Of a stretch of DNA of 64,000 nt, positions 1 through 64,000 are shown one piece after another. Position 1 is the stretch's first letter. Every line of letters starts with the position of its first letter. The DNA is from Rhodamnia argentea (Eukaryota; Streptophyta; Magnoliopsida; Myrtales; Myrtaceae): assembly GCF_020921035.1 (NCBI RefSeq), contig NC_063152.1, positions 2,114,001 to 2,178,000 of the forward strand, in the 5' to 3' direction. The translations under genes were made by a program, and so were the position numbers. Under the pieces are notes generated by a model that saw only the letters and a program-made list of their open reading frames with translations, was not told the DNA's origin and made no database searches.

Positions 1-179
1 TGGAGACGACAGACAAAATTAACTAAACTTTGCACAGACAATATACTAAATGAGTTCGTGAATCTATATTTTATGCATTTTCTAAGAATTAGGATGTTAA
101 TTTAACACCTATCATCATAGCCATCCGACTCACTTTCATTTGCCGAGTCAAATCGGTTCACCAGTAATGGATTGCATAC

Positions 180-2120
180 CTGAATGTAGGAGCAGTCGAT
201 CAGCTTTTCCAGATCTCCCAAGCGAATTACATCATGATAGACGTATCGCCTCACCTGTCACAAAAGTCTTATTTCAGTATAGTGAATGGCACTATCGTAT
301 GTCGAAACCGTCACTAACTTATTCAAATGGTATGTGATTTAGAAATTACAGATCTATTTTTGAGTATATGCATTGACCAGCGTTGAGTGACCTAATTACA
401 AGAGGAGAGATTCTATGAAGTCTGAAGAGAAGCAACATGATTAGGTTTCTTTATAAGAGTTCGCTCGATTTCATATTGTTTACTCTTCTTCACTATCTTG
501 AAAACACAAGCTCCTGTTCTTAGTAATAGCTAGTCAGTAACCTGGGGATCTTGTCGGCAAAGTGCCATTTGAAAACCTAGTTGAAAACCCATCGCTAATC
601 CAATGGAAGGTAAATCGATCACTAGTCGAGAATTTTCGACACCCCAAATGAACATAAACGCGCCCGACTACTGCAATATTCGAAAAGTCAAAGAAATTAT
701 TGCCCCTATCGAAATCGCCTACAAAAATGAGAACGAGGATGAGAAAGGTCGGCTCATAAGAAATCACAAACTTCCTTAATTAATTTTGGAACTGGTGCTT
801 TTAGGGCATCCGTTAACAAAATTCTCCTGAAAAAAAGAGGTTTATAGAGTATTCTACCTATCTGTAATCAATCTCAACCTTCTTCCTTGTGCAGTGATGG
901 CATGGATCAAAACATCAACTAATGATAATTTTGGACTATGAGAATGATGCATCTCCACAATTTTTTTTTTTTTTTGCTAGGTTTGGTTGTCACAGTAGTC
1001 CTTTCTAGTATATGCAGGCAATGTGCACCAAGCAAAAAAGCAAGAAAAGGGCAAGAGAGAGAGAGAGAAAAAAAAAAGGTATGGAGGAAGTGAAAAGTGA
1101 TGGGATGGCATCACTGCCAACTTCAATTATTGGTGAAACGAGGCAACAAACCTTCCATGCTAGGAAACAAATGTAGGCATCCTTCCACCACATAATGAGA
1201 CCAAATTTCCTTAATTTAATGCTATAGTACTTTTGGAGGAACTGAATTTGGGAAAAATAAAAAATTTCCGGTCAAACTTGCACTTGCAGTAAGAAAGCTA
1301 CAGCTCAGGAATGCTTTGCAGGGCAAAATACATGGATATGAATAAAGAGTGGCACAAAAACAAAAAAAAACAAAAAAAAGACCAATTTATGGATGGCCCC
1401 AACATATGATACCACGCATAATCTTCACGATTAATCTGGGACAAAACGATTACTAACCACTTTTTTTTTTTTTTTGGTCCAAAACGATTACTAACCACTT
1501 AAAAACTTAGATAGAAGTGAAGAATTCAAAACCATCATCATGTTCAGTCTGTTTCTTGAAAGGAGAACAAAAAAACAAACTAGCGGTTGATGAGACAATG
1601 CACGGGCAAAGTGGAAGATCCACTAGCCAAATGATGTGAAACTCAGCAAGTTTGGACCGACCATGCAAATTCATAATCATTTTGAATCCCTAGCAGCGCT
1701 AGCTAGGTCTAAGCTGACAATTATCCTACATTAACTTTGTGAGTAGCAGGCAAGGAAAATTTCATCAGCAAGAAGAAGAAGAAGAAGAAAGATAACCAAA
1801 GTGCTGCAGGAAACAGTATCTGTCAAAACCCGAAAAGCAAAATTTGGGAGAGAACTAGTGAAATCCCGCGCAGACAGCACAAGAGATTTCTCAAGTAAAG
1901 CGAAGGGCTTTCGTAGATACCTGAAGGAGGGGGTGAGAGGGGTGAGAAGGGAGGCAGTGAGGGCAGATGCTGAGGCAGCAGCGCAGGCAGAAGATGTTCT
2001 TCTCGCTCTTCCGCCGATCCTCGTGGAACCCGCACACCCCGAAGAACCTCTCCCCCATCAGCCCCTCCAGCCACCCTCTCCCGCCCGGTCCCGCCTCCTC
2101 CTCCTCCTCCTCCTCCTTCT

Positions 2121-2124
<4 letters not shown>
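180..2124 (-). CDS. PLATZ-type zinc-binding transcription factor, N-terminal part (gene runs off the left edge)
   Basis: Two exons are visible. Exon 1 is 1921..2124 (68 codons, ATG at 2124, donor GTATCT) and exon 2 is 180..254 (25 codons, acceptor GTGACAG, donor GTATGC); both are phase 0, separated by a 1,666-bp intron. Exon 1 reads GWLEGLMGERFFGVCGFHED, then a Cys/His-rich block with C-x2-C and C-x2-C-x4-H-x2-H spacing ending in PLLQ. Exon 2 reads VRRYVYHDVIRLGDLEKLID followed by CSYIQ. This is the diagnostic PLATZ domain (plant AT-rich sequence and zinc-binding protein), a plant-specific nuclear family that binds A/T-rich DNA and usually represses transcription. The remaining exons, normally encoding the INSAKV block and a second Cys cluster, are not in positions 1-179. 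The N-terminus is unusual: a Lys-Lys-Glu7 tract encoded by GAG/GAA triplets directly beside a GA microsatellite. Family assignment is firm; target genes are unknown. Confidence 0.9.

Positions 2125-2158
<34 letters not shown>
2096..2158. repeat. TCC/CT microsatellite spanning the PLATZ start codon
   Basis: On the + strand a (TCC)n tract to about 2117 passes into (CT)n at 2125..2158. On the gene strand this is (GA)n in the 5' leader, then ATG, then GAG-rich codons giving the poly-Glu N-terminus. GA/CT tracts are common in plant 5' leaders. Confidence 0.9.
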
Positions 2159-2160
<2 letters not shown>

Positions 2161-2410
2161 ATGAGCAAAGGATGAAGTGGAACCAGAGAGGGTCAGATGA
2201 AGAAGACGCTGCTCAATGAATGCTGATGTGCTCCTCCTCCTCTCCTTCTCCTTCTGCTTTGACTACTTTTACTTGGGAGTGTACAGGAACGTGTGCGTGT
2301 GCGTCGTGCGTGCGTGCGTGCGTGAGTACAATATTATTGAGGAGGGATGCGGTATATGTATGGCTTTTGCTTGGCAACTTTTGCATCATATGCCCTTCTT
2401 TTTTTTGGAG

Positions 2411-2419
2411 AAACCCTAG
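2411..2419 (-). promoter_or_regulatory. Telo-box-like motif upstream of the PLATZ gene
   Basis: AAACCCTAG on the + strand (CTAGGGTTT on the gene strand) lies about 290 bp upstream of the PLATZ ATG. Telo-boxes are frequent in plant promoters and leaders; function here is inferred only. Confidence 0.35.
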
Positions 2420-2599
2420 CCTCATTTCTCCGTATTTCTAGCTGGCTTCCCCCCACACCCCCTTGGTCTTCTTGCGCATCATACCGTATCTGGCTACTGC
2501 ATCCATGTGGAGAGAGTTTGTCAACCGAAAGTTTTACCTGGAAAGAATTCGGCGCGTAGCCACGACAAAATAGAGAGTAAAATCCAAAAAGAAAAATTC

Positions 2600-4110
2600 A
2601 AATTTATTCTGATCTACTAACAAATTAGGGGCTACACTAGTAGGTGGTTTTACTATAATTAGCACATCACATTTCTATGTTACATCACTCAATTACAAGT
2701 GAAAATGAATATATATAACTATAGTTATTCATTATTTAAGCCCAAACTACCAATAAAATATGGGTTCAAACTATAAAAGTGATATGGTGTTTAGATGGCG
2801 CTGTCCCCTTGAGATCTCTCTATCCGCTTGCCGGAGAGTGCGATTCCGGTGCTTTCCTGTCAATAAGAAGTGTAAACCGCACCCCAAAACATAGATAAGT
2901 GATATGGTGATGGACTGTCATTAGGGATATAACAATATGGTAAAGTCCATATGTATACTTTTTCAAAAAAGCATATATGATGCTAGCAATGTTTGAGCCA
3001 ATCCTTGTTAAAGAGGTTTTGAAGCAATTTATGTAAGCCGTGAAAACGACACCCCAAGATGTCTATAGCTAAAATCTAGAACACAATAATAGAGGAAAGA
3101 TGGATTTGCATAGCTGATTCGGAACCCCTCATTCTTGATACGGAATAGCTACGTGTTTCTCCTCTATTGTCATCTATATCATTGGCAAGTCTGCCTTTCG
3201 GGATTCACTTTTTATAACTACTCCTCATGTGAGTTATTTGTGCATAGGATTAGAGGATAAACTTTGGTACTATTTATAAAGTTTTCAGCCACAAACTCTC
3301 TTATCACGAGTCGAGCTTTACTCGGTCCACAAAAGCCAGCCTCATATTAAACTAATGAAAAATTTTTATATCTTACCTTAACCAACCTCGTAAAATGATA
3401 AATTTCAACCTCACTTAATATAGTCCACAAAAAAAAAAATTCTTATAATTTAGGCTAATCCTATATCGACATAATCGAATTCTCTCTTTTTGGGATCATT
3501 CCGCGTTGCTTTTCTGAAAGTAATTCAAAAGCTTTGTCCTTTTTTTCTTGTTATTGAGATTGTTCTTCCCACGGTCTTGATTAGATAACCTGTGTCCTAA
3601 ATTAAGAGCTTTCTCTTTTCTTGCATGTATGGTTTACATCTATTTGCGGTTTGTAGAACCTATACATGCATTGGACAATTGTTTGTTTATGGCTATTGTA
3701 CATTGACCGGTGGATAGGTTGTATTCTCTAAGATTTAAGGCTGCACAGGGGCAAAGGATGATGAAAAGATAGTGCTTTGATGAATTGCGACGGCAAGGTA
3801 CGATTGACATAACGTTGAAGGTTGATGGGTTTTGGAATCTCTAACAAAAAATTTGTGATATATATTAGTGTGTCGCATTGAGGATATTAACCTTTGCGGT
3901 TTTCGCGATATCAACCTTTTCGAAATATCTCTTTATCTTCCGTTTGATGGCAATTGCAACTATCGCAATAATTGTTGCTAATTTGCTATTACTTCGGACT
4001 TTTAGCGGCGACTAGGGTCCTTTACCTGCAATTTGCTATAATTGCCGTTGTAACTCTTAGCGACTTGCCCTACAAGTACAATGGCGATCGTGCAACCATG
4101 CTACATCGTT
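2600..4110. other. AT-rich intergenic DNA, nothing recognised
   Basis: I see no supported gene, RNA or complete transposon here. ORFs are short and lack family motifs. Homopolymer runs and short inverted segments suggest decayed repeats. Confidence 0.5.
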
Positions 4111-4126
4111 TAATGGTGATTGATTT

Positions 4127-4460
4127 GAATCGACAAAGGTCGTAAAAGGGAGTTCTTTATTGGCGGTCCTCTCTACATATTACCTATACCTAGTACTAAC
4201 AGTTCATAGCAATTACTAAGAAAATTACCCGACCTATACACGGCTTCCACGATTTTGTATATTTCATTGTGTTTCTCCCGAAAAAACGTGAGCGAAATAT
4301 AGTTTGAAATATGAATCGATGAGTAACTCGACAAAGGTTGCGAATAGGCTCTTTGTTGATTGACGGTCCTCTCTATATGTTACTTATACCTACTATTAAT
4401 AGTTTACAGCGGTTACGAAAAGAAAAACTACCCAAGCCATACACGGGGTTACGCGATTTA
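4127..4460. repeat. Diverged tandem duplication, period about 200 bp
   Basis: The segment beginning GACAAAGGT at 4132 recurs at 4331 with the same order of landmarks: GGTCCTCTCTA at about 4165 and 4365, then TACC/TACTTATACCTA, then a CCATACACGG-like block. The copies differ by many substitutions and small indels, so the duplication is old. No gene is recognisable in either copy. Confidence 0.7.
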
Positions 4461-5400
4461 TCGCTACTTATTTACTATTTCCAATCACGTCGACTCCACT
4501 ACCCGATGGTCGTTGCTTCCACATTGTAAGCATCAATTGCACTATACATTTCGAGTGCAAGAACGCTCGAGTAGCATTATATTTGAAAACCCAATTCAAT
4601 TTCTTCTTTTTCAAGAAGCATCGAGTATAGAATTCGTCGAGATTTTCATTTTCGCCGTATAAAAACCACGCTCTAAAAATTCGGAAAAAATAAATAAATA
4701 AAGAAAAGGGTGACCAAAATTAGTAATGTCATTACATATAACTTCAACCAAAATTGAACAAAGATTCCTAGAAGTGTGCAAAGGCTACGCCATACTTTTG
4801 CCTGTCGGGAGAATATGGTCTTACTAAATTCATCGAAATCTGAAAATTTGACATTATTCGCGTTGGGGAACTCGAAACCACCAAATTGTATGCTTTGTTG
4901 TCTACTCACTTGGGGAGGCGTGTCTTCTTTCTTTAATCACGATATTCATCCCCGATCAAACCCCAATTATGGCATGCATCGTGTAGAGATCTCCACCGTC
5001 GATTCGAACCGATTTTCACATCAAATCAAACCCATTTTTTTTTAAGGAAAAACAAAATGACAAAAGTACATTAGGAATGCCAATATTGATGTACGGCGCT
5101 CATTTCAGATTATGAAACTCGAGACGCTCGGACAATTTGGACAAATCTTAAATGTAATTGTCGTGCGAATGAGTGCAATTGCGCCGACTCTCTCTGCAAA
5201 AATTTAGTGCAAAATCCAATGGCTGGGCGACGAGGAGGAGAAACGTTAGGACTTTGCGCATGTGACATCCAACGTGTAAATCAGCTTCCCCAAATATTCT
5301 TCCCAAGGCTTAACCTGACAAAGTTTTAGTCTTCTAGCCAATATGTCGAGTCACGTTCGATATAGTCGTGGCTGAACTGTAACCATGCCATTATGTTAAG

Positions 5401-5750
5401 TGCGGTGGGGATAAGTACATTATTAGTGCCATAACTTTTGTACGGCGTTCACTTGAGTGTCATAACTTTCAAAACGTTCACTTAAATGTCATAACTTTAA
5501 AAAATCGTTTACTTGAGTACTATCGTTAACGTGGACGCCGAAAAACTAACGTGGACGCTGGAAAAGCTGACGTCAAGTCAAAAAGTTGGCGTGGCATGTC
5601 GAAAGCTAACATGGCACGCCGAAAAATCTGATGTGGATGTCGAAAAAGTTGACGTAACACTTAAGTAAATGATTTTTGAAAATTATGGCATTCAAGTGAA
5701 CTCCGTACACAAGTTATGACACTCGGGATATACTTATTCCGGTGCAGTCA
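5401..5750. mobile_element. Foldback MITE with long imperfect inverted termini
   Basis: The left arm (about 5401-5515) reads TGCGGTGGGGATAAGTACAT and then carries repeated CATAACTTT and TTCACTTGAGTG-type units. The right arm (about 5655-5751) is its imperfect reverse complement, ending TATACTTATTCCGGTGCA. The core carries repeated GACGCCGAAAA-like units. No ORF is present. No clean target duplication could be identified. A related fragment (AAAGTACATTAGGAATGCCA, then GTACGGCGCTCA) lies at about 5063-5115. Confidence 0.7.
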
Positions 5751-6112
5751 GTTACATGTTCGTTTATTTTCCGATTAGAATGGCGCGGCACGCCAAAATC
5801 GAGCGAGGCAACTTTTCGAAAGTCGGTGTGAGCTGTTGTTGACTATGAAAGTATTTGTAGTCGGTAAGGTGTTTGGCAAGTTGCGGCGCCATTTTTTCGG
5901 ACTTGAAACCGCTGCTGGAAAACTAATCTGAGCATCCTCGGATGAGAGAACATACAAGCTCGTATGGCAATACGATCCGAAGGAAAAGGAAGTTCTAAGA
6001 TTATGCGACTCCGCCATATGATCTCGTTTTTTTTATATTTCTCTTACGGGTAAATTCTAAGATTTCGAAAAAGTTATTTTTTTCGTTTCGTGGGTAGCGC
6101 TCGATTGGACAC

Positions 6113-6427
6113 TAAGGGTGTCAAAAAAAAGCCCGACCGCCCGACCCGGCCCAAAAATTTGCCAAATTTTCGATCTTTTTGGGCCGGGCCGGCTCCGGCT
6201 TTTTTGACACCCATGTTTTCTTTTTAATTTATTTTCTTTTTGTTTTTCCTTTTTTATATTTGATGAGCTTGTCATGGGCTTTTGATTCTAAAAAACGAAA
6301 AAAAAAAGGTAAAAAAAATCCGACCTGGCCCGAAAAGTTGGGGCATATGTAATTCGGGCTTGGGCCGGGCCAAGCTAGGTATTGTTTAGTTTCGGACAGG
6401 CCGAGACCCGGCCCGTTGATGCCCCTA
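6113..6427. mobile_element. Non-autonomous hAT-type element (MITE), 315 bp, with 8-bp target duplication
   Basis: The termini are TAAGGGTGTCAA on the left and, reverse-complemented, TAGGGGCATCAA on the right, matching the TAGGGGTGTCAA type of end seen in plant hAT elements. The flanks are perfect 8-bp direct repeats TTGGACAC at 6105-6112 and 6428-6435, the duplication length diagnostic of hAT transposases. The interior is rich in GGCCCGGCC-type sequence and carries an internal inverted copy of the end (TTTTTTGACACCCATG near 6203). There is no transposase ORF, so it would depend on a transposase supplied in trans. Confidence 0.85.
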
Positions 6428-6481
6428 TTGGACACGTGTCATGCACCTAACACGGTTCCTATGAAATAATCTTGCACGTGC

Positions 6482-6832
6482 ATGATTTGTGTGCAAAGTA
6501 GAATTCCACCATCCCAAGTTCTCAGGCATCAGCAGGAGGTGAGGATTCAAAAGGGTCACGAATGTTTCCCTCTTGATCTTAATCCCAATCCTCGTCCTTA
6601 CGTGCGAGTGTTGTTTTTTCTGCAGGGCCCTCTCAGTCCATCTGAGCTGGAGTTTCGGGCCGTAGACGGCTCAATTAATGAACCACAGGAGCCACACTTG
6701 CGGGCCGTAGTTGGCCCGATTGATCAAAAGTCATTGGAGGCTTTCCGATGCAAATTGGCTCGGAGCATGTACGCCACTAGATCATGTGGGTTTCACGTGA
6801 AGTCCACGTTCTCCGAGTTCTTACGACAATAG
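6482..6832 (+). pseudogene. Unidentified ORF relic with an internal 15-residue peptide repeat
   Basis: A 116-codon ATG ORF of no recognised family. A 45-bp direct repeat (CGGGCCGTAG at 6656 and 6701) falls in frame and gives two diverged peptide copies, FRAVDGSINEPQEPH and LRAVVGPIDQKSLEA. A strong acceptor-like site (TTTTTTCTGCAG ending at 6625) lies inside it. No flanking exon or promoter was found. It could equally be a chance ORF in repeat DNA. Confidence 0.25.
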
Positions 6833-6839
6833 AGCGTAG

Positions 6840-8655
6840 GCGATAACTTTTACAATTACATTGCACCGCCTTTTACTCATGTCAGGCTCACAACTAAGCT
6901 CGGCATTTGCACGACGTGCCCTTGCACTTCGTATTCATCATGAAATGGATCTTCGCCCCTTCCGAGAAATTAATCACGCAAGGCTCCGCTCACTAAGATG
7001 GTGGGCATGGCTCTAAGATCACCTTGAGCAAGACACGCCGTGGATCACGGGCAAGATTTGGAGCACATGAGCATGACGAAGGCCTCAATCGAACCGTAAA
7101 CCGAGCGCGTGTTCGAGACATTTAAGCTATCGGATTCAAAACACGGTTAAGTACCTAGATGTCGCGATCTTCACCCCGTGCCACAGAAGGCCCCCCAGAG
7201 AGGAACCGGCCCGCGCTCACTATACCGACATCGGACCGGTCGATCTCGTGACGTTCGGTTTGCTACTGGTTAGTGTGCTGTCTCTTTCCCTTAGGGGGCA
7301 AGCTGCTTTAGGAGCACGCACGGCATTTCCTTGATGTTGAATTCCGATCCTAACACTGTCTGTCCTTGTCAAAGCATCAGCATCGGCAAGCAGATGAAAG
7401 TGGAACCCAGGACGACGTGACAGTGTAATGTGCGAGCATATTCTGAGGACATGTAATAAGTGTGGAGTTGATTTTTGTTAGTTTGGTACTTGGTTGGTGT
7501 CCATGACAGGGAGGCTTTATTATTAGTTAGCGTGATGGAAAGTACGGTGTAGCTTCTATCCATCCTAGCTCGAGTTTGGTAGATTTCTGGATCTTATGAT
7601 CGTCGAATCTCGATTTTACTCGCTCCAACACATATACGTCAGAAATTTACTTTTAGCTAACGTGACATCACGTGGCAAGCCCCGTGACTTGATTATTATT
7701 ATTTTTTTTTCGAAAACCATGTTGTTGCCATACGGTCTGCAGCATTTCGCGCAACAATTAATTGGAGTCAGATTGAGTGCATCGACTGTCATAAAAGTTT
7801 GTTGGGTAATTGATGGGATTTCTTAGAAAGCTCGGACCTTCGACTCATCGATGTGAATATCTGAAATCCATACAAGATGGGCAAAAGGGGGATGAAAGGC
7901 ATATCTTTAATGGAGTCTAGCATGCGCTGTACTTTATGGAGATCATACAGAATCCACCAAAGTCCAATCGTGCGACATAGTAGTGCAAATGACCAAATCT
8001 CGGTGTCGATCAAAATAAGAGACTTAAGGAAAATCCTGTAATGTTCTAATATCACATATATAGCACAAAAATATTGACCCATCATCAGGTCTTGTCCAAG
8101 GCTTTAGGAGACTAGTTTACACATGATATGTCATCATCAAACTTGTCCCCAGCGACTGGTTTAATATCTTGCGATCTGCTACGACCGGCGCCTTGACAGT
8201 GTTTCGATGTCACGGCCGGGGCCGATGGCCCGAGCTCGATGGTCGTGAGGCACGTATCGTCTTGGGCCGCAAGTAGTGCGCCGGCCAACTCAAGCGTGGA
8301 ACCCCTAATACCAACCGCTAAGGAGGGCACACGGGATCTTTTGCAAGCAGGGTGGAAAACGAGTTCCAGGTAACATTCATTCTGATTGTATTAACCAACA
8401 ATCGTACGAGTAATGTAAGATTGTAAGTGAGAAGGATGAAAATATCCGCGTGCTCAAACGGAGTGTCACTATGTCAATGTGGCATATGTACTTATAATAC
8501 GAGAGCTCCGTACTTTGATGACATGTGGAGCTGGTGAATTAGATGACCTGTAGATCATGTCAAAATGGATTATAAGACTTATTTCTTAATTCATATTTGA
8601 TGGGTTGAGTTGTTATATAGATTTAGGGAAAATGAATGGTATATGGATTTAGGAA
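6840..8655. other. Intergenic, relatively GC-rich, unrecognised
   Basis: Patches around 6890-7330 and 8150-8340 are GC-richer than their surroundings. A 72-codon minus-strand ORF (8112-8330) and a 98-codon one (7789-8085) have no motif I know. They may be fragments of decayed transposon or gene sequence; I cannot support any as a gene. Confidence 0.4.
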
Positions 8656-8659
8656 AAAT

Positions 8660-9617
8660 GACACGTATGGTCTCTAAATTTTGGCTCAATATACAAAATG
8701 ATCTTTGAGCTTTTAATTTGTTCAATGTGAACCATGAACTCCCAATATGCAATGTGGTCCCCGAACTATCAATATGCAATGTGATCCCTGAATTTTATTT
8801 GTTTAATAAAATCCCTAAATTTTTGAAACATATTTAATTTAGTCTCCTAGATTACATGCCAACGACTTTCACTTCGACACGCCTTTGTTCGTGATCACTT
8901 AGAGCCCCTCTTCTATCAAAAGGGAGTCCCAGGTCTTAAATTAATTGAAGGACTAATATATATATAATTTTTTATGGCTTATCTATGGATGGAATCAATG
9001 ATGCAGTATTTGCATACAAAAGCTTTGCTAGAAGTCGAATTCAGTATATGAACTGGTTTAGGGGCCCATATCAATAATTATGATTTTACATATGAACAAT
9101 TCCTCAATATCTGGTTCATTCATTGGGTCATACTCCCCACCACTTGTGGCTCCACTCCACAATTTAAAAAATGCAAAGAAAGATCCAACCTGTCCTTAGA
9201 GAAAGAGGATGAATAATTCTTTGTGTGTTTTTTTTTTTTTTTCATGCATAAGGCCATAAGATTACCTAGTAGAAAAATTCTTCGGTAAATGGGTTGTGAA
9301 ATGCTCGCTTTGGTTTCAAGGCATATGGAATATAAAGTTTGATAACGAACTCTCAATGTGCAATGTGGCCCATGAACTTTATTTATTTAACGAAGTCCCC
9401 GAACTTTTAGAATATGTTCAATTTAGCCTATAGACTATATAAAAATATTCAATATTGTCATCGATCTTAAATTAATGGAAGGATTACATTAAACAATTTC
9501 ATATAGTTCAAGATCCATATTGAACATGTATTAAAAGTGCAATGACCACATTAAATAAATTAAAAATTCAAGGACGACATTATACATTCGGCCAAAGTTT
9601 AAAGGAATATTGGTGTC
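8660..9617. mobile_element. Foldback element, about 960 bp, imperfect inverted termini
   Basis: The left end reads GACACGTATGGTCTCTAAAT, followed by TTTGAGCTTTTAATTTGTTC-like units. The right end, reverse-complemented, reads GACACCAATATTCCTTTAAA followed by CTTGAATTTTTAATTTATTT-like units. The arms align imperfectly over roughly 100 bp. The middle (about 8900-9340) is unrelated and may be a nested insertion. The same termini recur in a shorter element at 34162-34472, so this is a dispersed family. Confidence 0.65.
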
Positions 9618-10060
9618 GGCATCCCATGCACTCACAACAGTAGAACAAAAACCTATATGGGTGTGAAATGGGTTCACAATTTATATAGATTCAACCTACC
9701 TCTATGCTCTCTTTTACCCTCACTCGATCTTATGCTCGCTCGGTCGCTTCGCGCTCTTATAGCGTAGTTTGTATACGAGTTGTCATAAATTAGATTAAAC
9801 ATGAAAGTGTTCCAAGAATATTAATCGACTCATATATGAGTTGGGTATGTCTCGAATATGGGTTAATAAATTTATATTATATAAAAATAAATCAAAACGA
9901 ATTAAATAAATTAATTTGAGTCAAAGTCATTTTCGACCCGATCCAAACCACCCCTTTCACGGGTCTAGTATTCCAAACATTCTCAGCTGGGAGGTCAAAT
10001 TCGTAATTTCGTATCCAAGCAAGGTGGTTAATCGCAGCTGATTCGATTCTTGTCTTCCTC
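9618..10060. other. Upstream flank of the UDP-GlcNAc pyrophosphorylase gene
   Basis: AT-rich DNA with no gene. A run of Ser/Leu-rich low-complexity sequence lies near 9715-9765. The promoter of the downstream gene should lie in the right part, but no clear TATA box was assigned. Confidence 0.4.
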
Positions 10061-10068
10061 GCCACTGT

Positions 10069-10099
10069 TCCCTCTCTCCTCTCTCTCTCTCTCTCTCTA
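10069..10099. repeat. CT microsatellite in the 5' leader region of the pyrophosphorylase gene
   Basis: (CT)n tract about 135 bp upstream of the start codon. CT-rich leaders are typical of plant housekeeping genes. Confidence 0.8.
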
Positions 10100-10231
10100 G
10101 CCTCAACCAACAACAGACACCTCCCTCTATAATTTCTGTCACCGGATTGACAGTCCCACGCCCAGCTGCTGCGAAGACCCCCGGCTCGAGCGTCGTAGCT
10201 CCTCAGAGTGAATCGAGCTCGGCTCGCTCCG

Positions 10232-13200
10232 ATGGTCGTCGAAGCCAACGCCGAGTCGCCGCCGCAGGCGTTGATGGAGCGGCTCAAGGACTACGGTCAG
10301 GAAGACGCCTTCGCCCTCTGGGACGAGCTCTCCCCTCGGGAACGCCAGCTCCTCGTCGACGACATCGAGGTCTCTTTTTTTTCCCAGTTCCCCGCTGCTC
10401 TTTTCATGCCGATGTCTGTGATCCTGGCGGCGAGTCCAGTGATCGAAGACTTCATGAGTGGGACGAAGTTGCTGTTTTCTGATGGAATTGATCGACGATT
10501 TGACTGTTCGCCCTCCGAATTTGCCGGGCGAGCTTTGCTTATCCGCGAGCGATTATTGATATTTGCATTGACCTACGCCTTTTCTTTTTTTCAGAGTTTA
10601 GATCTTCCGAGAGTGGATCGGATCATTCGATGTTCACTCAGATCTCAAGGTCATCTCTCTTTCTCTCGAGTCTAGAGTGATGTTACGCCTAGTTGCTGAT
10701 GGATTTGATCGGACTTTCAGGTTTGCCGGTGGCGGCAGTGGAGCCTGTTCCCGAAAGTGACGTATCCGCTGCTGAAGGGAGGACCATGGAAGAAAGAGAG
10801 AGGTGGTGGAAGATGGGACTGAAGGCGATCTCGGATGGAAAATTGGCGGTGTTGCTTCTCTCCGGTGGTCAGGTACTGTACTCTACCATTGCTGTTGGTG
10901 TAGAACACTGCCATTTTGCGTTTGCACGTGCCTAGTGAATAGTGAATCGTGCTTTACTGGTTTAGCTCTGTTTGTTTTCCCTCTTGAGCTGAATTTAGAT
11001 ACATGTGGGCCATATGCTTTACATCATGAATAAAGTAACCGAAAGGGATCATTATTGTTTACTCAATGAGAGCTGAAAGGAAAAGATAATGATTGTTCTT
11101 ACTTTTTAAACGAGCTGTTTGTTGGCAAAATAATTTAGATCTGGACTCTCATTGGCAAATCATTTCAGAGGCGGTATGATGCTTTTGGAAAATCATTTTA
11201 AGAAAATTTGATGATACGAGATTACGAGTGATATTCATTGTGATACGAAAAAGAAAAAGACAAAAGAGGATAGAAGCAGGTTAAAAGAATTCTGGGGATT
11301 TGACCATAGGTTCTATAATCAAGGGTCTGAGGATCTAAAATGCTTTTATCTCCTTCGGTATGGATTTCAAATCTGCAAAGGAATCATCAAATTGTAACTT
11401 ATGTTTCTCTTTACTTGGTAATTTGAGAATTTACTGATTTTTTTTTTTTTTTTTGCACATAGGAGTATTGAGATACTTTTCCTGGAAAATAAGTTCGACA
11501 GCTATTAGCATGTTCTAGTCCCACTCAATTATACCTTAGGATTAACTGGAGTAAGAGAGGTTAAATGTTTTTTTCCCCTTTTGAAATATGTGGAGTTCCC
11601 TTAAAGTGGCTGGAATATTACAATAGGCTCCGCTAACGTTCAGTGTAGGATATCTTACAGAGTGAAAGACTTGAATGTTTGTCCTTCCCTCTCTTTCCGT
11701 ACATGTTTTATGATAAATTCTCCAGATAAGCAAGTAGTTGAGAATAAACTCAACATTTATATACTCATGCTTCTATCAATGCAACGGGATAAATCAAATA
11801 CATGAAAAAGCTTCTGTTATCTTATATGCTTGCATATGTATTGTATTTTTGTCCCTTAGTCTCCAGATCATCAATATCTTGGTTTGTAATTGTTGTTTAT
11901 TGATTTTGCTTACTTGAGCATGCAAAATTTCAATAAAGGAGAGGCATTTTTTTCAAAAGCTGGTAATATGCCTTTGAATAATGTGTAGCTTTGTGATTTA
12001 TACACAAGAATTGCGTGCCTTATTGTCCATCTTCTTAACGTGTGTGGTCCACTCATTTTCTCACACAATATCCTTTTTATGCCACGCAGGGAACAAGACT
12101 TGGAAGTTCAGATCCCAAAGGATGCTTCAGTAAGTATTTCCCATGTTGACTTGATTGTGAATTACCACGGTTTTAGGTTTCTCTCGGTGCATGACTTCTC
12201 TAAAGGTTTACCTCTTCAGAAAAGGATAAAATTCAACGTTTACAAAAGCTTAGGAAATGAAAATAGTTGCACAGCTTTTTACTCTTTCATTGACCAAAGC
12301 CTATGTCATTTCTAATACACCATGAGCATTTGGACACTGCTTTTGTTGGTGAATATTTTTTTTCGACCCACAGATTGTTGAACTAGTAAACTTATTTCTT
12401 TTTCTTTCAACCGCTGCCATTAGTATGTAATGCACCGCAATACTTTCTTCCTATCATACTTCTTCAGGATTTCCACTATGTAATTTGTTGAAGTATTTCA
12501 TTGTAGACATTGGACTTCCATCTGGCAAGTCACTTTTCCAAATTCAAGCAGAACGAATCTTGTGTGTTCAGAAGTTGGCTGTTCAAGCTCTCAGAGAGGG
12601 TAAAATTCCTCTCTTGTTCATTTCTTTTTAACTACACATAAAATGTGCTCATTCTCTTGTTTTATGCAGGTTCTGTTGGTTCTCCACAGATACATTGGTA
12701 CATAATGACCAGTCCATTTACTGATGAGCCCACACGCAAATATTTTGAGAGCCATAAATACTTTGGTCTTGAAGCTGAGCAAGTAAAACATGTGTAGCTT
12801 TTCCTAGTTATCTAATAGACAGTAAATTTGCCTAGCTGGTTGTAGTTAATATTGCCTCACTATTGATGGAAAATTTGTGTAGATCACTTTCTTTCAGCAA
12901 GGTACCATGCCATGTGTCTCGAAAGATGGAAGATTTATCATGGAGACTCCTTACAGAGTATGTTTGCTATTCTATTTGTTTGTTTGATTGATTTAATTGT
13001 AGAAGGAACAGAATTATGGTTTCCAAGATCTTGGTAACCAACTCTTTCAACCTTAGTCTTTAAACTTGTTCAACTTCACCTAGCCATTGTTGCAGTTGAA
13101 TTTTGAGAATGGAACTCATAAAGAACAAACAGTTTAAGAAGTGTATTTTAAAGAATAATGGTAAGCTTTAAAACACCAAAGGTGAAGGGAGCTGAGATCT

Positions 13201-16200
13201 TGGGCGAAATAAATTATTATCTTCTAACTGTTGGGCTCTGTATAATTTTCCTATTTGTATGAGCATCTGAACATCGTATTGCAATGCTCTACTAATGTCT
13301 GGATGAGTGAGAGAACCAAGTAACTAAAAGCTTTTTTGCCCGAACCATCTTGAGTGAGTAAAATGGTACAATAAGATTTCTCACTCGTCACACAGTGGTG
13401 CACTTATTTCTCCCGCTAGACTACCGTATAATGATTCGAAAATGTGGATTGTTTTGGAAGGGGGAGATGAAACTGTCGATGTATGAAGTGCCATGGAATT
13501 ATTTCTGATCTAAGTCACAATATCTGATCTACTGAATGAAACTTGTTTTAATATGATTTTCATATCCAGGTAGCTAAAGCTCCTGATGGTAATGGTGGCG
13601 TATATACAGGTGCTTTTATTTTTCTAAATCCTGTGCCAAATATTAGTTAGTATTTCGCTTCCGCAGTCTATCTCAACCTCATATAGCCTAAAAGCATTCA
13701 ATAATATTTGGCTCTCGTTGATCAGCTCTGAAAACTTCAAAGCTTCTTGAAGATATGGCCTCGAGAGGGATTAAATATTTGGATTGTTATGGAGTTGACA
13801 ATGCGTTGGTGAGTTTTGATTTTATTAAGCTATGGAATCCCCCATGGCATGTTTTCCCTTTTTGTGGGTTGAATTCCAATATTTATCAGACAGATTTGTC
13901 TCTAAAACAGGTACGTGTGGCTGATCCTACTTTCTTGGGTTATTTCATGGACAAAGGTGTAGATGCTGCAGCTAAAGTTGTCCGTAAGGTGATTATATGT
14001 CTTGGCGCATATCATACTTCATTTTTTTTATTTTGACTTGTTGTGGTTGTCCTTTTGAAAGAATGTCACATTGAAGATGATTTGCATGGTTTGCACCTAT
14101 CCTTTGGTGATCTCTAGATAAAGCTCTTGCATTTTCTACACAAGTTAATCTGGCTTGAAATGGTTCATATTTATGGTATCAAAGCGTAAAGCCTGGCATA
14201 TGAAGAGCTTGTGAATCTACATCAAGTGGCAAAGAACTTGTGGATGTCACCTCTCAAAGGGCACAAACTTGAGTACTCTTTTTGGGGGGGCTTGGCTATG
14301 TGGATTTGGCTCGTTATAAATGGTTTCAGAACATTGTACTGGTGTATGAGTGCCACACAAGACAAAGTGCTATATTACAAGAATTGCCTTTTTGGCTATT
14401 TGAGACAAACTGCTTCAGTTTGGGAGCTAACTCTTTAACCTGTGAGGGTCAAATCTAAGAATTTTACTTACCTGGTGTAGTTTTGAGCTACATGAGCCAC
14501 ATTGACAATTATGATAGTGATAAAGCAGAAGAGTTTATAAACACATCAAGTTTCATGGTGAGTGGGAGGTAACTTGTGGCTTGATATATAAGGGGAGACT
14601 CATCCAAAGGATGCCACCTTCAGTACTCCTTTTGAGGTGTTTTGCCCACTTGGATTATGAGTTGATACATATCATATGATTTGCATGAATTTTGTTTGCT
14701 GGTTTTTCTTCACATGAAAATCAAAATTTCTTCCTTCTGGCTGTTAGATTATTATTGCATTTGTAGCAGGTCCACATTATGGACCTTTTGCTAATGGATG
14801 TGATCTGAATATTCACTTCCTATATTCTTCAATGATTTTTTTTAGGCGTACCCACAAGAGAAGGTAGGTGTTTTTGTAAGGCGTGGTAAAGGTGGACCTC
14901 TTACAGTGGTTGAATATAATGAGCTAGATCCAACACTTGCTTCTGCAATCAATCAGGAAACTGGACGGCTTCGTTTTTGCTGGAGTAATGTACACCCTAT
15001 TCCTTGTGCTTACTACTTACGTGATTTGTTTCCAACTTTTTGCACTATTATTGATTTATATTTTGCTTTATTACTCTAAAAGCTTGCTGATTGCCAATAT
15101 CAATTGCATGGTAATTCCACTTCTCGCTGGCTTTAAAAGATACTACTTCAGGGCCTGATGTTGTAGCTTTAGTCTTTATGTGTTATTTCTCAGGATATTG
15201 TATCCTGTTAAACTGGACAACCTTGTGTGTTAGATTGCCCTGCGCTTAGGTGCATGATATATCGTCATTTGAATCTGTTGGCATTTGTTTTTGCCCCTAG
15301 TTTTCTTGACTACTTATTACTTTCTGGCTTTCAGGTTTGTTTACATATGTTCACCCTTGATTTTCTCAATCAAGTTGCAAATGGCCTTGAGAAAGACAGT
15401 ATGTAAGTGGTCTTTGTTTTTCACTGCTCACGTGCTTTTTAGTTGGAAATGTTGGCAGGGAGAAAATTATTGTCACTTGAGCCATCTTCTGCTGTATCTT
15501 TTCCCCTTGAAAAGTACTGTGTCAGTTTTTATCACCTTAATTCCTTTCACCTTCTGAACCATAATTTTATATTAAGCAATTTGTGAACGAGGCATTTGCC
15601 CTTTATTTTGTATAGATACAGAATTGTCTTGGTAGTTCTACTATTTGAGTAATGAGCCAACTTGTTGTGTGAATTACTCATTCTAACTTTAATTATCCTC
15701 CTTGCGGGTTACGTTCCAGTTATTCCTCACACGTGCATCCCAATAGCTGCTACTACTGCACCATATTTAATTTAAATACATTTGCATGTTGCTTTATAAA
15801 AGCTTTCAAAAAAAGAGTTTCATAGTAGATCTTTGTCAAACTTGAAAGGTCATTCGATAGATAATTAATTTTGTGGTCAGCAAGTTTTTGATTGTTAGGG
15901 TACATAAGCATGAGACTCATTAAGTACTGGATTTGCCAAAAATATGGTCTCTCTACAAAGAGTAAACTTCAGTAATATCAAGAAGTATAGACTGTTTCTC
16001 GACAATTCATTGCATGAGAATGTGTTTGTAAATCAAACACATTATTTGCATTGCAGCTATCATCTTGCCGAGAAGAAAATTGCCTCAATCCATGGACAAA
16101 CAGCAGGATTGAAGCTGGAGCAGTTCATATTTGATGCATTTCCATATGCTCCTTCAACTGCACTTTTTGAGGTCCTCTTTATCCTTCTAATACCAATTTT

Positions 16201-16574
16201 TTGAGTTCAGCTCTTTAAACAATGTGAATCTAAACAATTTGTTTGAAAGTTCAGGTATTGCGTGATGAAGAGTTTGCACCGGTGAAAAATGCTAATGGAT
16301 CAAATTTCGACACGCCAGACAGTGCAAGGCTACTGGTTCTCCGGCTTCATACTCGATGGGTGGTAGCTGCTGGAGGCTTTGTAACGCATTCAGTGCCCCT
16401 ATATGCTACTGGTAATTGGTGGCGGCTTACCACGCATTGTGTTGCAAATTTTTACATGCTGTACAGAGTTTGCTGTTCTCGTGGTTTTTGTGAATTTGAA
16501 TTGTACGAAGAAATCTTCCATTTGCGCTTGCATGTTGTGGAGTTTTTTTCCGTCCGTGCACCTTGCACTGGGGA

Positions 16575-16614
<40 letters not shown>

Positions 16615-17071
16615 TCTGTGTTAATTAAAAGGGAAGAAGAGGAAATCAACTCAAAAGCAGATAAAGAATATCGAATTTGCTGGGAGCCTCATACGTTTCT
16701 CGAGGATTGTTGCAGAATATCTAATCCGTTCTTTTGCTAGGTGCAAAGGAGTTAACCTATAACATATGTGTGATAGCATGTAAGGGGGAATTGCTTCTCT
16801 TATGTCCTTGGTCCCATAGGCTTATATCTTACTTGTGTCAGTTGGGAGCAGTCTGTCAGCAGTACATAATGTGTTCGAGAACAATCAGTCAGGTTTCAAG
16901 GAATCATGTAGGTCGTGATGATTTATTGGTCAGGAAGTAAATCTAATGCTTCTCTTTTTTGTGTTTGTCTCAGGTGTGGAGGTATCCCCGTTGTGTTCAT
17001 ACGCCGGAGAAAATCTCGAGGCTATATGTCGAGGAAGGACCTTCCACGCGCCTTGTGAGATTGCATTTTAG
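10232..17071 (+). CDS. UDP-N-acetylglucosamine pyrophosphorylase (UTP:GlcNAc-1-P uridylyltransferase)
   Basis: Fifteen exons join into a 482-residue frame: 10232-10369, 10595-10649, 10721-10872, 12090-12129, 12507-12599, 12670-12782, 12883-12957, 13570-13609, 13726-13808, 13911-13988, 14846-14989, 15335-15402, 16057-16171, 16255-16411, 16974-17071. The protein makes UDP-GlcNAc from UTP and GlcNAc-1-phosphate in the cytosol; plant members of this family may also use related sugar phosphates. Family hallmarks are the nucleotide-binding loop LSGGQGTRLGSSDPKG (about residues 111-126), WYIMTSPFTDEPT, FFQQGTMPC, KAPDGNGGVY, DCYGVDNALVRVADP and the C-terminal LKLEQFIFD and SPLCSYAGENLEAICRGR. It closely matches Arabidopsis GlcNAc1pUT1/2 as I know them, with an N-terminus about 20 residues shorter. 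The ATG at 10232 is the first in frame. Every junction is GT-AG and phases close. UDP-GlcNAc feeds N-glycans, GPI anchors and O-GlcNAc. Confidence 0.95.
16578..16611. repeat. (CA)n microsatellite in the last intron of the pyrophosphorylase gene
   Basis: About 16 CA units inside intron 14 (16412-16973). Likely polymorphic in length; no effect on coding is expected. Confidence 0.95.
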
Positions 17072-17529
17072 CTGTGCTCGTCCTTTCCCTATGGAAGAAA
17101 AAAGGGGTGAGATCTCAGTTTAGCAATGATAAGTTCTTGAGATGTTAACATGGGCGGCTTGCATTTTATTTGAGATTGTGATGGGCGAGGTTGTGTAATT
17201 TGACACCGGCAAGATAGATTAGTGTCTGTCGTAATTTTTTCGTGTTGGCAAAAGACTGTCCTAGTACATCACCAACAAGAAAATGCCAAAAAAAGAGAGA
17301 AGCTTTGTGAAAAATGAAACGAGAATAATTCGTGAATGTCGGCGTGTAAATTGATGGTGTTGTGAAATTGCTGCAATTTTAACAAATTCAGAGCCCTTAT
17401 CTCACAGTCGCACCCCATCTGTTCATGCAGTATTTGGTGTTACTGTTCAAGTGTTTGCTTATGAAGATCAGTCTCCTAAACATGCTCTTTTTCCCTTTGT
17501 TCTTGTGCTGAGCAAGCAAAGCATCTTAC

Positions 17530-17910
17530 TCAACATAAACAGAGGCAGTCCATCAAGACTACTACCGGAAAGTCCCACATTACAACAATCATCTCCACCT
17601 CCTGCGCATCTCCAAATGCCTTGGGGCAAGCAATCTCTCTAAAGTTCAAAGGAGGAAGCCTGTATGTAAACTTTTGACGAAAAGTAACACTACCGTAGCC
17701 AGCAAAGGCGTCACCAGGCAGCTTCCTGTTCCTGGAGATCCAAATGCGGAGCGCAATGGCGGCACGCCATGCAATCTTGAGAATGAGTATGGTGTCGGCC
17801 TTTGCCCTTCCAACTCCTGAATTCCCTTCGATTTCTGGGGATGTGTTTATCCAAGCATCTGTGCTCGTACCGCGATCAGTCGAAATCAAGACATCGGCAG
17901 CAAAACACAT
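17530..17910 (-). CDS. Unidentified ORF, 126 codons, doubtful
   Basis: A minus-strand ORF with balanced base composition, unlike the AT-rich DNA around it. It reads as plausible globular protein, for example ILKIAWRAAIALRIWISRNR and FRQKFTYRLPPLNFREIACP. I do not recognise a family. No intron signals, TATA box or leader are evident, and it lies in the 3' flank of the pyrophosphorylase gene on the opposite strand. It may be a fragment of a retrocopied or transduplicated gene. Confidence 0.25.
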   Translation of the reverse strand: MCFAADVLISTDRGTSTDAWINTSPEIEGNSGVGRAKADTILILKIAWRAAIALRIWISRNRKLPGDAFAGYGSVTFRQKFTYRLPPLNFREIACPKAFGDAQEVEMIVVMWDFPVVVLMDCLCLC

Positions 17911-17968
17911 AGGTGGGCTAGCACGATCATGGAGCGCGATGGGGTGATATCTCAGTCTCCTCTGTTCC

Positions 17969-18471
17969 TACACCCATCAAACGGGTGAGTCAAATTGAAT
18001 CATAAATAGTCCGACCTAAATAGACTCATTTAACCCCGTTTATGACTCATTCATTGCGATGAAAATCTAGTGACACGACTCGACTCTTATTCTCTAAAAA
18101 AAATTCCGTATTTAATCCAATTTAGAAAAACCCCATATTCAAATTTAGGTAAGAGTGCAGAGTGAGCGAATGCGAGATCAAGTGAGCGCGAGAGAGAATG
18201 AAGAGAGAGCCATAGAAGTGGGTTGCGTCTAAGTAAGCTGTAAACCTATTTATTACTCAATCACCATCATCTATGACTCACTTAGCACTCATATTATGTT
18301 TTAAACCAATTTGTGCCTCACTTATTAAATATAACTAACTCATATAACAACTCAGTCCATCATATATATGGATTAAGAAATGCGTTTATACATGGGTCTA
18401 AGTAAACAGTAAACTAATTTATTACCCAATTGCGATCATTCATCACAACTCAGCCCATTTTGGCAGGTCTA
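17969..18471. mobile_element. hAT-like non-autonomous element, about 503 bp, degenerate
   Basis: The left end reads TACACCCATCAAACGGGTGA. The right end, reverse-complemented, reads TAGACCTGCCAAAATGGGCT, followed in both arms by GAGT-type sequence. The interior has repeated GACTCATTTA/AACTCAGCCC-like units. No matching 8-bp flank was found, so the insertion is old or the ends are slightly misplaced. Confidence 0.5.
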
Positions 18472-18929
18472 CCTTTTGTTTTTTTTTTTTTTTGCCCGAT
18501 TTAAACATTCGAGAGGACACTTCGATAGCCTCAACGAAGATACATGGTGAAATAGCATGTGGTGTGGTGACCCCAGCAATTGGCCCAATTATCGAAACAA
18601 CAAAAGGAAGACCCAAGAGCCTCCATGGACAATAAAACGAAGACATCCGCCTTCATAGCACTTCTTGGAGTGCTGCTTTTTCCTATTACAGCGTTTGCAT
18701 GAGCCAGCAAAACATAATCGAATGATCCTTCATCATGCCCACAATGAATCCAAATTGAATCAAACTTAATAAGATTAAGCAAGACAATCCTCATTTTTTT
18801 CCCTTTTTGGGTCAAATGACAATCCTCAATTTATTAGCAAGCATTTAAGTGACAGCAGTGGAATTTTGTAGCCTTGAGGAGCTTAGGGTTTTGGGGAAGA
18901 AAAAAATGGGATAAGTGCTTTGGAAGTCC

Positions 18930-19065
18930 TAAAGACTACACTTTTTAAAAAGTTTTTGGACTCAATTTCACTTTGACAATGAATTTTAGAACTTTATTGC
19001 ACTTTTTGAAAATTTTTAAACTCAATTGCATCTTCGTGATAAATTTTAAAACTTTTGGTGCACTT
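18930..19065. repeat. Short tandem array, unit about 60-65 bp
   Basis: Two to three diverged units of the form TTTTTAAACTCAATTGCA, then GATAAATTTTAAAACTTT, follow each other. AT-rich and non-coding. Confidence 0.55.
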
Positions 19066-19362
19066 ACCGCAAGAAAGATTGAACAGCTGCAAAGTTAGCT
19101 CTCTCTCATGTTGGACTGAAAGAAAAATATATGCTAAGCAAGCTAGGTAGCAAGCTCTCTAGGGGTGGTCAATTGGTCATTGCAGCCTGTTTTCAGCATT
19201 CCAATTACCCCAATTACCTAGGACGCCAAGCTATTCCGGAAAAGCTATTAAAAATAGTTTAGCCCAATGTTGGACACTAATTAAGCGATTTAGACGCGTT
19301 TTTTTCATTTTTTTGATTGATGGGTCATAATTCTTTGGAGTCAAGCAATTTAAAGAAGGGTT

Positions 19363-19925
19363 AATACCACGAAAAATCCTAAACCGATATACTTATAACA
19401 AATTTATCCCAAACTAATTTTTTGACTATAAAAATCCCCTCAAACTAGTGCACATGTGATAAATTTATCACAAGCTAACATTTTTATTACCAAAAATTTC
19501 AATCTAGTTCATCTATGTCAAATTTACTTTTTTTTGTTGATTTTCGTTAAATTAGACTAATACCACGAAATATTTGAAATGACACATATGATAAATGGAG
19601 GGTAAAAACCCCAAAATGGTGCATCCGTAATAAATTTATCACAAATTAATTTTTTGACTATCAAAAATCCAAATTGGGTCACCTATATTAAATTTTTCTT
19701 CTGTTAATTTTCGTTAATTTGTGTTAATACCATGAAAAATCTCAAAATGGTACATCTATGACAAATGGAGGGTAAAAACCCCAAGCCGGTATACCCGTTA
19801 ACCGTCACGTATCATCTAACTCAGTAATTTGACAATAAAAAATAAGAGAAACTAATGGAGAGTAGATATATAACTAATTTGTGATAAATTATCAAAGGTG
19901 TACTAATTTGAAGTTTTTCGTAATA
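19363..19925. repeat. Tandemly repeated AT-rich element, units about 160-190 bp
   Basis: Units start with TTAATACCACGAAAAATC near 19363, 19556 and 19714. Two of them carry the block ATAAATGGAGGGTAAAAACC or its close variant ACAAATGGAGGGTAAAAACC (about 19590-19612 and 19759-19782). No ORF. It resembles a dispersed non-coding plant repeat rather than a gene. Confidence 0.6.
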
Positions 19926-20291
19926 TTAACCGTCTAAACAACTTTGCTCTGGAAAGAGCAAATATGTTGCACGCAAACGCGCGAACCATAATACTGTTGT
20001 AGACCATCCTTTTAGCGCGGATTCATGTTTTTTTTTCTTTTTTAACATGGCGATGCATGTCAACAACTTAAAGAGTATTTCCGTAAGAATGAAGCAGCCA
20101 AAGACCGCGAAACAGCTCGATGATGTTTGATAAGTAGCCCGGGCTTCGAGCCAAATTTTGGCGCGTCGCAAGAGAGCCTGGCGCTCAACTCTGTAGTCTT
20201 CTTGATTCTTTTCCAGCAACCGAGCTGTAGTGGCTGCGGAAAGTTTCGATTTTTACGTCTTTTGCAGGAGAAGGGCAAAAGTCTTTTGAGA

Positions 20292-23200
20292 ATGAATTGG
20301 TGGGAAGGAAGCAGCGAAACTCGCCTTCTAATTGCACCGGGTAAACCCCCCTCTTCTTCGATCTTTGTTTCTCCGCAAAACCCCCTTCCGCATTGCAGTT
20401 TGCATTGTCGCTGGAAACGCTATCCCCGTCGATCGATTGGTCTCTGTTCATACAGTGTTCCGTCCTTCCTGATCGATGAATTGTGTGGGATTCCATGCTG
20501 GTTCTGCACGAATTGGATGATTTGATATTTTTCTTTTTCGGATTTTTTAGTAAAAAGTCTGCTGGGTGGATAGTGTTTTTTTGTTTTGTTTTGAGAATTG
20601 TAGTGTGCATGTTCTATGTCGTCCTGACATTTGTGAATTGAAAGATGGAAATGTAGCAGTCAATTGACATTTTCCCACATTTTTGAAATTCCAATTTCTG
20701 TGAATTTTGGACCGGAAAATTCGAAGGCATTGAGGTTTTTTGGTCCCTGTACTGTAGATTCCGCGAAAGGGTTGGCCATTTCTTATCACTTCGGCATCCC
20801 AAATCAGGTAATCTGAAAGCTGTTTGCTTTCCCTTTATTCGCCATCCTTGTGACTGTCCTACTATTTCACGGTTCGATCCCATCATCGAGTGAATCTTGG
20901 ATGCAACTGTTCGCTCGGCACGGAACCTCGTGCGTGAACATGTCCGAAAATCTTATCTTGCCGATGCTGCCTCTAACTACTTACAGGAAAAGCAACATGC
21001 TACCTTGTTGTCGATGAGAAGCTTTTAGAACTTCAATGGTTTAAGTTACCTTATGGATCTTGGTTTCTGGGAGATTACGTCCATAAAGGTGTGATCTTCA
21101 ACATTCATTTTTACAGTTAAGACTCAAGTGTGTTCATCACAGTTAGGATCATAATTTTCTTTTCTGCTATTTGGTCAAGATGGTTGCCTGTATACTGCCA
21201 CACCAGTTGATCCAGTTTTCATCATGTTGCCCCTTTTTGAGGAAGCTAAGATGAAGGTACCGTATATCTTATTCTAGTTTTTCATGTTTCACAAGAAATG
21301 AAATGTATCATATTTTCCTACTAATTTATTTGATCACGAGTTTGAATATTTGTTTTCTCTAAGAGATGAATTCTTTTCCATTGAAATTCCAGCATATGGT
21401 TTACCTTGATTATGCATCTGTGAATTTATCAAGTTAACACACTGCCATCTGCCTAAGCATGTAAACAAGATAACATTGTGGAATGCACAAAGTTTTTATC
21501 TCTCCTGAAGTTGGACCTGTCATCCTTTATGTATTACTCCAGTATATTTGATGTCATAATGCATTCCCCAACATATGCAGAAAGCAGATGATCCTGGGAA
21601 GTTTAGGCAATTGGATGAGATTTTGTTTATAAATGGTTACCCTGGATATCAGCATTTATTGGCCATTGCGGAGAAGTCCATGCAAGTGGTTTGCGAAGTT
21701 AAAGGTGACAAGTCATATACATCTGTATTATAGATGTTATTTACACTGAAGTAACTACATTCTTTGGCAAAAATAGCATCCAATCCAAGATCAATCTTCA
21801 ATAAAACTTACGTGCTAAGTAATGTGGCCAATAAAGACTCTTACGTTCTAAGTAATGTGGCCAATAAAGACTCTTTCTCTTTATGTATTATTTTCTGTGC
21901 CACCTTTATTCAGTAATTGATACTAGGATTTGAGAAGAATACGAAGCATCACTATTTTGCTCATTGAAAAAAGGCTTTGATGCTTAAGGGGAGGAAAGAA
22001 ACTAAAGGAAGCCATAGCCCTGGCATCTAAGTGGTAGCTTAAATTGGGGAAGAAATGAGTTAGAACTTTAAGAATCAGGGTCATTATTATTGCATAATGT
22101 TCTTGTCCTGTGATATGTCACACAAGATGCTGCAATTGAAGTTTCACACAACCAAAATGAACTTTTTTGAAAATTTGCATTGGAGCGGGCTTTATCTGGA
22201 GATACTTAATGTATGAAGCACATCTCAAATATGCCAATCTCAACTCTAAGTCCAGGCTCTATAATCTGCATTTTTTGTTGTTGTCTTTTAGATTATATGA
22301 TTATCTTCATGTTTACGGTGTAATTTGGCGTAACAATATACTGATACTGTAAGTTGCATATAATTCAATCTATATGAAATGTTACTTAATAAGCGACTAG
22401 TGAACCTTACTCTAGTTGTTACCTATAGAAACTGTGAACAAGAGTTTCAGTGAATTATGATTGTATTTAAAGTTTATTGTTAAAGCAAGAGCATTAAGAA
22501 TGTTATTGTCTGTCTTTTTCTTTGCAAGGACAAGAGTGACATATCTCTCTCTGTCTGCCTGTATCGACAGAAATTGGATCAACAAGGTTTTTTAGGCTTG
22601 ATGACACTAAGGTTCTTGCTTGGTTGTCAAACAAGGTCTGTAATTTTCAAGAAATGCAATTTGTCAATGATGGTGCAAGTGTACCAAGGGATGTTTTCTA
22701 ATTGCAGGTACACCGAGTGAAGCAGACTCTGAGTACTCTGGACAAAAACTATGCTGCCCGATCTGAGAAAGAGATGTGTATGTCTTAGCGGACAAACTTT
22801 TGACTATGTGATTTGATGAATTTGTGTTATGAGTTTACTGAAGGAGTCATGAGCAGGATCTTTTGGGTTAGAACATCTGAATGAGAGTGGTGGGTAGTTA
22901 CATCTAACTCTTACTACAAAGGGGACAATCAAAAAGAAGAAACGGAACTCTTACCACAGAGAGTGTTAATAGATGTTGCGAAAGTAGGGCATTAACATTT
23001 ATAATGGTACTCGTGATTGGATTCGATCTCTAAACTGAGTCATATGAATGCCTTTTTTGCTTTTTTTTTCCCAGGTTAATAGTGCACAATGCATTTCAGT
23101 CCATTTATGAACTAAAAATAACTCTTTGCTAAGCCAGATATTCAGGTTGATCAATCTTTATGTCTTCATATTTGACTGATTTGAGAAAGGAATGGATCTC

Positions 23201-24610
23201 AATATCTATGTAACCTACCTAGGTGCATCAAACTTGTCGTTTCTCTACTGATCACCATATAGTGGTATAAAAATCTGTTGAGGTTGGATGTTAGTACATG
23301 TTTTGGAATGTGTATAACATATTTACAGGAGCATTGCTGAATAACTTTCTGTCCCTAATTGCTTGAGAGATCGAGGGGGGAGGGCCCACATAACTGCTTT
23401 AGCTCAGACAATCTGCTCCTCTCAGGCCCTTTTCGAAAGAGTCACTCATGCTTGCTGGGTTAAGACAATTAATTTGAGAGATCACTCAGCATCATTATAA
23501 AGAAAGATGAGAAGGATTGGAATGTCCAGCTTGAGTTAAATAAAGATTAGCTTTTTGCTCTTTGTTAATTCTCCTTTATTGTTTGTGCAGTAGCTGATGC
23601 TGTCTCAATAATGGGGGAGTACTTGCTGGATGAACCTTGGTTGAAAAATCTCTGTGATAGTCTGAAGTAAAGCTCTTTACTCTTTCTTGCATATATACTA
23701 TTGCTTGATTTTCCCTGAACAGTAATGGCTATACATTTGTTGCACAATAGTATACAGCATATGCTAAAGTATTAGGATGCAGGATGATTATCTCCCACTG
23801 ACTGGTGAAAAATGTTATTTTAATTTAGAGTTTTAAGATATTTGAGGAAGATGCCCTTTAAATTTTCTACCACTAAAGTGTTTCTCACTTTTGCAAGTTG
23901 CCCTAATTACTGAGAAAACGTAAAAAAAAAAAAGTTTCACTATACGAAGAAAAATTCCAGTTTCATCCCGGCTTGGATTGATATGTAGCCAGTGGTGACT
24001 GAGCCCAGGATTCTTAATTTCCCTGCAGATTGAATTTAGGGGATGTTGGAGAGGCAGCTCATAAACAAAACCTTCAAGATGGAGCAGAGACAAATGACTT
24101 TGGATCTCCTGTAGCCTTACAGGTAACTGCAATATCACTTTCCTAGCCGGAGGAAGTTAATAACGCATTCCGCAAACAAATAGTATCAGGGTGGCTGTAC
24201 TTTGGATATCTCCTGGATTTCTTTAACATGACCTATGTTAGTGTTTCAGATGAAGTTTGAAAAGGTATTTTGACTGCTTAGTCCAGACTATTAAGTCATG
24301 AACTCACAAATTTCAACAGAGATCTTAATTTGTCCTCCCGGTAAACTTGATCAGAGGAATGATCTTTTGCTTATTTGGGTAGTCTCTGTTTCTACTATCA
24401 GAACCTGTTGAGTAAACCTGGTCGCAGTCACTCTTTCGGCTCAGGGATATTAATTTGTTGCTGAAGGTTTCTTCTATGATCTATTAGGGAAAGAGTGGGA
24501 CGGAAAAAAGGGCTTCAAAGGTTGGAAGGCAAGTTAAAAAAGCAAAAGTAGAGACGGATTCTCAAAATATCAAAGAAATGTTCACCAGGGCTTCGAGAAG
24601 GACCAGATAA
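20292..24610 (+). CDS. Ribonuclease H2 subunit B, with an apparent one-base frame break in exon 2
   Basis: Ten exons: 20292-20340, 20758-20807, 20987-21088, 21180-21256, 21581-21704, 22571-22635, 22708-22777, 23591-23666, 24029-24122, 24488-24610. The accessory B subunit of nuclear RNase H2 helps remove ribonucleotides and RNA-DNA hybrids from DNA. Family blocks are MNWWEGSSETRLLIAP, FLSLRHPKSG, YGSWFLGDYV, DGCLYTATPVDP, DDPGKFRQLDEILFINGYPG, EIGSTRFFRLDDTKVLAWLS, SIMGEYLLDEPW and the basic end TRASRRTR. All junctions are GT-AG. Exons 3-10 close in frame. Exon 2 starts correctly after IAP with Asp-Ser-Ala-Lys but must lose one base near 20766-20775 (GAAAGGGTTGG) to read FLSLRHPKSG; joined as written, it would run into a stop in exon 3. 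An alternative acceptor before 20727 restores frame at the cost of a non-homologous insertion. Complete, the protein would be about 276 aa. Either a recent lesion, alternative splicing or a homopolymer sequencing error. Confidence 0.85.
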
Positions 24611-25020
24611 ATCTTGTCCGAGTGGAGTAGATGAAGAAACTCCCCGTAACAAGATGACCAGAGACATTCCTTCACTGCCTTTTCCAGTCTTTGGCTGATT
24701 TGTTCCTAGTATTGGAGCCAGATGATCCACACATTCGGCAATCATCCGGTCACGGCTGATTTATCTGTTGGAACTTTAACCACACTTTCTGCTAAGTATG
24801 GACTTCAATACCCGATGTTGTAAAAATTTTCAGCTTGTTAATAGCACATTCCTGCACCGTGTAAACAGTGTTGTCGTGTAGTACTTGCCCAAAACTTGTA
24901 ATGTATGGCCCAGGGACGTATTTCTGCAAATTTGCTTGAAGCATCGCCCTTTTGGTCAAGGCTTCTCTGATTGTTAATTTTAGGTAACATGGAGAGCTTT
25001 ATGTTTTCTGCATAGTTCTT
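24611..25020. other. 3' flank and probable 3' UTR of the RNase H2B gene
   Basis: T-rich sequence following the stop codon; no separate gene seen. A weak AATGTA-type polyadenylation context lies near 24898. No terminator can be called. Confidence 0.4.
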
Positions 25021-25611
25021 GGGGAAAATTCTAAGAAAGGGTCCGAAGTGTCGTCATGTTATCAAATAAGGGCTTGAAGTAAATCTTGTTTCAAATAAGG
25101 ATATGTAGTAGTCATATCAGTCTCTAAGAGCTTGAAGTGGCAATGATAGCTTCAAATGAGGGCCTGATGCCAAATGGCTAAATATTCCAACCGATCAAGG
25201 GCATTTTCGTCCATAGATAATTCTGATTCTAATTCTTTTTTCTCATTTCTTTTTTCTTATTTGCTTGCAAGCCCTTTTCGGCTAGTGGCGAGGGTAGGCA
25301 TTGCTCCAAACGTCGCCAGCTGCGTGTGAGGCGACCCTCTCCGGTGCTCGCCTACGTTGGTGAGGGTAGCCGGCGAAAAGAAAAGACAAAAAAAGGAAAT
25401 TTTTTTAAAAAGTAAAAGACAAAAATGCCCTTTACTAGCTTGAATGTCAAGCATTCTTTGAGATTAACAGTTATTTTAGGTTTTTATTTGAAATAATATT
25501 CTTATTTGAGAAAATGAAAATAATTCAGGCTCTTATTTGAAATAAGATTCACGTTAGGTCTTTATTTGAGAAAATAAGAGCATTTTAGGCTCTTATTTAG
25601 AATTTTTTCCC
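25021..25611. mobile_element. Foldback MITE with GC-rich core, about 590 bp
   Basis: The left arm begins GGGGAAAATTCTAAGAAAGG and continues with TCAAATAAGGGCTTGAAGTA. The right arm, reverse-complemented, begins GGGAAAAAATTCTAAATAAG and continues with repeated TCAAATAAGAGCCTGAA-like units, so the ends are long imperfect inverted repeats. The core (about 25262-25380) is GC-rich with GGCGAGGGTAGGC and rearranged inverse copies, flanked by polypyrimidine and polypurine tracts. TTCTT flanks both outer ends and could be a target duplication. No ORF of substance. Confidence 0.7.
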
Positions 25612-26175
25612 TAATTCTTATGAGCAACTCTAACATGTCGTACCCATTGAAGTATACTTAAGTCTGGGATCATTGTACACCATATACATGGTTTCAATTT
25701 TCAATGTATTGATTTTACACTAGATTTGAGACTTGAGAAGTGGCCAAAATCTACCACATGCCATCATTAATTAGTGCAAAAGAAAAAAAGTCGAAAAAAG
25801 AAGAAGGATTACATAGATTTTAACCTAGCATAATGATGATCTTATCTATACTACTTAAAAATCGAGTACCTCATTATATAGTGGAAAATCACTTCTATAA
25901 ATTTTAGCTATTTATAATAAAATTCGTTATATAGCTGGCACATTCAAATTAAACTTGTTATATTTATATGCTTTGTGGTAATGCGATGTCCGGCATTACA
26001 ATTGAGTTTTTGCTGCTTTTTATTTATTTATATGGAACATTTTACGTACAAAATTTTCATGCATGTAATCTTTTCTTACCATATTTTTATCACTAAAATG
26101 AAATTGAATGAGTAATTTAAATTTACCAATAAAGAGGAAATTTTCTTGATTTTCTTAGGAAAAAAATTAAAAAAA
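25612..26175. other. AT-rich upstream region of the bL12m gene
   Basis: No gene or intact repeat is seen. The right end merges into the promoter motifs of the bL12m gene. Confidence 0.5.
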
Positions 26176-26178
26176 AGA

Positions 26179-26283
26179 GGCCCATCTTTTTCCAAAACAA
26201 ATAAAATTTGCATTTAGAATCAAGCCCACAACAGGAAGCCCAAACACTTCAGGCGGTCTTCCTCTTCCTTCGGGCTAGGGTTT
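26179..26283 (+). promoter_or_regulatory. Site II and telo-box promoter motifs of the bL12m gene
   Basis: GGCCCAT at 26179-26185, AAGCCCA at 26222-26228 and again near 26236, and the telo-box TAGGGTTT at 26276-26283. Site II elements (TCP-binding GGCCCA cores) next to a telo-box are a known signature of plant ribosomal-protein and mitochondrial biogenesis genes, fitting the downstream gene. Confidence 0.7.
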
Positions 26284-26643
26284 CAAGTCAGGTTCTTCCC
26301 TCTCTTCGACGCCAGCACCGGTGGAGGATAACGCCCGCTTCCAGCGATCCAGATCGCCGGCGACCGCGTGCCGACGAGCGATTCTGGGCGACCCTAAGCT
26401 CAATTCGGCGGCCGAGCTCTTTCATCGTGTGCTCTCGTCGCGCTTCTCCCGACATTTTGAGGTGGCTCTCTTCATCTGCTTCCGCAGCAATCCCACGCCC
26501 CTTGCTTCGACCCGCGTTTCCTTAAAAAGATTCGTCTTTCAAGCTGTCGTCTTTTTCTCTTTCGGTGGCTCTGAGGATGCATCGGTTGTAACTCGTTTGC
26601 TGCCGAGAAGAAGGTGAAGGTAGTGTTCCGGCTATCGTTAGCA

Positions 26644-27294
26644 ATGAGCCTAATCTTGAGAGTAAGACACCTTTTATCAAATGGGTTCCGTGCGTTTCAC
26701 AATTCGGCTCCTGGGGTCATGGCGACTTCACGATCGAATTGGGTGTCCCGGAATCTCTCTCAACCAGCGAGGAAAGAGGATGACGATGAAGAAGAGGAAG
26801 TGGAGATAGACCCGAGGAGGCTTCCGGCCGACTATGATCCAGCCACATTCGATCCCACGGAGCATCGGAGCCCTCCGACGGATAGGGTCTTTAGGCTCGT
26901 GGATGAAGTGTCTGGGCTCACATTGGTCGAGGTGGCGGAGCTTTCATCGATTCTGATGAAAAAATTGAGGATGATGGAGCAGCCGGGGATTGCGGTCATG
27001 AAAGGAGGAGCTGCCGCCGGGCTGGCCGGGATGGCTGCGAAGACGACAGCAGCGGCCAAGGAGGAGAAGAAGCCGGAGAAGACCGTATTCGAGCTGAAAC
27101 TGGAATCCTACGAGGCATCCGCGAAGATCAAGATCATCAAGGAGGTGAGGAGCTTCACGGATTTGGGTCTGAAGGAAGCCAAGGATTTAGTGGAGAAGAC
27201 GCCGGCGGTGTTGAAAGCAGGTGTTTCGAAAGAAGACGGCGAAAAGATAATCGAGAAGCTGAAAGCTTTAGGAGCCAAGGCTGTTTTGGAATGA
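26644..27294 (+). CDS. Mitochondrial large-subunit ribosomal protein bL12 (L7/L12)
   Basis: An intronless 216-residue frame. The ATG at 26644 is chosen because the open frame upstream contains no ATG and what follows (MSLILRVRHLLSNGFRAFHN) is a typical Arg-rich, acid-free mitochondrial presequence. An acidic linker (DDDEEEEVE) follows. About residues 82-110 form the dimerising N-terminal helix pair, then an Ala/Gly/Lys hinge, and residues 146-216 are the L7/L12 C-terminal domain: TVFELKLESYEASAKIKIIK, EVRSFTDLGLKEAKDLVEK, then VSKEDGEKIIEKLKALGAKA. This stalk protein recruits translation GTPases to the mitoribosome. The upstream leader may hold an intron (GTGGCT near 26461 to TTAG at 26641), not proven. 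The promoter has site II and telo-box motifs. The alternative, a plastid L12, is less likely given this presequence and the acidic linker. Confidence 0.93.
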   Translation: MSLILRVRHLLSNGFRAFHNSAPGVMATSRSNWVSRNLSQPARKEDDDEEEEVEIDPRRLPADYDPATFDPTEHRSPPTDRVFRLVDEVSGLTLVEVAELSSILMKKLRMMEQPGIAVMKGGAAAGLAGMAAKTTAAAKEEKKPEKTVFELKLESYEASAKIKIIKEVRSFTDLGLKEAKDLVEKTPAVLKAGVSKEDGEKIIEKLKALGAKAVLE

Positions 27295-29090
27295 AGAGTC
27301 AAAAGGAATCAGCAGGTAACTTGTTGCACTTCCAATTCAACTTGCATTATATAGGCCTAGAAGATTAGTTCATGAGTTTAGTGTTCTTGAACTAGAGAGG
27401 AGGTTCATGTGCTATATCGATGTTGGCGAGCTCTTCATTGGATCAGTTTCTTTCTTCTCTTTTCCCCTGATGCTATATACCTTGTGAACTTATTTGCTTC
27501 TGGGTTAGCTGGTTTTGCTTTTGGAAAGGAAAGAAGTCACACGTTGTTTGGTCTCTTAACATTTGGAAGTTCGAACTTGATCGGCCAAATTAGCTAGCCG
27601 CCGTTGCTTCCATTTGAGAAATTTCTCAACTTATTGACAGAAAGCCATGAATCCGTAGGAGTGAGCACAACTTGATAGAGAACTTGAATAGAAATCACAG
27701 CAAACGGTTACTCAAAACTAGTTAATGCCTCTGTGCGTCACTAACAAGGTTCCTAGGCATGAGCATCATACTTAAGAGAAGAATTGCATCAGATAATTCA
27801 AGCAAAGGGCCGCCACAACTGAAAGGATTTCATTCACTACTAGTTTAACGATTTCCATACACATTGATTATACTTATGCTGGGGAAGAAAGTCATTTCTC
27901 ACTCAAGCACGGTGTGGAAGTCTTGGTCCTGGAGTTGACAGGGCAACCTGATGTGGGTCTTGTCCAGGAGTTTTGATGGAAAAATGGGTCTGCTAACTGC
28001 AAATCTTCCCTTCATTTCATGCATAGAGAGACTTTCTAATGTATGTGCAGTGAAATGGAAAGTGATGTGATGAATGTTTCAAGACCTGGATCGGACCGGT
28101 CGGTTCAACCGGTTGAACCGGAAATCGGAGCAAGGCCTGGTCCAGTTTTTGTGAAAGAACTGGAGGGAGTAGTCAAGAATTGGTCAAACCCGTGTTGACC
28201 CGGGTGCACATATATATTGTTTGGTTGCATTGACCTGCTCCACCGGCTCATATTCTACACTGAACCTTATCCAATATTGAGTGGCTTGTGGTGCACTGCG
28301 AGTAAGCAAACTCTTGTTTCTCTCTTGTTGGACTGCTTTCATCAAGATGAGAGATAAATCTTAGATTTTTTGCTCGGGATGTAATCCCATCCGTGCACTA
28401 TTAACCATTTGTGCTTAGTCTAATTAAACTCAGTCTACCACTTCAAAGTCCCTTCCTATCACGTAGGTGTTGTACCTTATGCCTGACTATGAAATTAACG
28501 TCTTCTCAATTATGTAATTCCTCGTGCTTTTCTTGCCGCAATGTGATGCAATATGATCGAATCGCGAGTTAAATACTTAATTGGAAGATAAGGTAACGGG
28601 TACATTAGTACTGAGTAAGTGGATATTGTCATCATATGGATAAGGATTTGGATGTTTTTTTATCATAAAGGATTTGGATGTTGAACTTAATTGAAAACTA
28701 GCAAGAATGTTGAAAAGAACCTCTTGTTTCCCCACGAGATTAGCGTTAGTGGATTCGAAATCGAACAAAATCGTTTATTTTGATTTGGGTGCACTTATCA
28801 AATTAGTATTGAGTTACATTGGGTTGAGAAGTTGCACGGCGTTTATCACCCCAAATCGATAAAGTTTTGGTTGGTTTTGATCTAAAAGATGGACGATTTG
28901 TAAAGATTGTCCTCTCTCGGATTCGAACTCTACCGTGTATAAACCTGGAAGTACTATTGCGTACGTTCTGATTCCTAGGACGCGTACCATAACTCGGTCC
29001 TGATAAGACGCCGGTGCACTCTCTCTGGCCCTCTCTGGTCGCCTTTTATTTCCCCGTGTTCTTCGAAACAGAGTATAACGTGCCGTTGAC
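27295..29090. other. Intergenic region after bL12m
   Basis: The first few hundred bases are probable 3' UTR. Around 28085-28200 lies a Lys/Arg/Thr-coding-like but non-coding stretch of ACCGGTTCAACCGGTTGAA-type sequence typical of hAT-like plant repeats. No gene supported. Confidence 0.45.
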
Positions 29091-29097
29091 CCGGCAT

Positions 29098-29113
29098 CTT
29101 CTAGGGTTGGGCC
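29098..29113 (+). promoter_or_regulatory. Telo-box/site II-like motif before the small membrane ORF
   Basis: CTTCTAGGGTTGGGCC combines TAGGGTT with a GGGCC core within 40 bp of the ORF start codon. This resembles the leaders of expressed housekeeping genes and modestly supports the ORF being real. Confidence 0.4.
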
Positions 29114-29134
29114 GCTGACGGGAAGCACTTGGTG

Positions 29135-29425
29135 ATGGAGGGTATCCCCGGAGACCATGGCCTGGAGAGGGTGCTGCTGGTGATGCAGATTGTCTCCGCG
29201 ATCTGTATCTTCCTGATTCAACCGAAGAGCCTCGATTCGCATGAGTGGACCTTCAGGGCGGTAATCCTATCCAGCGTGCTGGCCATCGTATCCACGGCGA
29301 GTCACCTGTTGATCCCTGCCTCGTCGTTCTGCTTCCATAGCCACTTGCTCATCATGGCCTTCGCGCTGGTGACGGATCTCTATGCGATCGTCGTGATCTA
29401 TGGTCCTTTGATCCAGCGCGCCTGA
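29135..29425 (+). CDS. Small hydrophobic protein, three predicted membrane helices, function unknown
   Basis: A 96-residue frame with ATG at 29135. Hydrophobic stretches fall at about residues 11-29 (RVLLVMQIVSAICIFLIQ), 41-61 (FRAVILSSVLAIVSTASHLL) and 68-91 (including LLIMAFALVTDLYAIVVIYG), joined by short polar loops with SLDSHEW between the first two. The N-terminus is acidic and short with no signal peptide. I do not recognise the family. Codon-like composition (GC-rich third positions) differs from the AT-rich flanks and favours a real gene. A possible donor (CAGGTACTTT near 29475) lies just after the stop, so a 3' UTR intron is possible. Expression evidence would decide. Confidence 0.5.
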   Translation: MEGIPGDHGLERVLLVMQIVSAICIFLIQPKSLDSHEWTFRAVILSSVLAIVSTASHLLIPASSFCFHSHLLIMAFALVTDLYAIVVIYGPLIQRA

Positions 29426-30240
29426 TAAGCGACTGTTGAAGCTTCGCACAAACCTCTACGTTAGAGAACATTACCAGGTACTTTCCGCTTATGTTAGCCC
29501 ACTTCACCAAAAATAAAGTTCTCCCCTTTCGGACAAGGTCGATTTTAATGATCTTATGACTTGTAAGTCGGATTGCGTATGGTTGTTGAAAAACTTTCGA
29601 CGGGCCAATGCTCCTGAACTTTAAATTCTAACTTTTCTTTAGGCCGTTCTCGTGACCGACAAGCCATAAACCACCACCTGGTCGGAAATGCGATATGGCG
29701 GCGCCGCCTGTTGCTATATTGTTTCTAGTTGCTTGAACTTGACTTACCAAATAGCCGTAAGCATGAAATTGCCCGTAAATCTTGGTAAAAATCCTTGACC
29801 CGGGATGAACCTTGGAGAGACCATTAGATGGCCCCGAATTTCTAAATTATTCTGAAAATCGCCGACCCTTGCCGGGCATCTCGCGTGGTGGTGGCTGGCC
29901 ACCATTGCATGTGGGTCAAGCACGACCTCCAGGTGAGGGTTGTCGGACCCTCGCGCCGTGGCCCACCACCGTGTGGGATCGGAGTTGGGCTCCAAGGCAT
30001 GGCTTAATGTCGACGTCTCTTTGAACATAAACCAACTGAAGAAGTAAGAATTAGGGTATTAAGACTGTCTTCGAGATGGTTTGGCGAGAGAAGCACATCG
30101 AAATTAAGTTAGGGTTTCCAGTTAATCATTGATTGCCCACTGACATTTGGTGGGATTGTGGCAAGCCAACACTTCCGGGAAGCGAACTAATGTTTCTGCT
30201 GTTTACTAAGGCCAGGAATGGAGTAACACCGCAAGACGGG
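29426..30240. other. Intergenic with a GC-rich repeat core
   Basis: Around 29860-30000 a GC-rich block contains GTGAGGGTTGTCGGACCCTC and nearby partial inverse copies. It is similar in style to the cores at 25262-25380, 30470-30610 and 31660-31770, and likely part of the same family of elements. ORFs through it are open on both strands, as expected of such inverted GC-rich sequence, and are not genes. Confidence 0.45.
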
Positions 30241-30242
30241 GA

Positions 30243-30765
30243 AAATATTCTAAAAAATCATAAATTTAGTGTAAAGCGGTCAATTCAGTTCTAAGCTTTT
30301 TGATTTGGTCAATTTATTCCTAAACCTTTTGACGTTTTTTCGATGTAGTCATTTCGGCCAATTTTGGGTGAAAAAATCGCTGCTACGTAACACGATCGAC
30401 GTTGACATATACGATTTTTGAAAATTTTTAAAATATATTGATTTTCTTTTCTTTTCTTCTTATTTCCTTCTCCCGGTCACCATGGCCGACGGGGGTTGCT
30501 AACCACAAGAGAGGGCGTCACAGCCCTTGCCTAGCAGTAGTGGCCGGCGATGGCATCTCCGCAATTTCTTGTAGCTAGTGACCTCCACCGGCCATCGCCG
30601 AGGGTCCGACAACCGTAGAGGGAAAGAAAATAACGGAAAAAGAAAATGAAAGAAAAGAAAAATATATATATATGTCAGCACCAGTCATCGACATCTACAT
30701 TTTACATCAAATTGGCCAGAAGAATTACATTGAAAATTTATCAAAAGGTTTAGGACTTTTTTGGA
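30243..30765. mobile_element. Foldback MITE with GC-rich core, about 520 bp
   Basis: Left-arm sequence TATTCCTAAACCTTTTGACG, then TCGATGTAGTCATTTCGGCC, pairs with right-arm sequence that reverse-complements to AGTCCTAAACCTTTTGATAA, then TCAATGTAATTCTTCTGGCC. The core is GC-rich (GGCCGACGGGGG, GGCCATCGCCGAGGGTCC) between C/T-rich and A/G-rich tracts. A further partial copy of the arm lies at about 36290-36420. No target duplication was identified. Confidence 0.65.
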
Positions 30766-30769
30766 CAAT

Positions 30770-31380
30770 TATCTCACTAGAAACCCTTTTTGTCATCACT
30801 TCTATGGATCTCGCTAGCATGACAGTGTGACAAAATAACAATGGACTTTCAAATATAAGATGAGAGATGAGTCCCGTTATGATTACTATATATTTTTTAT
30901 CATTTATAACACTTGCGATTGAAATTATACTATTATATTATTACACTATTAATTTCTCAAATTTCTAATTCGTTAGGCAATAGCGATCTATTCCTCGTAC
31001 AGAGGGGACCTGAGTAACTTCGGTACACGCTGTTCCTTTCGTATCGGGTGCATTAGATAAGATTCGTTTCTCTCATGATCTCGTTGAAGTCCCTTCCAGA
31101 AGATGCTGTGGTTTGAACCCAACGTCTGTAATATTTCCAGGCGGACCGTCCGACCGCTCCCATCAATCACCGGGGAGATCCTGAAACCTCAGTTTCAAAT
31201 GAACAGCGCCACACATGTTTGCCAAGAGCAAGAGGAAGATCAAAGATGACTTGAAAAGAATTTGTTCAGATAAATCCATCATAATAAAAGAACTGCCCAC
31301 TTGATGGAAGGCATCTTCGCCCGAGTCGCGACGCACTGTGATCTGTGACCTGCATCGTGTTTGATGCTTGGTGCAAACTC
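30770..31380. other. Intergenic; unplaced GC-richer block at about 30975-31185
   Basis: The block at 30975-31185 has an open minus-strand frame of 60 codons and stands out from AT-rich flanks. It contains TGGTTTGAACCCAACG, resembling a tRNA/SINE B-box in reverse orientation, and GGACCGTCCGACCGCTCCCA. It could be organelle-derived DNA or a SINE. I could not assign it. Confidence 0.35.
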
Positions 31381-31389
31381 GTGAAATAG

Positions 31390-32000
31390 GTTCACACGAC
31401 TAAATTCTCGATCTTTTCGTTTCGCGAAAAATAATTTTCAGAAAAAAAAAATTCCGAACTTCTTAGCATTCGGTTTTGCGAAAAATAAACTGAGTCGAGA
31501 AAAATATTTTCTAGTAAATGGAAAAAGCACATTCGGTTGGAGACCAATCTCTCTCCTCTTTCTATCTACGTGTTTCGAATTTTAATATTTATTTCTATTA
31601 TATTTTTTATTTTCTTCGTCTTCTTCTTTTCTTTCTTTTCCTTTTTTTTTTTTTCCCTTTATCCGCCGGTCGCCCGGCCTCGATGATTGCTAGCAGCCCA
31701 TTGACCGCCACAGACGCAGCCCACGGAGCCTCGAGCTCGCTTGTGGCTGTTGCCGGCCGATGTCAGTGGAGGAAGGAGGGAAAAAAAAAGGAAAGAAAAA
31801 GAAACTAATTAAAAATTCAAAATTTTTAAAACTAGAAAAAGGAAAATTTATTAAAATTTGTTAAAATGAGTGCGACGGAGCAAAACCAAATTCGATTCTC
31901 CAAACCAAGTAACAACAAATATTTTTCAGCTTATTTTCAGATTTCAACCAAATATTAAAAAAAATATTGCGAAAATAAATTTTCGAAAAAATAAACAAAG
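31390..32000. mobile_element. Degenerate foldback-type element with GC-rich core
   Basis: Left sequence contains repeated GCGAAAAATAA/TTTTCGTTTCGCG units and the right side carries TTGCGAAAATAAATTTTCGA. The core (about 31660-31770) is GC-rich (CCGCCGGTCGCCCGGCC, GTTGCCGGCCGATGTC) between polypyrimidine and polypurine tracts, the same architecture as at 25021 and 30243. Ends are approximate. Confidence 0.45.
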
Positions 32001-32242
32001 GGAAGCTAAAGAAGCGCAGAAGAGTCGGATACATCATCGTACTCAAGCGTCGGGAGCTGCGTTACTACGTAGCTCTGTCCGTATCAGGAACGAAAGTCAA
32101 AACGGGATCTCGGGTTCGACTCCCAATCTAAACTGTAGTCTCATGTCGAGAGATTTGACTGGCTGATTGATCACGAGCGCCCTGCAATGAACCCTAGAAA
32201 GCTTGTTTTTATAGCAGAGATCAGTCAGATCAGATCCCAACT

Positions 32243-32352
32243 CCTCCTCCTCCTCCTCCTCCTCCTCCTCTTACTTTAAAACAAACATCTGAAGCTGAGC
32301 CCACATGCACATGCACATGCACATGTTCATGTTCATGTTCATGTTCATGTTC
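32243..32352. repeat. CTC triplet tract followed by an ACATGC/TTCATG hexamer array
   Basis: (CTC)n at about 32243-32270, then four ATGCAC-type units and about five ATGTTC units at 32305-32352. The reverse frame reads as (His-Glu)n and (His-Val)n, a property of the hexamer rather than evidence of a gene. Confidence 0.8.
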
Positions 32353-32359
32353 TTCTTCT

Positions 32360-33100
32360 TCGCGCAGTCGTAGACAAGAACATCGACCATGTGACGCGAC
32401 TCCGGTCAAAGCGTGGGACCTCAATCTCTCGTGCAGAAGAACGACTGCTCCCCGTGAAACTCTTTTGTTTAATGATGCCTGCGACCTCATTTCTTGTCGG
32501 GAACGTGATTCATACTCTCAATCAACAGAATAGTACGGAGCCTTAATTGGATGATGTGACGTAGAGATGTGATGCGCTGCTGATTATAGTGAAATCACCT
32601 GTCAAATGTAATTCTAATTTAAAGGTGAATCGAAATAAATTTTGTGTCTCGATTTCTCTTTATTGCTTTTACCCTCTATTTTGACGTGGTCGGTGCGCCG
32701 AATCCTAATAGGTGCGACACTTCTTTTGCGTGTGGCTTTGATCGCCACCTGCGTTGTCCTGTGTGCGCATACGACAATACCGAGATTTGCACCTCTTCGG
32801 ATGGGGGAGAGACTAGCCTAAACTCGGGTTCGAGTGAACCGAACCGATTCAATCTAACTTTGAAAACTATGTGGGTTCCACGTGAAATCCACGTTAGTCC
32901 CGTAAAAATTGATAAGCACGACTACCCGTGATAGTATGTATTAGTTTTCCCACTCCAAAAGCAAGAGAAGCTTAGTGACAAACGGAGGATGTGCAAGATT
33001 AACCATATTCAACTAAGGTGGTTTTTTTCGACCCAAAAAAAAAAATTTATAATAAGGTGGTTTTCATCTTTAAAAGAAAAAAAAAATCAGGTGGTTCCAA
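32360..33100. other. Intergenic, nothing firmly recognised
   Basis: An open + frame (32644-32931) lacks an ATG at its left end and any known motif. It includes GTGGGTTCCACGTGAAATCC, similar to GTGGGTTTCACGTGAAGTCC near 6787, so both are probably pieces of one dispersed repeat. Confidence 0.4.
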
Positions 33101-33102
33101 AT

Positions 33103-33480
33103 AGGGGTGAGTAAAAAGAACCGAAAGGATCGGGAACCGCTTGGACCAGGCGCTTCGGTTTGGTTCTCAATTCTATAAAATTGAACCGGGAATTATAAGT
33201 TCGGTTCTCGATTCTAGGTGTATCGGATCGATTATTTTTTTTAAAAAAATTAAAATTTTATTCATTAATTTTTTTTTAAAAGAAATCACTTAAACTCTTA
33301 AATCATTTAAAATGTGCATATGTGCTTCAAGCACAGGCAATCGGTTCCACTGGATTACCCAAAAATCGGACCGGATCGGTCCAGTCCAATTCGGCTCCAG
33401 GCACCTCCGATCCAGTTTTCACTTTTGGGATGGGATGGGACTGGACCGGACGGGACGGATCCGATCGGCCCCTGGTTCCA
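33103..33480. mobile_element. hAT-like fragment, left end TAGGGGTGAGTAAAAAGAAC
   Basis: A typical hAT-like left end is followed by CGGTTTGGTTC and ATTGAACCGGGA-type units and, after an AT-rich gap, GGACCGGATCGGTCCAGTCC. No matching right end was found. A related left end (TAAGGATGAGTAAGAGAGAA) lies at about 59243. Confidence 0.45.
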
Positions 33481-33647
33481 AAATGCGAAAGAGGAGAAGA
33501 CCCAATCTCGAAGAGACTGTGTGTGGGAGAGGAAAGAGGGAAGACAACAAAGCTAACGTCCATATTCAGGTCCCCATCTCCAAAGCGAATGTCTCTCTGC
33601 ATTATTTTCATATGCAGGAGCTTCAGAAGTGACCCCGACTCATCACG

Positions 33648-33650
<3 letters not shown>

Positions 33651-33697
<47 letters not shown>
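33651..33697. repeat. (TC)n microsatellite
   Basis: About 23 uninterrupted TC units. It is followed by a TATATAA motif near 33718, so it could lie in the promoter of an unrecognised transcript, but no coding region follows. Confidence 0.95.
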
Positions 33698-33700
<3 letters not shown>

Positions 33701-34161
33701 ATGGCTGTGGGCATTACATATATAATCTTGCACCAGTCCCCACCTTTCGATTCCCAAATCTGACAACCCTTCATTTGACTTCGGCAGCGCTGGCCTTTTG
33801 ACCTTCTGCAGAAAAACCAGAAACCCTAAGATAATCTCTTCAAAAAGATACGTCTGTTTCTGCTTGTTTTCTGTGAATTTTTGCTCAACTCGAGCCGCGG
33901 CCCTCTGGAGGTTGATGGGATCAGCATCTCGTACCCCGCTCATCTTTTGTCTTTGCTCATCCATCAGGAATCTTGCCCTGGCAAATCTGAGAGCGCATAC
34001 CCTTTTTTTTTTCTTCTTCATTTTCTTATCTTATGATTCGGGTCAAAGCCTGTTTTATACAGAAAAAATTGACACAAATGATCCATGAATGGGTGGATCT
34101 GTCATGTAACATTTTTCTCCCATCAATTTTCATATCTTATGATCTAGGTCGGAGTCTATTT

Positions 34162-34472
34162 GACATAAATGGTACATGAATTTTGATCCAATGTGCAGTA
34201 TGGTCCGTGAACTTTTAATTTTGTTCAGTGTAATACTTGAACTTTTGATGCATGTTCAATTTAGTCCCCGAGCCATATAAAAATGTTCAATATCATCCCC
34301 GATTTTAAATTAACGGAAGGGGTGTATTGAACGCAAGGATCACATTGGACACGTACTAAAAGTTTAGATATCACATTGAATATCAAGCTAAAATTCAGGA
34401 ATTATATTGAGCAAATTAAAAATTGAGGGAGCATAATGCACGTTCAGTCAAAATTCAAAGACCATTTGTGTT
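34162..34472. mobile_element. Foldback MITE, 311 bp, same family as 8660-9617
   Basis: The left end reads GACATAAATGGTACATGAAT, and TTGATCCAATGTGCAGTATG follows. The right end, reverse-complemented, reads AACACAAATGGTCTTTGAAT, and TTGACTGAACGTGCATTATG follows. The arms align at about 70-75% by eye over most of the element, so the whole unit could form one long hairpin. No ORF. Confidence 0.7.
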
Positions 34473-34479
34473 ATTATTC

Positions 34480-35540
34480 AATTTATGTTTGGCTGCAAAG
34501 ATTGCCTGCCACTTATGTTGTCATCATGCGCGACGCCCGATGCCTACCATTTTGAGTTTCGCGTACGACTTTCAGTTCACTCACCTTGGATTCCTTTACA
34601 ATGGGGGAATTAACTATACATTGCAGAACCGTGTGAAGATTTAGCAACCATGATTTTATATTACAAGCAAGCAGTTGAAACAGTCATTCGAATTATGTTT
34701 CTTTTATCTGCACCAACATTATAATTAAGAAACCGGGCGGATCAAAACACAAGCAATAAATCATACTAAGACACTTAGATATATAGGATAACACATTGTT
34801 CCGCACGCGTTTCCGAAACCTGATTAGACTTGCTCTGGTCTTGTCGAAGCTAAGGAAGAAAATTATCCTTCCATTGCCACCGTGTACTTGTCGTGGCCGG
34901 CCGACCGCGATATCCCTTGAACCTACTCGCAGACGTCTTCCAAGCCTTATCCTTCCTCGGGCCATTTCACACCACCAAGTCGAGCAAGATCTTGGTCAGT
35001 CGAGCTCAAACACGAGATATAATCTCACCAGCTTTAATGCAATGTCAACCATGTTTAGGAGTCTTACATTCCTAGTCATAGTTTGTGAATAACATATGGT
35101 GCACCTAATGCAAGATGCGTCAGGGACCAACCAAACTCTGTCAGATTTTGGTGCTTGTCAATACATTGTATGTCCAAATGTTGAGGTTGTCTTATCTACT
35201 GGAAACAATGTGTCCCTATCTAAATAGGTACAATCATACAAGAGATTGCGACGAACAAACATTGATTGGAGGAGGGTGTAGAGCATCTTCAATTGTTACC
35301 TAACAATCATGCATGACATCGGCATCTTCTGCCCACATAATTGGTAGTCAAGAATATTTCTTTACCTACAAATTGTCAAATGTTTGTGATTAGACAAAAT
35401 GAAAATTATTCCGAATTTCGAAGTGGTATCGGGAGATTATGCCCTTCCATCGAGCGAGATAAGCCATACGCCGGACTCATTCTTCATGGTCAAGGTCATT
35501 TTTCTAAGACATCAACTTGAAGAAAAAACTAGCTAGTATC
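34480..35540. other. Intergenic, nothing recognised
   Basis: AT-rich sequence with short ORFs on both strands and no family motifs or RNA genes. Confidence 0.45.
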
Positions 35541-35547
35541 ATTATTG

Positions 35548-36204
35548 TTAGGTGTGAGCACGGTTTCACAGTAGAATCGGAAATTAGAGAATCGGACCGA
35601 TTTTGGGTTTCAGGGTATACAGAATAGGTTCTAGGTTTCAAAAATTAGAAAGCCTGCTTCGACAGATAGATTTCAAGTTCTAGGTAGGTGGAACCTAGAA
35701 CGTGAAACTTGAAACCTATAATAAGTTTTTGGATTTCAAGTTCTAGGTAGGTGGAACCTATAATGTGAAACTTGAAACCTATAATAAGTTTTTGTATTTT
35801 TCTTGGTATATGTGTTTACGCAATCCCGTAGTATCTATGGTGTCATATGATGAGTGTGTAATCCGAAATCACTAGTCCGAACTTTTATTTCCGACGATAT
35901 TTATAACGGGAACTTTTTACTTTGTTAATGTTTCATGTTATTAGCGTGTCTAAATATGGGTTATGGTCAATAGATTATAGCAATAAGTTGTATTTATTAA
36001 AATTGATGATTCACCGTAATCATTTAATTAATAATACAGGTGGAACATGGGTGTACTCTCGAACCCGTGATAGGGTTAGGTTTCAAGTTTCAGGATATGT
36101 AAGGTAGGTTTCAAGTTTCAAAAAATGAAAAAGATTTTCAAATTCTAAGTGGAACCCGTACGGAACCCGGAACCCACTTGGAACCCGAAACCGCTTACCC
36201 ATAA
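35548..36204. mobile_element. hAT-like degenerate element with an internal 63-bp tandem repeat
   Basis: The left end TTAGGTGTGAGCACGGTTTC resembles the reverse complement of the right end, TTATGGGTAAGCGGTTTCGG. Inside, a 63-bp unit beginning TTTCAAGTTCTAGGTAGGTG is repeated at 35671 and 35734 with few differences. Repeated GGTTTCAAGTTTCA and GGAACCC motifs fill the rest. Flanking 8-bp repeats are not convincing. Confidence 0.5.
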
Positions 36205-37190
36205 CTATTATAAATGCTACAACTATTGTCTTGCATTACAAGTGAAAATTGTTCAATGAATCATAAACATACTATACTAATACCAATTCAGTCTAATTTT
36301 TTTTAATTTTGCTAATTTAGTCCTAAAATTTTACGCGAAATACCAATATAGTTATTGCAGCCAATCTTAGCCAAAAAACATTGTTGTGGCATTGTGCCAC
36401 ATACAGCTGAAAATGACTAGACCACCGTGATGTATTTTTATTATTCGGAATACATACCCAGATTTCGATGGATGTTAATCCGTATGTAGAATTCACTGAG
36501 ATATATTAAAACCTCCACTAATATATATGCCTAAAGTACACTCTCCGTAAAAAAAATAAAAAATAAAAGATATATTAATCTAACGCAACAAGTTAAGTGA
36601 AGTAAAAGGCTGGAAGCTACTAAGGAGACTGTTGTTGACTCCTACGTTTTGACTGAAAAATGGTTTACCACGGCCCTTAAAAGCATCACCACAGGACAAC
36701 CTCCAAACAGATGCTAATCAGTGATTAATGTCATTAATCATCATTTGGCAAGCCAACCAATCTTTCTTGGACAAGGACCAATCAACCCAGTTCCTAAAGT
36801 ATGACTCTGGTTTGACTAGGATTAACTTGCCCTCGTGGTCCAACCCTCTCTCATCTTTCTTTAATAGATTTCTTGGTCTTTGGCCTGTCCTGGGGTTAAT
36901 CAGATAAATTACTCTTGATTAGATCAAGATCCGTACGTTGTTTAATGCCTAAATCACATGTCGATGTTGCAACCGATGTCCAAAACTTCATGCTTTAGGC
37001 TTTAGCTGCTGACTATATAGCTCCCTTCTGGCTGGCTTGTAAAAACAAAAGCAATGTTAAAACCCCAGAAAGAAAGAAGAAAAAAAATGCAGCAAGAACT
37101 GACCATGTTCAAATCCCGGATAGAAAAATGACGAAAATGATTTGAATATTTATCGAATGAATCGAAAGTTTCACCGACCCTTGACCATGT
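36205..37190. other. Intergenic, upstream region of the serine-rich small protein gene
   Basis: Contains a partial arm of the 30243-type element (about 36290-36420) and otherwise unique AT-rich sequence. No gene seen. Confidence 0.45.
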
Positions 37191-37196
37191 GGTTGG

Positions 37197-37204
37197 TATA
37201 TATT
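37197..37204 (+). promoter_or_regulatory. TATA box of the small serine-rich protein gene
   Basis: TATATATT lies about 112 bp upstream of the ATG at 37316, followed by a CT-rich leader (CACTCTCTCTCTTTCTCGCT) and a GAGAGAGAGAGA tract, a standard plant core promoter layout. Confidence 0.6.
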
Positions 37205-37315
37205 GCACACATTCATTCAGAGACCTTGCTTCTCTCTCCCCATTCATACACACTCTCTCTCTTTCTCGCTTAAGCTTCATAGAAACTGTCAGCAGAGAGA
37301 GAGAGAAGGACCAAG

Positions 37316-37738
37316 ATGAGGTTGAAGACAATGTCATCGGCCAAAAGCACCGGAGGTGAAGATAAGAGCGCCGCCACCACGACAACCACCGTGGGCGACG
37401 TTTCAGTTTCTAGGAGTACTGCCAATGCTGCGTCTTTATCACTGTCATCCTCACCTTGTGCTGCTAGTACTAGCCCTGTATCGTCGGCGCGGTCGAGCTG
37501 TTGTTGCCTCGCCAGGCTTGTGGTGAAGCTGAAGAAGTGGAACAGGATGTTGCTGCGTCACCACAGTAAGAACAGGCACAGCTCGTTCCAGTGCTTGTAT
37601 GATCCGCTGAGCTATTCTCTCAACTTTGATGGGAGTGGCAAGGGGAGCATGTTGGATCAGGAGGACGAGGACTATTATCGGTTCTACGCTTTTTCATCGA
37701 GGTTCGTAATGGCCGGCTCGAGAAGCATCACTGCGTGA
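37316..37738 (+). CDS. Small plant-specific protein with a YDPLSYSLNFD motif, function unknown
   Basis: An intronless 140-residue frame with the first ATG of the transcript. The first 60 residues are Ser/Thr/Ala-rich low complexity. A short basic amphipathic segment follows (LARLVVKLKKWNRMLLRHHS), then the conserved-looking core SSFQCLYDPLSYSLNFDGSG, an acidic stretch (DQEDEDYYRFYAFSSRFV) and a short tail. I recognise the FQCxYDPLSYxLNFD core from a family of small uncharacterised, often stress-responsive plant proteins, but cannot name a function. The upstream TATA box, CT-rich leader and clean ORF make it a convincing gene. No signal peptide or membrane segment is present. Confidence 0.75.
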   Translation: MRLKTMSSAKSTGGEDKSAATTTTTVGDVSVSRSTANAASLSLSSSPCAASTSPVSSARSSCCCLARLVVKLKKWNRMLLRHHSKNRHSSFQCLYDPLSYSLNFDGSGKGSMLDQEDEDYYRFYAFSSRFVMAGSRSITA

Positions 37739-38523
37739 CCCCGAGACCAGTTGCCACTTCTCGCTTAGTCTAGACTCTCAAAGATCCAAGTTTTGCTTTA
37801 ATCCTTTCCCCATTTTCATTCCTTTGTTTTCCCGTTTGCGTTTTCTGGCTATGTTAAGTATTTTGACAGTACAATGGTCAATGACTAGTCAGAAAAGAGA
37901 CTGTTCACCTTGATTTTCCTTTCTATACATGCTTCGGACGGTGAAATGTGCACTGACGGGTCATCGATCGGGATTGCTAATCAGAAGCCGTTTTATACGT
38001 TGTAAGATCACTATTGGATGTTCTAACTAAATGGGATACTTGGTTGAATCACCTACGAACAAACTAACTGGGGAAGTTTGACGATCTAGGAGTGATGTAG
38101 TGGACGGAGCCACTCAGCAACCACACTCTTGCTTAAACGCCTGCACTAATCCAGCTCTTCCGGTCTCGTTAGAACTACAAACTTACCAGTAACAGTCCGA
38201 TGAAGAATTCGCCTCATCATTATGCTAATATAGCACCTGCAACATTTGAGTATCATCTTTATGCTAATATAGCACCTGCAACATTTGAGAAGGACGAATG
38301 TACGGCGACAAAAACTATATCTTCATTTTCTATAACAAAAGCTTTACACAGAGATGTCCTAATTTCGCTAATCATCCCTATCTTTGTGGTGATCATCACT
38401 CACCGTCACTGCTCGAAGTCTACAAGAAAAGAATTCATGCCACCATCTGCAAAAGCACCCTAACACTTCCTGTCCCATGAAAGAATTGTGATTTCCATAG
38501 TTTGTCACTCTCCTGCCTTGAAC
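37739..38523. other. Convergent 3' region between the small protein gene and the CHR4-type gene
   Basis: Holds the 3' ends of two convergent genes. A perfect 30-bp segment (TATGCTAATATAGCACCTGC and on) occurs at 38221-38250 and 38260-38289, period 39 bp. No further gene. Confidence 0.5.
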
Positions 38524-41500
38524 TTATGGATCGTTGTCACTCTCGGGATGATCCGAAACAGTCTCCTCAGACGAGACTTCCTCTGCATCAACATGATCAG
38601 GGCGAGGAGGATCCAACCGGGTCTTACCAGAAGAATTCCCATTTTCAGGCTGGTCTGACATCTGGGGATCTCCAAGCCCATCGACAGGATGTGATTGCTG
38701 CTCGCCTCCAGCATGATTTGGTTCAGAATGGCCTGCAGGGTCAAGACTGCATTTCATTGGGGACACATCACTTCCAAGGAGATCTGAGCTTTTCGCAGGC
38801 AGAAAAGGAGGAAGCTGTTCACCAGGACCAATGCTGGAAGCAACCAACTGAAGTACTTCAGACGATGGGGACAGTTCTGCACTCATTTTCTCTTGAGAAG
38901 GTTGATGCATCGCTGAAGATGAGGTGTTATGTGGAGCCTCCTTCCGAGCAAGACCAGGCATTGTGGCCACCGATGGTAGAAATGCATTAAGCTCAGGGAC
39001 CTGAGGGATAGAACTCGAAGCAGCATCATCACCTAAGAAATTTCGCGGAGGGAGTTGCTTGCTCCCCTGGACTTCTGCCTGGAGTTGCCTGCTCCCTTGG
39101 ACTTCTGCCTGGATGGGCCTCAATTGATCTGACTTCTTTTTCTTTTTAAGAATGAGTCTTGGATCCTTAGGTCGAGAAGGAGGTGGCCCCGGTATCACAA
39201 AAGGAGGAATAGTAGGCTTATCTTCCCCATATAACAGTCTAACTGATTGAGCTATTGCAGATACAGTGGACGGCAGCTCAGGATCTGGTGGTGGTGGAGG
39301 TGCAGTCACAGCTTCTCGGAGCCAATGGGGTAAATTTTTCTTCGAAGCACCATCATCTATTACTTCTTTCCCCTTAGAGCGGAAATGATGATTTATAAGC
39401 TTATCAGGGTCAGGCAACAACACTGTACTGCTTGATTCACCCCCATAATCATTTCGCAATTCAGGCAACATATTAAGAGGTCTACCCAAGAGACCAGGCA
39501 ACTTGGAATACGCACTCTGCTCATCATCCCTTGGCTGGAATCTGCTTGAGCCAACCACACCCACACCCACAGAACCCATGTTGCCAGAGCCGAAGCAGTT
39601 TGGTACAAATGGCTTCTCAAAAGGCATGTTCAGTGAAGTCACAGGCAAATCAGGAAGCCCACCATAAAAACGGCGCATAAAAGTCTCCCGAAGTTTATCA
39701 GGGTTATTATAAGGTAGAAGAGGTGCAAAGTGTTCATTTTGAAGGCTCAATTGATCAGAAGCACCAAAGGGAGGCAAAGGAGGACCGACTTCACCAAAAC
39801 CTAACTTCATGTCGGTCAAATGCGACTGAAACTTTGGAGGCATAGCAAGTTTACTTCCCTGTAAGGCCCTCGTCATCATCCCATCCGTGAATCCTGGAAA
39901 TGATGAGGATTTTACAGGTTTCAATGGTCTAGTGGGCTTTGGCATGGGTAGAGATGATCCATCAAAAAGCTTGGCTTGCTCCTCTTCCCATCTCGCCGAC
40001 AAATCTTCTGGAGTTTTGTTCTTTGAGAACCTCAGCCTATGATCTCTGAGCATGGAATCCCAATTCCCACGTCCATGTCTCCGGACACCAATCCAAAGGA
40101 AATCAAGTTCATCCTCGGACCAGCAATCAACTCTGGACCTCTTTCTATGCAGGTTACTAGACCCAGACCCAGTTCTCAACATTATATTTTCAAGCACCTT
40201 TCTGTGGTTCTCCGGAATCGATGAAAATGTAGGCATTTGATTCAACCCCAAAGAAGGTGCCATTTCTCTCTCTCGCTGATGACTATATCTAGCCGCATCC
40301 TCTGGAGGAAATTTGAAATTTGGCAGTGGGGGAATTGGGGGGAAATCTTGGATAGACTCACGCCCCGCTTCAACCCTACTTCCCAGTGATAAGGTTGGCA
40401 AGAAGTCATGTTGTGGAAGTACACCTTTAGCTGGAACTGGGAATCTGGGCATCAGCTTTTCCTCCACGTATTTAGGTGTCATCATCATATCTCGAAAATC
40501 AGACAAATTGACCCCAGTGTTTTCCAGCCGACTGGAGTCATGGAGGGGTGCTGGAGGATACTGCAAGCAAACAAGCACTAAAATCATATCCTATGGACAG
40601 AAATGGCAAGAAAGACACCAACTAATTTGCATGAATGAGAAGAGGATGCAGGAAGGACAGGAGAGGGGTGAGGGGAGGTTGTATAAGGTAAAAATAGTCC
40701 ATTGCTCAAAATTTCACTCACAGGATGCAGTTGTGAAACTTCTCCAGGGCCATCTGGCACCTGTGGTTTGTCCAGTGTTGGTTCCATACCCTTCAGATGT
40801 GTACCCATTAAATTACCAGAGAATGGAGCTAGGCTGAACGGGAATTCCAGACCAACCGGTCTACTTTGTCTAGCATTTGGCCGCGAAGAATTCCTCCGTG
40901 ATAACTCGACCCGATTAGCATTTGGTGCATAGAGTCCTAGAACTGGTAACAATTTGTCAGACTCAGAACTTGCATAGACCGTGCCTTCATGTTGGGGGAG
41001 CGGAAGTATGTCTGGAGGGCGGCTTAAAGGACTAACAGAAAGATCGGAATAAACATTTGTTTTTTGACTCAGGCACTCAGCTTTTGTACCATCTGATTTG
41101 TCATTGTCCAAGTCAATTGCCGAGAAAGTCCCCTTGCTGGTTTGAACAAAACCAGCTACTTCATTACCATTTTGAACATCAGGTGGACATTGAATTGTTG
41201 CCTCAGGTCCCGACAGCCGCCCACAGGGCAGAGATTCTTCAATTTGATTCCTTCTAGCAAGGCGTTCTTTTTGTCTAGCACGGAGCTTAGCACTGCATCA
41301 AAAGAAATTAGAAGTTTCAATTTTGCCATGCACAACCATCAATGACAAAGCCAAGTAGTAATCAGCATTGACATCCCTATTATCAACTGATTTAGCAGCA
41401 GAAAACTTACAGTGAGGAAAAAACATAGAGAATTGTGTCACTTACTATTTTTCCTTAAGAGCGCGTCCAGCAGGCGTATACTCCCGTTCTGGCTCTTGCT

Positions 41501-41892
41501 CAGGCACCCGTTCCTCTTCGTCACCACTCTGCTTTATGTTTCAAAGGTAAACCGACAAATAATGAAATTATGATGCTATATAAGTGCAAGTCTTTGACAA
41601 ATAAAAAAAGTTGCAAGTCGATGCATGAAAATCTCAGCCCCATTGAGATCAGAACAAATTTGATTTTATTGCCCACAAATTGTCTAATGGATCGAATAGC
41701 TTATTATATACGCAGTCAAAGCCTCAAAAAGAAATTGATTTTATTGCCCACAAATATTTTAAGATGTCTACGCCCACAAAGTAGACATCTTAAAAAGAAA
41801 TATTAATGGCAAAAAAGAACAATAAACTCTGGAGTTTATCTTCCAGTTAACTATCCGAAGGATGTGTACTGTGATAATAGTTCAAGATCGAG

Positions 41893-41924
<32 letters not shown>

Positions 41925-44900
41925 ACAGATAAAAAGCATACATCTTTACGCAACTAACTTGGAATGCAAAGACTACATGGAGGTTCTATTTATATTCTCA
42001 TTTCTCACACAATAACGCAAGCATGTCTCTATTTGAGCATAGGAATCGACTTAATATCCCTATGTATCTTATTTGAAATATCTAAACTTGTCTAATAACC
42101 ATAGATATCTACCTATTACATACATTTAATATGCTAGACATTCCTCAACTTGTCGCATGTGGAAGAATCTTGGCATCATCCTACATTAACTACACATCCT
42201 CTTGGATTTAAGATTCTAAAGTTTCCAGCCCTAACGGCATAGGAGAAGGAAGTTCAGATAAAATACCTCGTTGGCGATTTCACTTGGATGTGCGGCAAAC
42301 GCTTCTCTGTAGGAAACAGCTTTTCTGACACGCTTCCCCCGACCAAGAGCTGCTTCTTCCTCACTTTGATATTTCTCCCATCTACAAAACACAAGTGATC
42401 AAGCAATTGGAGCAAGAATCTTGAAAGATGGAGGCCCATATTTTTTGCTTATTTATAGTTACAGAACAGTCGTTTTGATGAGGGATTTATTTCTTCTACC
42501 AAAGAAAAGGATAAGCATTAATAATCTAGCATTCAAATAACTAGGGAGTTATTTTCTTCAGAGCAACGAAAAGGGTAACGGCTATCACCTTGGCAATCAC
42601 CACCCGTTTCAAGCCATTCACATCACCATGACAAAGTTAGTGGCATCACAGAGATAATGCAGTTGCAGAGTGCAAAGATCAGGTTATAATTGACATAATG
42701 GGAGTGCAGGACATAATATAAGAAAAAGATTCAAAGTGCAGAAGGTCACAAGAGCATTATAGTTTTTACATCAACAACAATACTTAGTCAAATGCATGAC
42801 ATCCTGGCACTAAAGAATGATCACTTAATCACCGATTACAACTTCACATAGAGTGAGAATAATTAAGTATTCCCAGTAACTGAAGAAATTCAGAAGGATG
42901 AAGAAATAAACCATGAGACGAGCAATAGCTGATTAAATGGAGCTCAAAGAAAGTCAAAGACCTCTACAAGCCAAGGGGAAAGATGCCTCAATTTCATTTG
43001 TTGCTTTACCTGGTCCAAACGTTTTTGGCTCCCAGATATATACATTCCTTTCTAATCAAAAAGGAAAAAGATATTCTGTCCCAACGAGAAGAAAAAAAAA
43101 AAAACTCAATAATCATGCCACCATTCTGCGAAGAATTAGACAATAGAAGAGGCAAGAAAGAACGGGGCAGGAAGGAAAAAAATCGAAAATTAACCCTGTA
43201 TTACCTCACTCGAAGAAGTCTATCCCATTCATTTTCTTCAGGAACATTAACAACACTATCCTCTTTCTTCACGGAGTTTGCAACACATACATCCTCGCTC
43301 AAAACAGGAGGTGATTCCCCTCCCTCGCGCTCTTCCATTAGCTCATCGTTCCATTCAAGGGACTGCTATGGAAACATGGAGAAAATTATCTCAGCATATT
43401 ACCCAATAGTATTTGAGCGAAAACTCCATTGAATTTATTGAAGTGAAAATACAACAAAAGAGCATGCTGATCGAGACAAACTTCATCAATGCTGTGAACA
43501 ACCTTCGAATTCAAGCCTGCTTTTTGGACAATCATAGATCTGACAAACTATGTGAGGAGTCATTGCAGATTCTTGATGGAATCATTAATCATCCCCACTT
43601 ATGTTTTAAATCAAATCACAAACTATGCAATTATGCTCTAAATCAACTCCTTACCTACTAGAAAATTCTCATGACAAATCACTGAGAGATAACCTCTCTC
43701 CCCACACAACCCCTCCCCAACCAACCAAAGAAAATAAAAGCCACAAGACCCAAGTTCTGCCCAAAGAGAGAATTGTGCTATTCTCCAAAAAGGTGTCACA
43801 ACATAAGCTCTCAAACAGGAGAATTTTAATTTACCAGTCATGACTTTCGAATGAAAAAGGTACATAATGAGTTCATAAAAAGTGGCAAACAGCAAGGACA
43901 TCCACAGAAAAGTAATCAAAACTCAAGCAATTAGCAAAATACCCCACCTTCACTGAACCAAGCATATCATTCACTGCATCTCCTTCAGCGCACTCAGTGG
44001 ATCCATCCTGAAGATTTGAACGGTCAAGCAATTTAAAAATTGCGTTATCATCCCATACAATCTTGCTGCTACCATCTGCACATTTGTCCTTGTAAACATC
44101 TCCTAAACTACCAGCTCTCTTCCTATGCTTATGTTCCGCATCTAACATTGGCTCAGTTTTGCTGTTATCATTGTCTGAAGACTCCTTGCCACCATTGGAA
44201 GAATCACCAAAAAGTTCTTCCGTACCCCACCGCAGTATATCTTCCACTTCCTTCTGAGATCCAGATTTGTTTACAAAAAGCTGATCGAGCATCAATTTCT
44301 TCTTGGCAAGCTGCAATATACGTTCTTCTACACTAGCTTGAACAACAAGCCTGTATACCAAGAGCCGATTTGACTGTCCAATCCGATGTGCGCGATTCAT
44401 GGCTTGGATGTCAGCATGAGGATTAAAATCAGAATCATAGATAATTACTGTGTCAGCGGTGGCCAAATTGATTCCCAACCCACAAGAGCGTGTTGATAAT
44501 AAAAACACAAACCGACTTTTATCTTGGTTAAAGCGAGCAATTGCTGCCTGACGATCTGTGACGGAAACAGAACCATCTACTCTCTCATATGTCTTGGGAC
44601 CAAACTCAATAGTTAAATAATCCTCAAGGATATCCAGAAGCTTAGTCATCTGTGAGAAAATCAGGACTCGATGACCTTCTTTGAAAAAAGCCTTGAGCAT
44701 CGAATGCAGAAGAGTCAGTTTGGCTGAAGCTTTAATCCTCATTTCATGGAGGAACTCTACAGAACCAGAATCAGGCTCTGTACCAGGTATTAGATAGGGA
44801 TGATTACATACTTTTCTTAACTGCATCACAATGTTTAACATTGACTGCTGTGCTACCCCTTTCCCAATATTCCTCAATATCTGGTAGTTCTTTGTTAAAA

Positions 44901-47900
44901 TTGCACGATAGTATTCGGCTTGAATTGATGATAACTCAACAGGGACCACCCGTTCAGTTTTGGGGGGAATGTTCTGCATGGCATCCTTCTTAAGCCTTCT
45001 CAACATGTGCGGAGCAACAAGTTTCTTAAGTTCCTCAACTTTTTCTGCAGTTGTGAGGTCATTAAATTTCTCCTCAAATAAGGAAACGGAAGGAAATGAA
45101 GTTGGCTGCAAGAAACTCAGCAGGTTGTACATTTCACCTAGATTATTTTGAAGTGGTGTACCAGTCAATAGTACACGATGTTGGAATGAAAATGTATTCA
45201 GCAAAGTAAACAGCTTACTACTTGAATTTTTCAGACGATGGCCCTCGTCAACCACAAGTACTTCCCATGGAACACCACGCAAATGAGAAGAATCGGCAAT
45301 AACCATTTCATAAGTGGTCAACAGTACATTGAATTTGTGGGAAACCGTTTTCCTATTGCCATCAATTGGATCACTGGCATGCCATTCATGTTGACGAATA
45401 ACTGTTCTTGCTTTTGCAGATCCATGATACTCCACAACATTCAAACCGGGAGCCCACAACGAAAACTCTGAAAGCCAATTGGGCATGGTCGATAGTGGGA
45501 CCAAAACCAAACACGGCAGAGATGCTTTAAATTCACAATATAGCGATGAAATGAAAGCGCATGCTGATACTGTTTTTCCGAGACCCATCTCATCTGCAAG
45601 TATAACATTCTTAGACTTACACCAGCATTTCCGCAACCAATTAAGTGCTTCAAGCTGGTGGGGGAATAGTGAACCGCCCTTAAGTTCATTGGGTTGCTCT
45701 GTCAGAGTAATGATCTCACTTGGATGGCCAGTCCTCTCCTTAGTTGAGTCATGCCTAGAAGAATCTTTCTCCAATGCCTGCTGTTCCAGCTGATTGAATA
45801 CATCAATAAGAATTGAAGATTCTTTCAGAATGGGTTCATCGAGCTTCTCCCATGTGCATTCATCATAAGAAAGCCCAGTCCACTTCACAAAAGCTTCACG
45901 AATACCATCTTTGGAAGAACGAAGAGCAATAATACGCTGAGGTTGTTTCCATCTCTCCTCGCAAATGTTAATCACTGACGTACCATATTTTGCCTTATAG
46001 TTTTCTAGCTTTCTCCTAGCCAGAATTTTCAGCTGGGATTCAGGTAACCAACTATTATGAATATTAGATTTCCCAACCCACTTAACCAAAAACTCATATG
46101 ATGGAGCCTCTTGGTCGACAGATGCACATTCAGCCGGTTCAGGCTCCTGATTTATGCTCTCCGGACTGAATCCCGTCCCTGCTTCATCCTGCACCCCGTT
46201 GTTGTTTTCTTCAACAGAGACTCGTATTTCTCCTGTCGTAGTAACGTCATCTTTGTCATTACTGTTCAGCTTTATAAAATTAACCGAGTCTGCCAATACT
46301 CCATCGTTTGGTCCTTTCTGATCATTTGTTGCCTTGGAAGATTCATCACAATCTTCAAACACATTGGTTTCAGAAGCTAAATGCTTTGTATCACTCTTCG
46401 ATGAATCCATGCAGGTGCAATTTTTACAGTCCTTGGTCAACGAACTCTCGTGTACATTCAGATTGTGCAGTTTGATATCACTGTCAATGCTAATATCAGC
46501 CTGTTTGTCATCAACAAGGTCAGCGCTGTCTCCTGCATCTAAGTGGATTTCGCCGGAAGTACTGTCTCGATGTCTGTCCTGCTTCTCTGGAACAAGCAAA
46601 CTAACAGAATTAAGGATGTCTACAATACATACAGAAACACGAAACATTGAACTTGCACAATTACCTCTAACACGACAACCCAAAACCCGATCGACCTGAA
46701 AAGCAGATGGTGTTAAAATGCATTACAGATGGATTATAAGATCGATCACCACAATCAAACAACAAAATTGGTCAAAAGTAGATTTACCTGCTGAAATTCA
46801 CCGATGGTGCCGCTTATGCACACCGGTGTATCATTCACATGACGGTCCCTTTTCTTTGGCTTAACTGGTGGGCTTTTCAATTCCCCAGAAAGCTTCTGCG
46901 ACAAAAAATCAATTTGGAATAAATCATCAAGCCTCAATCTTCATATTCCCTCAACATGAAATCACATCAGAACAGTAGACGAAGACAGTAGAGCCACGAT
47001 AAAAGCACTTTCCCAGCACCATTGCATGTGAAAACCATCAACATGAAACTAGCAACCAAAAGATATCCAGGGGCTTCCAGATGTCTTTAAGAAACAAACA
47101 TGCCATGCAAAAGGACCAAACACCAAACTGCGTTCACTCAATATATGGTAAGGGTTCATATCTTAGGATGCAAAGCACCAAGATTGTAAGTCTTATTGAT
47201 TTGCTAAATGTAATTGAATGCCAGGAAATATCTTATATAAGTTTGTTTGTAATATGTCAGCAATGACAAGGCCAATGTGAAAGGATCTACCTTCTGTTTG
47301 GTTGGACCATGTGAACCTTCTTTTCCTCCGTTCTCTTCTATAGCAGACCGAGAACCCCTGTTTACAATTGTTCTCTTTCTTGATTGTGAATTACCTATTC
47401 CAGGTTTTGCAGCATTCTTCTTCGATCCATGTCTCTTAAAAGTAGCAATAGTTTGCTTGCAATCATTATTCTTGCTCTTAGAAGTAGCAATAGTTTGCTT
47501 TCCATTGTCAGTCCTGCGTTTCTTGTGAATATCATTTTTCTGCACGTGCTTTCTTTTCTTAACTCTCTTTTTACTAGCACCAATTCCAATACCAACTTGA
47601 CTATCTGGACTGTTGAATCCATCAGAACATTGAGAATTCTTCTCTGAAGCTTCATCATCTTGTTCTGAATTCACCAGCTGAGAATGAGATGAAGCGGGCG
47701 CAGAGGGAGAAGTTAACCTTCTGGTTGAATGTGCTTTTGCTGGAGGTACATCTACCTTCTGTTCATCATCATTTTTCTGAGAGGAAGAGATTCCTTCTGT
47801 AGAAACCAGGGATGGGCAACCAGGCTTGATGGTGCATGGGTCCTCTCCTGGGGACAGATCTGGTTTACCTTCCAACGGCTGAACTTCTGGGGTTACAACA

Positions 47901-48823
47901 GACTTCCCTCCACTCAGAGACCTCTTGCTTGGAAAATGGGAGCTACCAAGTATTCGAGATACTTTTTCCGTGCTAGACAATGTCTTGGATCTTGACCCAC
48001 TAATTTTTGTCCGAGCTCGCCTCAAACTGGAATTGAGATGGCTTATTGGCTCAACTGAATCATTTTTTGAGCAGCACTTAGGACATTGCCATTTCCCCAG
48101 TGGAATCCGCTGGAAATGGAAACCACAAAATGAAGACAACTAAATTATCTCAATTCAAGCACGACAAGACAAATGACAGCAACTAACTCATCTAACTCAA
48201 GGCAAGACCCCTCAAATAGCTATTGAACTACCTTGAGAGGAGGATCAAGGCACTCGAGATGATAGGTCCGGGGACAGCTATCACAACATAACAAGTCGCC
48301 TCCAACATCACAAATAACGCATTCATAGTAATACTGCAAGACAAAATGTTACAAAAACCACCAGTTAGAGAACAGTAGATGGTCCTCAACAAGCCCTTAA
48401 CATCGAAATGATATGATTCCTCAAAACATCTAGCTGACACAAAAGAGGATAAAATGTTATCCTGCAGACAAAATTTGGTCACTGTTATGATTGAACTAGG
48501 GTTCAGTCTAAATATAAAGAAAAAACTAGCAGGTGCATCACAACTAAAACAGCATAGTTACGAATAAACGGAAGTGGCATGTGATGCCAAAGCAATTAAC
48601 AATACATTACCCCATCATTTCCTTTCTTCTTCGATGAAGACAAATCCGGAGAAATTTCAGATTTTAGCTTGTTCCTGGCAGAAGTCGTAGTCTCCTCCAA
48701 AGCTACAGAATTTTGTTCTTTACCATTAACCAAATCCAGTCCACATGGCAGCTTTCTTCGCTTGCGTTTCAAGACCCAGTTGCTGTTACTTATTTCATTC
48801 GTCAATGAACAGTCGTCCTTCAT
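38524..48823 (-). CDS. CHR4: CHD-type chromatin remodelling ATPase, CHROMATIN REMODELING 4 / PICKLE RELATED type
   Basis: Eleven coding exons give a closed 2,291-codon frame: 48611-48823, 48232-48333, 47291-48109, 46788-46895, 46665-46695, 43948-46586, 43205-43362, 42267-42381, 41446-41528, 40722-41292, 38524-40560. Domains in order: PHD finger at about residues 74-118 ([18 protein letters not shown] to WQCPKC, split by an intron); two chromodomains at about 588-690 ([20 protein letters not shown] and [20 protein letters not shown]); SNF2 ATPase with DEMGLGKT at about 756, DEGH at about 871 and [10 protein letters not shown] at about 896; helicase C with [10 protein letters not shown]; and a Myb/SANT-like segment at about 1755-1808 ([20 protein letters not shown]). 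This order and the long Pro-rich tail match Arabidopsis CHR4 (about 2,200 aa). It is expected to slide or evict nucleosomes in the nucleus and influence H3K27me3 and floral gene expression (from the family). The ATG at 48823 is the first in the exon; leader intron(s) probably separate it from a transcription start near 50.3 kb. Complete, no lesion seen. Confidence 0.95.
41897..41924. repeat. (GA)n microsatellite in a CHR4 intron
   Basis: About 14 GA units inside the intron between coding exons 8 and 9 (41529-42266). Confidence 0.9.
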
Positions 48824-50400
48824 CTTCAAAATTCTCCCTCACATTTGCAGCTACCATGTGGCCTAAGCATGTCAGGAATCAGTTGAAAAGATATGTGATA
48901 CTTCAATGTGGCCAAAATCTTGTAAATGCAGCTGAAGTACATCAGAAAGAAAAGCAAGGTATGCTGTAACAATGCAGGTAGTAATTAGAGATAATGGATC
49001 CTAAACCATGATCATGCATTACTCTAGTGTAAGAAACATCAAAAGACACAGCCAAACTGACAGCAATGTATTCGGGGAGGAGAAAAAGGATAAAGGAAAT
49101 CAAGAGAATTCACAGATTGGATTGAAAGAATGGAGGCATTCAATTTAAAACCAGAAACATAGTGTTCAAAACGTTTTACAAAAACAGGAAAAAGAGTACT
49201 CTTTGAGATGAGATGAGATGAGAAGTAGCATCAAATTTACGAACAGGACTAAAACATAGAAATGCATGATAAAATTGCTTCACCAAGAGAACGAAAAGTT
49301 ATAATCAATCTACTGATAACAAAAGGACGAGCAAAATAGAGTTCCCCGCACAAAAGATACAAATACTGTCATAAGATGGGTGTCCACCCAAGGACAAGTT
49401 ATTCAGATGAAGACTACAAGAAGATCCATTCATTTCAAAACCAACCATTTCAACCCAAGTCTGCCCATAGAAGATTTTCGTCGTCCCACTTACTCTCAAA
49501 TATCCATATACAAAAGTTAAAGTTAGATAATCACCAACAAAGCACTTCAGGGTGGGCAACAGCATCATATCTTTGACAGAATCATCAAAAAGTTAGATTG
49601 CATCAGGTCCAGTTTGGTAGCGATACAATGCAATCTGTTTCTAGTTAATTCCAAGTTATGACTAAAGGGAGTGGAAGAGTAACACGCTCTCGCAACACCG
49701 TGATCAATAAGATTACACAGCAAACCTACCCACAAGCTAGACCTAATCACAAGTACCAGCAGTCATTAAGAATAAACGAAGAATAAACATCACATGGAAC
49801 GCACAAATCCACCCACCAGATTGAACGAGCACAAGCAACCAAGCCCATTCACACTCAAAACTAAATGCATCACTCCCCACCAACTTCTCACCAACAGACT
49901 CCAAAAACCCCAATCGCACAACCACCAGAAATGACACGAACTCCCAACAGAACAGCACACAGAAAACACAATCCACCAGCAATCAAACACAAGAACCCAT
50001 AAAACAGCAGAAACAAACAAGCAATCTAGACAAAAACAAGGACTTTCACTAACAAAAGATCACAACCTCAAAATGGGCAGTGGCAAGACAGATATCTGAG
50101 CTCGAGAACCTCACCAGCGGATCAAAAGACACAGACAACAACAGCCCAGATTGAGAGATGCATGTCCAGATGGACACAGACAGAGAGGTGGTGGGATTGA
50201 GAAGATGGGGTGTGCGAGATTTAGGGCATGGAAGCAAAAGAGGGAGGCTGGGATACGAGAAAGAGAGAGAAATGACTTGTGTGGGCACAAACAACGAATA
50301 AATAGAGCGAGAGAGAGGGAGAGAGGGAGAGAGGGCGGTGCTTCTAGAGAGAGAAAATAAAGGCGCATACAAATACGGATTCGCCGGGGTCATAGGACGG
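48824..50400 (-). other. 5' leader and leader intron(s) of the CHR4-type gene
   Basis: No coding exon fits upstream of 48823. The gene-strand sequence at about 50040-50395 is CT-rich (TCTCTCCCTCTCTCTCGCTC), typical of a plant 5' UTR, and a following intron to the acceptor shortly before 48823 is likely. Exact leader boundaries are not determined. ORFs on either strand here are low complexity. Confidence 0.5.
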
Positions 50401-50566
50401 GGTTACGCTCTGACAAGCATCGAACCCCGCACACGCGCGCGCACCCTCAACGCACCCCCAATTTGTAGTTCCTCGAGTCCTCTCGCTCGAAAGGGACCTC
50501 CTTTGCGCTCTCTCTCTCTACCCTCTCTCTCTCTCTTCGTCCAATGCACCTAACCAGTCGGAACGC

Positions 50567-50576
50567 GCCACGTGGC
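50567..50576 (-). promoter_or_regulatory. G-box palindrome upstream of the CHR4-type gene
   Basis: GCCACGTGGC is a perfect 10-bp palindrome around a CACGTG core, about 200-250 bp upstream of the probable transcription start. Such sites bind bHLH or bZIP factors; use here is inferred. Confidence 0.45.
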
Positions 50577-50698
50577 GGCGCGAGGACTCGCGCTCACCCC
50601 TCCACGGCCTCCGCTTCCCCTGCACACCCCTCCGTCTTTTCCCCTCTCCTCCATCCCCCTCCTCCCTCCTCTCTAGAGAGAGACAATGCGGAAGACAT

Positions 50699-50704
<6 letters not shown>

Positions 50705-50739
<35 letters not shown>
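50705..50739. repeat. (GA)n microsatellite
   Basis: About 17 GA units in the distal promoter of the CHR4-type gene. A (CT)n tract of about 14 units follows at 50892-50919, giving two oppositely oriented purine/pyrimidine tracts about 155 bp apart. Confidence 0.95.
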
Positions 50740-50742
<3 letters not shown>

Positions 50743-51276
50743 GGATAGAGAGAGAAGGTGGGGGGTGTTCATGATGTTCGTAGATGTCGAGTGCCCGCAG
50801 GTTCTTGTTGGCCCTTTGCGTGCTCTCCATTGCGCTTCTTGTCTCAGTCTTTTTGCATTCCACAGCCTTTTTTCTTTTTTCCTTTTTCTTTATCTCTCTC
50901 TCTCTCTCTCTCTCTCTCCTTTGAAGTAGAGTTTGATTTATATGGATCAAATCTCAAAGTGGTTCCATGGGAATGTTGAATCACCACTCATTAGATTCTT
51001 CTCGCTGATTATCATAATCTTCTATATTGTCTTTTCCCCGTATAAATTCCCGCGCACCCTCAACGATATTCTAAAAATACACGTCGGTACCTGTAATCTG
51101 AATCTTGACGTTCTATTAATGGAAATGAGCCGGTAAAAAACGTGAGGCGACATCCTACCGTTTATAACGTTTCTAAAGCACGCCAAGAACTCTTGAGACG
51201 CAAACATTTTATATACGGTAAATTATTGAAATTTCATTTCTTTAATTGACTATGGAAATTATCGACCGCCTTACTT

Positions 51277-51444
51277 GTCAACAACATTCTACAAAATGTA
51301 AAACTATTATACCGGTAATTTGAATTCGGACATCCTATTTGTGAAACGAGCACCTCACGTGTCAACAGTATTCTATAAATGAAATACTATTATACCGGTA
51401 ATTTGAATTCGGACATTCTATTTGTGAAACGCACGGGAGAAAAT
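51277..51444. repeat. 84-bp tandem duplication in the CHR4/transporter intergenic region
   Basis: Two near-identical 84-bp units start at 51277 and 51361 (GTCAACA), sharing ACTATTATACCGGTAATTTG and ATTCGGACAT. A degenerate third copy lies at about 51062-51130 (ATTCTAAAAATACACGTCGG). Non-coding. Confidence 0.8.
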
Positions 51445-51449
51445 AATCG

Positions 51450-52342
51450 GCACGCTATGGTACCGTTATAACTCGAAACGAATCTAGAGATTTCTTTCTC
51501 TTGTTGCACATCTTTTAAACTGACAAACATTTGGGGGGTATTGCGATGATGACAATATTCAGCAATTACTGCTCACCGGAGGATTTATACATATTTACTT
51601 CAAAATGAACTTTTTGATTACCGATCGGCATTAGATGCTAGTGAGTTTCGATGTAATTACTAACTTCGTCGAATATTTCAGTTAATTTCGTAACTATAAA
51701 ATTGATAATTTCCAATAGCTCCGAGTAAAAATTCAAATGTCAACTCAACATATTGTCAACTCAACATGAGTATATTTTTTCTACATGTGGTGACCGATAT
51801 CGAAATCTTGGAAATATTTAAAGGAGTTACAGAGTTAGATTCTTTGATTTTCAAAGGGGCTTTTTCCTATTTTTCTTTCAAATGCTTGAAACTCCTCAGA
51901 TTAAAACCAGCGTGGCAGAGGAGTAAAATTTCTGCAAATGCTTGAATCTCATCATTTTGCTGGCTGCATAAGGCGTTGACTTCTGATACCCAGAATAAAA
52001 AGCTTGTATGAGCAGACGACCTGTAAGCAGAGGATTGCATTGGAAAGTTGGTAAAGACAGGTAGATAATGTTGGAATCACAGATGATTACCTCAAACTCA
52101 TCTAATCTTTGGCAGCTAAAACAGATAGACTCTGTCAAAAAGGTATATCCGTTAGGACAGACGACGCCAAAGAAGAAGGAGAAGAGTCGGCGGGATCGAG
52201 AATAATCGAATCCTCGACATCTTGATTAGCGAGGAACTAACTGTCATTAAGAAGATCAGTAACAGTATCGCTAATCATGCAGACTTGACGCATTTCAACC
52301 GGGATGATTCACTCAGCACAAAGAAGAACGATAAGGAACAGA
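51450..52342. other. 3' flank of the first potassium transporter gene
   Basis: AT-rich intergenic sequence leading to the 3' UTR of the transporter ending at 52343. No separate gene or repeat recognised. Confidence 0.4.
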
Positions 52343-55300
52343 TCATACATAGAAAACCTGGCCAACATTCAAAAGACTCTCATGAGGGACATTGAATATC
52401 ACACTGTTCTCTCGGCACATCTTCCTAAGCAATTGGTACACGTAATCTATGATGATCACCTTCAAAAAGTTCGAACCCCGCCGAGCCTTGACTACCGTGT
52501 TCCCCAGGATGTGCACGATGCCGGCTGCCCTACAGCTTTTCAAAAATTCTACCTCGTTCAACTCATTCTGGCAATGATTCCCCCGACTAGAAGTTGCAGA
52601 GCCCCGCGCACTGATATGCACCGGAGATTCGACGGGCACGATTGACCCCACCGAAGAGATTGTTAGATCCACGATGGAGGAGAGTGTGAGGCTATTCTTG
52701 TTGTCGTCATCATTTGTGGGGCACTCATTGGAGTTTGACTGTTGAGTTTGCTGACCAGACAAGCTGATCTCAGATTCCGAACACTCTTCCATTAAATACT
52801 CAAGCCGGACAAACAGGTGGAGGCTTTCGAAGAGCTTCTCCTCAAAGTCGTCGTCCTTCTTGTGAAGGTCTTTATAGCCGTATCTCGCCACGCATCGAAA
52901 CATGTGGAAGTTCTTCGGCCCGATTCGCCGTACAAGGAATCTTTCTTCTTCGGGGACTGTATATACAGGAAGGTACTTCACACAGACGAAAATGACGACT
53001 GAATGAATTGCTGGCAAATTGGTGATGAAATGAGAGAAGATAGGAGGCACCCCCCTAGCTAGCTCAGTGTACACAAGCCCTATGCCTGGGACACGGACGA
53101 GACCCAAACTGGGGCCTAATCCAAGAATATATGCCATCGAGACTTTACTGTGCATTTCAAACTCATAGCGCTTGACCGAACCGTAATGCCAGACGTACAT
53201 GATGACAAAGAAGGCTGCCGCAATCGCAAGCGGGACCCACCCTCCTTGATTCACTTTGAACAGCACGGCAGAAAAGTATGTGCCTTCAACAATCAATGAC
53301 GGCACGGTGAAGATGACCACCAGAGTCCAGTGGCACCGCCACACGAGTATCATGATTAGTATCATGAGGAATGTCGTCACAAGCATGACTACCGCCACAG
53401 CTGTACCTGTTGATGAAGAGAACGAAAGTGAGTCATCTTTGGGAAAACTTGAGAAAGCAGTTTCGGTGGAAGAATATGTTCTATCGTCCCCTGCTTCATG
53501 TTCGTCGTACTAGTGTTCACCTTTTTCGAAGTTATTGGACAGAGAATCCAGGTCAGACAATTTTAGTAGTAGATGCTTATACTTCAATTAGACCTGAAAA
53601 AACAGAAGTAACAAACGACAAAGAATGTCTCAAATTACCAGAAGCATTTCCAATTTGGGTTTGATTTTTAAATCCCGCCGTGACAGCCACGCAGAGAATC
53701 ATTAGGACCCAATTGATTTCTGGGATATATATCTGCTGAAGGAACTTCCTGGATGTATGAACGACTTTGACTCTTGGGAAACAGCTGAGTGCGAGGGCCT
53801 GCTTGATTAATGAAAATGTGGCAGATATTGTTGCCTGACTTGCAACGATGGCGGCTGCTGTTGCAATGAGGAAGACCGGCCAGTATATGCTCTCTGCACA
53901 AACAGGCAACTATATAATAGGATGCTCAAATTTAAACAAGTGAAAATATTCATGTTGAATATTGTGTAGGTATTATTTCCACGAAAGCTCGATAAGCGTT
54001 GAAAAGTTTGTTGTAAGAATCTTGAAGATGTTCGAATGTATATATACTGATGGGTCAAGGGTGACAGTATTGAGGGTCAAATCAACTAGCCAAGAAAGGG
54101 AACTTTCCTTTTAATGCACCTGAATAGTCGACAGCATTTTATTCTCATCCATTCATTATGAATTGTGTTCTTTGTGTGACCAGTTAATTGCCAGCTCTCC
54201 TAGAGAATGCGCCATATTACTGAGCTAAAGAATAAAGTAAACCTGGAATTGAGCGGTAGAATACATCGAGCACGTGATCAGGGTTTTTAATGAGATAGGC
54301 CGCTTGTCCAGAATAAGCTAAAAGAAGGGAGGGAAACACGACCACAGTAAAAGCGATCTGTATGGCCGACACTGGAAAGTGAGACAGATCGGCAAAAACC
54401 GCCTCAGTTCCTGTAAAAGTTCTGCGGTGAGCAACTATTGGAGCCTGAAATCACCAGTTTTGCATGCATTAATGATGCATCTCAATGTCCATACGTTACA
54501 ACATAACAATTGATATAAAATCAATGGAATAAGACATTACCTGTTATGCTGAGCATTATACCTCCAAGAGATGTCCAGCCATCGATCCCTCCTTTCTTGA
54601 AATAGCGAAAGATGTAAATAGGTGAGAAGGCTTTTAGAACATGGGTGTCGTACTTGCAAATGTTAATGATGCCGATGCCACCAATCAGAAGAAACCAAAG
54701 AAACACGATTGGAGCACAAAGCCACGAGATTCTGTCTGTACCATGGTGTTGTATGCTGAATAAACCTACCAAAATTATGACAGAAACAAGCACAACAACC
54801 TCTGCATAGAACAAACAAAGTGTTAGCAACTTGAGGCCAGAGGGGAAAACGTAAGCTGTGTAGACGGATAATCAACCGTCTGGAAGAGTTCACTTCCAAG
54901 AACTTGAATAATACCATCACTCATCTTGGGATGATCTAACTTAATCCCACCGGTAGCTGAGAGAACTGCCAAGTAAGGGAATTTAGAAACATAAGAAGGT
55001 TAGCCAGCTACAAAAAAAAAAAATGTAAAGACACAGGGAAAAGAGAAGTTCAACCTCAAACTAATGTAAGGTTAAATTAGTATACTGTTCAGACAGTTCC
55101 GAGGATGCGATCAATCACAGAGATTAACCAGAAATATGTTATCAGACAGAACTTGAAAAGGCAAACAATTCCAACTATTAATACTATCCCATGGAAATTG
55201 CAACTTTCGATCAACTCAAAACCAGGGTCTGAAGCCTTCAGGCACGTCCTAGTTCCTGACTAGCAGAAGTCCACTCTTTGGCTTTGCTATATGAAATTCA

Positions 55301-56483
55301 ATGAACGATGCTTTTATATGGTCATATATACGACTTTAATAGTTGTTACTTATGGTTGCATTGCCTTGTAGAAACATAGCATTTAGTTGATATCCAGATG
55401 AGCTTTTCACATTAATGATAATTAAACACAGGCTAATGCCACATCCAGGAACAGATGCACATAAATAATTAGATCAAAAGGACTCAATTTGTATGGGAAG
55501 TTACCTGATATAGCTGGAGTGAGAATCCCATCTCCGATTACCATGCAAGAACCAACAATGACTAGAATGAGGAGGATGTTCTTTCGACACCGTCGCCCCT
55601 CTAACCATCTCTTTGTCTTTGCAGCAAATGAATGTTCATCGAATACAGAGCGACTGTAAGTGGTTAGCTCCTCGTCGGTCCGATCTTGGTTGGGAATAGT
55701 TTTGATATTCGCATGACGGCAAAGTAAGGAATAAAGAGCAAATGTTCCACCTGCAAATATGGCAAAGGTCTTGAAGGACTCGAGGCTGCTTTAATGATAG
55801 CCCTCACACAAAGACGGCGATGACACATAATATCAAAGTGATAGAGGAAATAAACGCAAAAGAGGTTCATAAACAATCATTTTCTAGCATGGTAATAAAC
55901 TTAGGATTACTCATATCCTAATCTACATGCATCTGCTGAGAGGAACTAAGAAAAAATCACTGATCACTCTGCAACCCTCCTTTTCTCCAAGTAATTCAAT
56001 TTATATCATGTGGTAATCACAAGAAGTTTATGGGTTTAGTGTATTTACCTTGGCCACAGTCATTGGCTCTTGAAACGATGAAAATGTACTTAATGAGCGG
56101 TATGAGTGTTAGGGAATATATTATCACTGATAAAGCTCCGATAACGTCCTCTGGATCGCTAACGCCACGAGGAAAGGTATTGTAGAAAACGTACAAGGGA
56201 GAAGTGCCCAAATCTCCGAAGACCACACCGAGGCTCTGGAAGGCAAGCCGTAGCAGCAGTAATGTGGAAATTTTCTGAGGAAGACAAAATCAAATTAGTA
56301 AAAAGAACTGATTCATTTACCTACATGCAGTAGTTCATAGGGATAAAACGATCCAACCTTCTCTCTCTCTGTGGTCCGCAGCTTCGCAGCCTCCAGATCC
56401 ATTGGATTATCAATCTTTTGATCCAAAAACCATACACTATTTTTCTTGTCTGTGACATCGCTAATTTCTTCTCTTGAAACCAT
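52343..56483 (-). CDS. HAK/KUP/KT potassium transporter, tandem copy A
   Basis: Eight exons form a closed 798-residue frame: 56358-56483, 56049-56274, 55505-55750, 54915-54965, 54541-54801, 54243-54410, 53639-53893, 52343-53406. Family motifs are [112 protein letters not shown] and [20 protein letters not shown], with about a dozen membrane helices and a long cytoplasmic tail ending [10 protein letters not shown]. The tail pattern and length resemble cluster I (HAK5-like) high-affinity K+ uptake carriers (inference). These are plasma-membrane proton-coupled K+ importers. It lies head-to-tail with copy B and has the same exon lengths except the last. Unusual residues: Phe for the usual Tyr in [13 protein letters not shown], and DCGQGGT where DNGEGGT is usual. 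The ATG at 56483 gives the same 42-codon first exon as copy B. Confidence 0.93.
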
Positions 56484-58370
56484 TTGCAAGAACCCCCTCT
56501 TCACTAAGTATCTTCTCTTGCGTCCCCTTCCGCTGTATAAGGAATCTCCTACCTCATTCTCCGTCGTAAAACAGACACCTCATAAGTGAATGTGAGCATC
56601 CATGTCCAAGATCTGGAAAGAGAACAAATGATTGGAGAGTAACAAGGGATGTTTGTAATCAAAACACATCGAGACGTCTTAGAGAAAATGGAGGTATAAC
56701 AAGAAGATGTGACAGACAATTGTCTTGTCTTATTGGGCACAAGACAAATACTGAAAGACGCAAGGGCTAAGCAGACTTGGCCTTTTTTACTGAACGATAT
56801 ACCAAAAAGTACTATGCTACAATCTAGCACTTATCTGCTACAATCTAGCACTTATCTGCCATACCATTGTACTTCTAAGAACCTCATCTGCGGCAACTAA
56901 ATCAAGTTTCGGCAAGCCATGCACGTTTTATATAATACGGTTCATGAACATGGTACAGCAGAAATTAAGCAGATTGTCAGTGCTTACTCGCAGAGCACCA
57001 TTTCAAATTTTCAAAGTAGTGTGATCAACTTCCTGAAGAAGATTGACCTCATCTACCATGTTAGAACCACCCACTGGAAAGATGTTCACATCAGACAGCG
57101 ACACTTTCAATACTCAAACGCAGGGTGCCAAGGATTTGATACCTGAGATTGCAGGCAGATCAAGGGAGATGCTCCTCCAGCTTCTAACAGGACGAGGACA
57201 AAGTTGATAAAGAGACGAGAGAAGAAGAGAATCTGCAATATGTCAAGGCAAAATGTATGCAAACATTGATTCGAAGATTACGTGAACATCAATTCCGATG
57301 CATCCGAATTTTGAAAAGGCTTTCAGGCAATTTGGGTTACGAGATTCAAGAAGGGAAAAACTCAACCGCCTCGAACCCGAAAACCCAAAATTTCAAAAAG
57401 AAAAAAGCAGGAAAAAAAAAAGGACAAATATCAGATTCTCGAATCAGCAACAGCTTACATCTCCATCTTTGCGCTGCTCAAAGAAAGAGAGAAGAGAGAG
57501 AGAGAATCACCGTCTTCTGTCCAGAGAACCAAAATGGGTGCCTGAGTCGCTTGCCAAATATAGCATTCGTCGAAACTCGGGTTCGAACAACTTGCTCGTG
57601 TTCAGACCAATGAACTCGTGTTTCCCGATCGCAACTGTCTCAACATGTCCCGGCTAAATATAACCAAGACCCCACCAAGGTAAAACGTCCAAACAGACCA
57701 AAGAACTAGAAAGAAGCAATGCAGCAAACCGAGCGTGCTTCAAAAATCGGAACTTGAACAGATTCAGCTCAAATGCAAGAACGAACCGAACGTGGGTGTG
57801 TGAGCAACAGTGATCAATCCAGAAGAGAAGAACATGACTGAAACACTCTCTCGCATCATTCGTTTCGTACCTTCCTTATCAGATTCGAGAGGAAAGCAGT
57901 GGCGCACGGTCGAGAGAAGGTCGCTGTCGGTGCTGGGAAGTAACCCCCAAGTGCAATGCAAATTGCCTTCGTTGTGCGGGGGGTGAAAAATGATGGGGGT
58001 GGCTCTTCCATAATATCATTCATCCCCTTGCCGCTCGGGGAGATGGACGGAGACCGTCCGATCTCAGCCTTCAGAGGCGATCGTGACCGTCCAACCTCCC
58101 TACGCCCAGAGACAGGACACGACGTATGAACGTGAACCCAATATTCCCCCCGTTCGCACGAGCTTTTCAAAGGAAGGACGCCAAAGTTCGGTCCATTTTA
58201 GTGCCTTTTTATTTTACGAATTTAGAAAAATAAACGATTATTTTGAAATAATTAGTCAATAAAATTTAATTTGATAACAATTTATATGTATATATTTTCG
58301 TGAGTGATAGAAATAATTTACGTTTATTGACTTTCGTAAGCGATACAAGTAATAAAGTTTAAAAAAATTG
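56484..58370. other. Leader and promoter region of transporter copy A
   Basis: Intergenic DNA upstream of copy A. It holds a perfect 21-bp tandem repeat (CTACAATCTAGCACTTATCTG, 56817-56858), a GA-rich tract at about 57480-57506, and unique sequence to about 58190. One or more leader introns are possible. Open frames at 57257-57657 are in A/G-rich sequence and carry no motif. The promoter position is not determined. Confidence 0.4.
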
Positions 58371-58845
58371 GAGCGAGTTTTCGAGTATTTATCCTGTGGC
58401 AATAAGTTCGAGTGCGGTCAAAGTTTCGAACTACCCATCACATCGATCCAACAACTTTTTGGGCTGATATTTGACTTGATTCTGCATTATTTTTCAAGAA
58501 CAACAACATAGGAAATCTCGAACCTTCTCGAAAATAGAAGGAATGGTATCATTGGAGTGGGTTTCCGAAAATTTGTCCTATAGCAATGAGTTCGAGAAGG
58601 TAAAAGTTCCAAAGCACCTCCTATCACATCGATCCAGCAACTTTTTGGATCGATATTTGACTTGATTCTGCATAATTTTTTGCGAACAACAACGTAGGAA
58701 ACCCCAAACCTTCTCGAAAATAGGAGGAATTGTACCATTAGAGCGAGTTTCCGAAAAATTCGTCGGTAAAAGTTCCAAAGTATCCCTTATCACATCGCTC
58801 CGACAGCCTTTTGGGTCGATACTTGACTTGATCCCGCATAAATTA
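58371..58845. repeat. Tandem repeat, period about 185 bp, 2.6 copies
   Basis: Units begin GAGCGAGTTT at 58371, GAGTGGGTTT at 58555 and GAGCGAGTTT at 58741. Each contains AAAGTTYCRAA, CATCACATCGATCCA-like, TTTTTGGATCGATATTTGAC and ACCTTCTCGAAAATAG blocks in the same order; the third is truncated after TTGATCCCGCATAA. AT-rich, non-coding. The open minus-strand frames through it follow from the repeat. Confidence 0.85.
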
Positions 58846-59242
58846 TTCATTTCAAATCATTTATTTTTTGCAAAACAAATAAAATCTTAATATATAATTG
58901 TTACGATTCGACACGATAAATTTTTAGGAAAATAGTCTCGCGTTTGGTGGGGGATGGAGTTTTTTTCTATCTGACCATTTTTCGAGCTTATAATTTGATG
59001 TGAACGAATTGAAAAGAGCAGGAACTGATCCAAGTTTGTTGCATCTGTTGCTGGTGGGGACACATTTGGTGTGTATCCACGAGCATCACATGCATACACT
59101 TCGTAATATAATCAAATCAATCACCACATAAAGTAAAGAATTCTTTAGGTTTGGATCGCCAAGTTGTTTAGAAAAAAAAAAAAAAAAAGGAAGAAGAAAA
59201 AAACGACCTCCTGCTATCAGATTGGATCTGATCTTTGGAGGC

Positions 59243-59420
59243 TAATGGCTAAGGATGAGTAAGAGAGAATGACCAAACCAAAAACCATCCGGACCAAACT
59301 GAACCGGCCGATTCAGTTCCTGGAGGCGCTAGTCCGGTTCCCAATTCCATAAAATTGAAACCCGATAATTTTCCGTCCGGTTCAAGGCTGATGCAGCCGA
59401 TATAAACCTAATTTTAATTT
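59243..59420. mobile_element. hAT-like fragment with GGTTC/GAACC repeats
   Basis: Begins TAAGGATGAGTAAGAGAGAA and contains AAACTGAACCGGCCGATTCA and CCATAAAATTGAAACCCGAT, matching the organisation of the fragment at 33103-33480 (AATTCTATAAAATTGAACCG). Only the left part is recognisable. Confidence 0.4.
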
Positions 59421-59899
59421 ATATATTGAAATTAAAGCCCGTTTTTCTCACCTTTGTTTATAATCACATTTTAATAGGCCCCAAAAAAATTCACTGCGTT
59501 TAAAAGTCAAGTGTAGGACCGATTGTGATCCCCGCGGGACTGGGCCTTTGGATTGTTGGAGACGGCTAAGCTTTTTTTTTTCTTCTTCAAAATATCGCGT
59601 AGAGAGAGTTGATCGAGAGGGGAACCGGGGGGAATACTTTCATTTCTTTAGTGGATAATCAAAATGAGTAATGGCCATTTCGGCTGCAAGTTTAACCACC
59701 AAGAGACAAGGCTGATGCAGCAAGAGACAATGCATGTCCATAAAAGGTTTTCAATATCATCATCAGTTTAAGCCCATCTGTCACATTGCGTTCAAGCAAC
59801 GTTTTTGTGTCCCAAAACTTCATAAGAGATTCGGACAAGCTTTGCTCATTTGCTCTCTTCCCTTTATTTGGTCATAAAACAGAACAGAAAGGAAAGTTA

Positions 59900-62800
59900 C
59901 TACACATAGAATATCTGTCCAACATTCAAAAGGCTCTCATGGGGAACATGGAAGATCACACTGTTCTCCCTGCATATCTTCCTAAGAAATGCGTATATAT
60001 AGTCGACCGCTATCTTCTTGTAGAACCTCGAGTCCCGCCTCGCCCTCACCACCGTGTTGCCCATTATGTGCACCACGCCAGCATCTCTGCAGGTGTTCAG
60101 GAACTCCAACTCGTCCGTTTGGCTGCTCGCCTGACCTGAGGATGCCGTCATGTTGTTGGCATGCGCCGGGGACTTGACTGGCACGATCGAGTCACCCGAT
60201 GAAACAGCGGTGTCAACAGAGTTGGAGGTGCCCAAGCTTTTCATCATAAGGCCTTCCCTTGATCTCTCAGTTTGCTGCCCGTACACACTATACTCATCAG
60301 AGTCTGAACACCCTTCCATCATCGACTCGAGCCGGACGAACAAGAAGAGGTTATCGAACAGCTTCTTCTCGAAATCGTCGTCCTTTTTGTGTAGGTCTTT
60401 ATACCCATATCTTGCGACACACCGGAACATATGAAAACTCTTTGGGCCGATTCTTTTCACGAGGAACCTCTCTTCTTCAGGGACCGTGTACACGGGAAGA
60501 TATTTCACGCAGACAAACACCACCACGGAATGGATAGCAGGGAGGTTGGTGATGAAATGGGAAAATATGTGTGGGACGCCGCTAGCGAGCTCGGTATACA
60601 CGAGCCCAATCCCTGGCACTCGAACCAGTCCCAGGCTCGGCCCGAGCCCGAGGATCCATGCCATGGAGACCTTACTGTGCATCTCAAACTCGTATCGCTT
60701 CACTGTTCCGTAATGCCAAACGCACATAACGACAAGAAAAGCTGCCGCGATCACTAGAGGGACCCATCCGCCTTGATCAACCTTGAAAAGCACGGCGGAG
60801 AAGTACGTGCACTCCACCACCAGCGACAAACCAGTGAAGATCAGGACCAGAATCCAGTGGCAATGCCATACCAAAAGCATGATCAGAATCATAAGCAAGG
60901 TGGTCGCGAGCATGACTATTACCACAGCAGTTCCTGTTAATGTTGCACGAACAATCTATCAGGATTTGTTTATAGAATGAAAGATGCACGACAATTACAG
61001 GACATTCGGGTAAAGTTACCGTAGGCATTTCCAATTTGGCTTTGATTCTTAAACCCAGCAGTCACGGCAATGCAAAGAATCATCAAGATCCAGTTAATAT
61101 CCGGAATATATATCTGCCCCAAGAACTTCTTTGATGTGTGAACTACTTTCACTCTGGGGAAACAGCCTAGCGCAAGTGCCTGCTTGATTATCGAAAAAGT
61201 GGCGGATATTGTGGCCTGACTTGCAACTATAGCCGCTAAAGTTGCAATGATGAATACTGGCCAATAGATGCTATCTGTAAAATGAACAGCAATTAACATT
61301 AATAGATACATACACATTTCCTGTTTTGGGAAGAACTACAAGCAAGTCCTAGAACTTGTCACGATAATACACTCGAGTCCTGAAACTGTCATTTCGTACA
61401 TTCAAGTCTCAAAAACTTGCAGCTTTGATGCACTCGAATCATTTCGTTAACTCCAGTAGTTTTAAGTGAACGTAACCTACCATGTGGCTCTTTTATGGCA
61501 TTTTGTCAATCTTTTGTAGCTGTTACACAAATATCACGTAGATTTCCCAGCCGCTAAAATTCCAGAGTTAACAGGAGGATTAAAGTGGACGATTGTGACA
61601 GTTTTAGTAGTTAAATGCACAAAAATATCAACTCAGTGAGTTTTGGGATTTGAACTACAATTGTCCCCCTTTTTCAACTTAAGTAAACACAGTGAGTCTT
61701 TTTGTCCATCTATAGTTGCACTGAACATTCTTCAACAGAATGACTCAGTCAAAGATTATACCGTGACAGTGTATTCACTTCTCAGGCACAATTTTCATTC
61801 GTAAAAGGGGGCCAGAGTGCTTGTGGCAAACCTGGAATTGAACGATAAAATACATCAATAACGTGGTCCTTGTTCTTCATCAAGTATGCTGCTTGTCCTG
61901 TGTACGCTAAAAGAAGGCAAGGAAAGACTACTACTGTAAAAGCAATCTGTACAGCTAACACTGGAAAATGGGCTAGATCCGCAAAGAGGGCCTCGGTTCC
62001 TATCATAGGATCAAACAGTATGAAGAAATATTTAGTCCAACTAGAGAATGTTAGGTGTTGCCAAAGAATAAAGTGACGGTATTTTAGGTAACTAGAGAAT
62101 AATGTTAGCTTACCTGTCATGCAAAGCAAAATGCCTCCAAGTGAGGTCCAACGATCCTTTCCTCCCCTTTTAAAGTACCGGTATATGTGCACAGGGGAAA
62201 AAGCTCTCAGCACACTGCTATCGTATTTGAAGATGTTGATTATGCCAATCGCACCAATTAAAATGAACCAAAGCAGCACTATCGGGGCGAAGAGCCAACC
62301 AACTTTATCAGTACCATAGTGTTGCACGCTAAAGAGACCTACCAATATTATGACAGCCACGAGAACCACGACATCTGGGTCAAAAAACCACACAAATCCT
62401 TTAGAAAATTGCAAATCGACAAGCCAATTCAATAATAATGTCCAAGACGTGAGCTGTACCATTGCTCATGCCCGGATGATCTACCTTGATCCCACCAGCG
62501 GCCGAAAGAACTGCTTGAAAACGGTGGCATCAGAAGTGTCAAAGTAAAATTGCAGGCACTTCATTAACATAAAAGAAATCAGGCTTGGACGGCCAATGTA
62601 GTTGGACAAAGTTTAAAGAGGTAAAGGAAATAACCAGACAAGGAGTGACAAGATACAACCACCACCATATAGGACACTTTTAGACAAATGAAAACCAGTA
62701 GATTTTCTGATGCTTCAACGCTTACACAGCATAAGGAGATCATGTGTCCAGAAGCAACACTGTACTGGTGGAGTGGATCAACCTTCATTGTTGTCCTCAG

Positions 62801-63951
62801 AAAAGTGGACAAACAGTATGGCGCGGCACATGGTTTCTGGAATTATTAATCATGCAGAAAGAAAGATTTACCTGATATAGCTGGGGTGAGAATCCCATCA
62901 CCAATCACCATGCAAGTGCCCACAAGGACGAGCATAAGAAGCGAATTCTTCCTGGATGCTTGTCTTTCCAACCACCCCTTGGTCTTCGCAGCAAAGGATT
63001 TCTCAGGGAATGTGGTACGGCTATATGTCGTTAGCTCCTCGTCAGTCCTATGCTGGTTTGGAATTGTTTTGATTTTCGCATGTCGACAGAGCAATGAGTA
63101 AAGAGCGAATGTTCCACCTACGCAATGAGGAGGATGGTCACAATTACTGCAACGAGCATCCTTAACATGTGTCTTGGTCCATCCCTTTGTCAGTGTCAAA
63201 AACAGTGAACTAATCGCTCCTAAAAAATGATATCAGCTTACCTTGTCCATTGTCATTCGCTCTGCACACCACAAAAACGTACTTGAGGAGCGGAATGAGA
63301 GTAAGAGAATATATGATCAGCGATAGAGCTCCGACCACATCTTCCGTATCGTCTATCCCCCTTGGAAATGTATTGTAAAAGACATACAGAGGGGACGTGC
63401 CAAGATCCCCATAAACCACCCCAAGACTTTGGAATGCAAGCCGAAGAAGCAACAATGCTGAAAATTTCTGAAGAGCACATCAAGTCAACTGCCAGAATTC
63501 ATCGGAAAACCAGTGGATGATACATGTTTTGCATCATTTATTCACTTGCAGCCTCAATTTATAGATATTGACTGATGACAACACATCTTATATCCAAGAC
63601 CAACAAAAGAAGAAATCATAAACTAAGCGGATGAAGATCAAATGGGAGCAGAAAAATGTTGTCTATACACACTGCAAATTAGTAAAAGCTAAATAGAACA
63701 TCCCAAACTTTGCAATACAGAACATAAATTGAATCAATATGTTGCCCATTAAAGCAGTTAGTCCTCTTCTCTTAAGCAACAAAAGCATACGCTGTCTGGA
63801 AAAAAGTTGAGAGATCCCAAATTACCTTTTCTCTGTACATGTTTCTGAGCCTACCAGCCTCCTCATCCATGGGCTGATCAAGCTTTTGATCCAAAAACCA
63901 CATGCCGCCTTTGTTTTCAGTTTCATCATCCATTTCGACCCTCGAATCCAT
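59900..63951 (-). CDS. HAK/KUP/KT potassium transporter, tandem copy B
   Basis: Eight exons form a closed 788-residue frame: 63826-63951, 63242-63467, 62872-63117, 62460-62510, 62114-62374, 61832-61999, 61020-61274, 59900-60933. Motifs: [139 protein letters not shown] and the end [10 protein letters not shown]. The architecture is about 12 membrane helices with a long soluble tail, typical length for cluster I HAK5-like high-affinity K+ carriers of the plasma membrane (cluster inferred). Exons 1-7 equal those of copy A base for base in length (126, 226, 246, 51, 261, 168, 255), so the pair arose by tandem duplication. B keeps the usual Tyr in [13 protein letters not shown] and is closer to family consensus than A, suggesting it retains the ancestral role. 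Intron 6 (61275-61831) is longer than in A and holds a repeat. Promoter and leader lie at or beyond the right edge. Confidence 0.94.
61325..61665. mobile_element. Probable MITE-like insertion in intron 6 of transporter copy B
   Basis: The segment carries repeated TCCTGAAACTGTCA/CAAGTCTCAAAAACTTG units on the left and, reverse-complemented on the right, AACTACTAAAACTGTCACAA, giving weak inverted termini. The corresponding intron of copy A (53894-54242) is about 210 bp shorter and lacks it, so insertion after the duplication is likely. Confidence 0.45.
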
Positions 63952-64000
63952 CTAAAACTTACTTCAAAGGACTTTGCCCACTTCACCAGCTACTGATGCT

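Follow-up and report, generated by a model that had tools for sequence, protein, structure and literature searches.

The RNase H2 of Arabidopsis is described as consisting of the subunits A, B, and C, and Arabidopsis mutants without active RNase H2 build up rNMPs in their nuclear DNA, as set out in one report (PMC10489836). A second report (PMC8430855) describes mutations in RNase H2 subunits that rescue the hydroxyurea sensitivity of wee1. Since RNase H2 mutants have been reported in Arabidopsis, it is conceivable that a plant could lack subunit B. The gene described below resembles the subunits B of known structure in both domains, with residues 1-152 of its product aligned, but differs from them in that, as recorded, it cannot yield the full protein when spliced at the canonical sites. 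If the break that we describe is real, no active RNase H2 would be expected, as in the Arabidopsis loss-of-function mutants; in contrast to those mutants, the state of the gene here is known from the sequence of one assembly alone.

The gene lies in the 64-kb stretch of DNA analyzed here (the window, 2114001-2178000 of contig C3) and comprises ten exons between 20292 and 24610 on the plus strand. We will refer to it as RNASEH2B. The features of the gene model are as follows, with intron 1 given in its canonical reading.

20292..20340, plus strand: exon 1, 49 nt, encoding MNWWEGSSETRLLIAP plus one base, with donor CGG/gtaaac
20341..20757, plus strand: intron 1, canonical reading, gtaaac...tgtag
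20758..20807, plus strand: exon 2, 50 nt, behind ctgtactgtag, with the DSAKG frame at its start and FLSLRHPKSG in another frame
20987..21088, plus strand: exon 3, in which the canonical frame stops early at 21026-21028
21180..21256, plus strand: exon 4
21581..21704, plus strand: exon 5
22571..22635, plus strand: exon 6
22708..22777, plus strand: exon 7
23591..23666, plus strand: exon 8
24029..24122, plus strand: exon 9
24488..24610, plus strand: exon 10, including the stop codon

All introns other than intron 1 have GT-AG ends, and their junctions are in phase. Counted from the F of FLSL, the frame stays open through 252 residues until the stop codon at 24610, and the complete open read of 780 nt is made up of seven codons before FLSL, these 252 residues, and the stop. 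Upstream of exon 2, the FLSL frame is open back to 20687 only and contains no ATG.

The 252-residue product matched PF17745, the N-terminal triple-barrel domain, at 37.9 bits (cut-off 25.2), and PF09468, the wHTH domain, at 48.4 bits (cut-off 25.2), the latter over residues 57-155 and positions 1-111 of the 163 in the profile. When compared with proteins of solved structure, the best match was 3kio_B (E 1.6e-19, query residues 1-152), and each of the 5 distinct solved sequences found at E up to 0.01 is named subunit B (3kio_B, 3p5j_B, 3puf_B, 3p56_B, and 8yjz_G). Because of these Pfam domains and solved-chain matches, the gene can be solidly assigned as RNase H2 subunit B of the Ydr279 family, the identity already proposed for it in a preliminary description made from the sequence. 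That description further held exons 3-10 to be in frame and conserved. They are in frame throughout, but conservation could be shown for residues 1-155 of 252, roughly as far as exon 7 reaches, and exons 8-10 can be said to be open; the last 97 residues lie outside the Pfam matches. The C-terminus of the product, NIKEMFTRASRR, we take by eye to be possibly PIP-like, that is, a PCNA-binding motif.

We searched the genome assembly (346.7 Mb in 74 contigs), scoring only the best candidates, for further copies of the gene. The size of the genome, together with its intron structure and gene content, points to a plant. Among these candidates, all eight matches to the protein were exons of the RNASEH2B locus, and the DNA of 20280-20860 (581 nt, covering exons 1 and 2) gave a single match, which was itself. 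As one copy was found, there is no allele or paralogue with which the locus could be compared. A genome search with PF09468 missed even the known RNASEH2B and says nothing about absence. In prokaryotic genomes (GTDB), 47 stretches fit the peptide pattern of the protein from FLSL onward and none was confirmed; in viral genomes (IMG/VR), 2 stretches fit and none was confirmed. The family of subunit C, PF08615, gave two matches on contig C9 (G000:C9:16040160-16041869), both above the cut-off and free of internal stops.

Examination of exons 1 to 3 revealed that their phases cannot be reconciled with the recorded length of exon 2. Exon 1 leaves one base over, and exon 3 likewise starts with the first base of a codon already supplied; exon 2, which lies between two junctions of the same phase, must therefore have a length divisible by three. 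It is 50 nt long, in net terms one base too few or two too many. The FLSLRHPKSG frame runs through exon 2 in codons from 20759, leaves one base over at its end, and enters exon 3 in phase. This phase argument does not depend on the plant homologues cited in the preliminary description, and the exon-length arithmetic bears out the one-base register problem to which that description had drawn attention. Canonical joining likewise reproduces the exon boundaries given there, with exon 1 closing on IAP and a single further base and with DSAKG directly after the acceptor at 20758.

Canonical splicing reads IAPDSAKG and then departs from the conserved frame. The resulting product, MNWWEGSSETRLLIAPDSAKGLAISYHFGIPNQ..., ends with a stop as its codon 47, which lies within exon 3 (21026-21028) and upstream of seven exon junctions, and with the canonical splice sites there is no single open frame from start to stop. 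As recorded, exon 2 would carry a net deficit of one base, or a gain of two, between the acceptor and the FLSL block. The interval in which the break must fall runs from the start of the exon to that block, at about 20758-20779; the earlier assertion of a break in register holds, but the break cannot be narrowed down to GAAAGGGTTGG. No repeats of at least 12 nt were reported in 20280-21100. An event of this sort, in which one base breaks the frame of a known gene in a single record, is ordinary.

The reading of a break depends on whether exon 1 is joined to exon 2 at the canonical sites. The donor at 20340 has the highest score, 4.68, among the GT and GC sites scored in 20300-20699. With a score of 2.26, the acceptor at 20758 falls inside the leave-one-out range found for the eight other acceptors of the gene (-0.57 to 10.36), on a matrix built from only eight introns. 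Three AG sites within intron 1 outscore this acceptor, at 20596 (5.62), 20456 (5.49), and 20551 (4.86), and none of them serves as acceptor in the 29 joins of exons 1 and 2, with GT or GC donors, that keep the frame.

The junction was also compared with the family profile by joining exon 1 and DSAKG to the FLSL frame, with an X for one unknown residue at the break, and matching the product to PF17745. With the canonical N-terminus, the match covered profile positions 1-79 at 44.2 bits, compared to positions 13-79 at 40.9 bits for the sequence from FLSL alone. The gain is only 3.3 bits, but none of nine shuffled N-termini reached position 1 of the profile; their matches started at 12 or 13 and reached at most 41.5 bits. 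An N-terminus of the same composition does not, as a rule, give the extension, small as the gain in bits is. Since exon 1 and DSAKG extend the Pfam match and the shuffles do not, the profile comparison suggests that the canonical junction is probably correct.

The break is probably one at the level of bases, by which we mean a real indel and a consensus error taken together, rather than the product of a misread splice site. We lean slightly toward a real small indel over a consensus error, as a leaning and not as a result. Under the first of these, to which we give a little less than an even chance, the sequenced plant or line would carry a loss-of-function allele of RNASEH2B that arose recently and is perhaps not fixed in the species. 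In keeping with this, single-base runs in 20758-20780 reach 3 nt at most, and the frame survives longer runs in the same gene: exons 4, 6, 7, 8, and 10 hold seven runs of 5-6 nt, and the frame is open through all of them, three of the seven (in exons 4, 6, and 7) lying in the part with matched homology. Because the region of the break is without a run longer than 3 nt and the longer runs are open, an error in run length is not the obvious cause, and the homopolymer error suggested in the preliminary description loses weight. A real indel also fits the finding of just a single copy of the locus in the assembly. Such an indel would nevertheless have to be very recent, as no second lesion was found in the gene model, and the presence in the genome of open exons of the RNASEH2C family does not give the appearance of a complex lost as a whole. 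The recent inactivating lesion that had been suggested is compatible with the evidence, as is a consensus error.

Were the indel real, the canonical mRNA would be expected to be a target of nonsense-mediated decay, and its decay to leave no subunit B and hence no assembled RNase H2. The plant would then be a natural test case for the way in which plants cope with ribonucleotides in their DNA.

A consensus error, with the gene intact in the plant and the assembly record wrong by one base, is a serious possibility as well, though we hold it with more doubt. A lone one-base break in one conserved gene is how a base-level assembly error usually presents itself, and the remainder of the gene model is intact, as a consensus error would also leave it. 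Set against this are the short longest run of 3 nt at the break, when the runs of 5-6 nt in five other exons are open, and the condition of two neighboring K+ transporter genes, no block of which was split into two frames. Their comparison as paralogues gave eight main same-frame blocks of 58-85% identity, none of them seen split, together with further wrong-frame matches, most of lower identity. Six neighboring open blocks (8,175 nt) contain a further 30 runs of 5-6 nt; since these blocks were picked as open, the count is biased and is weak evidence. A consensus error would matter for annotation only, where automatic models would be truncated or given an invented odd splice site.

It is unlikely, in our estimation, that the gene is intact and that intron 1 is spliced otherwise, by the use of a donor at 20482 with the acceptor at 20758 or of an acceptor at 20727, the non-standard acceptor put forward in the preliminary description. 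These routes would add one of two hypothetical exon extensions.

20341..20482, plus strand: hypothetical extension of exon 1 to a donor at 20482 (ATT/gtgtgg), open and frame-keeping with the acceptor at 20758
20727..20757, plus strand: hypothetical extension of exon 2 from an acceptor at 20727, open

Both versions are open to the normal stop. Among the 15 GT-AG pairs that keep the frame, 20482/20758 has the highest summed score, 5.08 (2.82 + 2.26), where the canonical pair sums to 6.94; it would yield a protein of 323 residues, 48 of them between IAP and FRERVGHFLSL. The acceptor at 20727 with the donor at 20340 ranks second among the 15, with a sum of 0.66. Neither version, however, gives the N-terminal extension of the PF17745 match, which begins at profile position 13 in both (13-79 at 40.6 bits for 20482 and at 40.8 bits for 20727), and the extra residues would be expected to fall within the small barrel domain. 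The acceptor at 20727 is in addition poor, with a score of -4.02 and a pyrimidine fraction of 0.41, below the 0.53-0.76 spanned by the nine acceptors in the gene model. A non-standard acceptor at 20727 is therefore weakened by its score and pyrimidine content, and the donor at 20482 gives the better-scoring frame-keeping route. Splice routes that save the frame are possible but unneeded.

That a real break has become fixed in the species we consider quite improbable; in that case either the donor at 20482 would rescue the gene, placing about 48 residues, nearly all of them from former intron, inside the RNase H2B barrel, or the species would live without nuclear RNase H2. Least probable is a tiny unrecognized exon within intron 1 that restores the phase, for although 5 of the 77 acceptor-donor pairs tested in the intron gave a phase-restoring open insert, and the best of these (20596-20599, sum 5.84) uses the top-scoring acceptor of the intron, that insert measures just 4 nt, the second-best has 7 nt and sums to 2.33, the remaining three of 25-37 nt score below -4, and an extra exon would give up the DSAKG frame despite its fit to the family profile.

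The window as a whole gave no Rfam family that reached its gathering score. An open block at 26575-27294 on the plus strand, about 2 kb downstream of RNASEH2B, contains a ribosomal protein L7/L12 C-terminal domain (PF00542). On the minus strand, at about 38524-48139, is a chromatin-remodeling gene whose limits on both sides are a guess; its chromo, SNF2, and helicase C domains are found in an open block of 949 residues (43873-46722), and from the order of these domains we presume the gene to be CHD3-like. The two K+ transporter genes are arranged in tandem at 52343-56289 and 59900-63232, also on the minus strand. Their last exons match PF02705 and PF22776, and we take both genes to be of the KUP/HAK type.
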